From: Thermococcus henrietii
GTDB lineage: Archaea > Methanobacteriota_B > Thermococci > Thermococcales > Thermococcaceae
Assembly (NCBI RefSeq): GCF_900198835.1
Contig: NZ_LT900021.1
Location: forward strand, 1,798,001 to 1,862,000
Length of the DNA: 64,000 nt
Reading direction: 5' to 3'
Each line of letters starts with the position of its first letter. Position 1 is the stretch's first letter. A program made the translations under genes and the position numbers. A model generated the notes under the pieces. The model was not told the DNA's origin. It was given only the letters and a program-made list of their open reading frames with translations, and made no database searches. This document shows, in pieces, positions 1 through 64,000 of the stretch.

Positions 1-1119
1 AACGGCCTCGACATGGACGAGATTGCGGCTCTAACCATAGCGATGGCCGAAACCGGTGACATGCTCGACATCGACAGGAAGCCGATAATGGACGTCCACA
101 GCATCGGTGGCGTTCCTGGTAACAAGACCAACATACTCGTCGTTCCGATTGTGGCCGCCGCCGGTTTAACAATCCCGAAGACCAGCTCAAGGGCCATAAC
201 CAGCGCCGCAGGAACGGCCGACGTCGTTGAGGTCTTCGCCGACGTCAGCTTCTCCCTCGACGAAATCAAGAGGATAGTCGAGAAGGTCGGTGCGTGCCTC
301 GTCTGGGGAGGGGCTTTGAACCTCGCCCCCGCCGACGACATCACAATCAAGGCCGAGCGCGCGCTCAGCATCGACCCGACCGGGCTTATGCTCGCGAGCA
401 TAATGTCCAAGAAGTACGCCATGGGAAGCCAGTACGTTCTCATTGATATACCAACCGGAAAGGGCGTCAAGGTCGAGACCGTCGAGCAGGCAAGGACCCT
501 CGCGAGGGACTTCATAGAGCTCGGCAAGAGGCTCGGTCAGTACGTTGAGGTGGCCATAACCTACGGTGGCCAGCCGATAGGACACACAGTCGGCCCGGCG
601 CTCGAGGCTAGGGAAGCCCTGATGACGCTCATGACCGGAAAGGGCCCGGGAAGCCTAATCGAGAAGGCCACCGGACTGGCTGGAATCCTGCTCGAGATGG
701 GTGGAGTTGCCCCGCAGGGACTGGGCAAGAAGATGGCCAGGGAAATCCTCGAGAGCGGAAAGGCCTGGGAGAAAATGAAGGAAATCATCGAGGCCCAGGG
801 AGGGGACCCCAACATCAAGCCCGAGGAGATTCCGATAGGCGACAAGACCTACACATTCACCGCCCCGACTAGCGGCTACGTCACCGCGATAGACAACAGG
901 GCGATAACTGCCATCGCGAGGGCCGCCGGAGCTCCTGAGGACAAGGGAGCCGGCTTGGAGCTCTACGTCAAGGTCGGCGAAAAGGTCAAGGAAGGCGACC
1001 CGCTCTTCACGATTCACGCCGAGCACGAGGCGAGGCTCGACCAGGCGATAGTCCTCGCAAGGAGGGCCGAGCCGATAAGAATAGAGGGAATGGTCCTCCA
1101 GCGAATCGGAAACATCTGA
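1..1119 (+). CDS. deoA: AMP phosphorylase, 3' part (gene begins before the window)
   Basis: The frame is open from base 1, so this is the C-terminal 372 residues or so of a protein of about 500. The family block [18 protein letters not shown], near the start of the visible part, marks the thymidine/AMP phosphorylase family. In Thermococcales this family phosphorolyses AMP to adenine and ribose 1,5-bisphosphate, feeding R15P isomerase and type III RuBisCO. The R15P isomerase itself lies at 55988-56956 in this window. The N-terminal part of the phosphorylase is outside, so the start cannot be judged. Thymidine phosphorylase activity is the main alternative, but the archaeal context favours AMP phosphorylase. 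Confidence 0.9.
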
Positions 1120-1124
1120 ACCTT

Positions 1125-1637
1125 TCATTCTTTCAGCTTTTCCAGCTCTTTTCTGAACTCCTCCCGACTCATGCAGGGCTGGTTCCTCTTCAGCCTGACC
1201 GCGGCAATCTTGTAATTACCCTTTCCGACGAACCTGCAGACTTTGTCCGGCTCGTCCACGAGTCTCGCGACCGCGTAGGTGATTCCGTCCCTTTCAACGT
1301 AGTCTATAACCGTGTCTTGGAAGCCGGTGAAGATTACGACGCACTTCCTGCTCGGGTTGAAGGGCTTCAAATCCTCGTCTATGGGTGGCAGTCTCTTTAC
1401 CACGCACTCGCTCGGAAAATCGTGCGCTTTAACGCGCCTTATCAGTTCGGGCATCTCGCCGGTTTCCTCGAAGCGCTCGAGCTCCTCCCTCGAAATCTCG
1501 ACGGGCTTCGGCGAGTAGCAGAGGAACTCCTCGTCGTGGAACATCATGTAGGTTCCGTCCTTCAGGAACATGAAGGCTATCCTCTCCCTCGGAAGGTCGA
1601 AGACGTAGCCTGACTTGCTCTTCTTGACCTCGTACAT
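1125..1637 (-). CDS. Conserved-looking hypothetical protein, 170 aa
   Basis: I do not recognise this protein. It is soluble, highly charged and without a signal peptide or membrane segment. It contains three scattered Cys residues and ends in a basic/acidic helix (REEFRKELEKLKE). I chose the ATG at 1637 (MYEVKKSKSG) because GGTGAGG lies at the right distance upstream; a GTG three codons earlier is the alternative. A TATA-like element (1668-1677 on the minus strand) suggests its own promoter. It converges with the AMP phosphorylase gene with only 5 bases between stop codons. Confidence 0.7.
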   Translation of the reverse strand: MYEVKKSKSGYVFDLPRERIAFMFLKDGTYMMFHDEEFLCYSPKPVEISREELERFEETGEMPELIRRVKAHDFPSECVVKRLPPIDEDLKPFNPSRKCVVIFTGFQDTVIDYVERDGITYAVARLVDEPDKVCRFVGKGNYKIAAVRLKRNQPCMSREEFRKELEKLKE

Positions 1638-1665
1638 TTTCCTCACCGGACCAACTCCACAGGTG

Positions 1666-1679
1666 TCATTTATAACCCT
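1666..1679 (-). promoter_or_regulatory. TATA box for the 1125-1637 gene
   Basis: On the minus strand GGGTTATAAATGAC lies about 30-40 bases before the ATG at 1637, the expected arrangement for an archaeal TATA box. This is inferred from position and composition only. Confidence 0.45.
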
Positions 1680-1685
1680 TACTGG

Positions 1686-2150
1686 TCATTTCTGTTTAAT
1701 CTTTTCCACCACATGGACGTCTTCGATTCTGGTCACCGGGTACTGGCCGTTCTCGTCCTTCTCGACGGCCTTCACCATGTCCCATATCGTGAGCAGCGCG
1801 ACCGTTACGCCGGTTAAGGCCTCCATCTCGACGCCGGTCTTGTAGTACGCCCTGACCTCACAGGTGGCCTCTATGTAGTCCTCGCCGAACTCGAAGGAGA
1901 TGTCAACACCGGTCAGCGGTATCGGGTGGCAGAGGGGAATCAACTCGGGCGTCTTCTTGACAGCGAGAATCCCCGCAATCTGGGCCGCCGCTATCACGTT
2001 GCCCTTCTTTGTCTTGCCTGCCTTAATGAGCTCTATCGTTTCCGGTTTGAGTTTAATCCTCCCCTTCGCAACGGCCTTTCGGAAAACGACGTCCTTATGC
2101 CCGACCTCGACCATCTTCACGCCCTTCTCATCAACGTGCGTCAGCTCCAT
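1686..2150 (-). CDS. moaC: Cyclic pyranopterin monophosphate synthase (MoaC)
   Basis: MoaC carries out the second step of molybdenum/tungsten cofactor synthesis, making cyclic pyranopterin monophosphate after MoaA. The 154-residue length fits the family. Family blocks visible are [18 protein letters not shown], then [23 protein letters not shown], which contain the conserved His and Lys environment. The frame stays open upstream to 2285 and into the CRISPR array, but ATG 2150 is the right start: GGTGG precedes it and [10 protein letters not shown] matches normal MoaC N-termini. No other Mo/W cofactor gene is near. It probably has its own promoter at about 2180. Confidence 0.93.
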
Positions 2151-2178
2151 GGGACCACCCTCGGAGAATTGGTTTGGA

Positions 2179-2190
2179 AGCTTATAAGAA
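2179..2190 (-). promoter_or_regulatory. TATA box for moaC
   Basis: TTCTTATAAGC on the minus strand lies about 30 bases before the moaC ATG, implying a very short 5' untranslated region. It separates moaC from the degenerate end of CRISPR array 1 (2239). Confidence 0.45.
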
Positions 2191-2238
2191 TAGTCAAGCC
2201 GTTTACCAGCCAGACCCGAAAGGGCCTCAGTTCCACCA

Positions 2239-3405
2239 GTTCCCGCTCTTCTAGAGGTTCGGAAACTAATAAGTTGATAAAACACCCGGTAGGGGATACG
2301 GAGATGGCCCGACGGTTTCCACTCTTCTAGAGGTTCGGAAACACGAGGTGCTTGCTCGCCCAGAGAACAGGGAAATACTGAAGTACGTCCTCAAGTTTCC
2401 ACTCTTCTAGAGGTTCGGAAACTTGGCTCCGCATTGAAAGCGCGGATAGAGGGGTCTTCGATTTTCTCCGTTTCCACTCTTCTAGAGGTTCGGAAACAGT
2501 GACTCCCTACCCCACTTTTCTTGGTACAGTTCTATTTCGGGTGTTTCCACTCTTCTAGAGGTTCGGAAACGGTTTGTAAAACCAATATATCTTGAGTGAT
2601 TTTTCTCTTTTACTTCCAAGTTTCCACTCTTCTAGAGGTTCGGAAACTGGTGCAGCGTTCGGAATAATTGACAATGTCTTCATGAAGAGCACGGCACCCG
2701 GTGAGTTTCCACTCTTCTAGAGGTTCGGAAACCGAACTCCTGAAGACCGGGTACGCCCTTACGAACAAGACATTGGTTTCCACTCTTCTAGAGGTTCGGA
2801 AACATCTCATCCATATTGTCCGTTGAAACGGCGGACATAAAGGCTTCGTGAATGTTTCCACTCTTCTAGAGGTTCGGAAACTTAGCGTGAACAAGACACA
2901 ATTACCGAGGATTGTTGCATGTTTCCACTCTTCTAGAGGTTCGGAAACCTCGACGCCACAGACTTCCCGATAAGTAAGATACTCTCCCTCGTGAACAACG
3001 TTTCCACTCTTCTAGAGGTTCGGAAACGCAGATGGTTTTCACGCTGACAACCTCGGCGATGGTGTTTCCACTCTTCTAGAGGTTCGGAAACTTTGAGGAA
3101 GGAGAATTGACTGGGAACTTCCTCAGTGTGGATTACAAGTTTCCACTCTTCTAGAGGTTCGGAAACGGGCTACAAAATCCACTTCGACCCACGTGGACGC
3201 GTTTCCGAACCTGTTTCCACTCTTCTAGAGGTTCGGAAACCATCCGCAAGTATAATCATCTCAATTATACACATAATTTTGCCCTGGTTTTTGTGTTTCC
3301 ACTCTTCTAGAGGTTCGGAAACCGAAGAGAACACTATAACCACATCCGTGCTGTCTATGCCAGCATACATATTCCTTGTTTCCACTCTTCTAGAGGTTCG
3401 GAAAC
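2239..3405 (-). CRISPR. CRISPR array 1: 16 repeats, 15 spacers, no shared leader
   Basis: The 28-nt repeats read on the plus strand as GTTTCCACTCTTCTAG followed by AGGTTCGGAAAC. They start at 2239, 2315, 2395, 2470, 2543, 2620, 2705, 2776, 2854, 2921, 3000, 3064, 3139, 3213, 3295 and 3378. All are identical except the first, which has two changes and marks the old, leader-distal end. crRNA sense is therefore minus, with the expected 3' handle GTGGAAAC. Spacers are 36-57 nt. The leader side has only 47 bases before the rtcB stop codon and no similarity to the leaders of arrays 2 and 3. The repeat is the same as in those arrays, so the same Cas6 and Cmr proteins should serve it. Confidence 0.98.
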
Positions 3406-3452
3406 ATTAAACGCTGCTAGGCGATTTTTTAATACAACAAAAATGGGGGAAA

Positions 3453-6335
3453 TCAGCCCTTCGCGACGCCCATCGGGCGCATCCTCGCGACGAGCTTCGC
3501 TATTCCCGCCTGGTGGACGACGTTGACAACGTTATCAACGCTCTTATACGCGCCAGGCGCCTCCTCCGCGACGACTCTGAGAGAAGCCGCGCGGACGTAG
3601 ATTCCCCTTCTCATGAGCTCGTTCCTGAGCCTGTCACCGCGGTACTGCCTCGTTGCGGCCTTCCTGCTGAGCAACCTTCCGGCGCCGTGGCAGGAGCTTC
3701 CGAAGGTTTCTCTCATCGAGCCCTCGGCTCCGGCTAAAACGTAGCTCGCGGTTCCCATCGAGCCCGGAATGAGGACCGGCTGTCCTACATCGCGGTAAGC
3801 TTTTGGAATCTCCGGGTGGCCGGCCGGGAAGGCCCTCGTCGCTCCCTTCCTGTGGACGACGACCTTGACCTTCCTCCCATCGACCTCGTGCTCCTCTACC
3901 TTCGCTATGTTGTGGGCGACGTCGTAGACGATGTGCATCTCCATATCTTCCGCCTTACGCTTGAAGACCTCCTCAAAGCTCTCCCTGACCCAGTGGGTTA
4001 TCATCTGCCTGTTGGCCCAGGCGAAGTTCGCGGCGGCTTTCATCGCGGAGAAATAGCGCTGCCCCTCCTCGCTCCCGAAGGGAACGCTCACCAGTTCGCG
4101 GTCAGGCCAGGGGATTCCGTACTTCCTGTTGGCCTTCTCCATTATCCTGAGGTAGTCGCTCGCCACCTGGTGGCCGAGACCGCGCGAACCGGTGTGGACC
4201 ATTACCACGACCTGCCCCTCGAAGAGGCCGTACGCCTTGGCTATCTCCTCGTCGTAGATTTTGTCAACGACCTGAACCTCAAGGAAGTGGTTTCCGGAGC
4301 CGAGGGAGCCAAGCTGTGGCGCCCCCCTCTGCTTCGCCCTCTGGCTGACGGCGTTCGGGTCGGCACCTTCCATCCTCCCGCCTTCTTCAAGGTGCTCCAA
4401 ATCCTCCTTCCAGCCGTAGCCGTTGTCAACGGCCCACTTGGCGCCATCGGCGAGGACGTCGTCGAGCTGGGTCCAGTGGAGCCTCACCCTTCCCTTGCTT
4501 CCAAGCCCGCTCGGGACGTTCTTGAAGAGGGTGTCAACGAGCTCCTTGATGCGGGGTCTTACCTCCTTCTCGGTGAGGTTGGTTCTGATGAGCCTGACGC
4601 CACAGTTGTGAACAACCACTCCGTTGGCTATGAAGTTGTGCGCCCTGTGGTAGACGCCGATGTCATAGAACTTCTCATAGCTTGGCCTGACTCTCTCGAC
4701 TTTAACGACCTTCTCGGCGACAAAACCACCGTCGTAACCCCTCTCGCGCGCGAACTCCTCAAAGGTCGGGAAGTCCTTGGGGACGCGCGGTTCTTTCTCA
4801 CCCTCATATATTGCCCTCTCGACAAAGCGCTTGTTGACGACGTCCTTGACGGCCTCGTGGGCCTTTGCTACGCTTCCGGTCTCGGCGTAAACCCTTCTCG
4901 AGATTTCAGCGGCTCTCTTCCTCTCGGCCCTAACGCGCTCCTTGAACTTCAGGTAGGCGTAGGCGATTAGGCCTTTCGCCTTCTTCTCGAGGTCGTACTC
5001 GTAGTTTATTCTTCCGAGGAAGTTCCTGATGCTGTCCTCTCCAACAAGGGCCAGCCGGTATGTTATGCCCTTCTTCGACTTGACCCTGTAAACCGTCGTC
5101 CTGACGCCGAATTCCGCTAAAAGCCCCGCTATCTCGTCCATGAACTCTCTAAGGTTTTCTTCAAGTTCCTTGGTCTTCGACTGTGTGAAGTTTATCGGCA
5201 GTGGCGTGTTACCCTTGAACTCGATGATGCTTCCGTCGGCCGCGAAGAGTCCTGCCAAGAAGTTCCTCTTCACCCAGAGGGGGGCTCTCTTAATCCACTC
5301 TGGAACGCTGTAAGCGGTTTCCGCTTTTCTACCTCTCGGCATTCCAAGCTTCTCCATGAGCAGGGCGAAGCTCCTCGAGGTGACCCTCAGCTCCGCCAAA
5401 ACGCTCCTGCCCTCGTACTCGCCGCTCACAGTTTCGATGTGGTAGTCCCTCTCGCGCACGTAGAGGTTCGCGCTGATGCCGAGCCTCTCAAGGTCTTTCT
5501 TGAGCTCCTTCAGCGTCTCCTCCTTTCCGTAGAAGCTCAGGTAGAGCCTTCCGTCCATCTCGCCGAGGTGACCATCGCCGAAGGCGAAGCCGAGGATTCT
5601 CGCGAGGGTTCCTATCCTCGGGTCCTCCCAGCGAAGCGGCAGTAGCTTCCTCTCGCGCAGGAACTTCACTATTTGTCCGTCCTCGCCCTTAAAGTCCTCC
5701 TCGCTTAGGAGAACGCCCCTCCGCTCCTCAAACTCAACGCCCTCGAACGGATAAACGAGAACCTCATCTCCCTCACTGACGTTGCCGAGGTAAACGTATC
5801 CCAGAGGGGTTAGAACCGGGTGGTCCTCGCTGCCCTCGATGACCTTTCCTGACTCGGTGACGATTCTCACCGCGAGCTCGTTCTCATCAACGTCCCTCTC
5901 GGCCACGAAGGCAACCTCTGAAAAATCATTGTGGCCCTCGTCAACGTCGTAGACTCTCAGTCCCTGGAGCTTGAACTTTTCGGGCATCTCCTCAACCTTA
6001 ACCCAGTATCCGTGCTCCGTGAGAACTTTTGAGCCCGGAGCAAGGCAGTTGATGTCGTATCCGACGCCTCCGGGGCTTATTACGCCCTCTTTAACGTCAA
6101 AAGCGGCCACTCCGCCGATTGGGAAGCCGTAGCCCTGATGACCGTCGGGCATGACGATTGAGTACTTGTATATGCCGGGGAGCATGGCGACGTTGGCGGC
6201 CTGCTCCAGCGTCCTGTCCTGACGCATCTTCTCGATGAGCTGGTCGTCAGCGTAAACCCTTCCCGGAACGCGCATCCGCCTGTCAAACTTTGGAATCTCC
6301 CAGCGGATTTTGTCAATTCTCTTCAACGGCACCAT
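3453..6335 (-). CDS. rtcB: RNA-splicing ligase RtcB, interrupted by an intein
   Basis: RtcB joins tRNA halves and other 2',3'-cyclic phosphate RNA ends using GTP and Mn2+. The reading frame encodes 960 residues: about 96 residues of N-extein, a 481-residue intein (4605-6047), then the C-extein. The spliced product would be 479 residues, close to the 481 of Pyrococcus RtcB. Family blocks include [29 protein letters not shown] then CGVRLIRTN across the splice junction, and [16 protein letters not shown] 6335 is chosen because GGGTGAG precedes it. The ligase activator archease is encoded at 9217-9642 on the same strand. TTTTAAAG near 6372-6380 may be its TATA box. Confidence 0.97.
4605..6047 (-). 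other. Intein with LAGLIDADG homing endonuclease in RtcB
   Basis: The intein starts at Cys ([15 protein letters not shown], a standard splicing block A) and ends VVVHN, followed by the Cys of the extein. At 481 residues it is large enough for an endonuclease. The two dodecapeptide motifs are visible as [11 protein letters not shown] and [11 protein letters not shown], both with the acidic residue kept. It sits immediately before the RtcB active-site Cys, so RtcB is inactive until splicing. Inteins at this RtcB site are known in Pyrococcus and Thermococcus. No frameshift is seen, so both splicing and homing may be functional. Confidence 0.95.
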
Positions 6336-6434
6336 GGTTCTCACCCTTAGGGTATTCTAACGCCGGAACTTTAAAACCTTAGCACCGAATTTCCAACCGC
6401 TACCCCTTTATACCACCTTCCCGAAAATCCTTCG

Positions 6435-7838
6435 ATGGCCGGGAACCTGCTCAAGAACATCGGACACCTGATGGCGGGTAGCTTCGCGAGAAGCATGATA
6501 ATGGTCGTCTTCACGATTTACATAATCAGGGTTATCAGCGTTCAGGACTTTGGAATCTACTCGACGGTTCTCGCTTTCTCGGCCATAACAACGGCCTTCG
6601 TCAACTTCGGCCTCGACACTTATCTCACCCGCGAGGCCAGCAGGGAGAGGGATGTTTTTATCCCACTCCTCAAAGCGGTTACGAAGGCCCGCTTTCTGCT
6701 CTTCGCCCTCTCCGAGGTTCTCCTCTACGCGCTCCTGAAAGTCCTCGGCTATCCAGAAGAGGTTATCCTCCTCACCCTCGTCTTCGCCTTCGACCCCCTC
6801 CTCTGCTTCCTCCTCGATTCCATCTACTCAATCCTCTACATCGAGGGCAGAACGCACCCGGTGGCGCTGGCCGAGTTTGGAAAAAGGGCCCTTCTCCTCA
6901 TCTTCGTGCTCTTCACTGCTCGCTACGGCCTCTTCTGGATTGTTGTTTCGTACATCGTGGCCGACCTCATAGTCCTCGCCTTCCTCTACATTGACTACAG
7001 GAAGCTCGTGAAGAACTTTCCGCGGGGAAGCGGGGTCCCCCTGAGGGAGGTCCTCCGGAAGAGCCTTCCCTTTTCCCTCCAGACTTTAACCGGCCTCTTC
7101 TTCTGGAACGTGGACATAATGATGGTGTCAAAGCTCCTCGGAGCCGTCGCGACGGGATTCTACAACGTCGGCGCGACGATTTTCAAGGCGATATACTTCA
7201 TTCCCCAGTCCTTCGGCTCGGTCCTCTTCCCCAAGATGAGCGAGGCCCACCACGAGGGCAACCTCGAAAGGCTCCGCGGGCCAATCCTTGAGTCCACCAA
7301 GAGCCTTCTCTTAATAGCGGTCGGCATCGTGCTCTACTCCCAGACGAGCCTTCCCTACTACATTCCCCTGCTCTTCGGCGATAAGTACGCGCCGGCGATG
7401 AAGCTCATGGGGCCGATGTCTCTCATAGTGCTCTTCTACTTTCCGGCCTTCATCGGTCAGAACCTCCTCATGGCAATCGGGCGCGAGAAGGAAGCCGTCA
7501 ACACGCTGGTCTTCGCGAACATCGCCAACTTCGTCCTGAACCTGATTTTCATAAGGCTATTCGGACTTCTCGGTGCCGTCTACGGAACGGTGGTCAGCCA
7601 GGCCCTCTTCCTCGGGGCGACGGTCTACTACCTCCGCGACGTCCTCCCGAAGGTTCTTCCCCCGATGGAGCTCGCGAGGGGTCTCGTCTGGGGGACCCTT
7701 GCGTGGGTTCTCACTGCCCTGGCCGTCCTCTGGCTGGAGAACTACGTAAAGCCGGACTGGGCCGACAACCTGTACTTCCTGACGCTCTACCTGCTCTACA
7801 AGACGGGGATCATAAAGGTAGAGGGTTTCAGAATCTAA
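6435..7838 (+). CDS. Polysaccharide/lipid flippase of the Wzx-MATE superfamily
   Basis: This 467-residue protein is hydrophobic throughout, with about 12-14 predicted transmembrane helices and a typical N-terminus (LKNIGHLMAGSFARSMIMVV). It probably moves lipid-linked sugars across the cytoplasmic membrane for surface polysaccharide or N-glycan synthesis. No glycosyltransferase is nearby, so the substrate cannot be inferred. The TATA-like CCTTTATACC at 6410-6419 lies only about 20 bases before the ATG, suggesting a leaderless transcript. Its stop codon overlaps that of the convergent gene at 7835 by 4 bases. Confidence 0.85.
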   Translation: MAGNLLKNIGHLMAGSFARSMIMVVFTIYIIRVISVQDFGIYSTVLAFSAITTAFVNFGLDTYLTREASRERDVFIPLLKAVTKARFLLFALSEVLLYALLKVLGYPEEVILLTLVFAFDPLLCFLLDSIYSILYIEGRTHPVALAEFGKRALLLIFVLFTARYGLFWIVVSYIVADLIVLAFLYIDYRKLVKNFPRGSGVPLREVLRKSLPFSLQTLTGLFFWNVDIMMVSKLLGAVATGFYNVGATIFKAIYFIPQSFGSVLFPKMSEAHHEGNLERLRGPILESTKSLLLIAVGIVLYSQTSLPYYIPLLFGDKYAPAMKLMGPMSLIVLFYFPAFIGQNLLMAIGREKEAVNTLVFANIANFVLNLIFIRLFGLLGAVYGTVVSQALFLGATVYYLRDVLPKVLPPMELARGLVWGTLAWVLTALAVLWLENYVKPDWADNLYFLTLYLLYKTGIIKVEGFRI

Positions 7839-8275
7839 TCCCGCCTTAGCCTCCTCTCCTTCGGGACGTAGTTGAGTAGCCTGCTGTTTTTCGCCTTGGC
7901 GGAGCCGAGGTAGTAGGAGCGCCATTTGAGGAGCACCCAGCCGTCCGGCGCGTCAACCTCGACACTCTCTCCAGCTAAGTACCGCTTCGCCCCCTCATCG
8001 TCCAGCTCGACGAGGTTTTTGGTTGCCTTCGGTCCAACGAGGAAGGCACCCTCAATCGTCAGCCTTATGCCGTCGCTCTCTATCCTGCCGAAGTAGATTC
8101 CCCTCCTGCCGGTGTCGCTTATCTTCAGCCCACAGGGCTTGTAGGCGTAGACCTTGCTGTGGTTGCCCCTTATCTCGTAGATTAGCTCCGGGGCATAACC
8201 GTAGTTCTCGAGGAGGAGCCTTTTAACGAGCTCGGCATCGCCGGTTTTCCCAATCTCGTCCCTCGGGTTGCTCAT
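7835..8275 (-). CDS. PUA-like RNA-binding protein, partner of the tRNA m5C methyltransferase
   Basis: This 146-residue protein resembles the PUA-type C-terminal domain that follows some NOL1/NOP2/Sun cytosine methylases (blocks CGLKISDTGRRGIYFGRI and DGWVLLKWRSYYLG). It starts with a 4-base ATGA overlap with the upstream methyltransferase gene, so the two are translationally coupled. I infer that it binds RNA, perhaps as a detached domain of the methylase. No catalytic motif is visible. The exact family assignment is moderate. Confidence 0.7.
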   Translation of the reverse strand: MSNPRDEIGKTGDAELVKRLLLENYGYAPELIYEIRGNHSKVYAYKPCGLKISDTGRRGIYFGRIESDGIRLTIEGAFLVGPKATKNLVELDDEGAKRYLAGESVEVDAPDGWVLLKWRSYYLGSAKAKNSRLLNYVPKERRLRRD

Positions 8276-9207
8276 TTCCCATCACCCGGCTTGACTATCC
8301 TAGCTATGAAGAACGCCTCTGTGTCGTTGTCGTTCGGGTGTATGCGCAGAGCCTTTTTCAGCTCGTCCGAGTAGGTCTTCCCCTCCCACTCAAGGACGGG
8401 CTCGCTCGTCTTCACGGGCAGGTTTATCTTTTCAAGCCTCGCGTCGGTCTTCCTCAGGAGGTAGTCAACGACTTCCTCGTTCTCCAGCGGGTCTATCGTG
8501 CAGGTCGAATATACCATGACCCCTCCGGGCTTCAGCGCCTTGTAACCGGCCAGGATGAGCCTCTTCTGAATGTTCATGTACTTGACGACTGCCTTCTCAC
8601 GCCACTCCCTCAGGAAGCGCCAGCTCTTTCGTATCATTCCGACAGAGGAGCACGGTGCATCTAATAGAACCCTGTCGAAGGTATTCTCGAAGCGCGCGAA
8701 TTTGGCCCCGTCCCTCGTCGTTACCCTCGCTATCAGAACCCCCATCCTGTTGAGGTTCGCTATCAGGACGTTGGCCCTGTCCCTGTTGGGGTCGTTTGCT
8801 ATTATACAGCCTTCGTTCTCCATGTACTGGGCTATCTGGCCGGTCTTCGAGCCCGGCGCGGCGGCCATATCCAAAACCAGCTCCCCCGGCCTCGGTTCGA
8901 GAACCACCGGCGGAATCATTGAGCTGGCTTCCTGGCCGAAGATTAAGCCGAGGCCGTGCTCCGGAACCTTCGCGAGGTTGTCAACGTTGATGAAGAACCC
9001 CTCCCTGACCCAGGGAATCGGCTCGAGCTCGAACTCCTCTTTGAGTCTCTCAACCACAACCTCCAGCGGTGCCTTGAGCGTGTTCACCCTGATGCTCTGC
9101 CTGAGGGGTTTAACCATGAACTCCCAGAACTCGTCCGAATCATCGAGCTTTGAGTAGCGCTCGTAAAATGCAGGATTGGTTTCCCTGATAACGTCCCTCG
9201 CGCTCAT
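8272..9207 (-). CDS. tRNA (cytosine-5) methyltransferase, NOL1/NOP2/Sun family
   Basis: This 311-residue Rossmann methylase has SAM motif I as VLDMAAAPGSKTGQIAQ, motif IV as LLDAPCSS with the base-release Cys, and motif VI as VYSTCTIDPLENE with the catalytic Cys. It corresponds to the Pyrococcus abyssi enzyme PAB1947, whose specificity is improved by archease (PAB1946). Archease is the next gene upstream here (9217-9642), 9 bases away, so the known functional pair is kept in one operon with the PUA protein downstream. Confidence 0.9.
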   Translation of the reverse strand: MSARDVIRETNPAFYERYSKLDDSDEFWEFMVKPLRQSIRVNTLKAPLEVVVERLKEEFELEPIPWVREGFFINVDNLAKVPEHGLGLIFGQEASSMIPPVVLEPRPGELVLDMAAAPGSKTGQIAQYMENEGCIIANDPNRDRANVLIANLNRMGVLIARVTTRDGAKFARFENTFDRVLLDAPCSSVGMIRKSWRFLREWREKAVVKYMNIQKRLILAGYKALKPGGVMVYSTCTIDPLENEEVVDYLLRKTDARLEKINLPVKTSEPVLEWEGKTYSDELKKALRIHPNDNDTEAFFIARIVKPGDGK

Positions 9208-9216
9208 CCAATCACC

Positions 9217-9642
9217 TCACAGGTCGGGGACGAACTGCGCCATCCAGCGCCCGTCCGGCAGTTTCTCAATCCTCATGTCGTGGTAGGTTATCGCCTTAAC
9301 TTCCTCCTTCGGCTCGTGCTTCTCGCTCAAAGGTTCGCCGCAGGCCTTCGCTTTGAGGCGGTAGCCGTCCTCGGTTTTCTCTATCTTGAGCCTGATGTCG
9401 CCGAAGACCAGCCCCTCCATGTCGTGAAGCACCAGGAGTTCCTCAAGGAAGCTGTACAGGAGCGCCTCCAGGTCCTCTTCCTCAACCTCAATCTCGCGAC
9501 ACTCCCTCGGCTCGACCTTCCTCACGTTCACCATCACGTCAAAGAGTCCCAACGCGACCGCCTCGAAGGCCTCCTCCAGCGTTGAGCCGTAACCGCGAAC
9601 GCCTATGTCAGCGGTGTGCTCGTAGTGCTCCCAGGTTCTCAT
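9217..9642 (-). CDS. Archease
   Basis: The 141-residue protein has the archease signatures [13 protein letters not shown] at the N-terminus and [12 protein letters not shown] near the C-terminus, with conserved acidic and His residues for metal. Archease activates RtcB turnover and guides the neighbouring tRNA m5C methylase. Both partners are encoded on the same strand (rtcB at 3453, methylase at 8272). Its start overlaps the stop of the VapC gene by 4 bases (ATGA), so it is probably read from the vapBC promoter as well. Confidence 0.92.
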
Positions 9643-10103
9643 TCTCTCACCCCCAGGAGGATTGAGTTCAGGCCCTCTCTAAGGGCCACCTCGTGAAGCC
9701 TCTTATCTGCGGTGTAAAAGGCATCGGCCTTTACGTACTTCGCCGAAACTATTTGCAAGGCGTCTGCCTGATAAATGTGATACCTCTCAATCAGCTCCCA
9801 CGCATCGGCGAGGAGCAGGGAATGGACGGGAACGACCTCAAGGACACCCAGCCTCGTGAACCGCTTTACCTCCGCCAGGAAGCCCCTTTTCAGGAAGTTG
9901 AACTCCTCCTCGGTGAGCTGGCCTCTCCTCAGCTTTTTGTCGAATATCCCGATTACCTCACCTATATTCCAGAAGCTGAAGGCCAGCTTCACCTCACCCC
10001 TGTAGGCGTCCCTGAAGGCTTTCTTCACGACGTCACTTCCGTTTTCGTTCAGATACCTCTTCAAGATTGCGCTACTGTCCAAGTAAACGCTCCTCGCGCT
10101 CAT
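9639..10103 (-). CDS. PIN-domain toxin, VapC type
   Basis: This 154-residue PIN protein shows the expected acidic residues: Asp in [12 protein letters not shown], Glu in IGEVIGIF, Asp in [11 protein letters not shown] and Asp in FYTADKRL. VapC toxins are Mg2+-dependent ribonucleases. It overlaps the upstream RHH antitoxin gene by 32 bases and the downstream archease gene by 4, so it is part of one transcript. ATG 10103 follows a GAGGGATGAG stretch. Its RNA target cannot be read from sequence. Confidence 0.88.
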
Positions 10104-10332
10104 CCCTCATCTCCCTCAGGAGCTTTTCACTGCTCTCGCCACCAACGTCGAGTGGCTCGAACCACAGGGGAACTTCGGAGTCGTCAACATCCTTCAAGAC
10201 CTCGTTTATGAGGTAGTTCATCAGCGCCTCCTCCAGCAGTCTGCTGACCTCGCTCCCCTCCCGGACGGCCAGCTCTTTAAATTCCCTCCACAGCTCCTCA
10301 TCGACGTAAACGCTCGTTTTTACCCTGCCCAT
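10072..10332 (-). CDS. Ribbon-helix-helix antitoxin, VapB type
   Basis: This 86-residue protein begins VKTSVYVDEELWREFKELA, a ribbon-helix-helix DNA-binding domain, and continues into an acidic C-terminal half that would wrap the VapC toxin. It precedes and overlaps the PIN toxin gene by 32 bases, the usual antitoxin-first order. Two overlapping palindromes just upstream (10346-10365) are likely its operator. Confidence 0.85.
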   Translation of the reverse strand: MGRVKTSVYVDEELWREFKELAVREGSEVSRLLEEALMNYLINEVLKDVDDSEVPLWFEPLDVGGESSEKLLREMRDEREERLLGQ

Positions 10333-10345
10333 GTCACCACCTGTA

Positions 10346-10371
10346 GGTAATTACCGATGTCGGTATAAAAC
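10346..10371 (-). promoter_or_regulatory. Promoter and operator of the vapBC-archease operon
   Basis: The perfect palindrome GGTAATTACC (10346-10355) overlaps TACCGA-TG-TCGGTA (10352-10365), which runs into a TATA box read on the minus strand as TTTTATACCG (10362-10371). Palindromes between the TATA box and the start codon are what an autoregulating RHH antitoxin would need. The binding is inferred. Confidence 0.55.
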
Positions 10372-10421
10372 CCTATCGAAACCGTTAATTAGACCGCCGT
10401 CGAAACGAAGGCGGTGGTGGC

Positions 10422-11273
10422 ATGAGGGAGGTAACGCCCAAGAAAATCCGCGAGATGAAGGGGAAGGAGAAAATCACGATGGTGACGGCCTACGATTACC
10501 CCTCGGCGCTCCTGGCGGATAAAGCGGGAATTGACATCGTTTTCGTTGGCGATTCCCTTGGCATGGTCGTTTACGGCGAGGAGAACACGCTTAACGTGAC
10601 GATGGAGCAGATGGTATTCCACACGAGGGCCGTTGCAAGGGCCGTTAAGCAGGCGCTCGTCCTGGCAGATATGCCCTTCTCCAGCTACGAAGTCAGCGTC
10701 GAGGAGGGCGTTAAGAACGCCGTTCGGTTGATTCAGGCCGGTGCCGATGCTGTGAAGATTGAAGGCGGTGCCGACCACGAAAAGCTCGTCAGGAAGCTCG
10801 TCAGGATGGGAATTCCGGTTATGGGGCACACCGGTTTAACTCCCCAGCGCTATCTAAGGCTCGGTGGCTACAGAATCACCGGCGAGACGGAGGAGGAAAT
10901 CGAGGAAATCCTGCGCGACGCGAAGGCCCTTGAGCGGGCAGGGGCCTTCGCGGTCGTTCTGGAGTTCGTTTTGGCCGATGTTGCGAAGCTCGTAACGGAG
11001 GAGGTCTCGATTCCGACGATAGGAATTGGGGCGGGTCCGTACGTTGACGGTCAGGTTCTGGTCTGGCACGACCTTCTTGGAATCTATGAAAACTCACCGC
11101 CCTTCGCCAAGCGCTACGCCGAGCTGGGTGGGATTATCTTGGAGGCCCTAAATCAGTACAACCGCGAGGTCAAGGCTGGAGAATTCCCGAGCGAGGAGTA
11201 CTACTGGGAGTACGGGGACAAGGAAGACTTTGAGAGGAAGGCAAAAAACGCCCTCAGAAGGCTTGACTTCTGA
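10422..11273 (+). CDS. panB: 3-methyl-2-oxobutanoate hydroxymethyltransferase
   Basis: PanB transfers a hydroxymethyl group from methylenetetrahydrofolate (or the archaeal pterin) to 2-oxoisovalerate, giving ketopantoate for coenzyme A synthesis. The 283-residue length is normal. Blocks visible are [29 protein letters not shown] with the metal-binding Asp, DAVKIEGG with the catalytic-site Lys/Glu, GHTGLTPQ and [26 protein letters not shown] precedes the ATG. It is divergent from the vapBC operon and has no other pantothenate gene next to it. Confidence 0.95.
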
Positions 11274-11368
11274 GTTCTTTCGGCGACTTTTTGGATTCCT
11301 TCCAATTTTGTGTGTTTCCAGCCCTTCTTTGTAACCACTCCGTAGTTTTGGATTGTTTAAACTTCAAG

Positions 11369-11377
11369 GTTTATAAG
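11369..11377 (+). promoter_or_regulatory. TATA box for the 11412 gene
   Basis: AAGGTTTATAAGGG lies about 35-40 bases before the ATG at 11412, a typical archaeal promoter spacing. Confidence 0.5.
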
Positions 11378-11411
11378 GGATTATTGTGGAATATTCAATG
11401 GGGGCAGTGGA

Positions 11412-11828
11412 ATGTTCAACGTAACGAGGGGTGCAAGGGGCAACAAGCGGCTCTTAGCGATGGTCTTCGCGTTCTCAGTGGTGGCAGGGGTGTTCATCGG
11501 TTTCGTAGCGGCCACTGGCTCAAGCGTCACTTACCATGTGACTCTAAGCCCCAATTCTCCTTACTATTTTTCAATTTCTGGAAGCTTTCTAACGGTCTCC
11601 GTAGAGGTTTCCTCTTCTGAACCTGTTACGGTCTGTATAACTGACGCCACGGGGCTTGCAAAGTTAAAGGCGGGCGAAAAAGCCCTGTGCTACATGTACG
11701 CGGGGAACGTGAAGGACCTGAAGAGGGTTTGGAGAAGTCCCAACGACGGCCAGTTCTACCTCGTGATACTATCTGACAAGCCCGCAGAAGCGACGGTTAC
11801 CATAGAGCGCGGAATCCTCGTAAAATGA
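11412..11828 (+). CDS. Small membrane-anchored or secreted protein, unknown function
   Basis: I do not recognise this 138-residue protein. Residues 12-36 form one hydrophobic segment (RLLAMVFAFSVVAGVFIGF region) after a positively charged N-terminus, so it is exported or anchored with the rest outside. The remainder is rich in beta-prone Ser, Thr and Val residues and has two Cys. It has its own TATA box and ends four bases before the tRNA-Thr 3' end, on the opposite strand. Confidence 0.65.
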   Translation: MFNVTRGARGNKRLLAMVFAFSVVAGVFIGFVAATGSSVTYHVTLSPNSPYYFSISGSFLTVSVEVSSSEPVTVCITDATGLAKLKAGEKALCYMYAGNVKDLKRVWRSPNDGQFYLVILSDKPAEATVTIERGILVK

Positions 11829-11905
11829 TGGAGCCGGGACCGGGATTTGAACCCGGGACCTGGGGATTACGAGTCCCCCGCCCTGCCGAGCTAGGCTACC
11901 CCGGC
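11829..11905 (-). tRNA. tRNA-Thr (anticodon CGT), CCA encoded
   Basis: On the minus strand the acceptor stem GCCGGGG pairs with TCCCGGC. The anticodon stem GGGGA/TCCCC encloses CTCGTAA, giving anticodon CGT, and the T arm is CCGGG-TTCAAAT-CCCGG. The discriminator is T, as in many archaeal tRNA-Thr, followed by an encoded CCA (11829-11831). No intron is seen. Confidence 0.95.
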
Positions 11906-11944
11906 ACCGTTCTAAGGAACAGGCCCGGGATTTATAAGCTTTTC

Positions 11945-12760
11945 TCAGGGCTGGCCGAGGATGCTCCGGATTACCATCAGCCACTTCTGGGGGTCGAGGG
12001 CAACGAGGAAGGCAAGCGTGGCAAGTAGGACGTTGAAAGCCGTTATCGCCCCAAGGGACTTGAGCTCCCACCGGTAGAAGCACTCTGGAACGCGCGCCAT
12101 CCAGCCATCGGTCGCCCTTGAAACCGCCCACGCCAAGAGGAATCCGGTGAGAACATCGTATATCCAGTGGTGAGCCAAGAACACCGTCGCAAAGGGAATC
12201 AGAGTGTTTATCGCTATCAATGCTTTTCCACCTATGCGCTTTCTGTACTTCCAGATTGTTATGATGTTTATCGCCGCAAAGGTGTTGTGGAGGGAAGGCA
12301 GCACGAACTCCTGCCTCGTCAGCAGGGTATTGTCAACCGAGTAGCCGGGGATGTGGTAGACGTAGTGGGGAGCGTGGATGTGGAAGATTAAGTAGACTGT
12401 CCCAGCCCCAGCGTACGCCATCAGATACCTCGCAAGGAGTTCGTCCGAGGTTTTAAGGTCACGCAGGTAAAGCAGAACGTAGAGGACCATGAACCCTATT
12501 GAACCGGCAAAGCCGAAGTAGTAGACCCACCTCAGGGTCATGTAGAGAGGGGGTATCGACTTTGTAAAGCTCAACAAGCCGAGAACGAGGGAGCGGGAAG
12601 TCAGAGGAAGCTTAAGGAACTCCCTGGTCGCGTCGATGCTCCACCTGCCGAGGTAGCCGTACAGGATTCCAAAGGCTATCCACCCGAAGTAGCTGAGAAT
12701 GAAGGCGTTCAACCTCACGAGAACTTCCCTGTCGCGAAGCCTCGCAAGGAGTGGGTTCAT
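11945..12760 (-). CDS. PAP2-family membrane phosphatase
   Basis: The 271-residue protein has about six transmembrane helices and the type-2 phosphatidic acid phosphatase motifs LPSLHNTFAAIN (PSLH, about residue 155) and AHHWIYDVLTG with the catalytic His and Asp. Such enzymes remove phosphate from membrane lipids or isoprenyl diphosphates at the membrane. The substrate is not known. The Shine-Dalgarno before ATG 12760 is weak (GGGGATAAG). Confidence 0.8.
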   Translation of the reverse strand: MNPLLARLRDREVLVRLNAFILSYFGWIAFGILYGYLGRWSIDATREFLKLPLTSRSLVLGLLSFTKSIPPLYMTLRWVYYFGFAGSIGFMVLYVLLYLRDLKTSDELLARYLMAYAGAGTVYLIFHIHAPHYVYHIPGYSVDNTLLTRQEFVLPSLHNTFAAINIITIWKYRKRIGGKALIAINTLIPFATVFLAHHWIYDVLTGFLLAWAVSRATDGWMARVPECFYRWELKSLGAITAFNVLLATLAFLVALDPQKWLMVIRSILGQP

Positions 12761-12863
12761 TTCTTATCCCCCGAAGTGATTGCTTAACTCGTCCGTTATG
12801 TATCGGGATGTATTGGGACCAACCCTTTAAAAACTTTGCACTTAACCCCGGAAGGGTGGTATC

Positions 12864-13310
12864 ATGGAAGTACCCGGCTACGGAAAGATTGAGTTCAACG
12901 CCGTCCTCTTCGACCTGAACGGCACACTGGGGGTCGAGGGGAAGGTCCCCGACGACGTGAAGGAACTTCTTGCGAAACTCGCCGACCGCTACACGGTGGT
13001 TGTTCTCAGCGCGGACACCTTCGGAACCCTGGAGGAGGAGTTCAAAGGTTTACCCGTTAGAATCGAGAGGGTCTCAAGCGGTGTCGAAAAGGCCGAGATT
13101 GCTGAAGGCTACGCACCCTACGCCGCCGTTGGAAACGGAAACAACGACGTTGCCATGCTTGAGAAGGCGGAGCTGGCCTTCTGCGTGATTGGGCGGGAAG
13201 GGGCGAGCGTTGACGCGCTACTCGCGAGCGATGTAGTAGTCACGGATGTCAAGGACGCGATAGAGATGCTCCTCAACGAGAAGAAGCTAATAGCGACGCT
13301 GAGGAGGTAG
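12864..13310 (+). CDS. HAD-superfamily hydrolase, P-type-ATPase-like soluble type
   Basis: The 148-residue protein has HAD motif I as VLFDLNGTLG, where Asn replaces the usual second Asp, motif II as VVLSADTFGT, a Lys in VEKAEIAEG, and motif III/IV as VGNGNNDVAML. This matches the small soluble HAD proteins related to P-type ATPase catalytic domains. The substrate is unknown. The Asn at the general acid/base position is seen in ATPase-like members and may mean slow phosphatase activity. YigZ follows after 1 base, so they form an operon. Confidence 0.8.
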   Translation: MEVPGYGKIEFNAVLFDLNGTLGVEGKVPDDVKELLAKLADRYTVVVLSADTFGTLEEEFKGLPVRIERVSSGVEKAEIAEGYAPYAAVGNGNNDVAMLEKAELAFCVIGREGASVDALLASDVVVTDVKDAIEMLLNEKKLIATLRR

Positions 13311-13311
13311 C

Positions 13312-13935
13312 ATGAGGACTCTAAAAGGCGTCGGGACGGCCAGACTCGTTGTGAAGAAGTCGGTCTTCATCGGCTACGCCTCGCCCGCTAAAAATGAGGA
13401 GGAAGCCAAGGCATTTATCGTAAAAATTAAGGCCCACCACAGCGACGCTAACCACAACGTCTCCGCCTACGTCATAAACGACGGGCGGAACTTCGCGGTC
13501 CGCTACGATGACGACGGCGAGCCGAAGGGGAGCGCCGGAAAGCCCGTCCTAAAGGTCATTCAGAACAAAGGCCTGAGCAACGTGGTCGTAGTGGTCACGC
13601 GCTACTTCGGCGGGATAAAGCTCGGCTACGGCGGCCTAGTTAAGGCCTACAGCGAGGCCGCCAGCAGGGCCATAGAGAACGCGGGAATCGTTGAGGTCTA
13701 CGAGACGGAGCGCTTTCAGGTTACCTTTTCCTACAGCCTGTTCCACACCGTTAGGGAAACCATCGAAAAAGCCGGCGCGAGGGTCGTCGGCGAGGACTAC
13801 TCCGGGAGCGTCACCTTCACCGTCGAGACGAGAAAAGGGGACGCGGAAGGACTGATGAGGCTCCTCGTTGAAAAAACGAGGGGAAAGGCAAGGGTAAGGA
13901 GGCTGTTCATGGGGACCTTTAACGGAAAGCTCTAG
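13312..13935 (+). CDS. YigZ/IMPACT-family protein
   Basis: The 207-residue protein has the UPF0029/IMPACT N-terminal domain (KKSVFIGYASPAKNEEEAKAFI, DDDGEPKGSAGKPVL, VVVTRYFGGIKLGYGGL) and a C-terminal ferredoxin-like domain of about 65 residues. The biochemical role in archaea is not settled; eukaryotic IMPACT regulates translation through GCN1. It starts one base after the HAD gene with AGGAGGT as ribosome site. Confidence 0.88.
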   Translation: MRTLKGVGTARLVVKKSVFIGYASPAKNEEEAKAFIVKIKAHHSDANHNVSAYVINDGRNFAVRYDDDGEPKGSAGKPVLKVIQNKGLSNVVVVVTRYFGGIKLGYGGLVKAYSEAASRAIENAGIVEVYETERFQVTFSYSLFHTVRETIEKAGARVVGEDYSGSVTFTVETRKGDAEGLMRLLVEKTRGKARVRRLFMGTFNGKL

Positions 13936-14030
13936 AGATAAGTAGAAAACACGGAAGACGTAACTCTGCCGTTTAGTAGGGTCATCGAGAAGTACCCAAA
14001 ACAACAGAGGGGAGCATACTATACGCCCCC

Positions 14031-14597
14031 TCACAGCCAGGCGATTAGGAACAGCGCCAGACCGTACGCGACTACGAGCGCATAAACCCGCTTGCTCCAC
14101 GATAGAACCTTACCCCCGTCGAAAAACCTGAAGGGAAGAAGGTTGCACAGCCCCATGAGCGTGTTGATGCCGTACACTGCCGCGATTTCCATGCTACTGT
14201 TGAAAAACGCCAAGACGAAGAACACCGTTGCAAAGGCGAGGTTGGCGAGAGGACCCGCGAGGGCTATTTTCCCCACTTCCCCCACATCGTAATGGGGCTT
14301 CCAGGTTGTCCCATCCACCTTGGGGGCTACCTCAAAAACCCCCGGTGCAAAAAAGATTGCACTCCCAAGGGTTGCCAGATACAGGAGTATAGAAACCACG
14401 ATTACAGTCGGAGAGAGCCGATACCCCCCAGCGTACCCAAACTTATTCCCAACGTACTTGTGCCCCAGTTCGTAAAGAGCGAACGCCGTCAGAAGGGGTA
14501 TTGCGTAGAACTCGGCACTTGAAAGGCTCGTCCACGACAGCATGCCGAGAATCAAAAAGTAGGCAACCGTTAGATGTACCATCTCTACCATGTCCAT
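14031..14597 (-). CDS. Site-2-protease-like membrane protein with altered HExxH
   Basis: This 188-residue protein has about five or six transmembrane segments and the outline of an M50 intramembrane metalloprotease. There is LYELGHKYV where HExxH is expected, and NLLPFRFFDGGKV matching the NxxPxxxxDG motif that supplies the third zinc ligand. The first His of HExxH is Tyr, so one zinc ligand is missing while the Glu, second His and Asp stay. It may be a non-proteolytic relative. GGTGG precedes ATG 14597. Confidence 0.75.
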   Translation of the reverse strand: MDMVEMVHLTVAYFLILGMLSWTSLSSAEFYAIPLLTAFALYELGHKYVGNKFGYAGGYRLSPTVIVVSILLYLATLGSAIFFAPGVFEVAPKVDGTTWKPHYDVGEVGKIALAGPLANLAFATVFFVLAFFNSSMEIAAVYGINTLMGLCNLLPFRFFDGGKVLSWSKRVYALVVAYGLALFLIAWL

Positions 14598-14715
14598 GAA
14601 ACCACCGAAGTACCATCGGCGTTAAGCACAAAAATTTTTCTCCTAAAGGGTCTGCTGAGACCAACCCTTACCATTCGAAGGCCCTCAAGGGACCTCAAAG
14701 GGGAAATAAAGGAAG

Positions 14716-14958
14716 TCAAATTAGACGGTTTATCTCTTCCTCCATTCTTACCCTCTCTGCGAAAGCCCGAAGAAGCTCGTAGAGGGCTTTGGCGTTCTCC
14801 CGCGTGTAGGAGACCCTGACCGGTTTGAACATGGGTGGTGCAAAGCTGACCGCGTCTTTTTCAAACACGAACTCGGCAGGATACTTTATCGGCGAGAACG
14901 TGAAAGAGTCAAAACATTCCAACACGACACGGGTTTTCTTAACCCTTTTCACACCCAC
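14716..14958 (-). CDS. Small protein with YTREN motif, paralogue of the 14998 gene
   Basis: This 80-residue protein is unknown to me. Its C-terminal part, VSYTRENAKALYELLRAF, resembles IKYTRENVQKLAYLYWKY in the next gene upstream, so the two are probably diverged duplicates. The start is uncertain: GTG 14958 lies five bases after GGGAGGTGA, with other GTG codons at 14967 and 14952. It sits 39 bases after the 14998 gene on the same strand, likely co-transcribed. Confidence 0.6.
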   Translation of the reverse strand: MGVKRVKKTRVVLECFDSFTFSPIKYPAEFVFEKDAVSFAPPMFKPVRVSYTRENAKALYELLRAFAERVRMEEEINRLI

Positions 14959-14997
14959 AAGAATCACCTCCCAGCTTCTTGAAAAGAAAAGAAAGCT

Positions 14998-15264
14998 TCA
15001 GAGGGCGGGAACGGGGTCGGAAACCTCGCGGGGAACGTTCATACCTTCAACGTGTCTCATATACTTCCAGTAAAGATATGCCAGTTTCTGAACGTTCTCG
15101 CGGGTGTATTTGATGAGAAGCTGGCTCGAAAAGTTCTCGCTCGTAATTGTGAGTTTCAGGTACTTGGGTTCAAACTCGGCTTTTATTGTTACAGTTTCAG
15201 AAGGGCCGTCAAGCTCAAGAAGGTAGCAATCAAACTCGTATCCAAAATTAAGGGCACGCACCAT
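14998..15264 (-). CDS. Small protein with YTREN motif, first of a tandem pair
   Basis: This 88-residue protein has an N-terminal beta-rich half (YEFDCYLLELDGPSE, TVTIKAEF) and a helical C-terminal half beginning IKYTREN. It shares that motif and overall layout with the gene at 14716. No known domain is recognised. GGTGGTG precedes ATG 15264, and TTTATAAATTTAAAC on the minus strand near 15335-15349 looks like its promoter. Confidence 0.6.
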   Translation of the reverse strand: MVRALNFGYEFDCYLLELDGPSETVTIKAEFEPKYLKLTITSENFSSQLLIKYTRENVQKLAYLYWKYMRHVEGMNVPREVSDPVPAL

Positions 15265-15509
15265 TCCGCACCACCAGAAACGCTACCTCCAGTCCCGAGG
15301 AGGTCCGGAAACGGCGAGAGTAATAAAGCAAGTTTAAATTTATAAATCTTTCGGTCCATGGAACATGCCACCAAACTCATGTGAAGATGTAGCTTTCAAA
15401 AAGGTGTCCTCTTAGGGTTCCTAGAACGCATTAATCCTTTGATTCATCGTTCAACATCCGCATCCAGGAAAAAGTTTAAAAGGTTCCGTCATGAGTAGAC
15501 CGCGGGTTA

Positions 15510-15587
15510 GGGGCCGTAGGGTAGCTTGGCCCATCCTGCGGGCTTTGGGAGCCCGTGACCCGGGTTCAAATCCCGGCGGCCCCACCA
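15510..15587 (+). tRNA. tRNA-Pro (anticodon TGG), CCA encoded
   Basis: Acceptor GGGGCCG pairs with CGGCCCC (15577-15583). The anticodon stem CGGGC/GCCCG holds loop TTTGGGA, giving anticodon TGG with G37 as usual for tRNA-Pro. The T arm is CCGGG-TTCAAAT-CCCGG, discriminator A, CCA encoded at 15585-15587. It marks the left edge of the CRISPR island, but I found no duplicated tRNA end that would indicate an integrated element. Confidence 0.96.
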
Positions 15588-15985
15588 CACTCTTCACGTT
15601 TCTACGTTCCAGTCCCATCGGTAACGTCTCGCGTGAGAAACTAACGCGGGTTACAATATTGGGGTCAGTATAGTCCCAGTGCAAGTGTTGGCATGCAACG
15701 AAACGCGAAACACTTGAATGAAAGGGAGGCGTAGGTACCTGTATCACCCCCCAATCGAGATATTACCGTTTCAGGTGTTGCACGACTGTTTCATGGATGA
15801 AACAAACGCATCTACTTGTTGGTTTTTGTTTTCGTTTTTCTGTTCCACGAGAGGATACGGTGTTATGATGCCAGAACAAACGTCTGGAATTCGCACTTGG
15901 GAATGCAACAAAATAATAAAAATGAACCCCTACGGTGTTGCACAGATGCAACGATGCAACGTCCTGCACCGAACGTCTTGATGTT
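15588..15985. other. Gene-free 398-base stretch between tRNA-Pro and the CRISPR island
   Basis: I see no convincing gene here. The stretch has four copies of ATGCAAC (15693, 15903, 15946, 15954), a near-perfect palindrome TGTTTCAT-GG-ATGAAACA (15787-15804), and a hairpin at 15937-15952. A further ATGCAAC is at 19589 in the gap between the two cas6 genes. It could be eroded sequence at an island border. Confidence 0.4.
15911..15952 (-). terminator. Possible terminator of the CARF-PIN operon
   Basis: Reading the minus strand after the CARF-PIN stop, GTTGCA-TCTG-TGCAAC forms a 6-bp hairpin (15937-15952). The T-rich stretch TTCATTTTTATTATTTTG follows. Archaeal termination depends mainly on the T tract. 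Confidence 0.35.
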
Positions 15986-17443
15986 CTATGAGTTACTTTC
16001 AAAAATCCTAAGCAATCGACCGTACTCGAAGCCGTTCAGCCGAAGTCTCTCCGTCTCCCAGTCCTCCGTTTTCTTGCCCTTCCATACACCGTACAGCTTG
16101 TAGTGGGCAAAGTTAAGCTCGCCGAGAACTACGGCGAGGGTATAGAGTGTATCCCTGAGGTCCTCCCAGCGCCCCTTAAGTGTCTTTCCAAAAACATCCT
16201 CCCACTCAAGCTTGAACGGTATCAGTCCAGAGCCGCTCAGGGCTTTCATCTCGGCGTAGGCCCTATCGTCCAGGGTAACGACAAGAACGTTCACGTCCTT
16301 CCTCTCGGCGTAGCTTCTGTAATCAAGGGCTATCCTTGTATCCCCCTCCTCATTTCCCCCACTGTCAACTAGTTCCGCACCGCTTGACTTCAACTTCTGA
16401 AGCTCCACCAAGCCCAGCGTTGCAAACCTTGCCAGCGGGGTTGGCTGGTTGGAGAACACTCCCAAAGCGGTGTTGTAGCGTAGCTTTTTGTTCAGGTGTC
16501 TTCCAACTTCATCCATGACACCCTTGGCGTACAGGAAGTCGAAAATCAAGTTTCCGTTTCTGTAAAAGTCATCCTCAGCTAGAATCTTCGAGGGAACTCT
16601 GAAGTAGAGAGCGTTCGTGTCAAAGCCCACGTAGAGGGGTCGTCCATCCTCAAGGAGAGAGAAGACTTTTTTCCTGAGCTCGTCCCAGTTCCTGAACTTG
16701 GCCATTCCTCCGGCCACTATCGCCTCGCGGACCTTCGAGGGGTCACCGTGAACGGTATCATTGACATGAACCCTCTGGGAGACCTTGAGCTCCGCTTTTT
16801 CACCGAGCCTAACTTTTCCTATTGGAATGCTCCTCAACGAGACGTCGAACGCGGTTTTACCATCGAGGTAGAGGGAGTTGAGAACCCTCATGAGGGCTCC
16901 CCGGGTTATGAAGTAGCTACCTGAAGACTCCTTTCCAGACCTCCTCGGTCTGAGAAAACCCTTATTCCCGGTGAGTTCTCTCGTTGTAAAGAGCTTTTGT
17001 TTCACCATTGGGACGTCAAAGAGAAGCCTCCCCGTGTAGCTTAAATCGTCTAGATGGAGGTACGTCACCTCGTCGGCGTTCTCTGACATGGCCGCGCTGA
17101 GGAGGAGGGCGCTCATGAACTTCCTGCCTGGAGTGATGTCCACAACAACCTCGTAACCCTTACTCTTCAGTGAGTTGATGAGGGAGCCGGCTTTTTCCCT
17201 GAACTCGACGGGGTTCTCCTCGTTGAACCTCAGGTTCTCTCCCGCAACAACTTTTACGCCAGCCCCGTACGTCTTAGATAGTTCTTTGATTAGCTCCTTT
17301 GCTTTTTCTAACTGTTCCCTGACGTCATCGTTCCAGAGAAGGTACACCATATTCGGTAACCAGGAGTAAACCTCGGAGAGATACCAGAGTGGATTGATAA
17401 CGGCCTCAACGCTCGTTCCAACTGTTGTTATGTAAGCCCTCAT
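15986..17443 (-). CDS. CARF-PIN fusion protein, candidate cyclic-oligoadenylate effector
   Basis: The 485-residue protein begins with a CARF-type Rossmann fold: ITTVGTSVEAVINPLWYL at residues 5-22 and VVVDITPGRKFM at 99-110, the latter in the place of the D-T/S-G-G loop of CARF ligand sites. The C-terminal part from about 265 reads like a PIN nuclease, with YVGFDTNALYF (Asp275), RIALDYRSYAE (370-380, acidic residues) and VVTLDDRAYAEM (Asp392/393). Type III systems activate CARF proteins with cyclic oligoadenylates made by Cas10, so I infer a signal-gated nuclease. CARF-PIN combinations have been noted in surveys. The stop codon of the upstream membrane-protein gene is 4 bases from the ATG, so the two are tightly coupled. 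Domain calls rest on motifs only. Confidence 0.75.
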   Translation of the reverse strand: MRAYITTVGTSVEAVINPLWYLSEVYSWLPNMVYLLWNDDVREQLEKAKELIKELSKTYGAGVKVVAGENLRFNEENPVEFREKAGSLINSLKSKGYEVVVDITPGRKFMSALLLSAAMSENADEVTYLHLDDLSYTGRLLFDVPMVKQKLFTTRELTGNKGFLRPRRSGKESSGSYFITRGALMRVLNSLYLDGKTAFDVSLRSIPIGKVRLGEKAELKVSQRVHVNDTVHGDPSKVREAIVAGGMAKFRNWDELRKKVFSLLEDGRPLYVGFDTNALYFRVPSKILAEDDFYRNGNLIFDFLYAKGVMDEVGRHLNKKLRYNTALGVFSNQPTPLARFATLGLVELQKLKSSGAELVDSGGNEEGDTRIALDYRSYAERKDVNVLVVTLDDRAYAEMKALSGSGLIPFKLEWEDVFGKTLKGRWEDLRDTLYTLAVVLGELNFAHYKLYGVWKGKKTEDWETERLRLNGFEYGRLLRIFESNS

Positions 17444-17447
17444 GCAA

Positions 17448-18728
17448 TCACCCCGCTATCCAGCCGATTCCAAAACCGACCCAGAGACCCGATAAGAAAG
17501 CGGAGATGATTAGGAACCACGAGTATGGAACCGTGAGACCAAGGGCCATGACCCTTGGAAGCCCCAGTAATCCATTGATTTTGTCCTTCAGTATATCCCA
17601 GAGGAACACGGCGTAGTACCAGACGGCCAGCAAGAGGGCCATTCCAAGGGCGAGCCTGTGGTGGTCGAGGACGCTCCACAGCTTGAAGAGGAGGAGCAAC
17701 GAGACGGCATCCGCGAGAAGGAAAATCCCGCTCTCCCAGCGCTCGAAGTCTATGGAGCTCCGCCTCTCGTAGTGCAGTCTTGGGACCCTCAGGGCCTTCC
17801 AAGCCAGAACTATAAGACCCACAAAACCGGCGAGGGTGACTAACATTGACAAGTTCGTGTAACCAGAGTCGGAGAGGACCTCCACAACGACGGCCAGCAG
17901 GGAGAGCCCGAAGAGTGGGGCTATTACAGCCGTCATCACGCCTGCAACAATCTCCACCGCGTTCATGCCTTCGTTTGAGAGCACTCTAATTAGATGGAAA
18001 CCCAGCCAGAATAACGTCAGGAGCCCCACAATAACTCCAAGGCTTGAATGGGGGACGCCGTGGTACTGAACGTAGAGAAGCCAGTCCGGCAGTTTGGAGT
18101 CCCACTGGTCGAGGATTGGCTTGAAGAGGGGAACCGCGACCGTAAACATTGCGGGGCCGACCGGCCAGCGGTTCTCCTTCGCAAAGAGGGTTCTTCCGGT
18201 TACGTTCTGGAAAGCGAAGGGCACCAGCGCTAAGGGTCCAAGGGCCATGAAGTAGAGGGCTATCATTATCGGGTCTCCCTCCGCCATCTCCTCCACAACG
18301 GCATTCTCAACGATTCCCGCCATGAGGCCAACGACCATCCAGGCGATTGCACTCGAAGGGGGCACCAGGTAAGAGTTCACCAGTGCGAGCGGGACAGATA
18401 GCACGAAGAGAAGCGTCGCGAGCCTCTCACTGTTCCTCCTCATCAGGTATATGAACACTAGATAGAGGATATCCATAGGAATGGCGTAGAACACACCCTC
18501 TAAATCCGCGGCGAGGAAGCCTATCAGTATCGCCAGTCCGTATGTTATGTCAATGGCGAAGTAAACGTAGTCCGTCCACGCGTAGAGCAGGAGGACCAGC
18601 CCGACGACAGCCGAGAACGGCAGGTCACTGCCCGAGCTCATCACGGCACCAACGAAGGACAGGAAGGTGAAGCTCGCGAACAGGAGAACGAAAAACCCCA
18701 CGGTTCTTCCGACTCTGTACCTGTCCAA
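17448..18728 (-). CDS. Multipass membrane protein coupled to the CARF-PIN gene
   Basis: The 426-residue protein has about 11-12 hydrophobic helices spread over its length, with short loops and no recognised transporter motif. I do not know its family. Translation appears to start at TTG 18728, preceded by the strong site GGGGGTGGAAGG; no ATG fits better. It lies 11 bases after cas6 (18740) and its stop is 4 bases before the CARF-PIN start, so the three are one operon. The placement suggests a membrane partner or target of the CARF-PIN protein. That is inference from context. Confidence 0.7.
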   Translation of the reverse strand: MDRYRVGRTVGFFVLLFASFTFLSFVGAVMSSGSDLPFSAVVGLVLLLYAWTDYVYFAIDITYGLAILIGFLAADLEGVFYAIPMDILYLVFIYLMRRNSERLATLLFVLSVPLALVNSYLVPPSSAIAWMVVGLMAGIVENAVVEEMAEGDPIMIALYFMALGPLALVPFAFQNVTGRTLFAKENRWPVGPAMFTVAVPLFKPILDQWDSKLPDWLLYVQYHGVPHSSLGVIVGLLTLFWLGFHLIRVLSNEGMNAVEIVAGVMTAVIAPLFGLSLLAVVVEVLSDSGYTNLSMLVTLAGFVGLIVLAWKALRVPRLHYERRSSIDFERWESGIFLLADAVSLLLLFKLWSVLDHHRLALGMALLLAVWYYAVFLWDILKDKINGLLGLPRVMALGLTVPYSWFLIISAFLSGLWVGFGIGWIAG

Positions 18729-18739
18729 CCTTCCACCCC

Positions 18740-19465
18740 CTACTCTCTCAGGGGATTGAGGAAGCCAAAGCCGAGGCTGTTAAGAACTCCCAATCCGGCG
18801 TCCATGAGGAAGGCGTAGAAGTCCCTGTTGTTATCGTTCAGGTCCACTTCGAGCCTCTCCCAGTTCGAGCCGGGAACGTCGAAGTGCTTGCCCCTAACGC
18901 TGACCCTGACGTAAACGTCAATCCATCCGTTCCGCCTCACCTTGGGAACCATCTTCCTGAAGAGGGGGCCTTCGAGCTCAAAATCTTCCCCTGTAAAAGC
19001 CCTGTACTTGCTGAGGGCGTTCTCCTTCAGCCGTTCCCTGAAGTACTCAACGTCCCCGTGCTCGTGGAAGGTGAAGTACCTTCCTGCTCCCTCGGGTGCC
19101 CTGACGACGACGGGTGAACCAGTTGCGAACGTGCTCCTTGGCTTCAGCCTGAACTTCTTTAGTTTCTCGACGGTCAGCGTGTACCGTCCCAGAACGACCT
19201 TTTCCACACCGCTCAGCCTCTCGTAGAGGGTCTCTATGAAGGCCTCATCAGGGGAACTTATCAGAAGGTTTTTCGGCTTCTCCCTCCTGAAGTCACCCCC
19301 GGGGAACAGGTCAGAGAAGCAGAAGAACTTGAAGCCGGGCCTGTCGTTGATGTCCTCGTACTCGGTTCCACGGAGGTGGTAGTAAATCATCGACTGGATT
19401 GAGTGCTTTCCAACGGCCCACCGGGGGAAGTTCCTTTCAGGCCTGAGCGTCAGGAGAAGCCTCAT
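18740..19465 (-). CDS. cas6: Cas6 paralogue with the predicted catalytic His changed to Asn
   Basis: The 241-residue protein is a RAMP-fold Cas6, ending with the glycine-rich loop GVLNSLGFGFLNP. Cas6 binds the CRISPR repeat and cuts it to make crRNA. Aligned by eye to Pyrococcus furiosus Cas6, Tyr31 corresponds to Y in SMIYYHL, but the His46 position (YLHEVKG) is Asn40 here (DINDRPGFKFF). The second copy at 19677 has His40 there. It may bind repeats without cutting, like described non-catalytic Cas6 proteins, or use another residue such as His21 or His30. GAGGTG precedes ATG 19465; a TATA-like TTTTTTATTAAACC lies near 19508-19521. Confidence 0.88.
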   Translation of the reverse strand: MRLLLTLRPERNFPRWAVGKHSIQSMIYYHLRGTEYEDINDRPGFKFFCFSDLFPGGDFRREKPKNLLISSPDEAFIETLYERLSGVEKVVLGRYTLTVEKLKKFRLKPRSTFATGSPVVVRAPEGAGRYFTFHEHGDVEYFRERLKENALSKYRAFTGEDFELEGPLFRKMVPKVRRNGWIDVYVRVSVRGKHFDVPGSNWERLEVDLNDNNRDFYAFLMDAGLGVLNSLGFGFLNPLRE

Positions 19466-19676
19466 ATCAACACCTCATTGCAATCCCTGAAAATTCAACC
19501 CAAAGGTTTAATAAAAAACTTTTGCCCGGGAGGAACCCCCTAATCGGCAACACGTGTCGCATCCCCGCAACGTTCGGACGCAATATACATGCAACGGGTT
19601 GGTCGTTATGAATTTCCCGGGTGAAAACCAGTACACCCCAAAGTTCCAGTAATCTGAAGGGGCCGTTTTGCACGGT

Positions 19677-20420
19677 TCATCGACGCTGGGAACGTTGCTT
19701 ATCATTTACAGGGTTGATGAAGCCAAAGCCAAGGCTGTTTAGAACGCCCAAACCCGCGTCCATCAGGAAGGTGTAGAAGTCACGGTCCCCATTACGGGGC
19801 ACCTCAAGGTACTCCCAGTTGGTCCCCGGGACATCGAAGTACCTCCCACGAATGTTAACGCGAACGTAGACGTCGAACCAACCTTTCCGCCGTATCCGAG
19901 GAACCATTCTCGTGAACAAAGGACCGTCGAGCTGGAAGGGTTCGCCAATAAAGGCAGAGTACTTCGCGACGGCGTTCTCGGTGAGCCTATCCACGAAGTA
20001 GGCGAGGCTGTTGAAGTGGTGGAACGTGAAGAACCTTCCCTTTCCTTCGGGAGCATTGAGGACGATGGGGGAGCCCGTTATGAAGGCCCTCCTCGGCCGG
20101 AGTTTGAGCTTTTTAAGGGACCTCAGGTTAAGGGAATGCTTTCCAAGGTAAATCCTCTCGTTTGGAAAGAGCCTCTCGTAGAGCACCTCTATGAAGCTAT
20201 CGTCTGGGGAGCTCACTATCAGCCTCTTAACAACGCCCGGCTTGTACGGCCCGCTGGGGAACACGTCAGAGAAACAGAAGAACTTGAAGCCCCTTCCATC
20301 GTGCACCCTCTCGTAGGGCGTTCCTGTTAGGTGGGTGTATATCATCGCCTGAAACGCGTGCTTTCCGAAGGCCCAGTCCGGAAACTCTTCGTCGGATTCG
20401 AGCTCGAGGAGGAGCCTCAT
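19677..20420 (-). CDS. cas6: Cas6 crRNA-processing endoribonuclease, likely catalytic copy
   Basis: The 247-residue protein is a close paralogue of the gene at 18740, with the same start (MRLLLELES), the same core GFKFFCFSDVFPSG and the same G-rich loop GVLNSLGFGFINP. It keeps Tyr27 and His40 (YERVHDGRG) at the P. furiosus Tyr31/His46 positions, so it is the likely cutter of the 28-nt repeats. The frame continues open upstream to 20630 into the leader, but ATG 20420 with GGAGGTG is the natural start. A TATA-like CCTTAATAG is at about 20450-20459. A 211-base gap separates it from the other copy. Confidence 0.9.
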   Translation of the reverse strand: MRLLLELESDEEFPDWAFGKHAFQAMIYTHLTGTPYERVHDGRGFKFFCFSDVFPSGPYKPGVVKRLIVSSPDDSFIEVLYERLFPNERIYLGKHSLNLRSLKKLKLRPRRAFITGSPIVLNAPEGKGRFFTFHHFNSLAYFVDRLTENAVAKYSAFIGEPFQLDGPLFTRMVPRIRRKGWFDVYVRVNIRGRYFDVPGTNWEYLEVPRNGDRDFYTFLMDAGLGVLNSLGFGFINPVNDKQRSQRR

Positions 20421-20612
20421 GTTGACACCTCCAGCTGTAATGGGCTTCGGACTATTAAGGGTTTTGGTCCGGCCATCCGAGTGAAGCTTTGCCGTCCACA
20501 CGAGAAGCGCCCCAAACCCATTAAACATGAGTTGAACCGGCGAGCCCGCGGGGTTTGTTTGGTTGTTGGTTTGTAGGCCTGTTTTCCGGCTGAAAGCCCC
20601 TGATTTTTCTGG

Positions 20613-20720
20613 TTTTTCAGTTGTGTTCATTGTGGGTGGGCGGTTCTCGTGGTTTTTAAGACGGAATGAAGGGTTTACACGGCTTGCGGATGGTTGAATG
20701 GGGGTGGATTCGCCTTGAAG
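20613..20720. repeat. Distal leader block, copy A (inverted copy at 26823-26930)
   Basis: These 108 bases recur in reverse orientation at 26823-26930 with two differences, although the leader sequence between this block and the array has diverged heavily. The block lies more than 400 bases from the first repeat and about 190 bases upstream of the cas6 start codon. Confidence 0.9.
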
Positions 20721-20761
20721 GGTTTTTTAGAGCTCTTAAATCGGATATCTGGTTTCCATAA
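20666..20761 (+). other. Possible 31-codon small frame in the leader
   Basis: An ATG at 20666 opens a frame MKGLHGLRMVEW… of 31 residues ending at 20761. The array 3 leader has the related frame MEGLHGLRMVEW… on the minus strand from 26877. After the near-identical block, some residues (ALK, IWF) remain equal with synonymous changes, but lengths differ (31 against 65). There is no clear ribosome site. It may be chance. Confidence 0.25.
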
Positions 20762-21140
20762 TTTCCCATGGTAATTTGATGTACGTGTTTGAAATCCAGG
20801 GCGTTTGGTGCCGGTTTTAACGAGCTACAGGTACATTGAAGCTTTTTCGGGTCAGAGGAGGTAGATGCGCTGGTTTTTGGGTTGGGTGTTAATGGAGGTT
20901 TTTGAGGGGCTTTTCTGGGGTTTGGGGGCTTTTCCGCGGAGTGCGGTGGATTGAAAATGATGGACAAGCGAGTGTGGGCTGAAATGAATTGTTATATGGC
21001 TTTTAGGGGTTTTTCCGGGCTTTTTGATGGTTTTTTGCGGGTTACGGCCTCTCGGGATTGTCCGTTGGCATGTTTAGAACTAACGGTGGTAACAAATTGG
21101 CCTTGGCGGGGGTGTTTTTAGGGGGTTTTCCGGGCGAAAA

Positions 21141-21150
21141 ATTTATATAA
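21141..21150 (+). promoter_or_regulatory. TATA box of the array 2 leader promoter
   Basis: GGCGAAAAATTTATATAA, with a purine-rich BRE-like stretch before TTTATATA, is also present in the array 3 leader. Initiation would be expected about 25 bases downstream, roughly 25 bases before the first repeat. Confidence 0.7.
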
Positions 21151-21198
21151 GGCTTCCTGGTTAAGGTTTATTGTTGGAATGAAGGGAATTTCCGGACC

Positions 21199-22179
21199 GT
21201 TTCCGAACCTCTAGAAGAGTGGAAACCCCGAAAGCCTTTCCCCGATAGTGGCACCCGTGATCTCATTCGTTTCCGAACCTCTAGAAGAGTGGAAACGTCT
21301 TTGTCCCTCGGGTGGGGCGGAAATTCATCTATAAGCCACTGGTTTCCGAACCTCTAGAAGAGTGGAAACCCCGTCTCTATTTCTGCAACATCGGTTTTGA
21401 TGCGGATTATATCTCCATCGGTTTCCGAACCTCTAGAAGAGTGGAAACACACCCAATAAATTTCTCCATCTGTTGAATTTACATATTGTCCAGTTTCCGA
21501 ACCTCTAGAAGAGTGGAAACCTTGTACTTGCTTTCGGACTTCCTGACAAGCTCATCGAGTGGGATTATGTTTCCGAACCTCTAGAAGAGTGGAAACCTCG
21601 GGGCGCTCGAAGGCGGCCCCTTTTCTTACGGCCGCCACCACAGTTTCCGAACCTCTAGAAGAGTGGAAACGCTCTTTGAATCATTGAAAATCACCTCTCG
21701 TACAGGGGTTGCGGCTGAAGTTTCCGAACCTCTAGAAGAGTGGAAACATGGGAGGAACAATCCCAGCGGGTCGGGCGGCAGTTCGCAAATCAAGTTTCCG
21801 AACCTCTAGAAGAGTGGAAACCTGGTCCGCAGCCTTTTGAGCGGCAGACCAGATTGAGGCCGCGCCCTTCGCCTGTTTCTGAACCTCTAGAAGAGTGGAA
21901 ACGCGGAGAAGAAAAGCACGTAGGGCAAAAATGCGGAAGAAAAGAAAGCGGTAGTGGTTTGAAAAAAGAGTTTCCGAACCTCTAGAAGAGTGGAAACCTG
22001 GCACTGCCCAGAAGTTACCCTCCTCGTCCATAACATATACTGGGAGTCCCATTACTGAATCTTTGAGTTTCCGAACCTCTAGAAGAGTGGAAACTGGCTG
22101 TTCCCGTGGAGCGTTCTGGGGGAGTTCTGTGTTATTCTCACTGTTGCTGAGGTTTCCGAACCTCTAGAAAACTGGCTTG
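21199..22179 (+). CRISPR. CRISPR array 2: 13 repeats, 12 spacers
   Basis: Repeats read GTTTCCGAACCTCTAG then AAGAGTGGAAAC on the plus strand and start at 21199, 21269, 21342, 21421, 21493, 21569, 21643, 21720, 21794, 21875, 21970, 22067 and 22152. The copy at 21875 has one change (C to T at position 6). The last one matches only its first 18 bases, marking the old end. Spacers are 42-57 nt except two of 67 and 69 nt near the old end. Transcription from the leader would run straight on toward the membrane-CARF gene at 22231, with only about 50 bases between. Confidence 0.98.
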
Positions 22180-22230
22180 ATTTGGATTGTGAAATGAGGA
22201 ACTCCTGCATAACGTTAATAAGGTCGAGTT

Positions 22231-23538
22231 GTGGAAAAGCTCACCATGTCAAATGAAGGGCTGTCCCAGGACCAGAGGAAGTGGGTTGTCTTCTTCCTCC
22301 TGAACCTTGGGTTGGTTCCCCTTATAGTTGTAAGAGCCGAGAGCGTTTACTCGGGCGACTACATGCCCTTCCTTGGAGTCACCACGCTCCTGTTCCTTCT
22401 CTCCGTGGCCCTCGCGTTGGGGGCGGGCTGGGGCCTGTGCGGGAAATCCATGGGACGGAATAATGAAAAGGGGGATGAGCCCAAACTCCTCGACTTCCTT
22501 CGCTTCTTCCTCCTCCGGTACTTCGTAGGTGAGGCCCTCCGCTCAATCTACGGCCTCTACATCTTCGTTCTCTTCGCCGTTACACTAACGGCTTGGCTCC
22601 CGGATGGTTTCGAGAACGGCAACGTGCCGTTTATCCTCGCATCTGTGCTGTACTTCCTCTCGTCGGTTTTCTTCACGGCGTGGGTCTATGGTCCGCCGGA
22701 GAGGAAGGGCTCTGATGTCGAGGTTCTTGTGTTTCCCCTGAGTATTCCAAACTGGACGCCAGAGGACCTTGACCCGCAAAAAGACCCCCGCGTGTGTGAG
22801 AAGCTCTGCAGGAACGAGGGGACGAGGAACATCGTGGTTCCCCTACTGGCGCACCTTGCAAGGCACCCAACAATACGTACCGTCGTCTTCCTCGTTACGG
22901 ACACGGTTTATAACGGTGCCAGGAGTTTTCCCGGGCTGAAAACCGAGGAGGGGAGGGAGTACATCAGGGCTCTCGTGAAGGTCATTGAGACGTGCAGGTT
23001 CTGTTGGTCGAATTGCATCAAAACCGGCGCGGAACTAACGAAATCAAAGACGTTCAACTGCGGTGGATTTGACTGGGACATCAAATGGGATGACCTTGAA
23101 GATGACGACGTTGGGATAGACTTACCTAACGATGGAAAAAACGGCCTAACCGTGCGGTTCGTTAGGATAGGGAAGGCCAACAACCTTCACGAGATAAAGA
23201 GAAGGATAAACCGGGCGTTTTCTAAAATTGAAGACAAAAACAGTTCAAAGGTTCTCTTCGATATAACGGGAGGGACCGCCGTCGTGAGCGCCGCCATAAT
23301 CCTTGAGGCCATTAAAGGCGACTACCGAGCCGGCTACGTGGCCCTCCCGCAGGGTACCGTTGGCGTTGAAGAAGCCAGGAAAAAGCTCAAGTCCAACGGC
23401 ATCAACCCACCCGAGGAGCTCGTGGATAAGTGCCCCATAGCAGGAATGGTAGAGGAGATTCCGATAAGCGTGTTCAGCTTTGAGGATATTGCCAACGAAC
23501 TGCAAAAATACTTTGAAAGGGCCTACGGAGGGAGGTGA
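22231..23538 (+). CDS. Membrane-CARF protein 1 (about four TM helices plus CARF domain)
   Basis: The 435-residue protein has four hydrophobic segments in the N-terminal 155 residues (about 18-35, 45-68, 103-123, 132-153), then a soluble domain. That domain contains SKVLFDITGGTAVVSAAIILEA (340-360 region), the D-T-G-G-T loop typical of CARF sensors, after a first strand DVEVLVFPLSIPNW at 162-175. I infer a cyclic-oligoadenylate sensor acting on the membrane. Known membrane CARF or related effectors (Cam1, Csx23) support the idea, but this four-helix form is not one I recognise. The start is either GTG 22231, preceded by AAGGT, or ATG 22246. It is 50 bases after array 2 on the same strand with no obvious TATA box, and abuts a paralogue. 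Confidence 0.78.
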   Translation: MEKLTMSNEGLSQDQRKWVVFFLLNLGLVPLIVVRAESVYSGDYMPFLGVTTLLFLLSVALALGAGWGLCGKSMGRNNEKGDEPKLLDFLRFFLLRYFVGEALRSIYGLYIFVLFAVTLTAWLPDGFENGNVPFILASVLYFLSSVFFTAWVYGPPERKGSDVEVLVFPLSIPNWTPEDLDPQKDPRVCEKLCRNEGTRNIVVPLLAHLARHPTIRTVVFLVTDTVYNGARSFPGLKTEEGREYIRALVKVIETCRFCWSNCIKTGAELTKSKTFNCGGFDWDIKWDDLEDDDVGIDLPNDGKNGLTVRFVRIGKANNLHEIKRRINRAFSKIEDKNSSKVLFDITGGTAVVSAAIILEAIKGDYRAGYVALPQGTVGVEEARKKLKSNGINPPEELVDKCPIAGMVEEIPISVFSFEDIANELQKYFERAYGGR

Positions 23539-24651
23539 ATGGATAAGAAGGTGCTCCTCGCGACGCTCCTCCTACTCATCCCGATTTCCTTCCAGTTCAC
23601 GAACCAGCTTTCCAAGTGGAGGCTCGTGGCTGTTGTCCTCGTCCTTCTGCTGTCCGCTTTGCTCTTCTGGAGGAAACTCAAGAAGGGCGAAAGAAGGGTC
23701 AGCCTCTCAGCCTTCGTCCACGCCTACTTCATAAACCTGATAATAGGGAACGTGAAGTCCCTGTTTGGAATATTCGTCTTCATCCTCCTAGCGGCGGTTC
23801 TGACCCAGTGGCTTCCCGACGCCATAGAGTCGGGCTCCCTCTACTGGGCAAGCTGGAACCTCGCCTACCTGCTCTCAATACTACTCCTGACATACTGGGT
23901 GGCCGTTCCAGAGGAGAGGAAAGAGGAGGGCCTTAGGAAGACCAAGTACCTCGTCTTCGCCCTGAGCTGGCCGAGCTGGAGCCCCAGCTCCGTGACCGGG
24001 GCGAACTGCAACGAACTTTTCACGAACTCCCCCGCCCTGGCGGGGGGTGGGGGAAAGCCCCCCAACGTGGCCCCCCTCTTCGTGGCGGTGAAGTACCACC
24101 TCGAAAGGCTCGAACGCGTTTACCTTCTGGTTTCCAGCTCGGAGATGGGCTACAGGTTCAAGAATGAGGGCGAAAGGGAATACGTCAGAACGTACCTGAC
24201 CTCGAAAGGGATAAGTCCCGAAGGCCACGACTTCAGGGACCTGGTCAGGCTACTGCTCGTAAAGCTCTCCGAGTGCACGGGGAGGGGCATCACCGTTGAA
24301 TGGACCGACGGAACCGCCGAGGAGCTAACCGGAAAGGATGTGACGTTTAAGCTCGCGGTGGCGGGTGACTTCGACGACGTGGACAAGTGCAGGGAAGTGA
24401 TAAGAAGTCTAACTGATGAAATAATAAAGCGTGAGAGTGAGGAGCTGACGTTCGACCTTACCGGCGGAAAAACGCTGGTTAGCGTTGCGATGGCGCTGAC
24501 CGCGATAAGGCGGGACTGTCAGGCCGAGTACCTGAGGCAGAACGTCTACGGCAGGGAGCCAGAAAAGCTACTCAAGAAAGTGAACCTGGACATATTCACG
24601 GTTGAGGACATCCTTGAGGAGCTCAGGGATGCGTTTGAGTACGGAAATTAA
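23539..24651 (+). CDS. Membrane-CARF protein 2, paralogue of the preceding gene
   Basis: The 370-residue protein repeats the layout of its neighbour: four hydrophobic segments (about 4-20, 28-44, 66-91, 101-123), then a soluble domain starting KYLVFALSWPSW (136-147) and holding ELTFDLTGGKTLVSVAMAL (302-320), the CARF ligand loop. The ATG follows the TGA of the first gene directly, with GGAGGTGA overlapping that stop, so the two are co-translated and may form a mixed channel or complex. The two differ considerably in sequence, so the duplication is old or under divergent selection. Function is inferred from architecture and position. Confidence 0.78.
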   Translation: MDKKVLLATLLLLIPISFQFTNQLSKWRLVAVVLVLLLSALLFWRKLKKGERRVSLSAFVHAYFINLIIGNVKSLFGIFVFILLAAVLTQWLPDAIESGSLYWASWNLAYLLSILLLTYWVAVPEERKEEGLRKTKYLVFALSWPSWSPSSVTGANCNELFTNSPALAGGGGKPPNVAPLFVAVKYHLERLERVYLLVSSSEMGYRFKNEGEREYVRTYLTSKGISPEGHDFRDLVRLLLVKLSECTGRGITVEWTDGTAEELTGKDVTFKLAVAGDFDDVDKCREVIRSLTDEIIKRESEELTFDLTGGKTLVSVAMALTAIRRDCQAEYLRQNVYGREPEKLLKKVNLDIFTVEDILEELRDAFEYGN

Positions 24652-24845
24652 CGGTTCCTGACTTTTGCACTCCCCATTTAAGGCCTGTGTAAAAGACTCA
24701 GTGCAAATGATTCCTATTCCTAAGTTGACAATCCTCTAAAGGACAAGAAACGACCTTGAATGGTTGCTCACATCGAGGACTTCATAAGGTCCAATTCGCC
24801 GAAAAACGTTTTAATTCACGTTCGTGATTAACGAGGGTGGCCATC

Positions 24846-25796
24846 GTGAAAAAGCCCCTGTTCATAACCCAGCACGGAAAGCTCGAGAGGGAGAAAGGAG
24901 CCCTCGTCTTTACCGGCCAGCTCGCCAAGAGGCCGGTCCCCCTGGCCCAAGTAAGCGAAATCCACTGCCTAGCCCGCGTTTCTCTGACGAGCGGGGCCAT
25001 AGAGCTCCTCAGCGAGAGGAGGATTCCTGTCCATTTCTACACAACCAGGGGCGATTACAGGGGCTCCCTAATAAACGACGCCTCGCCGAGGGGAAAGCTT
25101 CACCTGGCACAGGCCGAGCACCACCTAATTCCTGAGAAGAGGCTTTTCCTGGCCAAAGCAATCGTTGAAGGGATACAGAACGTCATGGCATTCGTTCTGG
25201 CCGGGTGGGGTATTAACCCGGTGAAGCTCAACTCCATCAGAGTTGATGGAAAAACCGTCGATGAAATCATGGGGAAAGAAGCCGAGCTCTGGAGCAACTT
25301 CTACCGCTACTTTGGGGAAGCCATAGGTCTCGACGGTTTCAGGAGAACTAGACGGCCTCCAGAGGACGAGGTGAACGCGCTGATAAGCTACGCCAACGCC
25401 GTGACATATGGATTGGCATTTTCTTCGGCCATAAAAGCCGGTCTTGACCCCGCGATAGGCTACCTCCACGCGGTTAACGACAGGAGACACTCGCTTCCAC
25501 TGGACTTAGCCGACATCTTCAAGCCGCTCTACGTCTTTACGACGATTCACAGGCTCTACACCGGAGGAAAGCTCAGAAAGGGACACTTCTCGAGGAAGGG
25601 AAAAGCCGTTTACCTGAGCAGGGAGGGGAAAAGGTTGCTCCTCGGCGAGCTGACTGCCACGCTCATGACGACGGTTTACTATGGGAGGTGGAAGAGGAAT
25701 GTGAGCTACCGCTCCATGCTCGACATGGAGGCGAGAAGGCTCAAGAAGCACGTCCTCGGCGAGGAAACCTACAGGCCCTTCAGGCCGTGGTGGTAG
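24846..25796 (+). CDS. cas1: Cas1 integrase
   Basis: The 316-residue protein is Cas1 of the type I-B/III-like archaeal branch. With Cas2 it integrates new spacers at the leader end of arrays. It starts KKPLFITQHGKLEREKGALV and carries the conserved blocks RRPPEDEVNALISYANAV (Glu), IGYLHAVNDRRHSLPLDLAD (His and Asp) and IFKPLY. I chose GTG 24846 because GAGGGTGG lies 5 bases upstream; the frame is open three codons further. It stands alone on the plus strand, 58 bases from the old end of array 3. No cas4 is present. Confidence 0.95.
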   Translation: MKKPLFITQHGKLEREKGALVFTGQLAKRPVPLAQVSEIHCLARVSLTSGAIELLSERRIPVHFYTTRGDYRGSLINDASPRGKLHLAQAEHHLIPEKRLFLAKAIVEGIQNVMAFVLAGWGINPVKLNSIRVDGKTVDEIMGKEAELWSNFYRYFGEAIGLDGFRRTRRPPEDEVNALISYANAVTYGLAFSSAIKAGLDPAIGYLHAVNDRRHSLPLDLADIFKPLYVFTTIHRLYTGGKLRKGHFSRKGKAVYLSREGKRLLLGELTATLMTTVYYGRWKRNVSYRSMLDMEARRLKKHVLGEETYRPFRPWW

Positions 25797-25854
25797 GCCC
25801 CGGAAATTGATGAGCACGCCTCTGGCCCGGCTTCAGACCGGTTACATTTTTTCA

Positions 25855-26342
25855 GTTTCCACTCTTCTAGAGGTTCGGAAACTTGACATATTTCTGGAGA
25901 AGTTCAGGAAGAAAAATCCAAGTGTCAGGTTTCCACTCTTCTAGAGGTTCGGAAACCCTGTCATCACCATCAAGGGAGGAAGGTACATCATCGGCAACGA
26001 GGAGCTCTGTTTCCACTCTTCTAGAGGTTCGGAAACTCCAAATTCATCACTACCACCATAATAGTTATTCTTTTGTGCACTTGTTTCCACTCTTCTAGAG
26101 GTTCGGAAACCTGGAACGTATTGAACTATCTTGTCAATCCACTTATTCACGCCCTTTCACCAGTGTTTCCACTCTTCTAGAGGTTCGGAAACGGCCATAA
26201 AGAACGGGGGTCTCATTCTGGAGACCCCACAGGGTAGTTTCCACTCTTCTAGAGGTTCGGAAACTCATACCTCTCTCCATAAACCGCCCCTCAACACAAA
26301 ACGAAAACCTCTTAGTTTCCACTCTTCTAGAGGTTCGGAAAC
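25855..26342 (-). CRISPR. CRISPR array 3: 7 repeats, 6 spacers
   Basis: Perfect 28-nt repeats start at 25855, 25929, 26009, 26083, 26165, 26237 and 26315, reading GTTTCCACTCTTCTAG then AGGTTCGGAAAC on the plus strand. The leader at 26343 onward fixes crRNA sense as minus. Spacers are 44-54 nt. Unlike arrays 1 and 2, the leader-distal repeat is not degenerate. The array lies between cas1 (+) and cas2 (-), so the adaptation genes flank it. Confidence 0.98.
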
Positions 26343-26390
26343 GGTCCGGAAATTCCCTTCATTCCAACAACAAACCTTAATCAGGAAGTC

Positions 26391-26400
26391 TTATATAAAT
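26391..26400 (-). promoter_or_regulatory. TATA box of the array 3 leader promoter
   Basis: ATTTATATAA on the minus strand within GGCGAAAAATTTATATAAG is identical in core to the array 2 leader and about 50 bases from the first repeat. Confidence 0.7.
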
Positions 26401-26822
26401 TTTTCGCCTGGAAAAGCTCCTAAAAAACAAAAACCACACCACTCCCCTCAAACCACTAACAATAGTAAAAAGGCAAAGTAACCAACCAAAAAACCCGAAA
26501 AAGCCAACAGAAGAATCACAAGCAATAACCAGCCCAACCAAAAGACTACAAAACTCGAAACTAAAAACAAAGCCTCTTACAGAATTTTTAACCCACCGCA
26601 AAGGCCAGAAAACCCACCATCAGCTAAAAGAAACCCGTCAGAACCCCCCGAAAACACCCAACTCAAAAACCAGCACATACTAACTTTTAAGCCTCAAATC
26701 GACCGTTACGCCCTTCTTCAAGCATTCAAACGAATATCCTAACTCTTTTGCAAAACATGTACATGCTAACACTCTTATGTAACGTAAAAACCAAATACCC
26801 CGTTTAAGGGCTTTAAACTGCT

Positions 26823-26930
26823 CTTCAAGACGAATCCACCCCCATTCAACCATCCGCAAGCCGTGTAAACCCTCCATTCCGTCTTAAAAACCACGAGAAC
26901 CGCCCACCCACAATGAACACAACTGAAAAA
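26823..26930. repeat. Distal leader block, copy B (inverted copy of 20613-20720)
   Basis: This 108-base segment matches copy A in 106 positions in the opposite orientation. The two copies bracket arrays 2 and 3, the membrane-CARF genes and cas1 as a long inverted repeat, which could also promote inversion of the segment between them. Confidence 0.9.
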
Positions 26931-27007
26931 ACAAAAACCTCCAAGGAGTACTGAACTAAAACCCAAACTCAAAACGCCCAACCACCAACAGAGGCCAGCT
27001 CACCGGC

Positions 27008-27274
27008 TCAAATTACGTTATCGAATTCCTCCGCTGGTTTTCCTAGGTGGAAAGTTGTGAAGCATTTGTCGTCAGGCAGGGAGTAGAAGAGCACGCTGTC
27101 TTCCTCCTCTTTTATGACCCGGGACAGCTTCCTCTTCAGCTCCGCCACTTCATTCCGTCCAAGCCATCCCTCGAAGACGCTTCTCTGCCTCCACTGGAGG
27201 TACTGTCTGAGTACGTCGTGCACCTTTTTAACGCGCTTCTCGTTCACGTCGTAGACGACGATGTAGTACCTCAT
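27008..27274 (-). CDS. cas2: Cas2
   Basis: The 88-residue protein has the Cas2 ferredoxin-like start MRYYIVVYDVNEKRVKKV, with the conserved Asp after the first strand, and RQRSVFEGWLG. It pairs with Cas1 as the structural core of the integration complex. The frame is open to 27337 but ATG 27274 begins the family consensus. It is the last gene of the cmr operon, 25 bases after cmr6, while cas1 is on the other strand across array 3. Confidence 0.95.
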   Translation of the reverse strand: MRYYIVVYDVNEKRVKKVHDVLRQYLQWRQRSVFEGWLGRNEVAELKRKLSRVIKEEEDSVLFYSLPDDKCFTTFHLGKPAEEFDNVI

Positions 27275-27299
27275 GGCCACCACCAAGGGAAAAAAGAGA

Positions 27300-28343
27300 T
27301 CAGTGGAACCTCCCGTATCCCAGACTGGTCTTCGCACCCACGCCGTGATGTCTCAGGGCAAGGCGCAGGAGTTTCTCCGCGACGCCCCTTTCATCCCCTC
27401 CGACCGCGAAGACGAAGGGAACGCCTTTCCTCACGGTCAGGAAGAGAACCGGCACAGGACTGTGCCAGTCCCCGGGTGCTTCGCCCTTCTGGTAGTAGGG
27501 ACCGTAGTGGGGGTTCATTATATCGAACTCTATGGCGTCCTTAAGCTTGCCCCTGAGCTGCGAGATGAGCTTCTCTCTGTCCGTCGGAGCCTTCACCGGG
27601 CTCGGCAGGGCGTCGAAGAAGACGGCCGAGCCTCCTTCCGTTGTTGTCCCGAAGATTCTCACCAGGCGCTCTGCAAGCTCGCGGGCGTTAACGACTGAGC
27701 CGGGTTTGGCCTCAACTCCGAGTGCATTCAGGAATTCCACGAGGTGTCTCGAGGGGTTTATTAGCCCCACCGCCTCCGGAAACTTTTCGGTTTCCCCCGC
27801 GTTGAGCAGTCCTTGAACTTCCTTGGCCCTCTCAAAGGAGTCCCCTTTAAAACCATCGGCCCCGCCGAGGAGTTCCGTCATCATCTCCACTGCCCAGGCT
27901 TTGGTTACTCCCTTCAGGGCTGAGCCCGGTATGTACGGAACGCCATAGTTCCTCAGGAGCCTTATACTGGTTTCATAGACGCTCTCGTCGCCGAGGCCAG
28001 CCACAAGCCTCGACCTCGTTTCAAGCACGAAGGTTCTCCCTGCCTTCGCCACGACCCTAAGATAGGTGTCGAGGTAAACCGCGTAGTCCTCGATGACGTT
28101 CTCAAGGGACGGCTTGAAGTTGAGCCTCTTCAGCATGGACACCGTTGCCTTGTATGCCCCCTTCTCCCTCACAAACGGTGCGTACTTCTGGAGCAAAAGG
28201 GATAGGTTGCTGACATTCTCTATTGGATTCCTAATCGCGGTTATGCTGTCCTTTGGCACCACGTACCTCGGTGGCTCGGCGTTTTTACTCCTCCGCTTGT
28301 ACTTCCTGGGCGGGCGGTTCCCGTGTCCACCTCCGGGCCTCAT
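27300..28343 (-). CDS. cmr6: Cmr6, type III-B effector subunit
   Basis: The 347-residue RAMP protein has the Cmr6 blocks YIPGSALKGVTKAWAVE and FDIMNPHYGPYYQ, and a C-terminal G-rich loop GVGAKTSLGYGRF. Cmr6 caps the crRNA backbone at the 3' side together with Cmr1. The N-terminal 30 residues are basic and disordered-looking. ATG 28343, after GGTGAGTGA, is preferred to the GTG at 28352. It overlaps or abuts cmr5. Confidence 0.95.
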   Translation of the reverse strand: MRPGGGHGNRPPRKYKRRSKNAEPPRYVVPKDSITAIRNPIENVSNLSLLLQKYAPFVREKGAYKATVSMLKRLNFKPSLENVIEDYAVYLDTYLRVVAKAGRTFVLETRSRLVAGLGDESVYETSIRLLRNYGVPYIPGSALKGVTKAWAVEMMTELLGGADGFKGDSFERAKEVQGLLNAGETEKFPEAVGLINPSRHLVEFLNALGVEAKPGSVVNARELAERLVRIFGTTTEGGSAVFFDALPSPVKAPTDREKLISQLRGKLKDAIEFDIMNPHYGPYYQKGEAPGDWHSPVPVLFLTVRKGVPFVFAVGGDERGVAEKLLRLALRHHGVGAKTSLGYGRFH

Positions 28344-28348
28344 TTCAC

Positions 28349-28786
28349 TCACCGCTGCTCCTTTTCCTTCCTCAGCATTGCGTCGGCGAAGCGCTTGAGC
28401 CAGCTGAGGAGCGCTATCGTCTCGTCGGTCAGCCTTATCGCGCTCATTCCGTCATGCTCCATGTAGTACTTAAGCGGGTCCTCGCCGTTGGTCACCCTCT
28501 TGGCGAGCCACTCCGCTATGTGCCTGTAAAGGTAGGCGTACGCCATCTTGTCGCCCTTTGGAAACCCTTTGGGGTTTATGGCTTTGTAGTCAACGTTTAT
28601 CGGCTTGTCAAGCTTGGACAGGTAGAACGCGAGCGCCTGTCCGAGGCCGTTGGTGAGGATTAACACGGGAGCACTCTTGACGTAGGAGACGTAGCGTCCC
28701 TGGGTGTCCTCGTCCTCTCTCCTGACTTCACTGACCTTCTCGTAGGCGAACTTTGCCCTCTCCTGCTCCAGGGTTCTGAAGTCCAT
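28349..28786 (-). CDS. cmr5: Cmr5, small subunit of the type III-B complex
   Basis: The 145-residue helical protein matches Cmr5 (TLEQERAKFAYEKVSEV near the N-terminus, KSAPVLILTNGLGQALAFY at about 36-54). It forms the inner filament beside Cmr4. ATG 28786 with an upstream GGTGA-type site is the start; the open frame continues back into cmr4. It lies 11 bases after cmr4. Confidence 0.94.
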   Translation of the reverse strand: MDFRTLEQERAKFAYEKVSEVRREDEDTQGRYVSYVKSAPVLILTNGLGQALAFYLSKLDKPINVDYKAINPKGFPKGDKMAYAYLYRHIAEWLAKRVTNGEDPLKYYMEHDGMSAIRLTDETIALLSWLKRFADAMLRKEKEQR

Positions 28787-28796
28787 CTTCACCACC

Positions 28797-29663
28797 TCAG
28801 ACGAGTTTCGCCAGGACGAATCCTTTTCCAACGGTTTCGTCCCCACCAATCTGGAGATAGCCGGCCGATTCAATGAAGTTCCTGAGCTCAGTTGAAACCT
28901 CCTCCGCGCTACTGAGCGTTCCCCCCTTAGGCTTGCCCACGGCTATGACCGAGTACAACAACGTCTCGCTCGGAAGGAACTCCTCGTACCAGAGGCCACC
29001 CCTCTTGACGGTTCCCGTCCCCGCGTCTATCGCGACCCTCGCAACCACCTCCGTCGAGAATCTGACGAAGGCCGAGAAGACATCGTCGGGAACTATCGCG
29101 AGCCTCTTCTTCACATCAACGTCCCCGGGAAGGAGGGGTTCTATTGCACCAACAACTTTGCTCAGGTCCCTTGGTTCAGCCTTGAGCGCAACCTCTTCAA
29201 AGACCACGGAATCCTTAAGCTTCAGGACACTGGAAACATCGACGATGGCCCTTCCTTCACCGGGTACTAGTTCCTTCGGGTTAAAGCCCACTGATTTCCC
29301 GGCAAGCTCCATATCACGTTTGAATCTCTCAAGCACGAAGGGGCTGGTAACGTAGGCGAAGACCCCCCTAGCACTCCTGACCGGGAAGAGCAGGACCCTT
29401 GCGTCTCCAACCGCTATCGCCCCCGCGTGCTCGTGGGCCTTATCCGTGTCCGGGCCGAATATCGAACGCACTATGCCCTTATCCTTCCCCGCCTTTTCAA
29501 ACGCATGCCTCAGGACTCCTTTGAGGCTCTGGCCCCATACAACCGGAAAGCCCGTGTGGCGCTCCCTCTGAATGGGGAGGTCTATTACGCTAACCTCAGA
29601 GCCGCTACCCGCGTGGACGGGCGAAACCGCGTATATTCCCAAAACGAGTTTTTCCGCATACAT
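28797..29663 (-). CDS. cmr4: Cmr4, backbone RAMP and target-RNA nuclease
   Basis: The 288-residue protein carries the Cmr4 signature VIDLPIQRERHTGFPVVWGQ. Asp28 in this stretch corresponds to Asp26 of P. furiosus Cmr4, which cuts target RNA at 6-nt intervals. SLKGVLRHAFE and the C-terminal GGDETVGKGF complete the RAMP outline. GAGGAGGTGA precedes ATG 29663, which overlaps the csx1 stop codon by one base (TGATG). Confidence 0.96.
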   Translation of the reverse strand: MYAEKLVLGIYAVSPVHAGSGSEVSVIDLPIQRERHTGFPVVWGQSLKGVLRHAFEKAGKDKGIVRSIFGPDTDKAHEHAGAIAVGDARVLLFPVRSARGVFAYVTSPFVLERFKRDMELAGKSVGFNPKELVPGEGRAIVDVSSVLKLKDSVVFEEVALKAEPRDLSKVVGAIEPLLPGDVDVKKRLAIVPDDVFSAFVRFSTEVVARVAIDAGTGTVKRGGLWYEEFLPSETLLYSVIAVGKPKGGTLSSAEEVSTELRNFIESAGYLQIGGDETVGKGFVLAKLV

Positions 29664-31105
29664 CAACAAGTCACCTCCTCGTCCCTGTAACTCAGCGCTT
29701 CTATTGAGAGCCGCATAACAGCTTCAGGGTCCGAGTAAGAGAAAACGAAAACCTTCTCCACATTACTTCCCCTTATAACGTCCTCGACCTTAACCCGGGT
29801 CAGGTTGAACTCGAAGCCCGAGTGGGCTATGAAATTCCTGACCTTTAGCTTGGGGTTGTGGCTCCTGCCCCCAGAGCTATAACGGAACTTTACCCCGTCG
29901 TAGAGCTCCGCTAGGGAAATTCCACCATTCTCAAGCTTTCTCCTGACCTCTTTTCTAATCATGCTCCTACCCCTTTTCTTAAGCTCAAAGTTCACCTTTT
30001 CCTGTAGCCTTTTCAAGTTACACAGCTGGTCCTCGACAACTATGCCAATCCTGGGCATGTTCACGAAGAGCGTTCTCGTTATCCGGAACAGGTCGTCGAG
30101 GGTAACGCTTTTCTTCGGATACTCGCCATCTAGCACTCCCTTGAAGACCCTGAGCATGTAGTAGAGCTTTACCGCCGTCCTGAAGTCCTCGCTTAAGGCC
30201 GTTTTTCTTTTTATATGTGCCTTTTTCACCTTAGCCTTATCGTTTTTTACCTCAATGTCAATTTCCTCCAGAAACTTCGAAAACGCATTGTCAACGTACT
30301 TCTTTACCTTGTTCACATCGGGGTAGAACGTCGCAAACGCCAGAGGAAAGCCGTTCGTCACGGAGCTTATGAAGGCGCTCCATTCGGGCTTATCCGACAC
30401 GGTGGAATAAAGGGGCTTTGGCATTATCTCAACTGTCTCAACGGGCCTTATGTGGAGCACGAGGTTTTTGAGAATCTTCTCCTTCCACTCTCTATCTCCC
30501 TGCGGGAACGGCTCGGAATTTACTACGTAGAGCTTCGTCTTTCTAACGTAAGCTAAGAGACCGAGGAGGTTCTTGAGGGCCCTGTAAGTCAGGACGGGCA
30601 TGAAGTTTATGCCGTGCGTTAGGTCGAGGAACACCTCAGTGTCTCCAGTAGGCAACTCCTCGGCGAGAACCCTGAGGACACTGGAATAGAAGTCGAGGAC
30701 GTCCCCCTCGACGCTCACGTTGTTGAACTCCCCCACACCAGGCAAAACTACGATTTTTACACTGTCAAGGAGTCCCCGGTCCTTCTCTTCCATGAGCGGC
30801 TTAACCCGGTTCTCAATGAACCACCTAACCCTCTCCTCAATGTCCCCAACAACGTCCTCATAGGAGTTCAGTTCATTGGGCTTAACGTCGTTTTTCAACG
30901 TTAGGTTGACAAGCGTGTCCAGGACGAGGATTATTGTTTTACGTGGCTTAAGTGCCTTCAGCAAGACAGGTAGCGTGCTAACGTTGCCCCGCTCCCCATC
31001 GACGTTCTCACAATCTTTGGCTCCCAACTGCGAGCAGTCAACACTGTATCTGACCTCCTCCCACTGGAATGGATTCCCCCAGGTAGCCACGAGGACCCGC
31101 TCCAT
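29663..31105 (-). CDS. csx1: Csx1, CARF-HEPN ribonuclease
   Basis: The 480-residue protein is the Csx1 found between cmr3 and cmr4 in P. furiosus (PF1127), in the same place here. The CARF domain has VLVATWGNPFQW at the N-terminus and VFLDLTHGINFMPVL (about 158-172), the ligand loop. The HEPN domain near the C-terminus keeps the RxxxxH nuclease motif as Arg423-His428 (RNFIAH). It should be activated by cyclic oligoadenylate made by Cmr2 and degrade RNA non-specifically. ATG 31105 overlaps the cmr3 stop (TGATG). Confidence 0.95.
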   Translation of the reverse strand: MERVLVATWGNPFQWEEVRYSVDCSQLGAKDCENVDGERGNVSTLPVLLKALKPRKTIILVLDTLVNLTLKNDVKPNELNSYEDVVGDIEERVRWFIENRVKPLMEEKDRGLLDSVKIVVLPGVGEFNNVSVEGDVLDFYSSVLRVLAEELPTGDTEVFLDLTHGINFMPVLTYRALKNLLGLLAYVRKTKLYVVNSEPFPQGDREWKEKILKNLVLHIRPVETVEIMPKPLYSTVSDKPEWSAFISSVTNGFPLAFATFYPDVNKVKKYVDNAFSKFLEEIDIEVKNDKAKVKKAHIKRKTALSEDFRTAVKLYYMLRVFKGVLDGEYPKKSVTLDDLFRITRTLFVNMPRIGIVVEDQLCNLKRLQEKVNFELKKRGRSMIRKEVRRKLENGGISLAELYDGVKFRYSSGGRSHNPKLKVRNFIAHSGFEFNLTRVKVEDVIRGSNVEKVFVFSYSDPEAVMRLSIEALSYRDEEVTC

Positions 31106-32142
31106 CAAAACTCCCCCGCAATGGTTAACCCATACCCGAACTCCCTCATGAGTCCAGCCTTTTGCACCCTCTCAACCTCAAGGTCCTCAATAGCCCTGAG
31201 CCACACCACCGTTCCAGCGGGATATGCGTAGAGCGTTGCCTTGGGCATCTTCGCCATCATATCCCATCCGGTAACGCGAACCTTCCTATCCGTAAACACC
31301 CGCACGACATCGGCGTTAATCCCCATCTCCCTTAGCAGGGACTCCAGAGAGCCGTTGGGTATCAACGGAGTGGCGAAGTAAAGTCTCATCATGGAGCCCT
31401 TTTCAACGTGAAGCGTTCCCGAGAATGGAAAATCCCTCTCAACGTGAACGAACCTCGCGAACCTCGATTCACCACCGAGCTTGATGAGTCCCTCTTTCCC
31501 AATTGCACTGATTAGACCCTCCTCGTTTTCCTCAAAGTAAACCTGAATGCTCGCTTCCTTGCTCATCCTGAGGTTCAAAGTGCGGTACAGTAACCCCTCC
31601 TCGGTGACCTTCCCTTCGGTGAGGCCTATGCCAATGCGTTCCTCTAGGGTGTAAACTCTCCCCACGTCAATTTCCGTGAACTCTCTCAGTTTTCCAGCAA
31701 GGTACCTGGAGAGCTCACTTGCAGAGACGAAACACCTTGCAGGTTTGAAATGGAGCGTTCTGGTTTCATCCGATACGGGTGCAACGACGACCTCCCCAAC
31801 GGGGGTTTCAGCCGGTTCTACTGGAACGAGGTGCTCAATCCCGTCCTCACCTTTAACCGACACCACGTCCTTTGGGAGCGAAAAGACCGGAGAGCCGTTA
31901 AGGGCGAAGAACGTTCCGAGTATTGAAAACCCCGGCCTCCAGTTCTCTGGTTTTCTCACCTCATCATTGCTCCCCTCAAGGTTCAAAATAGCAAAGGCCC
32001 CACTTTCAAAGGCGACCGCCATGAGAGCCCCCGCTATCGTGTGGGGAAGCGGTTCGGTGGTAACGGCTACGTGACCCTCCCCGGCGGAGAAGTCCCGACT
32101 CTCCCTAAAGAGAAGAACGTCGTTGGGGTAAATCTCAATCAT
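31105..32142 (-). CDS. cmr3: Cmr3, crRNA 5'-tag binding subunit
   Basis: The 345-residue RAMP protein shows the Cmr3 N-terminus PNDVLLFRESRDFSAGEGHVA and PHTIAGALMAVAF, and the C-terminal loop LMREFGYGLTIAG. Cmr3 binds Cmr2 and the 8-nt 5' tag of the crRNA (GUGGAAAC predicted here). Its ATG overlaps the cmr2 stop by 4 bases. Confidence 0.95.
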   Translation of the reverse strand: MIEIYPNDVLLFRESRDFSAGEGHVAVTTEPLPHTIAGALMAVAFESGAFAILNLEGSNDEVRKPENWRPGFSILGTFFALNGSPVFSLPKDVVSVKGEDGIEHLVPVEPAETPVGEVVVAPVSDETRTLHFKPARCFVSASELSRYLAGKLREFTEIDVGRVYTLEERIGIGLTEGKVTEEGLLYRTLNLRMSKEASIQVYFEENEEGLISAIGKEGLIKLGGESRFARFVHVERDFPFSGTLHVEKGSMMRLYFATPLIPNGSLESLLREMGINADVVRVFTDRKVRVTGWDMMAKMPKATLYAYPAGTVVWLRAIEDLEVERVQKAGLMREFGYGLTIAGEF

Positions 32143-35039
32143 GCTCTCACCCCCGTTTCCAGGAAAATCTTGAGTAGCCTGGACGCCCCTTTAATCTGTT
32201 TTTTAACGATAATACCCGCTATCTCTGCCGAAACGTCCGGCAGGTTGAGAGCCTGAAGCGTTGAGGATAGCCTTTTCCTAAGCTCCTCAAACCAGGTAAC
32301 CCTTTCAGTTTCCACGTTGGTTAAAATAGCCTTTGCCAGCCCCTTAACGTCCTCAAACGAATCGCTGGGCTCTTCATTCTCAGGGTCGTCCACTACAACC
32401 TCACGTATCGTCTCATTGATTCTCCCGACGACGTCTTTGTTTTGGGTAACTCCCAGTTCCTCAAGTTCATTGGCCGTTATCTCGCTCCTAACGTTCCTCA
32501 CCAACCATAGGAGTTCGGCGAAGTGCTCTAGCCTTTTGGCATCTTCACCTTTCTTGTAGTTGGAGTGCCTCAGAAACTCGTACTTCAAGAGCATTAAAGC
32601 CGCGTAGGCATCGTTTGGCCAGGTTTCAGTGTTCAACTCGTAGATAAACTTGGTACTGATTTTGCCATTTCTCACACCTTCAAGAAAGTCCGCGTAGTGC
32701 CCATCTTCAAGCGCCCTCCAGTTGAGTACAACCCTGTGATAAGAGCCGCTGTGCTTGAGGTAGCCTATTGCGATAGCGTTCCTTCCAGATTCCTTGGCTA
32801 GATGCTCTAACTCGTTAACACGTCTCACAGCGAGATAAAACGGCTCCTTGTAGTGGAGTATTAGCACTCCCGCACTCATGCTCCTAGTTTTACCCTGGAG
32901 GTAACTGAAATCCTTCCAGTCCTCACGGAAGGAATCCTGTATCTCAAACGCCAGACTGAAGACCCTATCAGTCGGCACTATGGCAAAAACGTCATCACCA
33001 CCCGCATAAAGGAGCTCCCCTCCGTGCTCTTCGGAGAGTTTTGGTACGAAATTGACGGCAAACTCGCTGAGGGAGCGGGTTATGGCTATGTGCACCGTTG
33101 GAGTTACTGGCCTCTTAACGTCACTCTCAAGTCCTTTCACGGCCAGATAATCAGTAAGTGGCTTAACGGACTTACTTCCACTTATCACCTTCCCCATGTT
33201 GTCCCCATCCATCTTGAGGATGGCGTAGTACTTAGGAGCGTCACCGAGGATTCCAGAAACGTTGGATAGCTCCTTAGCAATAACCTCCGGCGAGGTTCCA
33301 GAAGGCAGTTCACTCTCCGGAACACCGTAGACCTTAGCCAGGGCTTTTTTATCCCTCAGGTTTTCGGGGTAGAGAACCTCACTGTTGGGGCCGAGTTTCC
33401 TGAACGTGGGCATCAAGGCAGATGACAGGGCCATGAGTCCCTTGATGAACTCCCCTGCTTTGGTGCCCTTGAACTTCGGCTCCTCAACCTCCCCCCTCCA
33501 TTCATTCCTTGCCCCAGTGTGGAATACGGTGTAGAGAAAGACGTCGTGCCAGGTAACGGGCTTTCCATCTGTGTTGAGTTCCCCCTTATCCTTCAGTTGC
33601 AGGGCTTTCTCGGTAGGTCTCCTCATGGCAACCTCACTCACCGAAGCGAAGCGCTTGAGCCTCACCGAGCCCCGCCTGTGTTCTTCCCTGGCCTCGTAGT
33701 TTATCTCCTCGGGGGACCTTGAGAGCCAGCCGTAATCATCCTTCCACAGGGAGTAAAACCTCGGGTAGAAGCGCTTTGCAAGACAGAGTGGGCAGAGCCT
33801 TTCGCCCTCCTTTATGTCGTATACTCCTCTTTTTCTAAGTTTATCCCTGATGGAATCCCACCTATCCTTAACAACACTGTGGTCATCGTTTCCCCCGATA
33901 GCCAAGTTCTCACCGCACAGAGTGCACTTGAAGCCCATCGGCTGTTCAGGCGGGAAGTGCTGGGCCGATTTGAAATCGGTTCTCTGGTCGAGTATCGTAA
34001 AGAGCTCGGAATAATAATGAACATCGCCTTCGAATCCATCCGGAAGCTCGAAAAGGTATTCCTTCAAGCCCTTCTCAATGACGTCCGGGAGTTTTGTAAG
34101 GGGAACTGTCTCAACCGTTATCGAGAAGTACTCCCTGATAGTTTTCACGTACTCCTTCCTTAGGTTCAAAACGGCCCCTAAACCGTAGAATTCCCACGCA
34201 GAGCGGAACAGTCTCTCCAACAGGTCTTGGATTTTGGCTCTGATATTACTTGAGAGCGAATCGACGTTGGCATCCTCAGGAATTAGGGCAAGGACTTTGT
34301 TGGGTATGTTCGCCACGTCGAGTTTATCTGGGTCTTCAATCTCCCCCAACTCATGCTCGAAGAAGGGTTGGCCGCGGAGGTGTGGGAATATCAAGGCGTT
34401 TGGACCATAGAGCTTCCAAATTTCCGATATCGCGGTGTAAGTAAGGAGGCCGAGCATGTGGCTTCCAGCCCACAAATCCTTCTCGGTCCTCGCGTTGCCA
34501 ATGAACCCCTGAACCGGAGAAATCTTGAAGCGAAGGAGTTTAACTTTTCCGTTTTTTAGCTGAGCGTAAACGTCAAGTCTGCTGAGCCAGTCGTGGTCTG
34601 GCACGTAGGGGTCCGCAGGGAAGTGAACGAGTTCTCCCGCGATTGCCGGGCTCAGTCCAATCCCCTCAAGAGCCTTTTCGTACTCCTCCCGCAAGAGTTC
34701 CGGCAGATTGTTCCAGAGCTTGGCGAACTTCTCCACAGACCCAGAGTCTTTGAGTTTCCTTGCAACGCTCTCTTCAGCTTTTCTCAGTGCATCTATGAAC
34801 TTCAGCTTTTCCTCGTCAGTTGAATTGAACCAGAAACTGCTGAGCTTTTTGAGAGGTTTCTCCTTCGCGCTTATCGGGTGCTTGAGGACGAACTTTTCAA
34901 GAGTAAACTTCCCTGTAACAGGAAAACTCGACAGATGCTTCCACCTTTCTGGAAGTTCGTACTCCCCGAGCAGGGAAGCGAGAATTCTCGACGGGGCAAC
35001 CTCAAGAAGGGCCCAAGTGTAAGATTCCCACGGGTTCAT
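32139..35039 (-). CDS. cmr2: Cmr2 (Cas10) with GGDD cyclase motif, HD motif not seen
   Basis: The 966-residue protein is Cas10 of type III-B. Visible are HFPADPYVPDHDWLSRLD, then LRFKISPVQGFIGNARTEKD and LWAGSHMLGLLTYTA, two CxxC pairs of the zinc region (KCTLCG and RLCPLC, about 375-430), and the palm-domain GELLYAGGDDVFAIV with GGDD at 680-683. The GGDD implies synthesis of cyclic oligoadenylates. The first 50 residues lack the HDP motif that opens P. furiosus Cmr2, and this region is shorter before the shared HPIS segment, so DNA cleavage by the HD domain is probably absent. Start and stop each overlap a neighbour by 4 bases. Confidence 0.96.
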   Translation of the reverse strand: MNPWESYTWALLEVAPSRILASLLGEYELPERWKHLSSFPVTGKFTLEKFVLKHPISAKEKPLKKLSSFWFNSTDEEKLKFIDALRKAEESVARKLKDSGSVEKFAKLWNNLPELLREEYEKALEGIGLSPAIAGELVHFPADPYVPDHDWLSRLDVYAQLKNGKVKLLRFKISPVQGFIGNARTEKDLWAGSHMLGLLTYTAISEIWKLYGPNALIFPHLRGQPFFEHELGEIEDPDKLDVANIPNKVLALIPEDANVDSLSSNIRAKIQDLLERLFRSAWEFYGLGAVLNLRKEYVKTIREYFSITVETVPLTKLPDVIEKGLKEYLFELPDGFEGDVHYYSELFTILDQRTDFKSAQHFPPEQPMGFKCTLCGENLAIGGNDDHSVVKDRWDSIRDKLRKRGVYDIKEGERLCPLCLAKRFYPRFYSLWKDDYGWLSRSPEEINYEAREEHRRGSVRLKRFASVSEVAMRRPTEKALQLKDKGELNTDGKPVTWHDVFLYTVFHTGARNEWRGEVEEPKFKGTKAGEFIKGLMALSSALMPTFRKLGPNSEVLYPENLRDKKALAKVYGVPESELPSGTSPEVIAKELSNVSGILGDAPKYYAILKMDGDNMGKVISGSKSVKPLTDYLAVKGLESDVKRPVTPTVHIAITRSLSEFAVNFVPKLSEEHGGELLYAGGDDVFAIVPTDRVFSLAFEIQDSFREDWKDFSYLQGKTRSMSAGVLILHYKEPFYLAVRRVNELEHLAKESGRNAIAIGYLKHSGSYHRVVLNWRALEDGHYADFLEGVRNGKISTKFIYELNTETWPNDAYAALMLLKYEFLRHSNYKKGEDAKRLEHFAELLWLVRNVRSEITANELEELGVTQNKDVVGRINETIREVVVDDPENEEPSDSFEDVKGLAKAILTNVETERVTWFEELRKRLSSTLQALNLPDVSAEIAGIIVKKQIKGASRLLKIFLETGVRA

Positions 35040-36304
35040 TGGAACACCTCCTCGGAGCCGTAAACGGGGGTAAACTTAGTGGAGAGAGATAAGGAGAGCT
35101 CTCTCAAGTACTTCAGGTATTCAACTTCACCATCCTGCCCCCTCTCGATGATAAAGAGGGCTCCCGCGGCGTTGGCAACTTTCTCCCTTCCCTTGTACAC
35201 TCCCCCTCTGTACCTCACTGGGCCCTCGTAACCCGGCAAGAACTTGTACCTGAAGAGGGTTATCACTGGGTAGTATTCAGTGGCGTTCTGGCTTTTCACG
35301 GCGTTTACCGTGAACAGTAAACAGGATGCCCTTCTATCGGCATTCCAATGGTCAACTGTGAATTTAACGGATTCCGTCCCAAACGACTTGTAGAACGGGA
35401 TTGGCAAGCCTAAGAAAGGCCTCCTCTCGGGAGCTACATCTATGCTCCCGATTCTCTCCTCCCCCTGCTGGTACTTTTCATGAATCTTGTGGGGAATCCT
35501 CCTGTTGGCGTACTTGAACCTGAAGCCTCCCTCGAACTTACCTCCCTTCCCCACAGTTCCGAGGTACCATTCACCAACGTCTTTTATGGCCTCGCTGACG
35601 TCCCCCTTAGGGTCGCCAACTACGATCAGTGAGTGCTCTCGATTGAGTACCGGGTACTCGGGTAACCTCCCGTATCGGGGTCCCGGCTTGAAGCCCATAT
35701 CCCTCAGTATCTTGGAGAACTCTGACGTGATGTTTCTTTCCCCCTCGAACACCCCCTTGTAGAATTCCTCAACGTCCTGCCCCGGAACAAAGGATATATC
35801 AAGGTTCACGTCTCCTCCTGGTTCCTTTTTGGGGAACAGCGAACCCCCAAACTTCCTCGACCTAGAACCGAACCCACCGAGGTGTAGAGCAGTCCACAGG
35901 GAGAGGACAGCAAGTTTCAGTGAATCCTCATCGCGACCCTCCAACGTAATGGTGAGGGTAAGTCCGGGGAGAACGGCACCCCGTGAATTACGGCCCGTTT
36001 GAGAGAACCAGAAGTAACTCTCATACTCGTTCTTCGGGGAGTACTCACCATTAGACTCAACGGGTTCCACCTCAACGATCACTGCGCTCCTCCTCGTCCC
36101 GCCACCTCCAGCGCACCCGAAGACCCTGCACTCGGCTTCCCTAAGCTTTGCAATGTTGTTTCCAAAGTAGCTCCCGGCTAAAGCCCTGAACCACCAGCGC
36201 ATGACGCCTTTGATGCTTGCGGAGCGAAATTCAGCTTTTCTCTGGTCTGCACCACGCATAAAAAGAGGAGTTATAGTTTCAAGCTCAAATGTGGCTTCGT
36301 ACAT
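35036..36304 (-). CDS. cmr1: Cmr1, first gene of the type III-B operon
   Basis: The 422-residue double-RAMP protein has the Cmr1 start FELETITPLFMRGADQ, then SIKGVMRWWFRALAG and LHLGGFGSRSRKFGGS. It binds at the 3' end of the crRNA complex. GGGGTG precedes ATG 36304, and a TATA box lies at about 36371. It leads an eight-gene operon (cmr1-2-3-csx1-cmr4-5-6-cas2) in which nearly all junctions overlap or are within a few bases. Confidence 0.95.
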   Translation of the reverse strand: MYEATFELETITPLFMRGADQRKAEFRSASIKGVMRWWFRALAGSYFGNNIAKLREAECRVFGCAGGGGTRRSAVIVEVEPVESNGEYSPKNEYESYFWFSQTGRNSRGAVLPGLTLTITLEGRDEDSLKLAVLSLWTALHLGGFGSRSRKFGGSLFPKKEPGGDVNLDISFVPGQDVEEFYKGVFEGERNITSEFSKILRDMGFKPGPRYGRLPEYPVLNREHSLIVVGDPKGDVSEAIKDVGEWYLGTVGKGGKFEGGFRFKYANRRIPHKIHEKYQQGEERIGSIDVAPERRPFLGLPIPFYKSFGTESVKFTVDHWNADRRASCLLFTVNAVKSQNATEYYPVITLFRYKFLPGYEGPVRYRGGVYKGREKVANAAGALFIIERGQDGEVEYLKYLRELSLSLSTKFTPVYGSEEVFQ

Positions 36305-36370
36305 ACGAGCACCCCCGTACTAAATAAAGAGGAGTCCTCAAATTAACCCTGCCTAAAATGACAATTGGCA

Positions 36371-36380
36371 TGTATAAAAA
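36371..36380 (-). promoter_or_regulatory. TATA box of the cmr operon
   Basis: GCAAAATTTTTATACATG on the minus strand contains TTTTTATACA, about 67-76 bases before the cmr1 ATG, predicting a 5' untranslated region of around 40 bases. The 244-base gap 36305-36548 otherwise holds nothing I recognise. Confidence 0.5.
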
Positions 36381-36548
36381 TTTTGCGGGATGATTCAGTA
36401 ATGACGTGAACGAACACATCAACTCGTGGATGAGACATTTCCTGACACTACCTCAAAACAAGGGAAACAACAGAAGATTAGTACCCTTCAAAGAGTAAAC
36501 CCCGCAACCCTTTAAAATCCTCGCCCTCAGCTTAGCCCGGTGGTGAAG

Positions 36549-38318
36549 ATGCGCGTTGCGGTCATCGACTACGACAAGTGCAACCCGGACAAGTGCGGTC
36601 ACTTCCTCTGCGAGCGAGTCTGCCCTGTCAACCGAATGGGCGGTGAGGCGATAATCATAGACGAGGAGAACTACCGGCCGGTCATACAGGAGGCCAGCTG
36701 TACGGGCTGTGGAATCTGCGTCCACAAGTGCCCCTTCAACGCGATAACAATCGTAAACCTTCCAGAACAGCTCGACGAGGACTGCGTCCACCGCTACGGA
36801 ATCAATGGCTTCGTCCTCTACCGCCTCCCGGTTGTCAAGGAAGGAATGGTCGTCGGAATCCTCGGTCCCAATGGAACCGGTAAGACGACCGCCGTTAAGA
36901 TACTCTCCGGCCAGCTCCTGCCGAACCTCTGCGGCGACAACGACTCCTGGGACAACGTGATTAAGGCCTTCCGAGGAAACGAGCTCCAGACGTACTTTGA
37001 GAGGCTGAAGAACGGGGAGATTCGACCCGTCGTGAAGCCCCAGTACGTTGACCTGATTCCCAAGGCCGTTAAGGGAAAGGTCCGCGACCTGCTCAGGAAG
37101 GCCGACGAGAGCGGAAGGTTCGACGAGGTTGTTAAAGAGCTGGAACTTGAGGGAATCCTCGACAGGGACATAAGACAGCTCTCCGGCGGTGAGCTCCAGC
37201 GCGTTGCCATAGCCGCGGCCCTGCTCAGGAACGCGGAGTTCTACTTCTTCGACGAGCCGTCGAGCTACCTCGACATAAGGCAGAGGCTCAAGGTCGCCAA
37301 AATCATCAGGAACCTCGCCGACTCGGGAAAGAACGTCCTGGCGGTCGAGCACGACCTTGCTATCCTCGACTACATGAGCGACATAATCCACGTCGTCTAC
37401 GGCAAGCCCGGTGCCTACGGTATCTTTTCACAGCCCAAGTCAACGAGAAACGGCATAAACGAGTTCCTTAGGGGCTATTTGAGGGACGAGAACGTCCGCT
37501 TCAGGCCCTACGAGATAAACTTCAGCAAGAAGAGCGAGCGCAAGAGCCAGGAGGGAGAAATACTCGTCGAGTATCCGAGGCTCGTCAAGGACTACAGCTC
37601 CTTCAAGCTCGAGGCCGAGGGTGGGGAGCTCTACATCGGCGAGGTCGTCGGAATCGTCGGCCCGAACGGAATAGGTAAGACGACCTTCGTGAAGATGCTC
37701 GCCGGAGTCGAGAAGCCAACGGAGGGCGAGATAGACTGGTCGCTGACAGTCTCTTACAAGCCCCAGTACATAAAGACGGACTACGACGGAACGGTTTACG
37801 AGCTCCTCAGCAAGATTGACGCGAGCAAGCTCATGAGCAGTTTCTACAAGAGCGAGCTCCTGAACCCGCTGGGCATTCCGGAGCTCTACGACAAGCGCGT
37901 GGACGAACTGAGCGGCGGTGAGCTCCAGCGCGTTGCCATAGTGGCCTGCCTGATAAGGGACGCCGACCTGTATCTCCTCGACGAGCCCTCGGCGCATCTC
38001 GACGTCGAGCAGAGGCTGGCGGTTTCGAAGGCAATCCGCTCGCTGATGGCCAAGAACGAGAAGACGGCACTGATAGTCGAGCACGACGTCATGATGGTTG
38101 ACTACCTGAGCGACAGGCTGATTGTGTTCGAGGGTCAGCCCGGCAAGTTCGGTAAGGCAAGCAAGCCGATGGGTATGCGCGAGGGAATGAACCGCTTCCT
38201 GGCCTCGGTTGGCATAACCTTCAGGCGCGACCCCGACACAGGAAGGCCGAGGGCCAACAAGGAAGGCTCCGTAAAGGACAGGGAGCAGAAGGAGAGGGGC
38301 GAGTACTACTATGCGTGA
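36549..38318 (+). CDS. ABCE1/Rli1 ribosome-recycling ATPase
   Basis: The 589-residue protein has two N-terminal ferredoxin-like [4Fe-4S] sites (CNPDKCGHFLCERVCP and CTGCGICVHKCP) and two ABC cassettes. Walker A motifs are GPNGTGKTT and GPNGIGKTT; signature motifs are LSGGELQRVAIAAALL and LSGGELQRVAIVACLI. It splits post-termination ribosomes with aRF1/aPelota. ATG 36549 after GGTGGTGA fits the conserved N-terminus MRVAVIDYDKC; upstream GTG codons are not needed. Confidence 0.97.
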   Translation: MRVAVIDYDKCNPDKCGHFLCERVCPVNRMGGEAIIIDEENYRPVIQEASCTGCGICVHKCPFNAITIVNLPEQLDEDCVHRYGINGFVLYRLPVVKEGMVVGILGPNGTGKTTAVKILSGQLLPNLCGDNDSWDNVIKAFRGNELQTYFERLKNGEIRPVVKPQYVDLIPKAVKGKVRDLLRKADESGRFDEVVKELELEGILDRDIRQLSGGELQRVAIAAALLRNAEFYFFDEPSSYLDIRQRLKVAKIIRNLADSGKNVLAVEHDLAILDYMSDIIHVVYGKPGAYGIFSQPKSTRNGINEFLRGYLRDENVRFRPYEINFSKKSERKSQEGEILVEYPRLVKDYSSFKLEAEGGELYIGEVVGIVGPNGIGKTTFVKMLAGVEKPTEGEIDWSLTVSYKPQYIKTDYDGTVYELLSKIDASKLMSSFYKSELLNPLGIPELYDKRVDELSGGELQRVAIVACLIRDADLYLLDEPSAHLDVEQRLAVSKAIRSLMAKNEKTALIVEHDVMMVDYLSDRLIVFEGQPGKFGKASKPMGMREGMNRFLASVGITFRRDPDTGRPRANKEGSVKDREQKERGEYYYA

Positions 38319-38331
38319 AATCCTCGGAACC

Positions 38332-38341
38332 CTTATATAAT
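38332..38341 (+). promoter_or_regulatory. TATA box for the 38372 gene
   Basis: CCCTTATATAATTT lies about 35 bases before the ATG at 38372, immediately after the ABCE1 stop region. Confidence 0.6.
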
Positions 38342-38371
38342 TTTACGTTTTACATTCCCTGGGTGAGTGGT

Positions 38372-39442
38372 ATGAAGAAGTTGGCCTCATTCGTCATCAT
38401 GCTGATGTTGCTCACTTGGGGAGCCGCGTTCAGCACGGCCACAGCGTCCGGGAGCGGTTCTGATACCGTAATACTCGTCAGCGACAATCCGGCCGACCTT
38501 GTGATGGCCGAGCTCGTCTCGAATCTAACGGGATATCCAATTGTCGTTGCCCCCTGGGGCATATACGACCCTGGTGTAACCGCGAAGGTTCTCTCGAAGT
38601 CCCCGCGGAAGGTCATAATAATCGGCGGACCCCTGGCGGTTCTCCCTGACTACGCGGCGGATTTGAACGCCTCAAACGTTACTGTTATAAGATGGGGCGG
38701 CAGGACGAGGTACGACACGAACAGAGACGTCATCAAAGGACTGGAGGAGCTTGGGATAAACCTCAAAAAGCAGGTTTTTGCCGTCGGTTCTGACCCGGCC
38801 TGCGTTCAAACGGCCCTCAAGCTAGCCCTCGAGGAAAGGGCCGCGGTGGTCTACCTGACGAAACCCACCGAAAACACCAGCGACGGAAAGCTCGTCGTAC
38901 CCCAGTGGGTCAACGTCTCAGGCCCGGAGGTAGTGAAGGTGAAGGTAACGAACTGGACCGCGGAGATGAGGATTAAAGAGGTTGAGGGAAAGCTGAACTT
39001 CCTCCTAAGCTTCATCAACGGAACACCAGGAAAAGTTCTGGGGAAGTACGTTGATAGCGCCAAGAAACTGCTCGCGGAGGCAAAGGAGGCATACACAAGG
39101 GGGGACTACGCTGAGGCTTACAGACTCGCGAACCTTGCCGGGGAAAAGGTTGAACTTGCGATAAAGCAGGCCGCCCTCGACCCAAACGTGAAGGCTGACT
39201 TTGATGTATCGCTCATGGAGTTCTACATGCATGGAATGAAGCCCCTAACCCCGGAACAGCAGGAGGAGCTCCAGAAGCTCATGACGGAACTCGAAGAGGC
39301 CCTCAAAAACCATGACTACGAAAAGGCGAGGAGAATCCGCCTGATAATCATAACGAGGTTCCTTCGCGTTTACGGGCGGTTCGGAGGGGTTATATCTCCG
39401 ATTATATCCCCAAACCTCAACGACCTAAACCTTGACAAGTGA
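38372..39442 (+). CDS. Secreted protein with cell-wall-binding-repeat-2-like domain
   Basis: The 356-residue protein starts with a signal peptide (KKLASFVIMLMLLTWGAAF, cleavage near TATA-SG at about 27). It continues with a repeat resembling cell-wall-binding repeat 2: TVILVSDNPADLVMAELVS, then KVIIIGGPLAVLPDYAADL. The C-terminal half is helical and charged, ending in a Pro/Ser/Ile-rich stretch. Proteins of this kind are common on Thermococcales surfaces, but the function is unknown. GGGTGAGTGG precedes ATG 38372. Confidence 0.78.
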   Translation: MKKLASFVIMLMLLTWGAAFSTATASGSGSDTVILVSDNPADLVMAELVSNLTGYPIVVAPWGIYDPGVTAKVLSKSPRKVIIIGGPLAVLPDYAADLNASNVTVIRWGGRTRYDTNRDVIKGLEELGINLKKQVFAVGSDPACVQTALKLALEERAAVVYLTKPTENTSDGKLVVPQWVNVSGPEVVKVKVTNWTAEMRIKEVEGKLNFLLSFINGTPGKVLGKYVDSAKKLLAEAKEAYTRGDYAEAYRLANLAGEKVELAIKQAALDPNVKADFDVSLMEFYMHGMKPLTPEQQEELQKLMTELEEALKNHDYEKARRIRLIIITRFLRVYGRFGGVISPIISPNLNDLNLDK

Positions 39443-39448
39443 TGACCC

Positions 39449-40444
39449 ATGCATCCAGGAAAACTTCCTCCGGAACTCCTTGAAAAGCTGGTCCTCTCCA
39501 GGCTCCCGACAGGAGGGAAGGGGGTTATCTTAGGCCCGGGAACCGGAATAGACGGCGCAGCTGTGAACGTCGAGGGTACCCTCGTCGCTTCCAGCGACCC
39601 CATAACGGGTGCAACGAAGAGAATCGGCTTCTACGCCGTCCACGTCAACGCGAACGATGTGGCAGTAATGGGCGCGGAGCCGAGGTGGTTCCTGACGACG
39701 GTGCTCCTTCCAGGGAACACCGATGAGGAGCTTTTAGAAAACATCATCGAGGAAATCTCACGCGAAGCTAAGAAGCTCGGCGTTGCGGTCGTCGGTGGGC
39801 ACACGGAAGTAACTCCCGGTCTCGACAGACCGATAGTCGTTGGAACGATGCTCGGCGAGGCTGAGAGGCTCGTCAGAACCGACGGAGCGAAGCCCGGTGA
39901 TGCCATAGTGATGACGAAGTGGGCGGGCATCGAAGGAACCGCCATAATCGCGGAGGAGCTCAGGGGGAGGCTCGCCCCGATACTCGGTGAGGAGTTCCTT
40001 GAGGTTGCCTCGTCTCTGATTGAGTACCTGAGCGTCCTTCCCGAGGCGAGGATTCTCAGGAAGGTGGCCAACGCAATGCACGACCCGACCGAGGGAGGAA
40101 TACTCAACGGTCTCCATGAGATGGCCGACGCTTCCGGTTTGGGTTTCAGGCTTTACGCCGAGAGGATTCCAATCCGGGAGGAAACGAAAACCCTCTGCAA
40201 CTACCTCCACCTGAACCCGCTCGGTCTGATAAGCTCGGGCGTTCTTCTCGCCTCTGTTCCAAGGGATTACGCGAAAAAGGCCGTTGAAGAGCTTTTGAGC
40301 CATGGCATAACCGCGAGCATCATAGGGGAGTTTTTGGCCGAAGAGAAACGCGTCATAGTCGAGGAGAACGAAGAGAGGCCCGCGTGGAGACCAGAGAGCG
40401 ACGAGCTGTGGAAGGTCGTGGGTAGCCAAAAAAGCACTCAGTGA
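39449..40444 (+). CDS. AIR synthase/HypE-related protein
   Basis: The 331-residue protein has the PurM/HypE/SelD ATP-binding fold: DGAAVNVEGTLVASSDPITG, HVNANDVAVMGAEPRWFL, GGHTEVTPGLDRPIV and HDPTEGGILNGLHEM. It lacks the C-terminal Cys on which HypE makes the thiocarboxamide, ending instead KSTQ, so it is not HypE itself. The substrate is unknown. It lies 6 bases after the preceding gene and may be co-transcribed. Confidence 0.82.
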   Translation: MHPGKLPPELLEKLVLSRLPTGGKGVILGPGTGIDGAAVNVEGTLVASSDPITGATKRIGFYAVHVNANDVAVMGAEPRWFLTTVLLPGNTDEELLENIIEEISREAKKLGVAVVGGHTEVTPGLDRPIVVGTMLGEAERLVRTDGAKPGDAIVMTKWAGIEGTAIIAEELRGRLAPILGEEFLEVASSLIEYLSVLPEARILRKVANAMHDPTEGGILNGLHEMADASGLGFRLYAERIPIREETKTLCNYLHLNPLGLISSGVLLASVPRDYAKKAVEELLSHGITASIIGEFLAEEKRVIVEENEERPAWRPESDELWKVVGSQKSTQ

Positions 40445-40533
40445 GACATCTTCACTAACGTCTTTTTTCGAGCATTGTAACCATAAGATGGTCTCTAATG
40501 CCCGTATCTACCTCGATGTAGCTTTTGGGAAAG

Positions 40534-40542
40534 CTTATATAC
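40534..40542 (+). promoter_or_regulatory. TATA box for the acd-ior operon
   Basis: AAAGCTTATATACGATT lies about 32-39 bases before the ATG at 40573. Confidence 0.6.
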
Positions 40543-40572
40543 GATTCCACGGAGATTTTAACGGTGAGGTTC

Positions 40573-41949
40573 ATGAACCTGGACTACTTCTTCAAACCGA
40601 AGGGTATAGCCGTCATCGGTGCATCGAACGACCCGATGAAGCTCGGCTACGAAGTTTTCAAGAACCTCAAGAAGTACAAGGAGGGCAAGGTTTACCCCGT
40701 CAACGTCAAGGACGAGGTCGTTCAGGGCGTTAAGGCCTACAAGAACGTCAAGGACATCCCCGACGAGGTTGACCTCGCGATAATCGTAGTTCCCAAGCGC
40801 TTCGTGAAGCAGTCGATAATAGACTGCGGTGAGAAGGGAGTTAAGGGAGCGGTCATCATAACGGCCGGCTTCGGCGAGACTGGTGAAGAGGGCAAGAAGG
40901 AGGAGAGGGAACTCGTTGAGATTGCCCACAAGTACGGAATGCGCCTGATAGGCCCGAACTGCGTCGGCGTCATGAACACCCACAACGACATGAACGCGAC
41001 CTTCATAATGGACGCCAAGAAGGGGAGCATAGCCTTCGTGAGCCAGAGTGGAGCTTTGGGAGCTGGAATCGTCTACAAGACCGTCAAGGAGGGAATCGGC
41101 TTCTCCAAGTTCATCAGCGTCGGCAACATGGCGGACCTCGACTTCGCGGAGCTCATGGAGTACCTGGCGGACACCGAGGAGGACAAGGCAATCGCGCTTT
41201 ACATCGAGGGAATCAAGGACGGAAGGAAGTTCATCGAGGTCGCCAAGAAGGCCACCAGGAAGAAGCCCGTCATAGCCCTTAAGGCTGGAAAGAGCGAGAG
41301 CGGAGCGAGGGCAGCATCAAGCCATACGGGTTCCCTTGCCGGAAGCTGGAAGATTTACGAAGCCGCTTTCAAGCAGAGCGGAGTTCTCATCGCCGAGACA
41401 ATCGACGATATGCTCAGCATGGCGCGGGCTTTCACCCAGCCGTTGCCGAAAGGCAAGCGCGTCGCGATAATGACCAACGCCGGAGGACCGGGCGTTTTAA
41501 CCGCCGACCAGATTGACAAGAGGGGCCTTAAGCTGGCCGACCTCGAGGAGAAGACGATAGAGGAGCTCCGCTCGTTCCTCCCGCCGATGGCGGCAGTGAA
41601 GAACCCCGTCGACATGATAGCTTCCGCGAGGGGTGAGGACTACTACAGAACCGCCAAGGCCCTCCTCCAGGACCCGAACGTCGACATGCTCATAGCGATA
41701 TGCGTCGTCCCGACCTTCGCGGGAATGACTCCAACGGAGCACGCTGAGGGCGTTATCAGGGCAATCAAGGAAGTCAACAACGGCAAGCCAGTTCTCGGCC
41801 TATTCATGGCCGGCTACGTCAGCGAGAAGGCGAAGGAGCTCCTCGAAGAGAACGGAATCCCGAGCTATGAGAGGCCGGAGGACGTTGCCGCTGGAGCTTA
41901 CGCGCTCGTCCAGCAGGCGAGGAACGCTGGTATCTTGGAGGATGAGTGA
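40573..41949 (+). CDS. ADP-forming acyl-CoA synthetase, alpha subunit (ACD II type)
   Basis: The 458-residue protein has the CoA-binding N-terminus (YFFKPKGIAVIGASNDPMKLG), the CoA-ligase domains and the phosphorylated His in ASSHTGSLAGS. It conserves energy by turning acyl-CoA, ADP and Pi into acid, ATP and CoA. It sits directly before iorA and iorB, as the ACD II alpha gene PF0532 does before PF0533-0534, so the likely substrates are aryl-acetyl-CoAs from aromatic amino acids. The beta subunit is not in the window. GGTGAGGT precedes ATG 40573. Confidence 0.92.
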   Translation: MNLDYFFKPKGIAVIGASNDPMKLGYEVFKNLKKYKEGKVYPVNVKDEVVQGVKAYKNVKDIPDEVDLAIIVVPKRFVKQSIIDCGEKGVKGAVIITAGFGETGEEGKKEERELVEIAHKYGMRLIGPNCVGVMNTHNDMNATFIMDAKKGSIAFVSQSGALGAGIVYKTVKEGIGFSKFISVGNMADLDFAELMEYLADTEEDKAIALYIEGIKDGRKFIEVAKKATRKKPVIALKAGKSESGARAASSHTGSLAGSWKIYEAAFKQSGVLIAETIDDMLSMARAFTQPLPKGKRVAIMTNAGGPGVLTADQIDKRGLKLADLEEKTIEELRSFLPPMAAVKNPVDMIASARGEDYYRTAKALLQDPNVDMLIAICVVPTFAGMTPTEHAEGVIRAIKEVNNGKPVLGLFMAGYVSEKAKELLEENGIPSYERPEDVAAGAYALVQQARNAGILEDE

Positions 41950-41989
41950 CTTTCATTTTTCATTGACTTAATTTCGGAGGTGTTGTTTG

Positions 41990-43936
41990 ATGGCGAAGGT
42001 GACGGACATAGTGCTGTGGGATAAGCCCGGGGAGAGGGTTCTCCTCCTCGGAAACCAAGCAATAGCGCGCGGAGCTTTGGAGGCCAACATAGCAGTTTTC
42101 GCGGCTTATCCCGGAACCCCGAGTTCGGAACTGACCGATACGATGGCGATGGTGGCCAAGAAAGCAGGAGTTTACATGGAGTACTCCACCAACGAGAAGG
42201 TCGCCTTTGAGACCGCGCTCTCAGCTGCCTGGAGCGGTCTCAGGGCCATGACGGCCATGAAGCACGTCGGACTGAACGTTGCAGCGGATACGTTCCTCAG
42301 CGCAGTCGGCATGGGCGTTGAGGGCGGTTTCGTCATAATGGTCGCCGACGACCCGAGCATGTGGAGCAGTCAGAACGAGCAGGACACGAGGGTTTACGCC
42401 AAGTTCGCCAACGTGCCGGTTTTTGAGCCGATTTCACCCCACGAGGCCAAGGAGATGACGAAGTACGCCTTCGAGCTCAGCGAGAAGTTCAAGCACTTCG
42501 TCATCCTGAGGACGACCACGAGGAGCTCCCACGCGAGGGGCGATGTCGTTCTCGGAGAGCTTCCGGAGGAGATAAAGACCGGCAAGAGGAAGTTCGGGAA
42601 CTTCAAAAAGAATCCGGAGAGGTTTGTTGACATTCCCGCCCATTCACGGAAGTTCCACCCGCAGATTCTCGAGAAGATTGAGAAGATTCGCGAGGAGCTC
42701 AACAACTGCCCCTTCAACTGGATTGAGGGCGACGAGAACGCGAAGGTCGGTATAATCGCTCCGGGTCTCGCCTACGCCTACGTCAAGGAGGCCTTGGCCT
42801 GGCTCGGCGTCGAGAACGTCAAGATACTCAAGCTCGGAACGCCCTTCCCCGTCCCCTACGGACTGCTTGAGAAGTTCCTCGACGGACTTGAGAAGGTTCT
42901 CATCGTTGAGGAGCTTGAGCCGGTCGTTGAGGAGCAGGTAAAGACTTGGGCCTACGACAAGGGCTTAACGATTCCGATTCACGGCAAGGACCTCGTGCCG
43001 AGGGTTTACGAGATGACCACGAGGAGGGCGGTAACGGCCATAGCGAAGTTCCTCGGCCTCGAAACCCCTGTGAACTTCGAGGAGCTCGACCAGAAGTACG
43101 AGAAGGTAAAGGGCATGGTCCCGCCGAGGCCCCCCTCGTTGTGCCCGGCCTGTCCGCACAGGAACACCTTCTACGCGATTAGAAGGGCCGCAACTCCGAG
43201 GGCAATCTTCCCGAGCGACATAGGCTGTTACACCCTCGGCGTCCTTCCACCGCTCAAGACCGTTGACACAACCGTTGCGATGGGCGGTTCGATTGGAGTT
43301 GCCCACGGCCTCAGCATCGCCCTGAACGGTTCCGTTGCCGAGGAAGAGCACAAGACGGGCAAGGAGAAGAAGGTAATCGTCGCCACGATAGGCGACTCAA
43401 CGTTCTTCCACACGGGACTTCCGGCTTTGGCAAACGCCATCTACAACCGCTCCAATGTCGTCATAGTCGTCCTCGACAACCTTGTCACGGCCATGACCGG
43501 CGACCAGCCCAACCCGGGAACCGGCGAGACTCCACACGGTCCGGGCAAGCAGATTAAGATTGAAGAGGTCGCGAAGGCCCTCGGTGCCGATTACGTCGCC
43601 GTCGTTGACCCATACGACATAAAGGCCGTCGAGAGGACCATAAAGGAGGCCCTGGCCGTTGAAGGCGTGAGCGTCGTCGTCGCTAGGCGCGTCTGTGCGC
43701 TCTATAGGATAGGCCAGCTCAGGCGCGAGGGCAAGCAGTGGCCGCTCTACCAGGTCAACGAGGACAAGTGTACAGGCTGTAAGATCTGTATCAACGCCTA
43801 CGGATGTCCGGCAATCTACTGGGACGCCGAGAAGAAGAAGGCTAAGATTGACCCGACGATGTGCTGGGGCTGCGGCGGCTGTGCCCAGGTCTGTCCGTTC
43901 GACGCCTTCGAGAAGGTGAGGGAGGGAGAGCTATGA
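41990..43936 (+). CDS. iorA: Indolepyruvate:ferredoxin oxidoreductase, alpha subunit
   Basis: The 648-residue subunit oxidises aryl pyruvates from transaminated aromatic amino acids to aryl-acetyl-CoA, reducing ferredoxin. Thiamine diphosphate binding is seen as [17 protein letters not shown], then VVLDN. The C-terminus has two cluster motifs, [14 protein letters not shown] and [12 protein letters not shown]; the first is a variant spacing. GGAGGTG precedes ATG 41990. The gene overlaps iorB by 4 bases. Confidence 0.95.
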
Positions 43937-44550
43937 GCGAGATGAGGGAGTACAACATCGTTATCACCGGAGTTGGCGGTCAGGGAATCCTTACCGCGGC
44001 GAATCTGCTCGGCTGGGCGGCCCTTCACGCCGGCTACAAGGTGCGCGTTGGTGAGGTTCACGGCATGAGCCAGCGCTTTGGAAGCGTTATCGCCTACGTC
44101 CGCTTTGGAGAGGACGTCTACGGCGCGATGGTTCCCGAGGGCAAGGCGGACGTCATACTGAGCTTCGAGCCTGTCGAAGCTTTGCGCTACATCAACTACC
44201 TCAAGAAAGGCGGTCTGGTCTTCACCAACGCGAGGCCGATTCCGCCGGTTCAGGTCTCGATGGGCCTCGCCAAGTACCCGAGCCTGGAGGAGATTAGAAA
44301 GGTCGTCGAGGAGGACTTCGAGGCCAAGTTCATGGCCTTCGACGCCGAGAAGCTCGCTATGGAGGCCGGCAACATCATAACCACCAACGTCGTCCTCATC
44401 GGAGCGCTGACTCAGACGCCGGGCTTCCCGCTCTCAGCGGAGCACGTCAGGGAGGTCATAAAGGTCAGTGTGCCGAAGAAGGCCGTTGACGTCAACATGA
44501 AGGCCTTTGACCTCGGAATCAAGGCCGCGAAGGAGATGCTGGGGCTTTGA
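43933..44550 (+). CDS. iorB: Indolepyruvate:ferredoxin oxidoreductase, beta subunit
   Basis: The 205-residue protein is the gamma-domain type subunit, with [20 protein letters not shown] near the start and [21 protein letters not shown]. It forms the enzyme with IorA. The ATGA overlap with iorA and the SD-like GAGGGAGAG set the start at 43933. Confidence 0.95.
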
Positions 44551-44634
44551 TGCCCTCTCTTCCTTTTTGACGTGTTTTTAGTCCGTAGATGTAACTAGCT
44601 ACTGTACCTGTAAGAGACAGGGAAACCCTTATAA

Positions 44635-44669
44635 CTTACCCCGGGGTAAGTAACTTACGGTGGGGTAAG
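44635..44669. repeat. Left double-palindrome box of the ATPase cassette
   Basis: The pattern CTTAC-N6-GTAAG, 3 bases, CTTAC-N6-GTAAG occupies 35 bases. The first unit is extended to a perfect 18-bp palindrome (44634-44651). The box overlaps the expected transcription start (TATA-like CCTTATAAC at 44627-44635) and ends one base before the TTG start codon, so it could be an operator, an element end, or both. Confidence 0.85.
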
Positions 44670-45794
44670 TTGCTGTTCGACCTCCAGCCCAAGAGGAGAA
44701 GAGAAGACCTCTACGATAGGGAAGACGAGCTCAGGGAGTTTTCTGAAGCCGTTGAACTCGGAGAAACGCTCGTTCTTCTGCTCGGCATCAGGAGACTCGG
44801 TAAAAGCTCCCTCCTCAACGTTGCCCTTTCCGAATCGGGAAAACCTTTCTCCAAGATTGACGTTCGCTCGCTCTACTTTACCCACGGCTCGATTCCTCAA
44901 GAGTTGCTCGCGAGAAAACTCCTCGAAGGTCTCCTCAAGTCCCTGAAGGGAACGGACAAAGTGCGGGTAGAACTCATGAAAGCCCTCTCAAGGATTAAGG
45001 GGGTTAGAGTTTCGGGTCTTCAGGTGGAGTTTGATGAAAAGCCCGACCTTGCGGAGCTCCTTGAGAGGCTCGACCTCTGGGCCGAGAAAACTGAGAGAAG
45101 AGTTATAATCGCCTTCGACGAGGCCCAGTATCTGAGGCTTTCGGGGATACAGTACGATGGGCTCATAGCGTACGCCGTGGACAACCTGCCGAACCTGACG
45201 TTTGTGCTGACCGGCTCCGAGGTCGGAATGCTCCACGATTTTATCGGACTCGACAACCCCAAAAAGCCCCTCTTTGGCAGGTACGCGAGGGAGATAACGC
45301 TGAAGAGGTTTTCGAAGGAGCAGAGCATGGACTTCCTGAGAAGAGGATTCGACGAGCTTGGAGTAAAGGTTCAGGAGGAGGAAATTGAGAGGGTCGTTGA
45401 GAGGCTCGACGGAATTGTCGGATGGCTGACCCTATACGGCTACCTCAGGGGAGTTAGAACGCTCTCCGAAAAAGAGGCACTCAACGAGCTCTTTGAGAGG
45501 GCCAAAGCGCTTGTCCTCGACGAAATTTCGACCCTTACGAAGTACAGCGCGAGGTACTGGTTCATCTTGAAGGCCGTTGCCCTCGGAAACGATTCATGGA
45601 GCTCCATAAAGGAGTACGTGGAGTTCAAGGCGGGAAAGATAAACGACGCAAAATTCTCGGGCCTGCTGAAGAACCTCGTCAAGTACGGCTACCTTGAAAA
45701 GACAGAGGATGGCTACTCCATCCCCGACCCAGTCGTTAAGGAAGTCATAAAGAAGACCAACTTACCCCCGGGTAAGCTACTTACCCTCCCGTAA
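44670..45794 (+). CDS. Archaeal AAA-type ATPase with C-terminal winged helix
   Basis: The 374-residue protein belongs to the archaeal ATPase family common in Thermococcales: N-terminal DLYDREDELREF, Walker A GIRRLGKSSLLN (about 41-52), Walker B RRVIIAFDEAQYL and a sensor TGSE. The C-terminal 100 residues look like a winged-helix domain (FSGLLKNLVKYGYLEKTEDGYSIPDPVVKEV). The cellular role of the family is unclear. Translation starts at TTG 44670 directly after the left palindrome box, and its last codons and stop lie inside the right box. Confidence 0.85.
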   Translation: MLFDLQPKRRREDLYDREDELREFSEAVELGETLVLLLGIRRLGKSSLLNVALSESGKPFSKIDVRSLYFTHGSIPQELLARKLLEGLLKSLKGTDKVRVELMKALSRIKGVRVSGLQVEFDEKPDLAELLERLDLWAEKTERRVIIAFDEAQYLRLSGIQYDGLIAYAVDNLPNLTFVLTGSEVGMLHDFIGLDNPKKPLFGRYAREITLKRFSKEQSMDFLRRGFDELGVKVQEEEIERVVERLDGIVGWLTLYGYLRGVRTLSEKEALNELFERAKALVLDEISTLTKYSARYWFILKAVALGNDSWSSIKEYVEFKAGKINDAKFSGLLKNLVKYGYLEKTEDGYSIPDPVVKEVIKKTNLPPGKLLTLP

Positions 45795-45795
45795 G
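45761..45795. repeat. Right double-palindrome box of the ATPase cassette
   Basis: The same architecture as at 44635-44669: CTTAC-N6-GTAAG, 3 bases, CTTAC-N6-GTAAG, 35 bases in total. Cores differ (CCCCGG and CCTCCC here; CCCGGG and GGTGGG on the left). It encodes the last residues of the ATPase and abuts the stop codon of the convergent HDAC-like gene. Confidence 0.85.
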
Positions 45796-46797
45796 TCAAA
45801 ACTTCCACCACTCTGACTGTATCTCTTTCACCCTCGCCACCGTTCTAAGGGCCTCGTACGATGGACTGACCGGAACCTCGCGGATTTCCCCGCTGAGGTA
45901 GCCCCTGATGAACGCAGGAAGGCCTTTGTCAAGACCGACCGAGTAGCCACCCTCAAAAATCACCGCGAGCGGATAGCGCGAGAGCGTTGAACCCGCGTAG
46001 GCGAAGAAGAGTTCACTGAGACGAAGCGTCGTCAGGTTCTCGCCGAGGAAGCCGTCAAATCCCGCCGAGACGACCACGAGCTTCGGCCTGAACTGGGCAA
46101 GAACTGGGAGAACAACCTCGTTCCAGGCGTAGATGAAGTCGTCGTCTCCGGAGTAGTGGGGCATCGGCAGGTTGATTTTCGTCCCCTCGGCATTCTTCCC
46201 GCCGACGTCGTGCTCGTAGCCACTCCAGGGGTAAATATCACGCTCGTGAAGGTCTACATGCACCGCGTTGGGGTCGTTCCAGAGTATCTCCTGCGTCCCG
46301 TTGCCGTGATGGGCGTCAAAGTCTATGACCAGAACCTTTCCAGCGAGCTCCTCAGCCGATTTGGCCGCGTAGGCCGCGTTGTTGAAGATGCAGAAGCCGA
46401 GCGTTGAGGCGTTGAAGGCCCTTCCAGATTTTCCGGCGTGGTGGCCAGGTGGCCTGACGAGGGCAAGGTGGAGGCCTCCAAACTTCAGGGCCAGCTCAAC
46501 GGCGAGCCTTGACGCCCCGAAGGCGAGGAGCGAGGCCTCCCACGTGCCGGGGGAAACGTAGGTGTCCGGGTCGAGGTACGAGAAGGTTCTGCTGCTCTCG
46601 CGGACGAGTTCAACGTAGTCCCTTGAGTGGACCTTCAGGAGTTCCTCCTCCGGAACGGGAACCGGCTCGATGGGCTTCCACAGGTCCAACCGCTGGAGGG
46701 CCTTTACTGCCCTCAACAACCGGTCTGGGTTTTCAGGGTGATAGTTCTCGGGTCTGTGCTCGAGAAAAACGGGAGAATAGATAACGGAGAAGGCCAA
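45796..46797 (-). CDS. Histone deacetylase/acetoin utilisation family hydrolase
   Basis: The 333-residue protein has the zinc deacylase motifs LVRPPGHHAGKSGRAF, DFDAHHGNGTQEI and the closing VIFEGGYSVGLD, with the His-His and Asp/His ligands intact. Substrates in archaea may be acetyl-lysine or acetylpolyamines; which is unknown. It starts at TTG 46797 after GGTGAGGGGG, a site overlapping the stop of the TBP gene, so it is co-transcribed with TBP. Confidence 0.9.
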   Translation of the reverse strand: MAFSVIYSPVFLEHRPENYHPENPDRLLRAVKALQRLDLWKPIEPVPVPEEELLKVHSRDYVELVRESSRTFSYLDPDTYVSPGTWEASLLAFGASRLAVELALKFGGLHLALVRPPGHHAGKSGRAFNASTLGFCIFNNAAYAAKSAEELAGKVLVIDFDAHHGNGTQEILWNDPNAVHVDLHERDIYPWSGYEHDVGGKNAEGTKINLPMPHYSGDDDFIYAWNEVVLPVLAQFRPKLVVVSAGFDGFLGENLTTLRLSELFFAYAGSTLSRYPLAVIFEGGYSVGLDKGLPAFIRGYLSGEIREVPVSPSYEALRTVARVKEIQSEWWKF

Positions 46798-46803
46798 GCC
46801 CCC

Positions 46804-47376
46804 TCACCACTCCTCCTCTTCCTCGATTAGACCGTACTTCTCAAGCTCGCGGAGGAGCTTTCTAACGGCCTCCCAGGCATCGTGCTCGCTCTTGGCGCCG
46901 GAGCAGACGATTTTACCGGAGGAGAAGAGCAGTATGACAGCTCTCGGCTCCTTTACACGGTAGATGACGCCGGGGAACTGCTCGGGCTCGTACTCACAGT
47001 TGGGCAGGCTCAAAGCGACTGCGTCGAGGTTGAACTCCATGCCGATGTCACCGCTGAAGACCATGTTCTGTATGTCAATCTGGGGAGCGCGGTGGAACTT
47101 GGCGCCGATTTTCTTGAGCATCTGGATGAGCTTGTTGACGGCCCTCTCGATGTCCTCGACGCTTTTAGCACCTGTAACGACGAGCTTCCCGGAGCTGAAT
47201 ATAAGCAGGGCAACCTTTGGCTCATCGAAGCGACAGATGATTCCGGGGAACTCCTCCGGGTTGTACTTCGAGTTGGGGCATATTTCAATAACCTTCTCAA
47301 GGTTCAGCTCCGTAAAGAGGTCAACAGAAGCGACGATGTTCTCAATCCTGAGCTTTACATTGCTCATGTCCACCAA
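46804..47376 (-). CDS. tbp: TATA-box-binding protein
   Basis: The 190-residue protein has the two direct repeats of TBP ([11 protein letters not shown], then [15 protein letters not shown] with [15 protein letters not shown]; and [13 protein letters not shown], then [15 protein letters not shown] with [15 protein letters not shown]) and the acidic tail EEEEEW. It binds the promoter TATA box with TFB. The start is probably TTG 47376, matching MVDMS of Pyrococcus TBP, with GGAGGTG upstream; ATG 47367 is the alternative. Confidence 0.97.
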
Positions 47377-47478
47377 GGTTTACACCTCCGGATGGTGGGT
47401 TTAAAAACCCCTTTATAAATGAGGGCCGTCGCTTTTTAAAGCTTTATGCTCAAAAGGGAACATCGAAGAAGAAAAAGT

Positions 47479-49182
47479 TCAAAGGTAGGCCTCAACGAGG
47501 ACCTTTCCAGCTTCGGTCAGGCTCTTGCTTCCGAGGAAGCCGAGCTGGCGGAGCATCGTCAGGGCCTTCTTTATCTCGTCGTCGCTGAGGCTGAGGTGCT
47601 TCCTGATAACGTCCACTTCCTCCATCTTGTAGCCCTTGACCTCTCCCTTCTCCTTCCAGATTCTGTTGAAGGTCTCGATGTTGTCGTAGATTACCTTGAG
47701 CACGTTGTAGAGGGTCGGCGTGACGCTGAACTTGACCTTGACTATCTCCTGGAGCTTGGCGTTCTCGAGGGCGGTCTTAACTTTATCTCCGAGTTCGGTC
47801 AGCTTGACCATACCGTTCTGGAGCTCAACGACAAAGCCCTTCGCTTCCGCCTCGCCGATTGCCCTGATGATTTCCTTCTCGTCTCCGCCGACGTAGTCCT
47901 TAACCAACTCGACGAGCTCATCCCTGTGGATGTACTTCTTCCTCGGGGTCTTGGCGAGTATAGCGGCGTCGTATCTTGTGAGGAACGGCTTCCTCTTTAT
48001 GCTCCTGCTGAGCTTGAGGTAGAACCTGCCCTTGTCGGTGACGCCGGCCTTGACGACTCCCTCCTCCTGGGCCCTGATGACCCACTCGGCTATTGGCACA
48101 TCGCCGCTTTCGGCGTAGGTTACCGCCTTCATGGCATCGGGACTGACGGTTCCGAAGGTTATGGCCTCTTTACCCCACTCGGTGAGCCAGTAGGTGTCCT
48201 TGTTCTTGACGAGCTTCCTCTCGACCAGCTCCTTGCTCTCGAGGAGATGCAAGATAGCTCCAAGGTCCTCGACCTTAACGCGCCTGGCGATTTCCTTCTC
48301 CGTTGGCAAGATGTCGGGGTTGGTCTCGTACTTCTCCTCAATCTCCTTGATGGCCTTGAGGACCGCAAGTCCGTCGTCGAGCAGGTAAATCGGGAGAACC
48401 TTCTCCTCAACCCTGCCCATCGCCTCGTAGGTCTCCATCACGGCCTTTCCGAACTCGGTGGTTCCCTTCTCGTCGGTGAGCCCCATGCTCTCCAGCTCGG
48501 CGTTGCTCCTTCCGGCCTTCAGGGCCTCGAAGTCCTCCTTCCTGAGGACTATCGCCCTCGCAAATACCGGAATCATGCCCACGGCTTTGAGGGCGAGCTT
48601 CGCCGCGGGAGTGGTTGCGAAGGCCCTTCCCTTCTCGGTCGGCGGTGAAATCAGGAGCAGGCGCATCGCCTGGAGGGCGTTCACGATGTTGTCGCCGTAG
48701 AGCTTGGAGTTCTTGTAGGTTACAAGCTCGTCGAGGGTGCCGATTTTTGGCATTCCCCTGAGGAACGAGACTATCTCAGGGGTCAGGTAAACGACGGGGT
48801 GGGTCTCGCGGTAAAGCACAAGAAGCGCCTTTCCGAACTCGGTGAGGCCGTTCTCATCGGCGAGCTTTCTCTCCTTCAGCTTCTCGAGCCAGCTCTCGGG
48901 GACCTTTCCGGTCTCCTCGAGGAGCTCAAGCATCTTCATTATCTCGGTATCGGCTATGACCTCCGGAAGCTCGTCGAGGTTCAGGGAGTCGCTTATCTCG
49001 AGGAGATTCCTTCCGGCATCGGTAAGCTTAATCTTTCCACCATCAAGCTCGGCAAACCCGAGAATGTAGAGCTCGATTGCCCTTATCTGGAACTCCTCCG
49101 GCAGTTTGGCCTCAATCTCGGCCTGGCTCTCGGTCTTCTTCATTTCCCTGAGTATCTCAAGGTGCCTCTTCTTCAGATACAT
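47479..49182 (-). CDS. DUF505-family protein with several winged-helix-like units
   Basis: The 567-residue protein has repeated segments each ending in a short stretch like GLTEFGKALL, GTTEFGKAVME, YWLTEWGKEA and LTELGDKVKT. This is the usual form of wing-containing helix-turn-helix repeats. It matches the DUF505 proteins of Thermococcales. No catalytic motif is visible. A nucleic-acid-binding role is inferred from the repeats only. GGGGTGATAAC precedes ATG 49182. Confidence 0.8.
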   Translation of the reverse strand: MYLKKRHLEILREMKKTESQAEIEAKLPEEFQIRAIELYILGFAELDGGKIKLTDAGRNLLEISDSLNLDELPEVIADTEIMKMLELLEETGKVPESWLEKLKERKLADENGLTEFGKALLVLYRETHPVVYLTPEIVSFLRGMPKIGTLDELVTYKNSKLYGDNIVNALQAMRLLLISPPTEKGRAFATTPAAKLALKAVGMIPVFARAIVLRKEDFEALKAGRSNAELESMGLTDEKGTTEFGKAVMETYEAMGRVEEKVLPIYLLDDGLAVLKAIKEIEEKYETNPDILPTEKEIARRVKVEDLGAILHLLESKELVERKLVKNKDTYWLTEWGKEAITFGTVSPDAMKAVTYAESGDVPIAEWVIRAQEEGVVKAGVTDKGRFYLKLSRSIKRKPFLTRYDAAILAKTPRKKYIHRDELVELVKDYVGGDEKEIIRAIGEAEAKGFVVELQNGMVKLTELGDKVKTALENAKLQEIVKVKFSVTPTLYNVLKVIYDNIETFNRIWKEKGEVKGYKMEEVDVIRKHLSLSDDEIKKALTMLRQLGFLGSKSLTEAGKVLVEAYL

Positions 49183-49319
49183 GTTATCACCCCTCCACTT
49201 CCGTTTTGATGCTTAAAAAGCCTCCGACATTTTTAGAAACGCAAAGTTTTTAAAACTTTCGGTAACTAAAATCGGCTAAGGTTTAAAAGGCAACCCGTTG
49301 AGTGGGGGGTGGTGAGAAC

Positions 49320-49748
49320 ATGAGAAACACGATTGTCTTAGTTAGAACCGACAACTTTCAGAAGGCGAGCGTGGCTTTGGCCGACCTCGTGAGATACGGG
49401 GGCATGAGAATTCGCGGTGACCCGAGGATAATCCCGCCGGCCCTTTCGGACTGGGCTTTCGAAAAGATTAGCGGAGAGAAGCCGAGAAAGCGCTTTAAAG
49501 CCCACGTCGTGGCTCAGATTGACCTCCCTCCGAAGAAGGCCATAGGCAGGCTGATGGACATTCACCCGCCGGCCCATGTCCTCGTAATTCCGCCGGATTC
49601 TGAAGTCTGGGAGGAGTTAATGCGCCTCTGGGGGGGTTTTGAGAAGCTCCGCGGCTTCCACCCGCCCAAGAGAACACGGGCCGAAGAAGCCCGGCGGAAG
49701 GCCGAGAAGAGGAGAGAGAAGGAAGAGTGGGGGTTCGAGGAGGTTTAG
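49320..49748 (+). CDS. Hypothetical protein, 142 aa
   Basis: I do not recognise this protein. It has a mixed alpha/beta N-terminal half (NTIVLVRTDNFQKASVALAD) and a central hydrophobic strand HVLVIPPDSE. The C-terminal tail of about 30 residues is strongly charged (RAEEARRKAEKRREKEEW). GGTGGTGAG sets the start at ATG 49320. It ends one base from the convergent aMBF1 gene. Confidence 0.7.
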   Translation: MRNTIVLVRTDNFQKASVALADLVRYGGMRIRGDPRIIPPALSDWAFEKISGEKPRKRFKAHVVAQIDLPPKKAIGRLMDIHPPAHVLVIPPDSEVWEELMRLWGGFEKLRGFHPPKRTRAEEARRKAEKRREKEEWGFEEV

Positions 49749-49749
49749 T

Positions 49750-50283
49750 TCACTTCTTCCTCTTCCGTATCCTGATGTTGGCGATGTCGCCGAGGGTTGG
49801 CTCGTAGTCCTTTGGAATCGTCTTCTTCTCCTTTACCTCCTCCTCCTCGACGCGCTCGATGAGCGTAATCTTGAAGTAGCGCTCGAGCTTCTTGGCTTCC
49901 TTAATCGTCGGCTCGCGGTAACCGTGCGCTATGGCTCTCAAATCGTTCACCGAAAGCCCAATCTCGTGGGACAGCTCCTCGTAGCTTTTACCGCTCCTCT
50001 GTATAGCTTTGTAAACCCTCTCGGCGAAGTCCTCGACTATTTCCTCGGTGTAGAGCGGTCTCTCGCGGTAGGGCTTCGGCTCCCTCTTCGGCCTCGGAGC
50101 TGGAGCTCTTCTCCTCGGCTCCCTTCCGGTGGGCATTATGCTGAAGCCGGACTTCTTTCGGCCGTACTTCTCGTAACAGCGGTCGCAGACGAGGACCTCG
50201 GCGCCTTCGAGCCTTATCCTGTGGCCCGGGCCCCTTATGGGCGCACCACAAATCTCGCAGTAGCGTGGCTTGGCCTTGCTCAT
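49750..50283 (-). CDS. Archaeal multiprotein bridging factor 1 (aMBF1)
   Basis: The 177-residue protein has an N-terminal zinc ribbon (YCEICGAPI, then VCDRCYEKYG), a basic linker, and a Cro-type HTH (SYEELSHEIGLSVNDLRAIAHGYREPT at about 100-130). aMBF1 is a small-ribosomal-subunit-associated factor in archaea. ATG 50283, after GGTGGT, is preferred to the GTG at 50292. It is divergent from the GNAT gene with a short shared promoter region. Confidence 0.9.
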   Translation of the reverse strand: MSKAKPRYCEICGAPIRGPGHRIRLEGAEVLVCDRCYEKYGRKKSGFSIMPTGREPRRRAPAPRPKREPKPYRERPLYTEEIVEDFAERVYKAIQRSGKSYEELSHEIGLSVNDLRAIAHGYREPTIKEAKKLERYFKITLIERVEEEEVKEKKTIPKDYEPTLGDIANIRIRKRKK

Positions 50284-50350
50284 AGCTACCACCTTCTCTA
50301 CCGCTCAAAGCTCGGAGTCAGGCTTTTTAAACCCGACGATGAGGGTATGG

Positions 50351-50848
50351 ATGATGACGGAAGTGAAGATAGAGAAGCTACAAAAGCTCGACCAGGAAAC
50401 GCTGGAGAGGCTGATAGAGATTTACATGAACGCCTACGAGGGAATGCGCGAGTACGGCGGGGAGGGCGAGAGCTACGCGAAGCGCTACCTGCGATGGTGC
50501 TGGAGCAAAGCTAAAGACGGCTTCTTCGTTGCCAAAATCGACGACGAGATAGTCGGTTTCATCGTCTGCGACGACGACTGGTACAGCAAGTACGAGGGAA
50601 AAACGGTTGGGGCCATACACGAGTTCGCCGTGGACAAAAACTATCAGGGGCACGGAATCGGGCGGAAGCTCATGGAGAAGTGCCTCGAGTACCTGAAGGG
50701 AAAGAAAATCGAGCTCTGGGTCGGCGAGAAGAACGAGAGAGCAAAGAGGTTTTACGAGGAGTACGGTTTCAAAGAGGCTGGAAAGCATGGTATCTGGGTG
50801 AGAATGGTTAAGCCTGCCGAAAAGGTGATAAGCGCGGACGAGAAGTAG
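50351..50848 (+). CDS. GNAT-family N-acetyltransferase
   Basis: The protein of about 165 residues has the acetyl-CoA-binding signature EFAVDKNYQGHGIGRKLME (QGHGIG loop), then ELWVGEKNERAKRFYEEYGF. The substrate is unknown. Starts at ATG 50351 or 50354 are both possible, with GAGGGT just upstream. The frame is open further upstream but that region overlaps the aMBF1 start. Confidence 0.85.
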   Translation: MMTEVKIEKLQKLDQETLERLIEIYMNAYEGMREYGGEGESYAKRYLRWCWSKAKDGFFVAKIDDEIVGFIVCDDDWYSKYEGKTVGAIHEFAVDKNYQGHGIGRKLMEKCLEYLKGKKIELWVGEKNERAKRFYEEYGFKEAGKHGIWVRMVKPAEKVISADEK

Positions 50849-50907
50849 GTTTATTGGTGGTTGCAATGCCCTGCATTCATCCACCCGGCACAGACAGGGT
50901 GAAGGAA

Positions 50908-51156
50908 ATGAAAGAGGAGAGCTTCATAAGGGAAGGAAAGGGAAAGCTGAAGGTCACGATAGAGGGAAGTGAGACCCTCGAAACTACGATGAGCGGAAGG
51001 CTGAAGAGCGTCGAGGAAGTTGCCGAGATGCTCGGCGTCGAAGCGAAGGACGGGAAGATAGAGGCCGTAGTTGACGGAGTTAAGGTGAAGATGGAGAAGG
51101 GCAAGCTCGAGCTTGAGTTCGAGAGCGGGGACAGGATGAGGATTGAGAAGGCCTGA
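50908..51156 (+). CDS. Small charged protein, 82 aa, unknown
   Basis: Function unknown. The sequence is an alternating charged beta-rich protein (GKLKVTIEGSE, GKIEAVVDGVKVKMEKGKLELEFESGD) with a short helix SVEEVAEMLG in the middle. ATG 50908 is preceded by AGGGTGAAGG; an earlier ATG at 50866 would add 14 residues without a good site. It is 59 bases after the GNAT gene on the same strand. Confidence 0.6.
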   Translation: MKEESFIREGKGKLKVTIEGSETLETTMSGRLKSVEEVAEMLGVEAKDGKIEAVVDGVKVKMEKGKLELEFESGDRMRIEKA

Positions 51157-51223
51157 CGGCATTCAATGCCTAATTCTTTTCTGAAGCCAAAACAGGTTAA
51201 AAAGCAGAGTAAGAGAAAGGAAA

Positions 51224-51628
51224 TCACTTCAAAACGGGCCTGAACTTGTAGCCGTAGAGGATTATGCCATCCTCCTCAAACTCTCTGACCTTTCTGGTCA
51301 CGACCTCAACTTCCATGCCCTCGTGGATTTCCTCCGGGTCAACGTCCGTCAGCTGGGCCAGAACAACGGGCCCTTCCTCGAGCTGAACCAAGGCCAATGG
51401 ATAGGGCTTGTAGTACTCGAACCCGCTCGGCGGGTTTCTCACTATCGTCCAGGTGAGCACCTTGCCCCTTCCGCTGAACTCGTATTCCTCGACGTTCTTT
51501 GAACCGCAGACGGGGCAAACCTGCCTGTAGGGGAAGAAGACGTGGCCGTTCTCGCACTTTCCGCCTATGAGCCTGTACTTCTCGCGGAAGTGCCTCCAGT
51601 AGCGGGAAACCTGCATCGGACGGGCCAT
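51224..51628 (-). CDS. DUF35 OB-fold/zinc-ribbon protein of the thiolase-HMGCS complex
   Basis: The 134-residue protein has a zinc ribbon (KCENGHVFFPYRQVCPVCGS) and an OB-fold after it. In archaea this DUF35 protein bridges acetoacetyl-CoA thiolase and HMG-CoA synthase, channelling the unstable intermediate. It is the third gene of that operon here, starting a few bases from the thiolase stop with GGAGGGTG as ribosome site. Confidence 0.9.
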   Translation of the reverse strand: MARPMQVSRYWRHFREKYRLIGGKCENGHVFFPYRQVCPVCGSKNVEEYEFSGRGKVLTWTIVRNPPSGFEYYKPYPLALVQLEEGPVVLAQLTDVDPEEIHEGMEVEVVTRKVREFEEDGIILYGYKFRPVLK

Positions 51629-51630
51629 CT

Positions 51631-52791
51631 TCACACCCTCCTGAAGATGCTAACGGTTATGTTCGAACCGGTCCCACCGATGTTCTGGGTCAGGCCGACC
51701 TCCGCATCTGGAACCTGGTTCGGCGCCTCACCGCGGAGCTGGAGAACCGCCTCGACCGTCTGGTAAACTCCAGTAGCTCCAACGGGATGACCGCGAGCTT
51801 TGAGTCCTCCCATCGTCTGTATCGGATAATCTGCGTCAATCGCTATCTGGCCCTCCCTGGCGAGCTTCGCTCCTTCTCCTTTCTTCGCGACGCCGAGGGC
51901 TTCCAAGCTCAGCGCGGCCATGACAGTGAAGGCGTCGTGAACCTCGAAGAAGTCTATGTCCTTTGCCTCGACTCCGGCCATCTTGTAGGCTTTCTCTGCT
52001 GCTATCTTCGCCGCCTTGAGGGTGAGCAAATCTTCCCTGTTGGCGAGGTTTATGGTGTCTATGGCGCGCGCCATTCCAGCGACCTCAACCCACTTCTCCT
52101 TCGGAACGCCGAGCTCCTCGGCCTTCTCGGGGGTGGTTATTATCACCGCCGCTGCTCCGTCGCAGACCGGGGAAGCATCGAAGAGCTTGAGCGGGTCTGC
52201 TATGTAGGGGCTCTTCAGGACGGTCTCAACCTTGATGGGCCTCTTGAACATCGCGTAGGGGTTCTTGGCGCCGTTGGCGTGGGCGTTGACGGCGAAGAGG
52301 GCCAAATCCTCCTCGGTGTAGCCGTAGGTCTTCATGTAGTGCCTCATGATGAGCGCGTTCAAAGCTACGAAGCTGGCCCCGTGGAAGAGCTCCCACTCGG
52401 CATCGGCGGCGTAAGCCAGGTAGCGGGTCGCGTCGCTCGGCCAGGCGTCGGTCATCTTCTCGACGCCGACGACGGCGACAACATCCTCCAGTCCGCTGAG
52501 GACGGCCTTAACACCCTCCTGAACGGCGGCACCACCGGAGGCGCACGCTGCCTCAATTTTAACCGCCGGAATGTTCCCGAGACCTGCCCAGTCCGCTATG
52601 AGCGCGCCGAGGTTCTCCTGCTCGACGAAGGGGCCTGAAACCATGTTGCCGACGTAGAGGGAGTCAACCTTATCAACGCCGGCATCGTCCATCGCCTTGA
52701 GAAGGGCCTCAACGGCCAAATCCCTGAGGGAGAGCTTCCAGTGCTCGCCAACGGGCGTCATGCCAGCCCCAATTATGACCGCCTTCCTCAT
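51631..52791 (-). CDS. Acetyl-CoA C-acetyltransferase (thiolase)
   Basis: The 386-residue protein condenses two acetyl-CoA to acetoacetyl-CoA, the first mevalonate-pathway step. The nucleophilic Cys is in KIEAACASGGAAVQEG, and the C-terminal catalytic blocks are NIGGTGSN and GHPVGATG. It lies between HMG-CoA synthase and DUF35 in the arrangement known to form one complex. ATG 52791 (MRKAVIIGAGMTPVG) follows GGTGGTGGAG. Confidence 0.93.
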   Translation of the reverse strand: MRKAVIIGAGMTPVGEHWKLSLRDLAVEALLKAMDDAGVDKVDSLYVGNMVSGPFVEQENLGALIADWAGLGNIPAVKIEAACASGGAAVQEGVKAVLSGLEDVVAVVGVEKMTDAWPSDATRYLAYAADAEWELFHGASFVALNALIMRHYMKTYGYTEEDLALFAVNAHANGAKNPYAMFKRPIKVETVLKSPYIADPLKLFDASPVCDGAAAVIITTPEKAEELGVPKEKWVEVAGMARAIDTINLANREDLLTLKAAKIAAEKAYKMAGVEAKDIDFFEVHDAFTVMAALSLEALGVAKKGEGAKLAREGQIAIDADYPIQTMGGLKARGHPVGATGVYQTVEAVLQLRGEAPNQVPDAEVGLTQNIGGTGSNITVSIFRRV

Positions 52792-52801
52792 CTCCACCAC
52801 C

Positions 52802-53854
52802 TCACAGTATGAACTTCCTCCTCGCCTTGGCGTAGAGGGCGTAGTCTATGTACTTCTTCCTCTCGACGTAGTCCCTAACCTTCGGCGCGAGGTCCCTCTT
52901 CTCCTCTATGGCGTCCTGAACGACGATGCTGAAGGCGTCGCTTCCGGCTCCGGAACCGAAGGAAACCCACAGAATCCTGTCGCCGGGCTTGGCTATGTCG
53001 AGAACCGCTGAAACGCCGACCATCGTTGCACCGCTGTAGGTGTTTCCAATCTTGCCGGTGAGAAGTCCCGGAAGAACCTTCTCCTTCGGGATTCCAAGGA
53101 TTTTAGCAGCGGTGAGCGGGAACTTGACGTTGGGCTGGTGGAAGACCGCGTAGTCGAAGTCGTTGACGGTAAGACCGAGCTCCTCCATCAGCGTTTTTGC
53201 CGCGTTGATTATGTGGTGGAAGTATGCCGGCTCTCCTGTAAAGCGGTTTCCGTGCCTCGGGTAGTGCTCGTGTTGCCTTCTCCAGAAGTCCGGAGTATCG
53301 GTAACGTATGAGTAGCTTCCCTCGAAGTAGGCAACCGTCTCGGAGCTCTTGGGACCAACTATGAAGGCAGCTCCGCCCGCTCCGGCGGTGAACTCGAGGT
53401 GGTCGCCGGGCCTTCCCTGGGCGGTATCGGCTCCGATGGCCATCGCGTAGTCGGCCATCTCGGAGCCAACGAAGCCGATAGCTGTTTGCAGAGCCTCGGT
53501 TCCGGCCTTGCATGCGAACTCGAAGTCGGCAGTGCTAACGTCGGGAGTTGCTCCGATTGCCTCGGCTATGACCGTTCCGGTCGGCTTCACAGCGTATGGC
53601 TTGCTCTCCGAGCCGAACCAGACCGCCCTTATGAGCTTGGGGTCAATTCCTGCCCTCTTGAGCGCGTTTCTGGCAGCTTCAAGCCCTATGGTGAGCGCGT
53701 CCTCGTCGAGACCGGGAACGGCCTTTTCCTCTATTGGAAAGCTCGAAACGCCCCAGACCCTTCCTATCTCCTCGGCCTTGATTCTATACATCGGAACGTA
53801 GGCACCGTAGCCGACGATGCCCACTTCCCTCTTCGGCTTCAGTAGCTTCCTCAT
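52802..53854 (-). CDS. Hydroxymethylglutaryl-CoA synthase
   Basis: The 350-residue protein adds acetyl-CoA to acetoacetyl-CoA to form HMG-CoA for archaeal isoprenoid lipids. The acyl-Cys block is [17 protein letters not shown], and the catalytic His is in [13 protein letters not shown]. It leads the HMGCS-thiolase-DUF35 operon. ATG 53854 with GGTGA five bases upstream is the preferred start over the ATG two codons earlier. Confidence 0.95.
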
Positions 53855-53953
53855 GGGCATCACCTTGAGAACTGACTGCCGGGGGTTGGAACGGGCCTTA
53901 TAAAAGCCTTTCGGTAAAAGTGAAAAAGAGTTTAGACGATTGACGAGGAAAGC

Positions 53954-54634
53954 TCAGGGTTTCCTCACGACGAAGAGCGCGTGGTCCTTCTCGTAGGGCT
54001 CCAAACTAAGGCGCTCGACGACCTCAAAGTACTCGGAAAGCTCCCTCTCGACCTCCTTGAAGACCTCCTCAGGCTCCTTGGTAACGTCGATGCTCCTGCT
54101 CTTGACCGAAATCATGCCATAGCCGCCGCTCTTCAGGAAGACCTTTGCGTTGTCGATGAGGATTTTCGCCTGCGTCGGCTGGGCGACGTCCTCGAAGATG
54201 ACGTCAACCTTCGGGACGAGGGCGCGGTAGCCTTCGGGCTTCGTTGCGTCGCCGAGTATAGGAACGATGTTCCTCCTCTCTTCAACGATTGGAACTAGCT
54301 CCCTCAGAACCCTCGGCGAGAACTCGACGCCGAATATCTTGCCCTCCCAGCCGACGATGTCGCTGACGTGGGAAGCGGTTGTTCCGCTCGCTATTCCGAG
54401 GTAAAGAACGGTTGAGCCGGGCTTAATCGGGAAGTTCTTGAGGCCGTTGAGTATTGCCGCGCCGAGCTTTGAACGGCTCGGGTTCCAAATCCTGTACTCC
54501 TCGCCCTCGAACTTGATGACCCTCTCCCCGTAAACCCTCTGGCCGGGGACGAGGTTCTTGGTTGCAATCTTCTCGCTCCCGTCGTCATCGATGACGATGT
54601 AAACGCCCGGGAACCTGTGCTTCTTAACCTTCAT
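53954..54634 (-). CDS. flpA: Fibrillarin, rRNA/tRNA 2'-O-methyltransferase
   Basis: The 226-residue enzyme methylates ribose 2'-OH as part of C/D-box sRNPs with Nop5 and L7Ae. SAM motif [20 protein letters not shown] and the following [15 protein letters not shown], then [12 protein letters not shown], are typical. It starts 5 bases after the nop5 stop, in the conserved nop5-fibrillarin operon. Confidence 0.96.
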
Positions 54635-54639
54635 CTACC

Positions 54640-55908
54640 TCACCTCTTGCCCTTCTTTTTCTTCTTACCCCTCTTATCGGGCTTGCCCTTACCCTTCTTC
54701 TCCTTCCTGCCCTTCTCGTGCTTCTTGCCCTTCTTGTCCTTGCCCTTGAACTTCTTCTTTTTCTTCTTCTCGGGCTTGGCCTCCCTCTTGGGCGGGTTCG
54801 GGTACTTCTCCTTGATTTCCTTGATTCTCTGCTCGAGCTCCTTCTTGAGCTCCTCGCCGATGTATTCACCCGAGAAGTAGTCAACCCTCGCCGCTATGGC
54901 CAGCTTTCCGGCCAAAGCCCTCGCAATCTTACCCCTCTGCCACCAAGGCGAGCGGTTTATTGCAGGGTACTGGAAGATTACGCCGTGCTTGGGTGGCTTG
55001 GCACCAGTTCTTAAGTGTCTGAAGAGGGCCTTTTCAGCGCCAAGAACCTGTATCGTTGAGGCAGGCATCATGGCGAGCTCCTTAAGGCCTCCAGCGAGGC
55101 TCATGAGCCTTGCGGCGAGCTTCGCACCGACGAGGGCCTTCAGGTTCGGAGCAACTTCACCAACCGCGGTCTCAAGGTAGTCCTCAATCTGCTCCCTCAG
55201 CTTGTAGAGGTCGGAAATCTCGCTGGCGAGCTTCCTTATGATTTCACTGTCGAACTTGCCGAGCGGTGCTCCCATAGACTTCTCGGCCGCCTTGAGAATC
55301 TTCTCAACCTTGCCCTCCGAGAAGCCGAGCTTTTCAAGCTTCTCCCTGCTGACGTTCTCCCTCGGGCCGATTTCCTTGACGAAGGCAACGTACTGCGGGT
55401 GCTTGGGCAGGATTTCGTCCAGCTCGGGGAAGTGAAGGCCGTACCACTCCCTAAGGCGTGAAACGAGCAGGTTAATGACTTTGTCGATGTCATCGAGCGC
55501 CTCTATCGCCTGTATAATCATCTTGTCGCGCGCACCGCTCTGCTCCTGTATGCGGAGCCTCGTCAAAGCGACGCCGACGGTGTAGTACTCGTCGAACCAG
55601 TTCTCGCCGAGGAACTCTTCCGGGCTTGAGCGGAGCTTTTCTCCCGCTAAGTTCGGGAACTCGGCGGTGGCGTTGTAGCCGAGCTCCTTGAGCTTCCTGC
55701 TCAGCTCGGTGTCCTCGACGACGAATTCCTCGTAGCCCTCTCCGCCCAGCTCGTCGAGAAGAACTAAAAGCTCGTCGCTCGGTTCGCCTTTCAAAAGCCT
55801 GTCGAGGCTTACCTCCGGCTTCCCGCTGAAGGGTTTGCTCGCGATGAGCTTCCCGCTCTCGTCGAAGGCGTAAACCCCCCTGACGTTCTCGGCAATGTAA
55901 ACCTTCAT
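54640..55908 (-). CDS. Nop5 (Nop56/58), C/D-box sRNP scaffold
   Basis: The 422-residue protein has the Nop N-terminal domain, a coiled coil (about 110-250) and the Nop RNA-binding domain with LAARLMSLAGGLKELAMMPA, then STIQVLGAEKALFRHL. The C-terminal 60 residues are almost only Lys/Arg/Gly, as in hyperthermophile Nop5. It recruits fibrillarin to guide RNA. ATG 55908 after AAGGTGATG is the start. Confidence 0.96.
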   Translation of the reverse strand: MKVYIAENVRGVYAFDESGKLIASKPFSGKPEVSLDRLLKGEPSDELLVLLDELGGEGYEEFVVEDTELSRKLKELGYNATAEFPNLAGEKLRSSPEEFLGENWFDEYYTVGVALTRLRIQEQSGARDKMIIQAIEALDDIDKVINLLVSRLREWYGLHFPELDEILPKHPQYVAFVKEIGPRENVSREKLEKLGFSEGKVEKILKAAEKSMGAPLGKFDSEIIRKLASEISDLYKLREQIEDYLETAVGEVAPNLKALVGAKLAARLMSLAGGLKELAMMPASTIQVLGAEKALFRHLRTGAKPPKHGVIFQYPAINRSPWWQRGKIARALAGKLAIAARVDYFSGEYIGEELKKELEQRIKEIKEKYPNPPKREAKPEKKKKKKFKGKDKKGKKHEKGRKEKKGKGKPDKRGKKKKKGKR

Positions 55909-55987
55909 GAGCATCACCTTCCTTTCTTTCCTCAGGTATAGAAGGGCGAGGAGTTTTAAACGGTATCGGTGGAAAAAGAGGGAAAAG

Positions 55988-56977
<990 letters not shown>

Positions 56978-57147
56978 TCAGGTTTAGGAGACAGGGTTTA
57001 TATTCTTTCTGAAAAGACAGGAGAATTCCGAAGGAGCTTTAAGGTGTTTTTAGTGCATCAATGTCACCAAAAGTCCTTCAGTGTCCTTAAATTGCCGAGG
57101 AAAGCCGTGTTTACCTTTGTAAAGGCCAAATCTGGGCGTTGGGAAAG

Positions 57148-57156
57148 GTTTATAAC
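57148..57156 (+). promoter_or_regulatory. TATA box upstream of the aminotransferase
   Basis: GGAAAGGTTTATAACG lies about 70 bases before ATG 57225, the only clear TATA box in the 268-base gap between the divergent R15P isomerase and aminotransferase genes. Confidence 0.45.
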
Positions 57157-57224
57157 GAAAGACCCGAAGTTCTTAGTGTATAGATTTGATGACGTGCTCA
57201 GGCATGTTCATTGGGGTGGTGGCT

Positions 57225-58481
57225 ATGCAGGAGAAACTAGAAAGGAAACTCGCATCCGAACCGTTGAACTTCGAGTCATTCTTCTCCGAGAAGGCCCTTC
57301 AGATGAAGGCTTCGGAGATTAGGGAGCTCCTTAAGCTTGTCGAGACGAGCGATGTTATCAGCTTGGCCGGCGGTTTGCCCGCTCCCGAGACCTTCCCGGT
57401 TGAGATTATCAAGAAGATTGCCCAGGAGGTCCTCACGGAGCACGCCGACAAGGCCCTGCAGTACGGAACGACCAAGGGGTTCACCCCGCTCCGCCTCGCC
57501 CTCGCGAAGTGGATGGAGAACCGCTACGGCATCCCGATGAGCAAGGTCGAGATAATGATGGTTGCCGGCTCACAGCAGGCCCTCGACCTCATTGGTAGGG
57601 TTTTCATAAACCCCGGGGATGTTGTCGTCGTCGAGGCTCCGACTTACCTCGCGGCGCTCAACGCGTTCAAGTACTACGAGCCCGAGTTCGTGAGCATTCC
57701 TATGGACCACGACGGAATGAGGATTGACCTCCTCGAGGAGAAGCTTGAGGAGCTGAAGAGGGAAGGAAAGCGCGTTAAGTTCGTCTACACCGTCTCGACC
57801 TTCCAGAACCCGATGGGCGTCACCATGAGCCTCGACAGGAGGAAGAGGCTCATAGAGCTCGCCAAGGAGTACGACTTCCTCATCGTTGAGGACAGCCCCT
57901 ACAGCGAGCTCCGCTACTCTGGTGAACCGATTCCGCCGATAAAGCACTTCGACGACGAGGGCAGGGTCATCTACCTCGGAACGTTCTCGAAGATACTCGC
58001 CCCCGGCTTCCGCCTCGGATGGGTTTCAGCTCACCCGCACTTCATAAGGAAGATGGAGATAGCAAAGCAGGCCGTTGACCTCTGCGCCAACACCCTCGCC
58101 CAGGTTATAGCGTGGAAGTACGTTGAGGCAGGCTACCTTGACGAGCACATCCCGAAGATAATCGAGTTCTACAGGCCGAGGCGCGATGCAATGCTCGAGG
58201 CCCTTGAGGAGTTCATGCCGGAGGGCGTCGAGTGGACCAAGCCCGACGGAGGAATGTTCGTCTGGGTCACCCTGCCGGAGGGAATCGACACCAAGCTCAT
58301 GATGGAGAAGGCCGTCGCCAAGGGCGTCGCCTACGTTCCCGGTGAGGCCTTCTTCGCCCACCGCGACGTCAAGAACACCCTCAGGCTGAACTTCACCTAC
58401 GTCCCGGAGGACACCATCAGGGAGGGCGTTAAGCGCCTTGCGGAGGTCATTGAGGAAGAAATCAAGGCCCTCAAGAAGTGA
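57225..58481 (+). CDS. PLP-dependent aminotransferase, class I/II (broad or aromatic specificity)
   Basis: The 418-residue protein has the fold-type I motifs SLAGGLPAPETFP, QYGTTKGFTPLR, VSTFQNPMGV and the PLP-lysine in YLGTFSKILAPGFRLGWV. Thermococcales have several such enzymes (multisubstrate, 2-aminoadipate, aromatic); I cannot choose between them. It could supply aryl pyruvates to IorAB. ATG 57225 follows GGGGTGGTGG. Confidence 0.9.
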   Translation: MQEKLERKLASEPLNFESFFSEKALQMKASEIRELLKLVETSDVISLAGGLPAPETFPVEIIKKIAQEVLTEHADKALQYGTTKGFTPLRLALAKWMENRYGIPMSKVEIMMVAGSQQALDLIGRVFINPGDVVVVEAPTYLAALNAFKYYEPEFVSIPMDHDGMRIDLLEEKLEELKREGKRVKFVYTVSTFQNPMGVTMSLDRRKRLIELAKEYDFLIVEDSPYSELRYSGEPIPPIKHFDDEGRVIYLGTFSKILAPGFRLGWVSAHPHFIRKMEIAKQAVDLCANTLAQVIAWKYVEAGYLDEHIPKIIEFYRPRRDAMLEALEEFMPEGVEWTKPDGGMFVWVTLPEGIDTKLMMEKAVAKGVAYVPGEAFFAHRDVKNTLRLNFTYVPEDTIREGVKRLAEVIEEEIKALKK

Positions 58482-58529
58482 GGAAAAGCTTTTTACCCTT
58501 TTCTTTCTCAGATTTCCATCGGTGGTGGC

Positions 58530-59369
58530 ATGAAACCCCTGATAGCAATCATAGGTTCTCCCTGGAGCGAGTCCCTTTCAGCCGGCAGGGCGCACATAAA
58601 GCGTGTTATAGAGGCCGGCGGACTTCCAGCAGTGTTCAGCCCCGAAATCGAGCCCGAGGACATCATAGAAGTCGCCGACGGGATACTGCTCATTGAAGGA
58701 CCCGACGTCCATCCGCGTTTCTACGGGGAGGACCCCTCGCCGAGCCTCAGGGAAGTCGACGTTCTTCGAGACGAGTTCGAGATTGGGCTGGTAAAGCTTG
58801 CCGTCGAGGCTGGAATTCCAATCCTCGGGGTAGGAAGGGGAATGCACGTAATCAACGTCGCCCTCGGCGGAACGCTCTATCAGGACATCTACGACATCCC
58901 CAAGGCGATAAAACACGACTGGAGCTTTGGAAGCACAAGACCGGAGCAGAGGCTTCATACCATTAGAATAAAGGCGGACTCAAGGCTATACTCCATCCTG
59001 CGCGAGAGCCTGAACATCGAGGGAACCAACGAGGGATGGGCGTGGGTAAACAGCTTCCACCACCAGGCCGTGAAGAGGGTTGGAGAAGGACTCAGACAGG
59101 TTGCCTTTGCCGTTGATGGCCTGATAGAAGCCATAGAGGGCAAAGAGGGCTTCGTTCTCGGCGTCCAGTGGCAGCCGGAGCACCTGCCCGAGATGCTTTC
59201 CCTGTACAGGGCCCTGGTTGGGGCCTCATTGAAGAGGCACAAGGAAAACGATGAGATGAGGAGAAGGGCCATTGAAGCCGAAATCCGCGAGGAGCTCGCT
59301 AAGGAACAAGATGAGAGCCGTCACAGCTCGGAAACGAGTGATAACTCTCCCGACACGAACCAAACGTGA
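58530..59369 (+). CDS. Class I amidotransferase-like protein (C26 type) lacking the nucleophilic Cys
   Basis: The 279-residue protein resembles gamma-glutamyl-GABA hydrolase/PuuD: GILLIEGPDVHPRFY, VALGGTLYQDI and VQWQPEHLPEM with the catalytic His-Glu. The nucleophile elbow, normally G-I/V-C-R-G-M, reads ILGVGRGMHVIN, with Gly (GGA) in place of Cys. It is therefore probably not an active glutaminase. The C-terminal 40 residues are charged and disordered-looking and overlap the convergent radical SAM gene by 71 bases. Confidence 0.85.
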   Translation: MKPLIAIIGSPWSESLSAGRAHIKRVIEAGGLPAVFSPEIEPEDIIEVADGILLIEGPDVHPRFYGEDPSPSLREVDVLRDEFEIGLVKLAVEAGIPILGVGRGMHVINVALGGTLYQDIYDIPKAIKHDWSFGSTRPEQRLHTIRIKADSRLYSILRESLNIEGTNEGWAWVNSFHHQAVKRVGEGLRQVAFAVDGLIEAIEGKEGFVLGVQWQPEHLPEMLSLYRALVGASLKRHKENDEMRRRAIEAEIREELAKEQDESRHSSETSDNSPDTNQT

Positions 59370-60138
59370 TGCCCCTCTCGGTTATCTTTTTCTCAGCCTC
59401 GCGTAAAATCTGGAAGCGTAGCTCCCTCGGAAGGTAATAGTAACCACCAATCCTCTCGCCCCTCTCGTAGAGTGGCCACAGCTTTTCCATAAGCTCCGGA
59501 AACTTCGCAAACATTCTCTTCTTGGAGTCTGGCCTCAGCTTGAGGGTTGAAACTGTGATATGGCTCACAAAGCTTAGAGCGTCGAGAGTCTCGTCAAAAT
59601 CCTCCCAGGTGTAGAACGGAATTATCGGGTCTATCCTCGCGTAAACAGGAATCCCCGCTTTATTAGCCTTCTTAAGAGCCCTTATCCGCGCCTTCGGCGA
59701 TGGGGCGTTGGGCTCAAGGAGCCTCGCCTTCCTCTCGTCAACCGTAGTCACGGTGACTCCGACGGCACAGCGGAGCTCGCTCAGAACCTCTATGTCGCGC
59801 TCGAAGATGTCTGACTTGGTGAGGAGCAGACAGCGGACGTCGTAGCGTTTGAATAGCTCAAGGACCTTCCGCGTTATCCCGAGCTCGCGTTCCACCGTCG
59901 GATAGGGGTCGGAGGAGTAGGAGAGGGCTATGATGTAGCGCCGGTCGAACTTCCTGAGTTCCTTCTCCAGCTTTGGTAAGAGGTTCTCCTTCGTTCTCAC
60001 GCGGAAGGCGTTGGGAATATAGCTCGTTATGTAGCAGTAAACGCATGCATGATTGCAACCGGTGTAAACGTTCAGCGTGTACTTGAAAGGGCACGTGCAG
60101 AGCTTCGCCTTCCAGGGGTCGAAGGGTCGAATGTACAT
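59299..60138 (-). CDS. Radical SAM protein of the SPL-like family
   Basis: The 279-residue protein has the radical SAM cluster motif GCNHACVYCYI (CxxxCxxC) after CTCPFKYTLNVY, and fits the SPL-family radical SAM proteins (COG1533) widespread in Thermococcales. The substrate is unknown. ATG 60138 (MYIRPFDPW) fits the family N-terminus; a GTG at 60171 would lengthen it. It overlaps the convergent amidotransferase-like gene by 71 bases. Confidence 0.85.
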   Translation of the reverse strand: MYIRPFDPWKAKLCTCPFKYTLNVYTGCNHACVYCYITSYIPNAFRVRTKENLLPKLEKELRKFDRRYIIALSYSSDPYPTVERELGITRKVLELFKRYDVRCLLLTKSDIFERDIEVLSELRCAVGVTVTTVDERKARLLEPNAPSPKARIRALKKANKAGIPVYARIDPIIPFYTWEDFDETLDALSFVSHITVSTLKLRPDSKKRMFAKFPELMEKLWPLYERGERIGGYYYLPRELRFQILREAEKKITERGITFGSCRESYHSFPSCDGSHLVP

Positions 60139-60194
60139 ACCGGACGTTAAGGAAAGGGCTTTAAAACTCACGCGGTAGGGACTACGGTGATTGC

Positions 60195-60605
60195 ATGAGC
60201 GTGAAGGGTCGTGTCAAGTGGGTTGAGGGGATGCAGTTCGTCGGCTCGATGGAGGACGGTGGGTGCTCGATAATCCTGGGGAACGGTGGGATAAGCCCGA
60301 TGAGGCTTCTCCTCCTAAGCGTCGCTGGATGTACCGCCTACGACGTCGTCATGATTCTCAAGAAGATGCGCGAGCCGATTGAGGGTCTTAAAGTCGAGAT
60401 TTCCGGCGAGAGAAGGGAGGAATACCCGAAGGTCTACACCAGGGTCCACATTCACTACAGGATTTACGGAAACGTTAAGGAGGAAAAGGCGAGAAGAGCC
60501 ATAGAGCTGAGTCAGGACAAGTACTGCTCCGCCTCGGCCCAGGTCAAGCTGAGCGGTGCCGAGCTGACTTACTCCCTTGAGATAGTGCGGGGCGATGATG
60601 ACTGA
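60195..60605 (+). CDS. OsmC-family protein
   Basis: The 136-residue protein has the two OsmC cysteines, in LLLSVAGCTAYDVVMIL and QDKYCSASAQV. OsmC proteins reduce organic hydroperoxides, and some members have other roles. GGTGATT precedes ATG 60195; it is divergent from the radical SAM gene. Confidence 0.88.
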   Translation: MSVKGRVKWVEGMQFVGSMEDGGCSIILGNGGISPMRLLLLSVAGCTAYDVVMILKKMREPIEGLKVEISGERREEYPKVYTRVHIHYRIYGNVKEEKARRAIELSQDKYCSASAQVKLSGAELTYSLEIVRGDDD

Positions 60606-60611
60606 CCTCCT

Positions 60612-60658
60612 CCTCTGCCAAGGCGAGGGTTCGGCTTAACCCCTCGCCAACGGCAGGG
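60612..60658. repeat. Subterminal hairpin at the 3' side of tnpB
   Basis: CTGCC-AA-GGCGAGGG (from 60615) pairs with CCCTCGCC-AAC-GGCAG (ending about 60656) around an 11-base loop. Such palindromes are the ends recognised in IS200/IS605 elements, and the adjoining tnpB 3' region is where the guide-like omega RNA is usually encoded. Confidence 0.6.
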
Positions 60659-60676
60659 AGGTTCGAGGAGTCTCAT

Positions 60677-61945
60677 TTAGACCCAAGATAAAGTGGTCTT
60701 CAACCCCTCCGGCCGGGTCTTCGGCCAGTTACCCCTCCTCTGAGCGTAAAGCCCGCTCAGATTCGGGGTTATGGTTTTCACAACCCTCTTCAAAATATTA
60801 AACGCTCCAACAAGGTCAGCGTTGAAGACAAGCCCCGTTGCGGGACACGAATAAAGACCACGAACAAAGCGAGCCCCATCGTGGGGCTTCCCGCAAACGG
60901 GACAAGTCTTAGAAGTGAAAGCCTCATTCACAACCAAAACCCGAATACCATACTCCTCCGCAACCTCAGTCAAGCGTTTGATAACGTAATTAAACCGCCA
61001 AACGTGGGATAAAAGGAAGTTTTGCTTACTGCCCTTATCAGAGTTCCGGGCTATTCCCTTTGGGTAACCAATCACAATCTTAGAAACCCCCAAATCGTAA
61101 AGCTTCCTCACGGTTTGCCTTACTGCCGTGTTAAGGTAGTGTTTAGCCTGAAGTTTGGCCTTCTCATGCATTCTCTTGAGCTTCCTACTCTTTTTAGCCC
61201 CAGACTTGTTAAGTTTTGATTGGTACTCGGCGATTCTTCTCCGCCAGTAGAAGTCGATGCTTTTAAGCGGTCTTCCATTCACGAGGAAGCTTTCCCCGTT
61301 TTCCACATAAACAGCCATGAGATTGTTTACTCCCAAGTCAATTCCCGCCGAAAGGCTTCCTTTTGAGGTTCTCGGGAGTTTAACCCATTCTCCGCCCTCA
61401 AGCTTTTCTTCAACCGTGAAGCTTAGATAAGCATACCATTTCCTCTTAACGTCGTCATAAGTGATTTCTAAGCGTCCTTGCTTTCCCTTTAAGTGGATTC
61501 TTCCCTTGAATTGAATTTCAAGGCGTCTGAACTTTCCAAGGCCTTTTAGAATTAGTTTGTTACCTTCAATCTTGTACTGGTCGTTTCTCAGGACGATTAA
61601 GGGTTTTCTCATTCCGTCTTCTTTCAGATAGTTTGGTGGTTTGGGCTTAAGCCAGTTGGGGAGTTCTCCGTTGCGCTTTTTGCGAAGGAGGGAGAAGAAG
61701 CTCCGCCAAGCTTCCGCATTTTTGCGACATATTTGCTGGACGGTTGCAGAGCCGATTTCCCGTTTAAACTCCTCGTAAGCGGTCTTCTCAGTTTTATTGA
61801 AGTCCACGATTTGCTCTTGGAAGTATTGTTGCCTCCTCAGGTAGTTTACTCGGTTCCAGACTTTGGCTCCAGTGTCGGCTAACTGGTGGAGAATTTTCGC
61901 CTGTTCTTTTGAGGGCTGGAGTTTAACCGTTACTGTCCGCTTCAT
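60677..61945 (-). CDS. tnpB: TnpB, RNA-guided endonuclease of the IS605 family
   Basis: The 422-residue protein has a full set of RuvC acidic residues: Asp in SAGIDLGVNNLMAVY, Glu in VVNEAFTSKTC and Asp in LVFNADLVGAFNIL. The zinc finger is TCPVCGKPH, then YSCPATG, in which the last ligand pair is reduced to one Cys. It is full length and uninterrupted. Its ATG overlaps the stop of the RHH remnant by 4 bases (ATGA). Confidence 0.93.
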   Translation of the reverse strand: MKRTVTVKLQPSKEQAKILHQLADTGAKVWNRVNYLRRQQYFQEQIVDFNKTEKTAYEEFKREIGSATVQQICRKNAEAWRSFFSLLRKKRNGELPNWLKPKPPNYLKEDGMRKPLIVLRNDQYKIEGNKLILKGLGKFRRLEIQFKGRIHLKGKQGRLEITYDDVKRKWYAYLSFTVEEKLEGGEWVKLPRTSKGSLSAGIDLGVNNLMAVYVENGESFLVNGRPLKSIDFYWRRRIAEYQSKLNKSGAKKSRKLKRMHEKAKLQAKHYLNTAVRQTVRKLYDLGVSKIVIGYPKGIARNSDKGSKQNFLLSHVWRFNYVIKRLTEVAEEYGIRVLVVNEAFTSKTCPVCGKPHDGARFVRGLYSCPATGLVFNADLVGAFNILKRVVKTITPNLSGLYAQRRGNWPKTRPEGLKTTLSWV

Positions 61946-62088
61946 TGTTCCTCACTTTCAACTTTTTTAATCCAGAGTTTCATTGCTTCCGTTACCGCAA
62001 CGCCTAAGGCCCCTCGAATCTTCCCGTATTTCTTCTCCACGAGTTCCCTGAACTTTTTTCAACATCATCAACGGAGACTGTAAATCCG
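61942..62088 (-). pseudogene. Remnant of an RHH-type small gene upstream of tnpB
   Basis: The minus strand encodes FRELVEKKYGKIRGALGVAV, then TEAMKLWIKKVESEEQ-stop, typical of small Thermococcales RHH/antitoxin-like proteins. The preceding part, FTVSVDDVEK, is in another frame; restoring one A in the A6 run (62053-62058) would join them. No start codon remains before the guaA stop. It looks frameshifted and cut at its 5' end. Confidence 0.6.
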
Positions 62089-62123
62089 TTGCGGAAATGT
62101 GAAGAGAGGACCGACTAGCTGAG

Positions 62124-62690
62124 CTAAAGCTCCCCGCAGAGCCTCGCGAAGTTCCTGTAGACCTCGGCCCCGCGTTCGGTGTGCGCCACCTCCGGATGGA
62201 ACTGGACGCCGTAGATTGGAAGGCTCTCGTGTTTCATAGCTTCAACCGGGCAGGTCTCACTCCTCGCGAGCAGTTTAAAGCCCGGCGGGAGCTCCTTCAC
62301 CTCGTCCATGTGGCTCTCCCACACCTTCAGCCTCTTCGGGAAGCCTTCAAAGAGGTCGTTCTCCTCGATTATTTCAATCTCGACAAGGCTGTACTCGGCC
62401 TTCTCGCCCCTGCCGACCTTCCCGCCGAAGTGCCTCGCTATGAGCTGGTGGCCGAGGCAGATTCCGAGGATTGGGACGTTGAACTCGTCGTAGTGCTCCA
62501 GAATGGCCTCACAGTTGCCGGTTCTGTTTATGTCGGGGCCACCTGAGAAGATTATTCCTTTCGGCTCCATCGCCTTGATTTCCTCGAGCGGGGTGGTGTT
62601 GGGGATTATCTTCGCCTCAACACCCAGATAGCGGAGCGTTCTCCAAATCCTGTGGACGTACTGCCCTCCGTTGTCCATTATAACTATCAT
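62124..62690 (-). CDS. guaA: GMP synthetase, glutaminase (GATase) subunit
   Basis: The 188-residue subunit supplies ammonia for XMP amination. The triad is intact: Cys in [12 protein letters not shown], and His and Glu in [11 protein letters not shown]. Archaeal GMP synthetase is split; the ATP-pyrophosphatase subunit starts beyond the window and ends at 63381. A toxin-antitoxin pair separates them. Its ATG overlaps the PIN gene stop by 4 bases. Confidence 0.95.
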
Positions 62691-63133
62691 GAGCCCACCT
62701 CCAGGAGTTTGAAGAATGCATCTGATTCCTCAACGAGATAAAACGCCCTCAAACCGAGGGACTTGGCCAGCCCGGCCATCTTCCTGTCGTTAGTAACAAG
62801 AACCGCGTCAAGGTAACGGGCGGTCGCGATGAAATAGATATCAGAAGCCTTGTGATGCGTCTGAAAAGCCACTTCTCGAAGCTCCTCGATGAGCAGTTCC
62901 TTAGGAACCCACGCAACTATTTCGCTGTAATACCTTAGCGCCTTCTCAACCTGCTCCCGCTCAAAATACCTTGAGAGAACAGCAACGAACTCAACTTCCC
63001 CCAAGCGGGGAGCGTAAAGCTCGAGCGAGCCCAACTGTGCATGCTCTATGATTCTTTCGGCGACTTCTGCCCTCTCAGGGTAGAAGCTGGAAAACAGATG
63101 GAAAACAACGGAGGTGTCAACCACGACCCTCAT
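62687..63133 (-). CDS. PIN-domain toxin, VapC-like
   Basis: The 148-residue PIN protein has Asp in [12 protein letters not shown], Glu in [10 protein letters not shown], Asp in [11 protein letters not shown] and Asp in LVTNDRKMA. It overlaps the upstream DUF104 antitoxin and the downstream guaA gene by 4 bases each, so toxin and GMP synthetase subunit are translationally coupled. Confidence 0.87.
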
Positions 63134-63339
63134 GTTTCCTCCTCCCTTAAGCGAAGGAGATAGTCCGTCGGGTCTTCCCTGAACTTTTCGGGCGTTACCT
63201 GCTTCCTCATCTCCCTCGCCAGCTCAAGGAAGTCCTCGTGGTAAATCCTCACCCTGAGCCTCTGCCCCTCCTTCAGCTTGAGGGGCCTGAGGGGCTTCAG
63301 CACGCCGTTCTCGTAAATCACCTCGATAATCTCGCCCAT
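63130..63339 (-). CDS. DUF104/AF2212-type antitoxin
   Basis: The 69-residue protein begins EIIEVIYENGVLKPLRPLKL followed by KEGQRLRVRI, the DUF104 fold that pairs with PIN toxins in archaea, and has a helical tail that would contact the toxin. GGTGGGAGC precedes ATG 63339. GCTTATTTACC near 63369-63379 on the minus strand may be its TATA box, placing an internal promoter between the two GMP synthetase genes. Confidence 0.85.
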   Translation of the reverse strand: MGEIIEVIYENGVLKPLRPLKLKEGQRLRVRIYHEDFLELAREMRKQVTPEKFREDPTDYLLRLREEET

Positions 63340-63380
63340 GCTCCCACCGCTTAAAGTTGGAAACGAAGGTAAATAAGCCT

Positions 63381-64000
63381 TCACTCGAACTCAATCGTTG
63401 CCGGAGGCTTGTTGGTGATGTCGTAGAGAACCCTTCCGACCTCGGGAATCTCGCTGGTTATGCGGAATGCTATCCTCTGAAGGACGTCGAAGGGGACGTT
63501 CATGGCATTAGCGGTCATTCCGTCGAGGCTCTCAACCACCCTAACCGCTATCGTTTCCTTGTAGGCCCTTATGTCGCCCTGAACGCCAACTGTCTTGACG
63601 CCCAAAAGCACGGCAAAGGCCTGCCAGGGTTTTAAGCCGGCTTTCTCGATTTCCTCCTCGACTATCGCGTTGGCTTCTCTGACTATCGCTATCTTCTCCG
63701 GCGTGACCTCCCCAAGGACGCGAACGGCCAGCCCCGGTCCCGGGAAGGGCATTCTGTTGTAAATCTTCTCCGGAAGGCCGAGCTCCTTCGCCAGCTCCCG
63801 AACCTCGTCCTTGTAGAGGTCGCGGAGCGGTTCTATGAGCTTGAGGTTGAGCCTCTCCGGCAGGCCTCCAACGTTGTGGTGGCTCTTGATTTTCCCCTTG
63901 CTCTCAATCCAGTCCGGGGCGATGGTTCCCTGAATCAGGAAGTCGGCGTTGATTTCCTTCGCGACCTCCTCAAAGACCTCGATGAAAACGCGGCCTATTA
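63381..64000 (-). CDS. GMP synthetase, ATP-pyrophosphatase subunit, 3' part
   Basis: The frame is open to the window edge, covering the C-terminal 206 residues or so of a protein of about 300. The GMP synthase C-terminal blocks are [36 protein letters not shown] and [12 protein letters not shown]. It activates XMP with ATP and accepts ammonia from the GATase subunit at 62124. The N-terminal P-loop is outside the window. Confidence 0.95.

Follow-up and report, generated by a model that had tools for sequence, protein, structure and literature searches.

An SSO1545-type ATPase gene of Thermococcus henrietii carries paired palindromes on its promoter that are probably an operator for its own winged helix

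The window analysed here, a stretch of 64,000 nucleotides of the genome of Thermococcus henrietii, contains an ATPase gene that has iorAB and an HDAC-family gene as neighbours; a further neighbour gene is one which we take to encode TBP. Both ends of the ATPase gene carry the same 35-bp design, CTTAC-N6-GTAAG, 3 bp and again CTTAC-N6-GTAAG, and all four boxes are exact (Table 1), as the preliminary description of this DNA had reported. It had also placed the left pair directly before the TTG start and the right pair over the codons for the C-terminus and the stop codon, and the coordinates confirm both placements. The left pair occupies the gap between the TATA box and the TTG start, with position 44669 abutting position 44670. 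The codons for the final ATPase residues fall in the right pair, with the stop codon TAA at 45792-45794, and the pair ends at 45795 against the stop codon of the HDAC-family gene, which is convergent (45796-46797, minus strand).

Table 1. Coordinates of the promoter, boxes and protein domains at the ATPase locus, counted from the first letter of the window.
Feature	Sequence	Position	Strand	Basis or remark
Predicted BRE/TATA of the ATPase promoter	GGAAACCCTTATAA	44621..44634	+	Read from the sequence
Left box 1, putative operator	CTTACCCCGGGGTAAG	44635..44650	+	Conserved in all clade-A orthologues
Left box 2, putative operator	CTTACGGTGGGGTAAG	44654..44669	+	G-rich core 44659-44664, also the position of the ribosome-binding site
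ATPase gene, 374 aa, TTG start		44670..45794	+	PF01637 ATPase domain and C-terminal winged helix
Winged-helix domain, residues 295-350		45552..45719	+	AlphaFold2 secondary structure; MCM_C winged-helix Pfam match at residues 293-349
Recognition helix, residues 326-339		45645..45686	+	AlphaFold2 model; residue 326 is Asp and tracks the half-site base
Right box 1	CTTACCCCCGGGTAAG	45761..45776	+	Within the coding 3' end
Right box 2	CTTACCCTCCCGTAAG	45780..45795	+	Contains the stop codon, abuts the HDAC stop codon

Boxes of this kind are rare. With one mismatch allowed, the window has seven matches, four of them exact, against 1.15 expected by chance, and the genome of 2.16 Mb has six exact CTTAC-N6-GTAAG sites and none of a reversed control pattern. 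Besides the four boxes at the window ATPase, one of these six lies before a paralogous ATPase gene (C1:451423) and one is an orphan (C1:448862). The orphan double box, CTTATGGGGGCGTAAG-TAA-CTTACGGGGGCGTAAG (L001:1482-1516 = C1:448843-448877), has a decayed TATA-like flank and no ATPase gene directly behind it, lies about 1.5 kb from the 3' end of that paralogous ATPase gene, a member of clade A', and is probably a relic. Of 94 genomes in the family, 29 contain the 35-bp double box and none matches the control pattern. The preliminary description had raised the question whether the boxes always go with this ATPase family; the double boxes inspected across the genomes do adjoin either a window-type ATPase gene, a paralogue (L032) or what can be recognised as the remains of the locus. 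In the window genome, neither the clade-A pattern (apart from the relic) was found away from ATPase loci nor the clade-B pattern away from its own gene. The operators look private to each gene and apparently have no regulon.

The encoded protein matches PF01637 (ATPase_2) above the cut-off (E 1.3e-16) and its Walker-type motifs, G-x-R-R-x-G-K and D-E-x-Q, are invariant. It is homologous over its full length to the proteins of solved structure 2qen from P. abyssi and 2fna (SSO1545), with phmmer E-values of 2e-71 and 2e-51, respectively. The AlphaFold2 model (mean pLDDT 94.8) has a winged helix at approximately residues 295-350, and Foldseek comparison to 2qen and 2fna (TM 0.83-0.90) gave agreement in both the overall fold and the C-terminal winged helix. 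Beyond its own family, the solved structures closest in fold are those of Cdc6/Orc1 on origin DNA and of archaeal ORC2, with 13-15% identity; this likeness is at fold level only and no match to the Orc1/Cdc6-specific Pfam family was found at E 1e-3. The protein consists of the ATPase and the winged helix only, and no nuclease, recombinase or transposase domain was found in it. NCBIfam contains no family for this ATPase, and a PADLOC search for defence systems gave weak matches only, the best (E 3e-5) to a candidate family. Genomes contain up to about twenty matches to the ATPase family.

All of the approximately 26 close orthologues (clade A) show the same order of TATA, box, 3 bp, box and start codon. 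Paralogues in the Thermococcales have the same architecture with clade-specific arms, among them CTTGC in clade B, CACCAG in clade C, GTATCG in clades D1 and D2, GTAATG or GTAACG in clade D3 and ACTACTGG in clade E1. A scan of species genomes with SSO1545 alone as query gave no loci; with the family alignment as query, it gave 80 further loci, which span Crenarchaeota, Thaumarchaeota, Bathyarchaeota, Thermoplasmata, an Asgard-type archaeon, Hadesarchaea and two Thermotogae. At most of these loci two palindromes touch the start codon; of the two Thermotogae, just one shows this clearly. Nearly all of the 91 Thermococcales and 75 other archaeal homologues have the two palindromes at the same place, and most Thermococcales homologues have a TATA-like element at about -44 to -39. 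A tandem-palindrome score, which replaced a simple dyad scoring that missed operators abutting the start codon, was 19.1/20 for the Thermococcales and 18.7/20 for the others, against 14.8 in 90 control ORFs (p 5e-28 and 1e-24, respectively). Among the high-scoring operators, the 19-bp period is exact in 79/79 from Thermococcales and 46/61 from others, and the distance to the start codon, as assigned by homology, is 0-3 bp in most. The preliminary description had the gene framed at both ends; the left operator is indeed near universal, but the right copy occurs in some clades only.

Two control ORFs reached a score of 20, and both lie next to a site of this kind in front of another PF01637-like ATPase gene. 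Tandem palindromes (TTTACTTGCAAGTAAATTACTAGTGAGTAA) also precede the start of a DUF234-like PF01637 ATPase gene at L175:6057 (minus strand) and L176:7152 (plus strand), and the self-operator rule may therefore extend to other ATPase_2 families. Triple tandem boxes were observed upstream of a clade-D2 ATPase gene (L099) and at the right end of a clade-A gene (L031:180-233). It seems that the operator can grow by a unit of 19 bp.

The operators change together with the proteins. Firstly, operator distance rises with protein distance (rho 0.51, 0/999 permutations). Secondly, residue 326, which is the first residue of the recognition helix in the AlphaFold2 model, is acidic in all 41 sequences with C-T half-sites and non-acidic in all 27 sequences with G-T half-sites, a rule that is concordant in 68/68 diverged sequences. 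For this comparison the half-sites were aligned by their C/G-T step, ignoring the protein, and one locus (L276) could not be placed. A tree that leaves out the winged helix shows four changes, each concordant with the rule, and clade A' is nested in the N/GTA group, with both protein and arms switched. Lastly, the T-N-A sequence pairs with GTATC arms in two distant clades. Four changes are too few for the phylogenetically corrected test of the residue 326 code, in which 3/3 supported pairs were concordant (p 0.25), and window-wise partial correlations with the operator reached their maximum in the AAA+ domain, outside the winged helix. Each paralogue appears to have its own arms and a matching recognition helix.

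We consider it likely, with a probability of roughly 0.78, that the ATPase is a dedicated autorepressor whose winged helix reads the left double box as its operator. An autoregulatory site bound by the winged helix was one of the two readings offered in the preliminary description, and the promoter position, the family-wide rule, the clade-matched arms, residue 326 and the lack of other genomic sites all argue for it, as far as sequence comparison goes. We infer that the ATPase binds the left double box through its C-terminal winged helix, one per half-site arm, and that two dimers or a tetramer probably sit on the two palindromes 19 bp apart. In archaea, transcription starts about 25 bp downstream of the TATA box, which puts the transcription start near or inside box 2. 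Protein bound between the TATA box and the start codon would cover this start and stop the loading of RNA polymerase, although promoter position as such cannot strictly separate repression from activation. The nucleotide state of the ATPase domain presumably governs operator binding. Several paralogues would coexist in one cell with little cross-talk, since each is predicted to have its own arms and recognition helix. The core of box 2 is G-rich on the coding strand in 99/99 operators measured and is best read as the ribosome-binding site. An analogy of this core to the G-string of Orc1 sites was not adopted, because box 2 alone is strictly G-rich, at the position expected for the ribosome-binding site.

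The right double box repeats the gene's own operator at the stop codon, a second copy for which simple promoter occlusion does not account. It was found in most Thermococcus clade-A genes, in 4/15 clade-B and 5/7 clade-C genes, in a single A' gene and in a single E2 gene (L185), where the arms are of the clade-C type; one Thermotogae homologue has an inverted partial right copy. Clades D1-D3 and E1 lack the right box, as do the clade-A genes of genera g3 and g5. The secondary operator copies that match at least 24 of 36 bases, many of which come from related clade-A genes, all lie at the stop codon (25/25). Several clade-A orthologues stop at a TAA just before the right box; the window lineage reads through that TAA and its protein ends inside the right box. 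The longest downstream frame is convergent at 25/33 right-box loci versus 29/58 others, a crude and clade-confounded trend. The right copy is about equally likely to be an auxiliary operator, acting in a loop or as a roadblock against the convergent neighbour, or a relic of duplication. That the right box alone is a relic without function, left by a duplication of the operator (for example in a tandem gene copy since lost), has in our estimate somewhat less than an even chance; it keeps the left box as operator and is compatible with autorepression. Its patchy distribution over clades and genera, the decayed copies in three genomes (G030, G071 and G058), the three tandem boxes in L031 and its being simply coding sequence in the window lineage are consistent with a relic. 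On the other hand, several paralogous clades have the right box precisely at the stop codon, each with its own arms, and the box is intact in gene-less genomes (G019, G043, G041 and G070), though these losses may be recent.

It seems improbable that the boxes load replication or segregation factors at their own gene, in an Orc1/Cdc6-like or partition-like way, with autoregulation as a secondary effect. The nearest folds outside the family and the possibility of sites at both gene ends would fit such a role, as would the specific pairing of haloarchaeal Orc/Cdc6 paralogues with adjacent ORB elements, which is the closest precedent in logic (PMC3528665). Like Orc1/Cdc6, the family combines an AAA+-type ATPase and a winged helix with inverted repeats that form paralogue-specific sites beside the gene. 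Unlike those of Orc1/Cdc6, its sites lie on the core promoter and have a fixed 19-bp period, with neither an adjoining AT-rich unwinding element nor a known replication role. Further arguments against are the missing match to the Orc1/Cdc6 Pfam family and the number of family matches, which at up to about twenty per genome would imply many origins. A ParABS system pairs a ParA-type ATPase with the gene of a separate centromere-binding partner; the window ATPase belongs to PF01637 and no ParA/ParB-type partner was found at the locus.

A single-gene mobile cassette, the other reading of the preliminary description, has become very unlikely for this gene. It takes the double boxes as recognition ends of an element that is moved or excised by the ATPase or a partner, and the direct-repeat operators at both ends in several clades would suit it. 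The clade-A gene, however, lies between iorB and HDAC/TBP in most Thermococcus carrying it, which points to one ancestral locus in Thermococcus, and synteny within Thermococcus holds for most clades. Two genomes of genus g3 have the clade-A gene 5.6 and approximately 16.6 kb away from iorB. About half of the clade-A genomes have an extra 3.5-12.6 kb (approximately) between iorB and the ATPase gene (L139, L141, L142, L144, L148-L152, L154 and L155), often with a more divergent type of iorB, and this interval is likely an exchange hot spot. A few clades lack common flanks between genomes, notably clade E2, whose similar proteins in four genomes (L110, L178, L179 and L185) share no flanking genes; this clade may be mobile or located in exchanged islands.

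The search for empty sites that the preliminary description had proposed gave several kinds. The right box stands alone in six genomes (G019, G043, G062, G041, G070 and G036). The left double box stands alone in G015 (L118, near 4827), where ATPase gene and right box are missing and box 1 has lost 1 bp. Decayed boxes remain in G030, G071 and G058, and other empty loci have no box. In G016 and G022 everything between left box 1 and right box 2 has been precisely deleted; the left flank of 103 bp is 100/103 identical to that of G044 and the right flank of 90 bp is 80/90 identical to that of G042. This exact box-to-box deletion could be taken as excision of a cassette, but it looks like what loss by recombination between direct repeats gives. 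The empty sites look like losses, and no new box-ended insertion was seen among the loci compared. Moreover, the ATPase has neither a nuclease or recombinase domain nor a match among plasmid or phage sequences, and the left box has the place of a promoter operator even in genes without the right box. RAYTs (REP-associated transposases) are likewise single genes that are maintained vertically between palindromes of their own; unlike these, the window ATPase has no nuclease domain and no dispersed genomic palindromes, and its palindromes lie on the promoter.

Least likely is control at the RNA level by 5' leader hairpins, either protein-bound or self-folding: inverted repeats do adjoin the start codon and box 2 overlaps the position of the ribosome-binding site, but the TATA spacing sets the transcript start near box 2, so that box 1 would stay untranscribed, the pair holds its 19-bp period over archaea, and the two homologue sets together have 35 G/T and 35 A/C arm mismatches, without preference for G.U, which argues for selection on DNA and not on an RNA hairpin.

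Autorepression by the ATPase through the left double box would resemble several known systems in part. As in ordinary autorepressors, tandem palindromes lie on the protein's own promoter; unlike these, the protein is an ATPase and not a small regulator, it apparently has no regulon, and several clades have a 3' operator copy. Like the STAND-type regulators MalT and IniR, the window ATPase couples a P-loop ATPase to a DNA-binding helix-turn-helix, and the ATPase domain of IniR has been modelled on SSO1545 (PMC5760070). MalT and IniR control other genes and carry sensor repeats, whereas the sites found for the window ATPase are its own only. The SSO1545- and PAB2304-type ATPases (PDB 2fna and 2qen) belong to the same family over their full length, and relatives of both carry the same double operator. 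In the openly readable literature we found neither a DNA target reported for these two proteins nor a description of operators for the SSO1545-type family, and the operator is a new element.

Autoregulation by a winged-helix ATPase would be unusual in being private, in its 19-bp geometry shared across archaea and in having another operator copy at the 3' end. More speculatively, and with considerable doubt on our side, the SSO1545-type ATPases could be an archaea-wide, self-marking and Orc1-like class of DNA-binding proteins, in which each paralogue would recognise only its own promoter (and in several clades its own 3' copy) by a readable recognition-helix code, and binding at both ends could form an ATP-controlled gene loop. 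They would then be autonomous, possibly selfish, self-regulated units and not regulators of other genes. The finding raises the question why a regulator with many paralogues per genome would control only itself, and how an Orc1-like fold got there. A large ATPase family with solved structures gains a predicted DNA target and a simple rule that can be tested by a one-residue swap, and the pair of palindromes with a 19-bp period on the promoter can be used for finding both members of the family and their sites.
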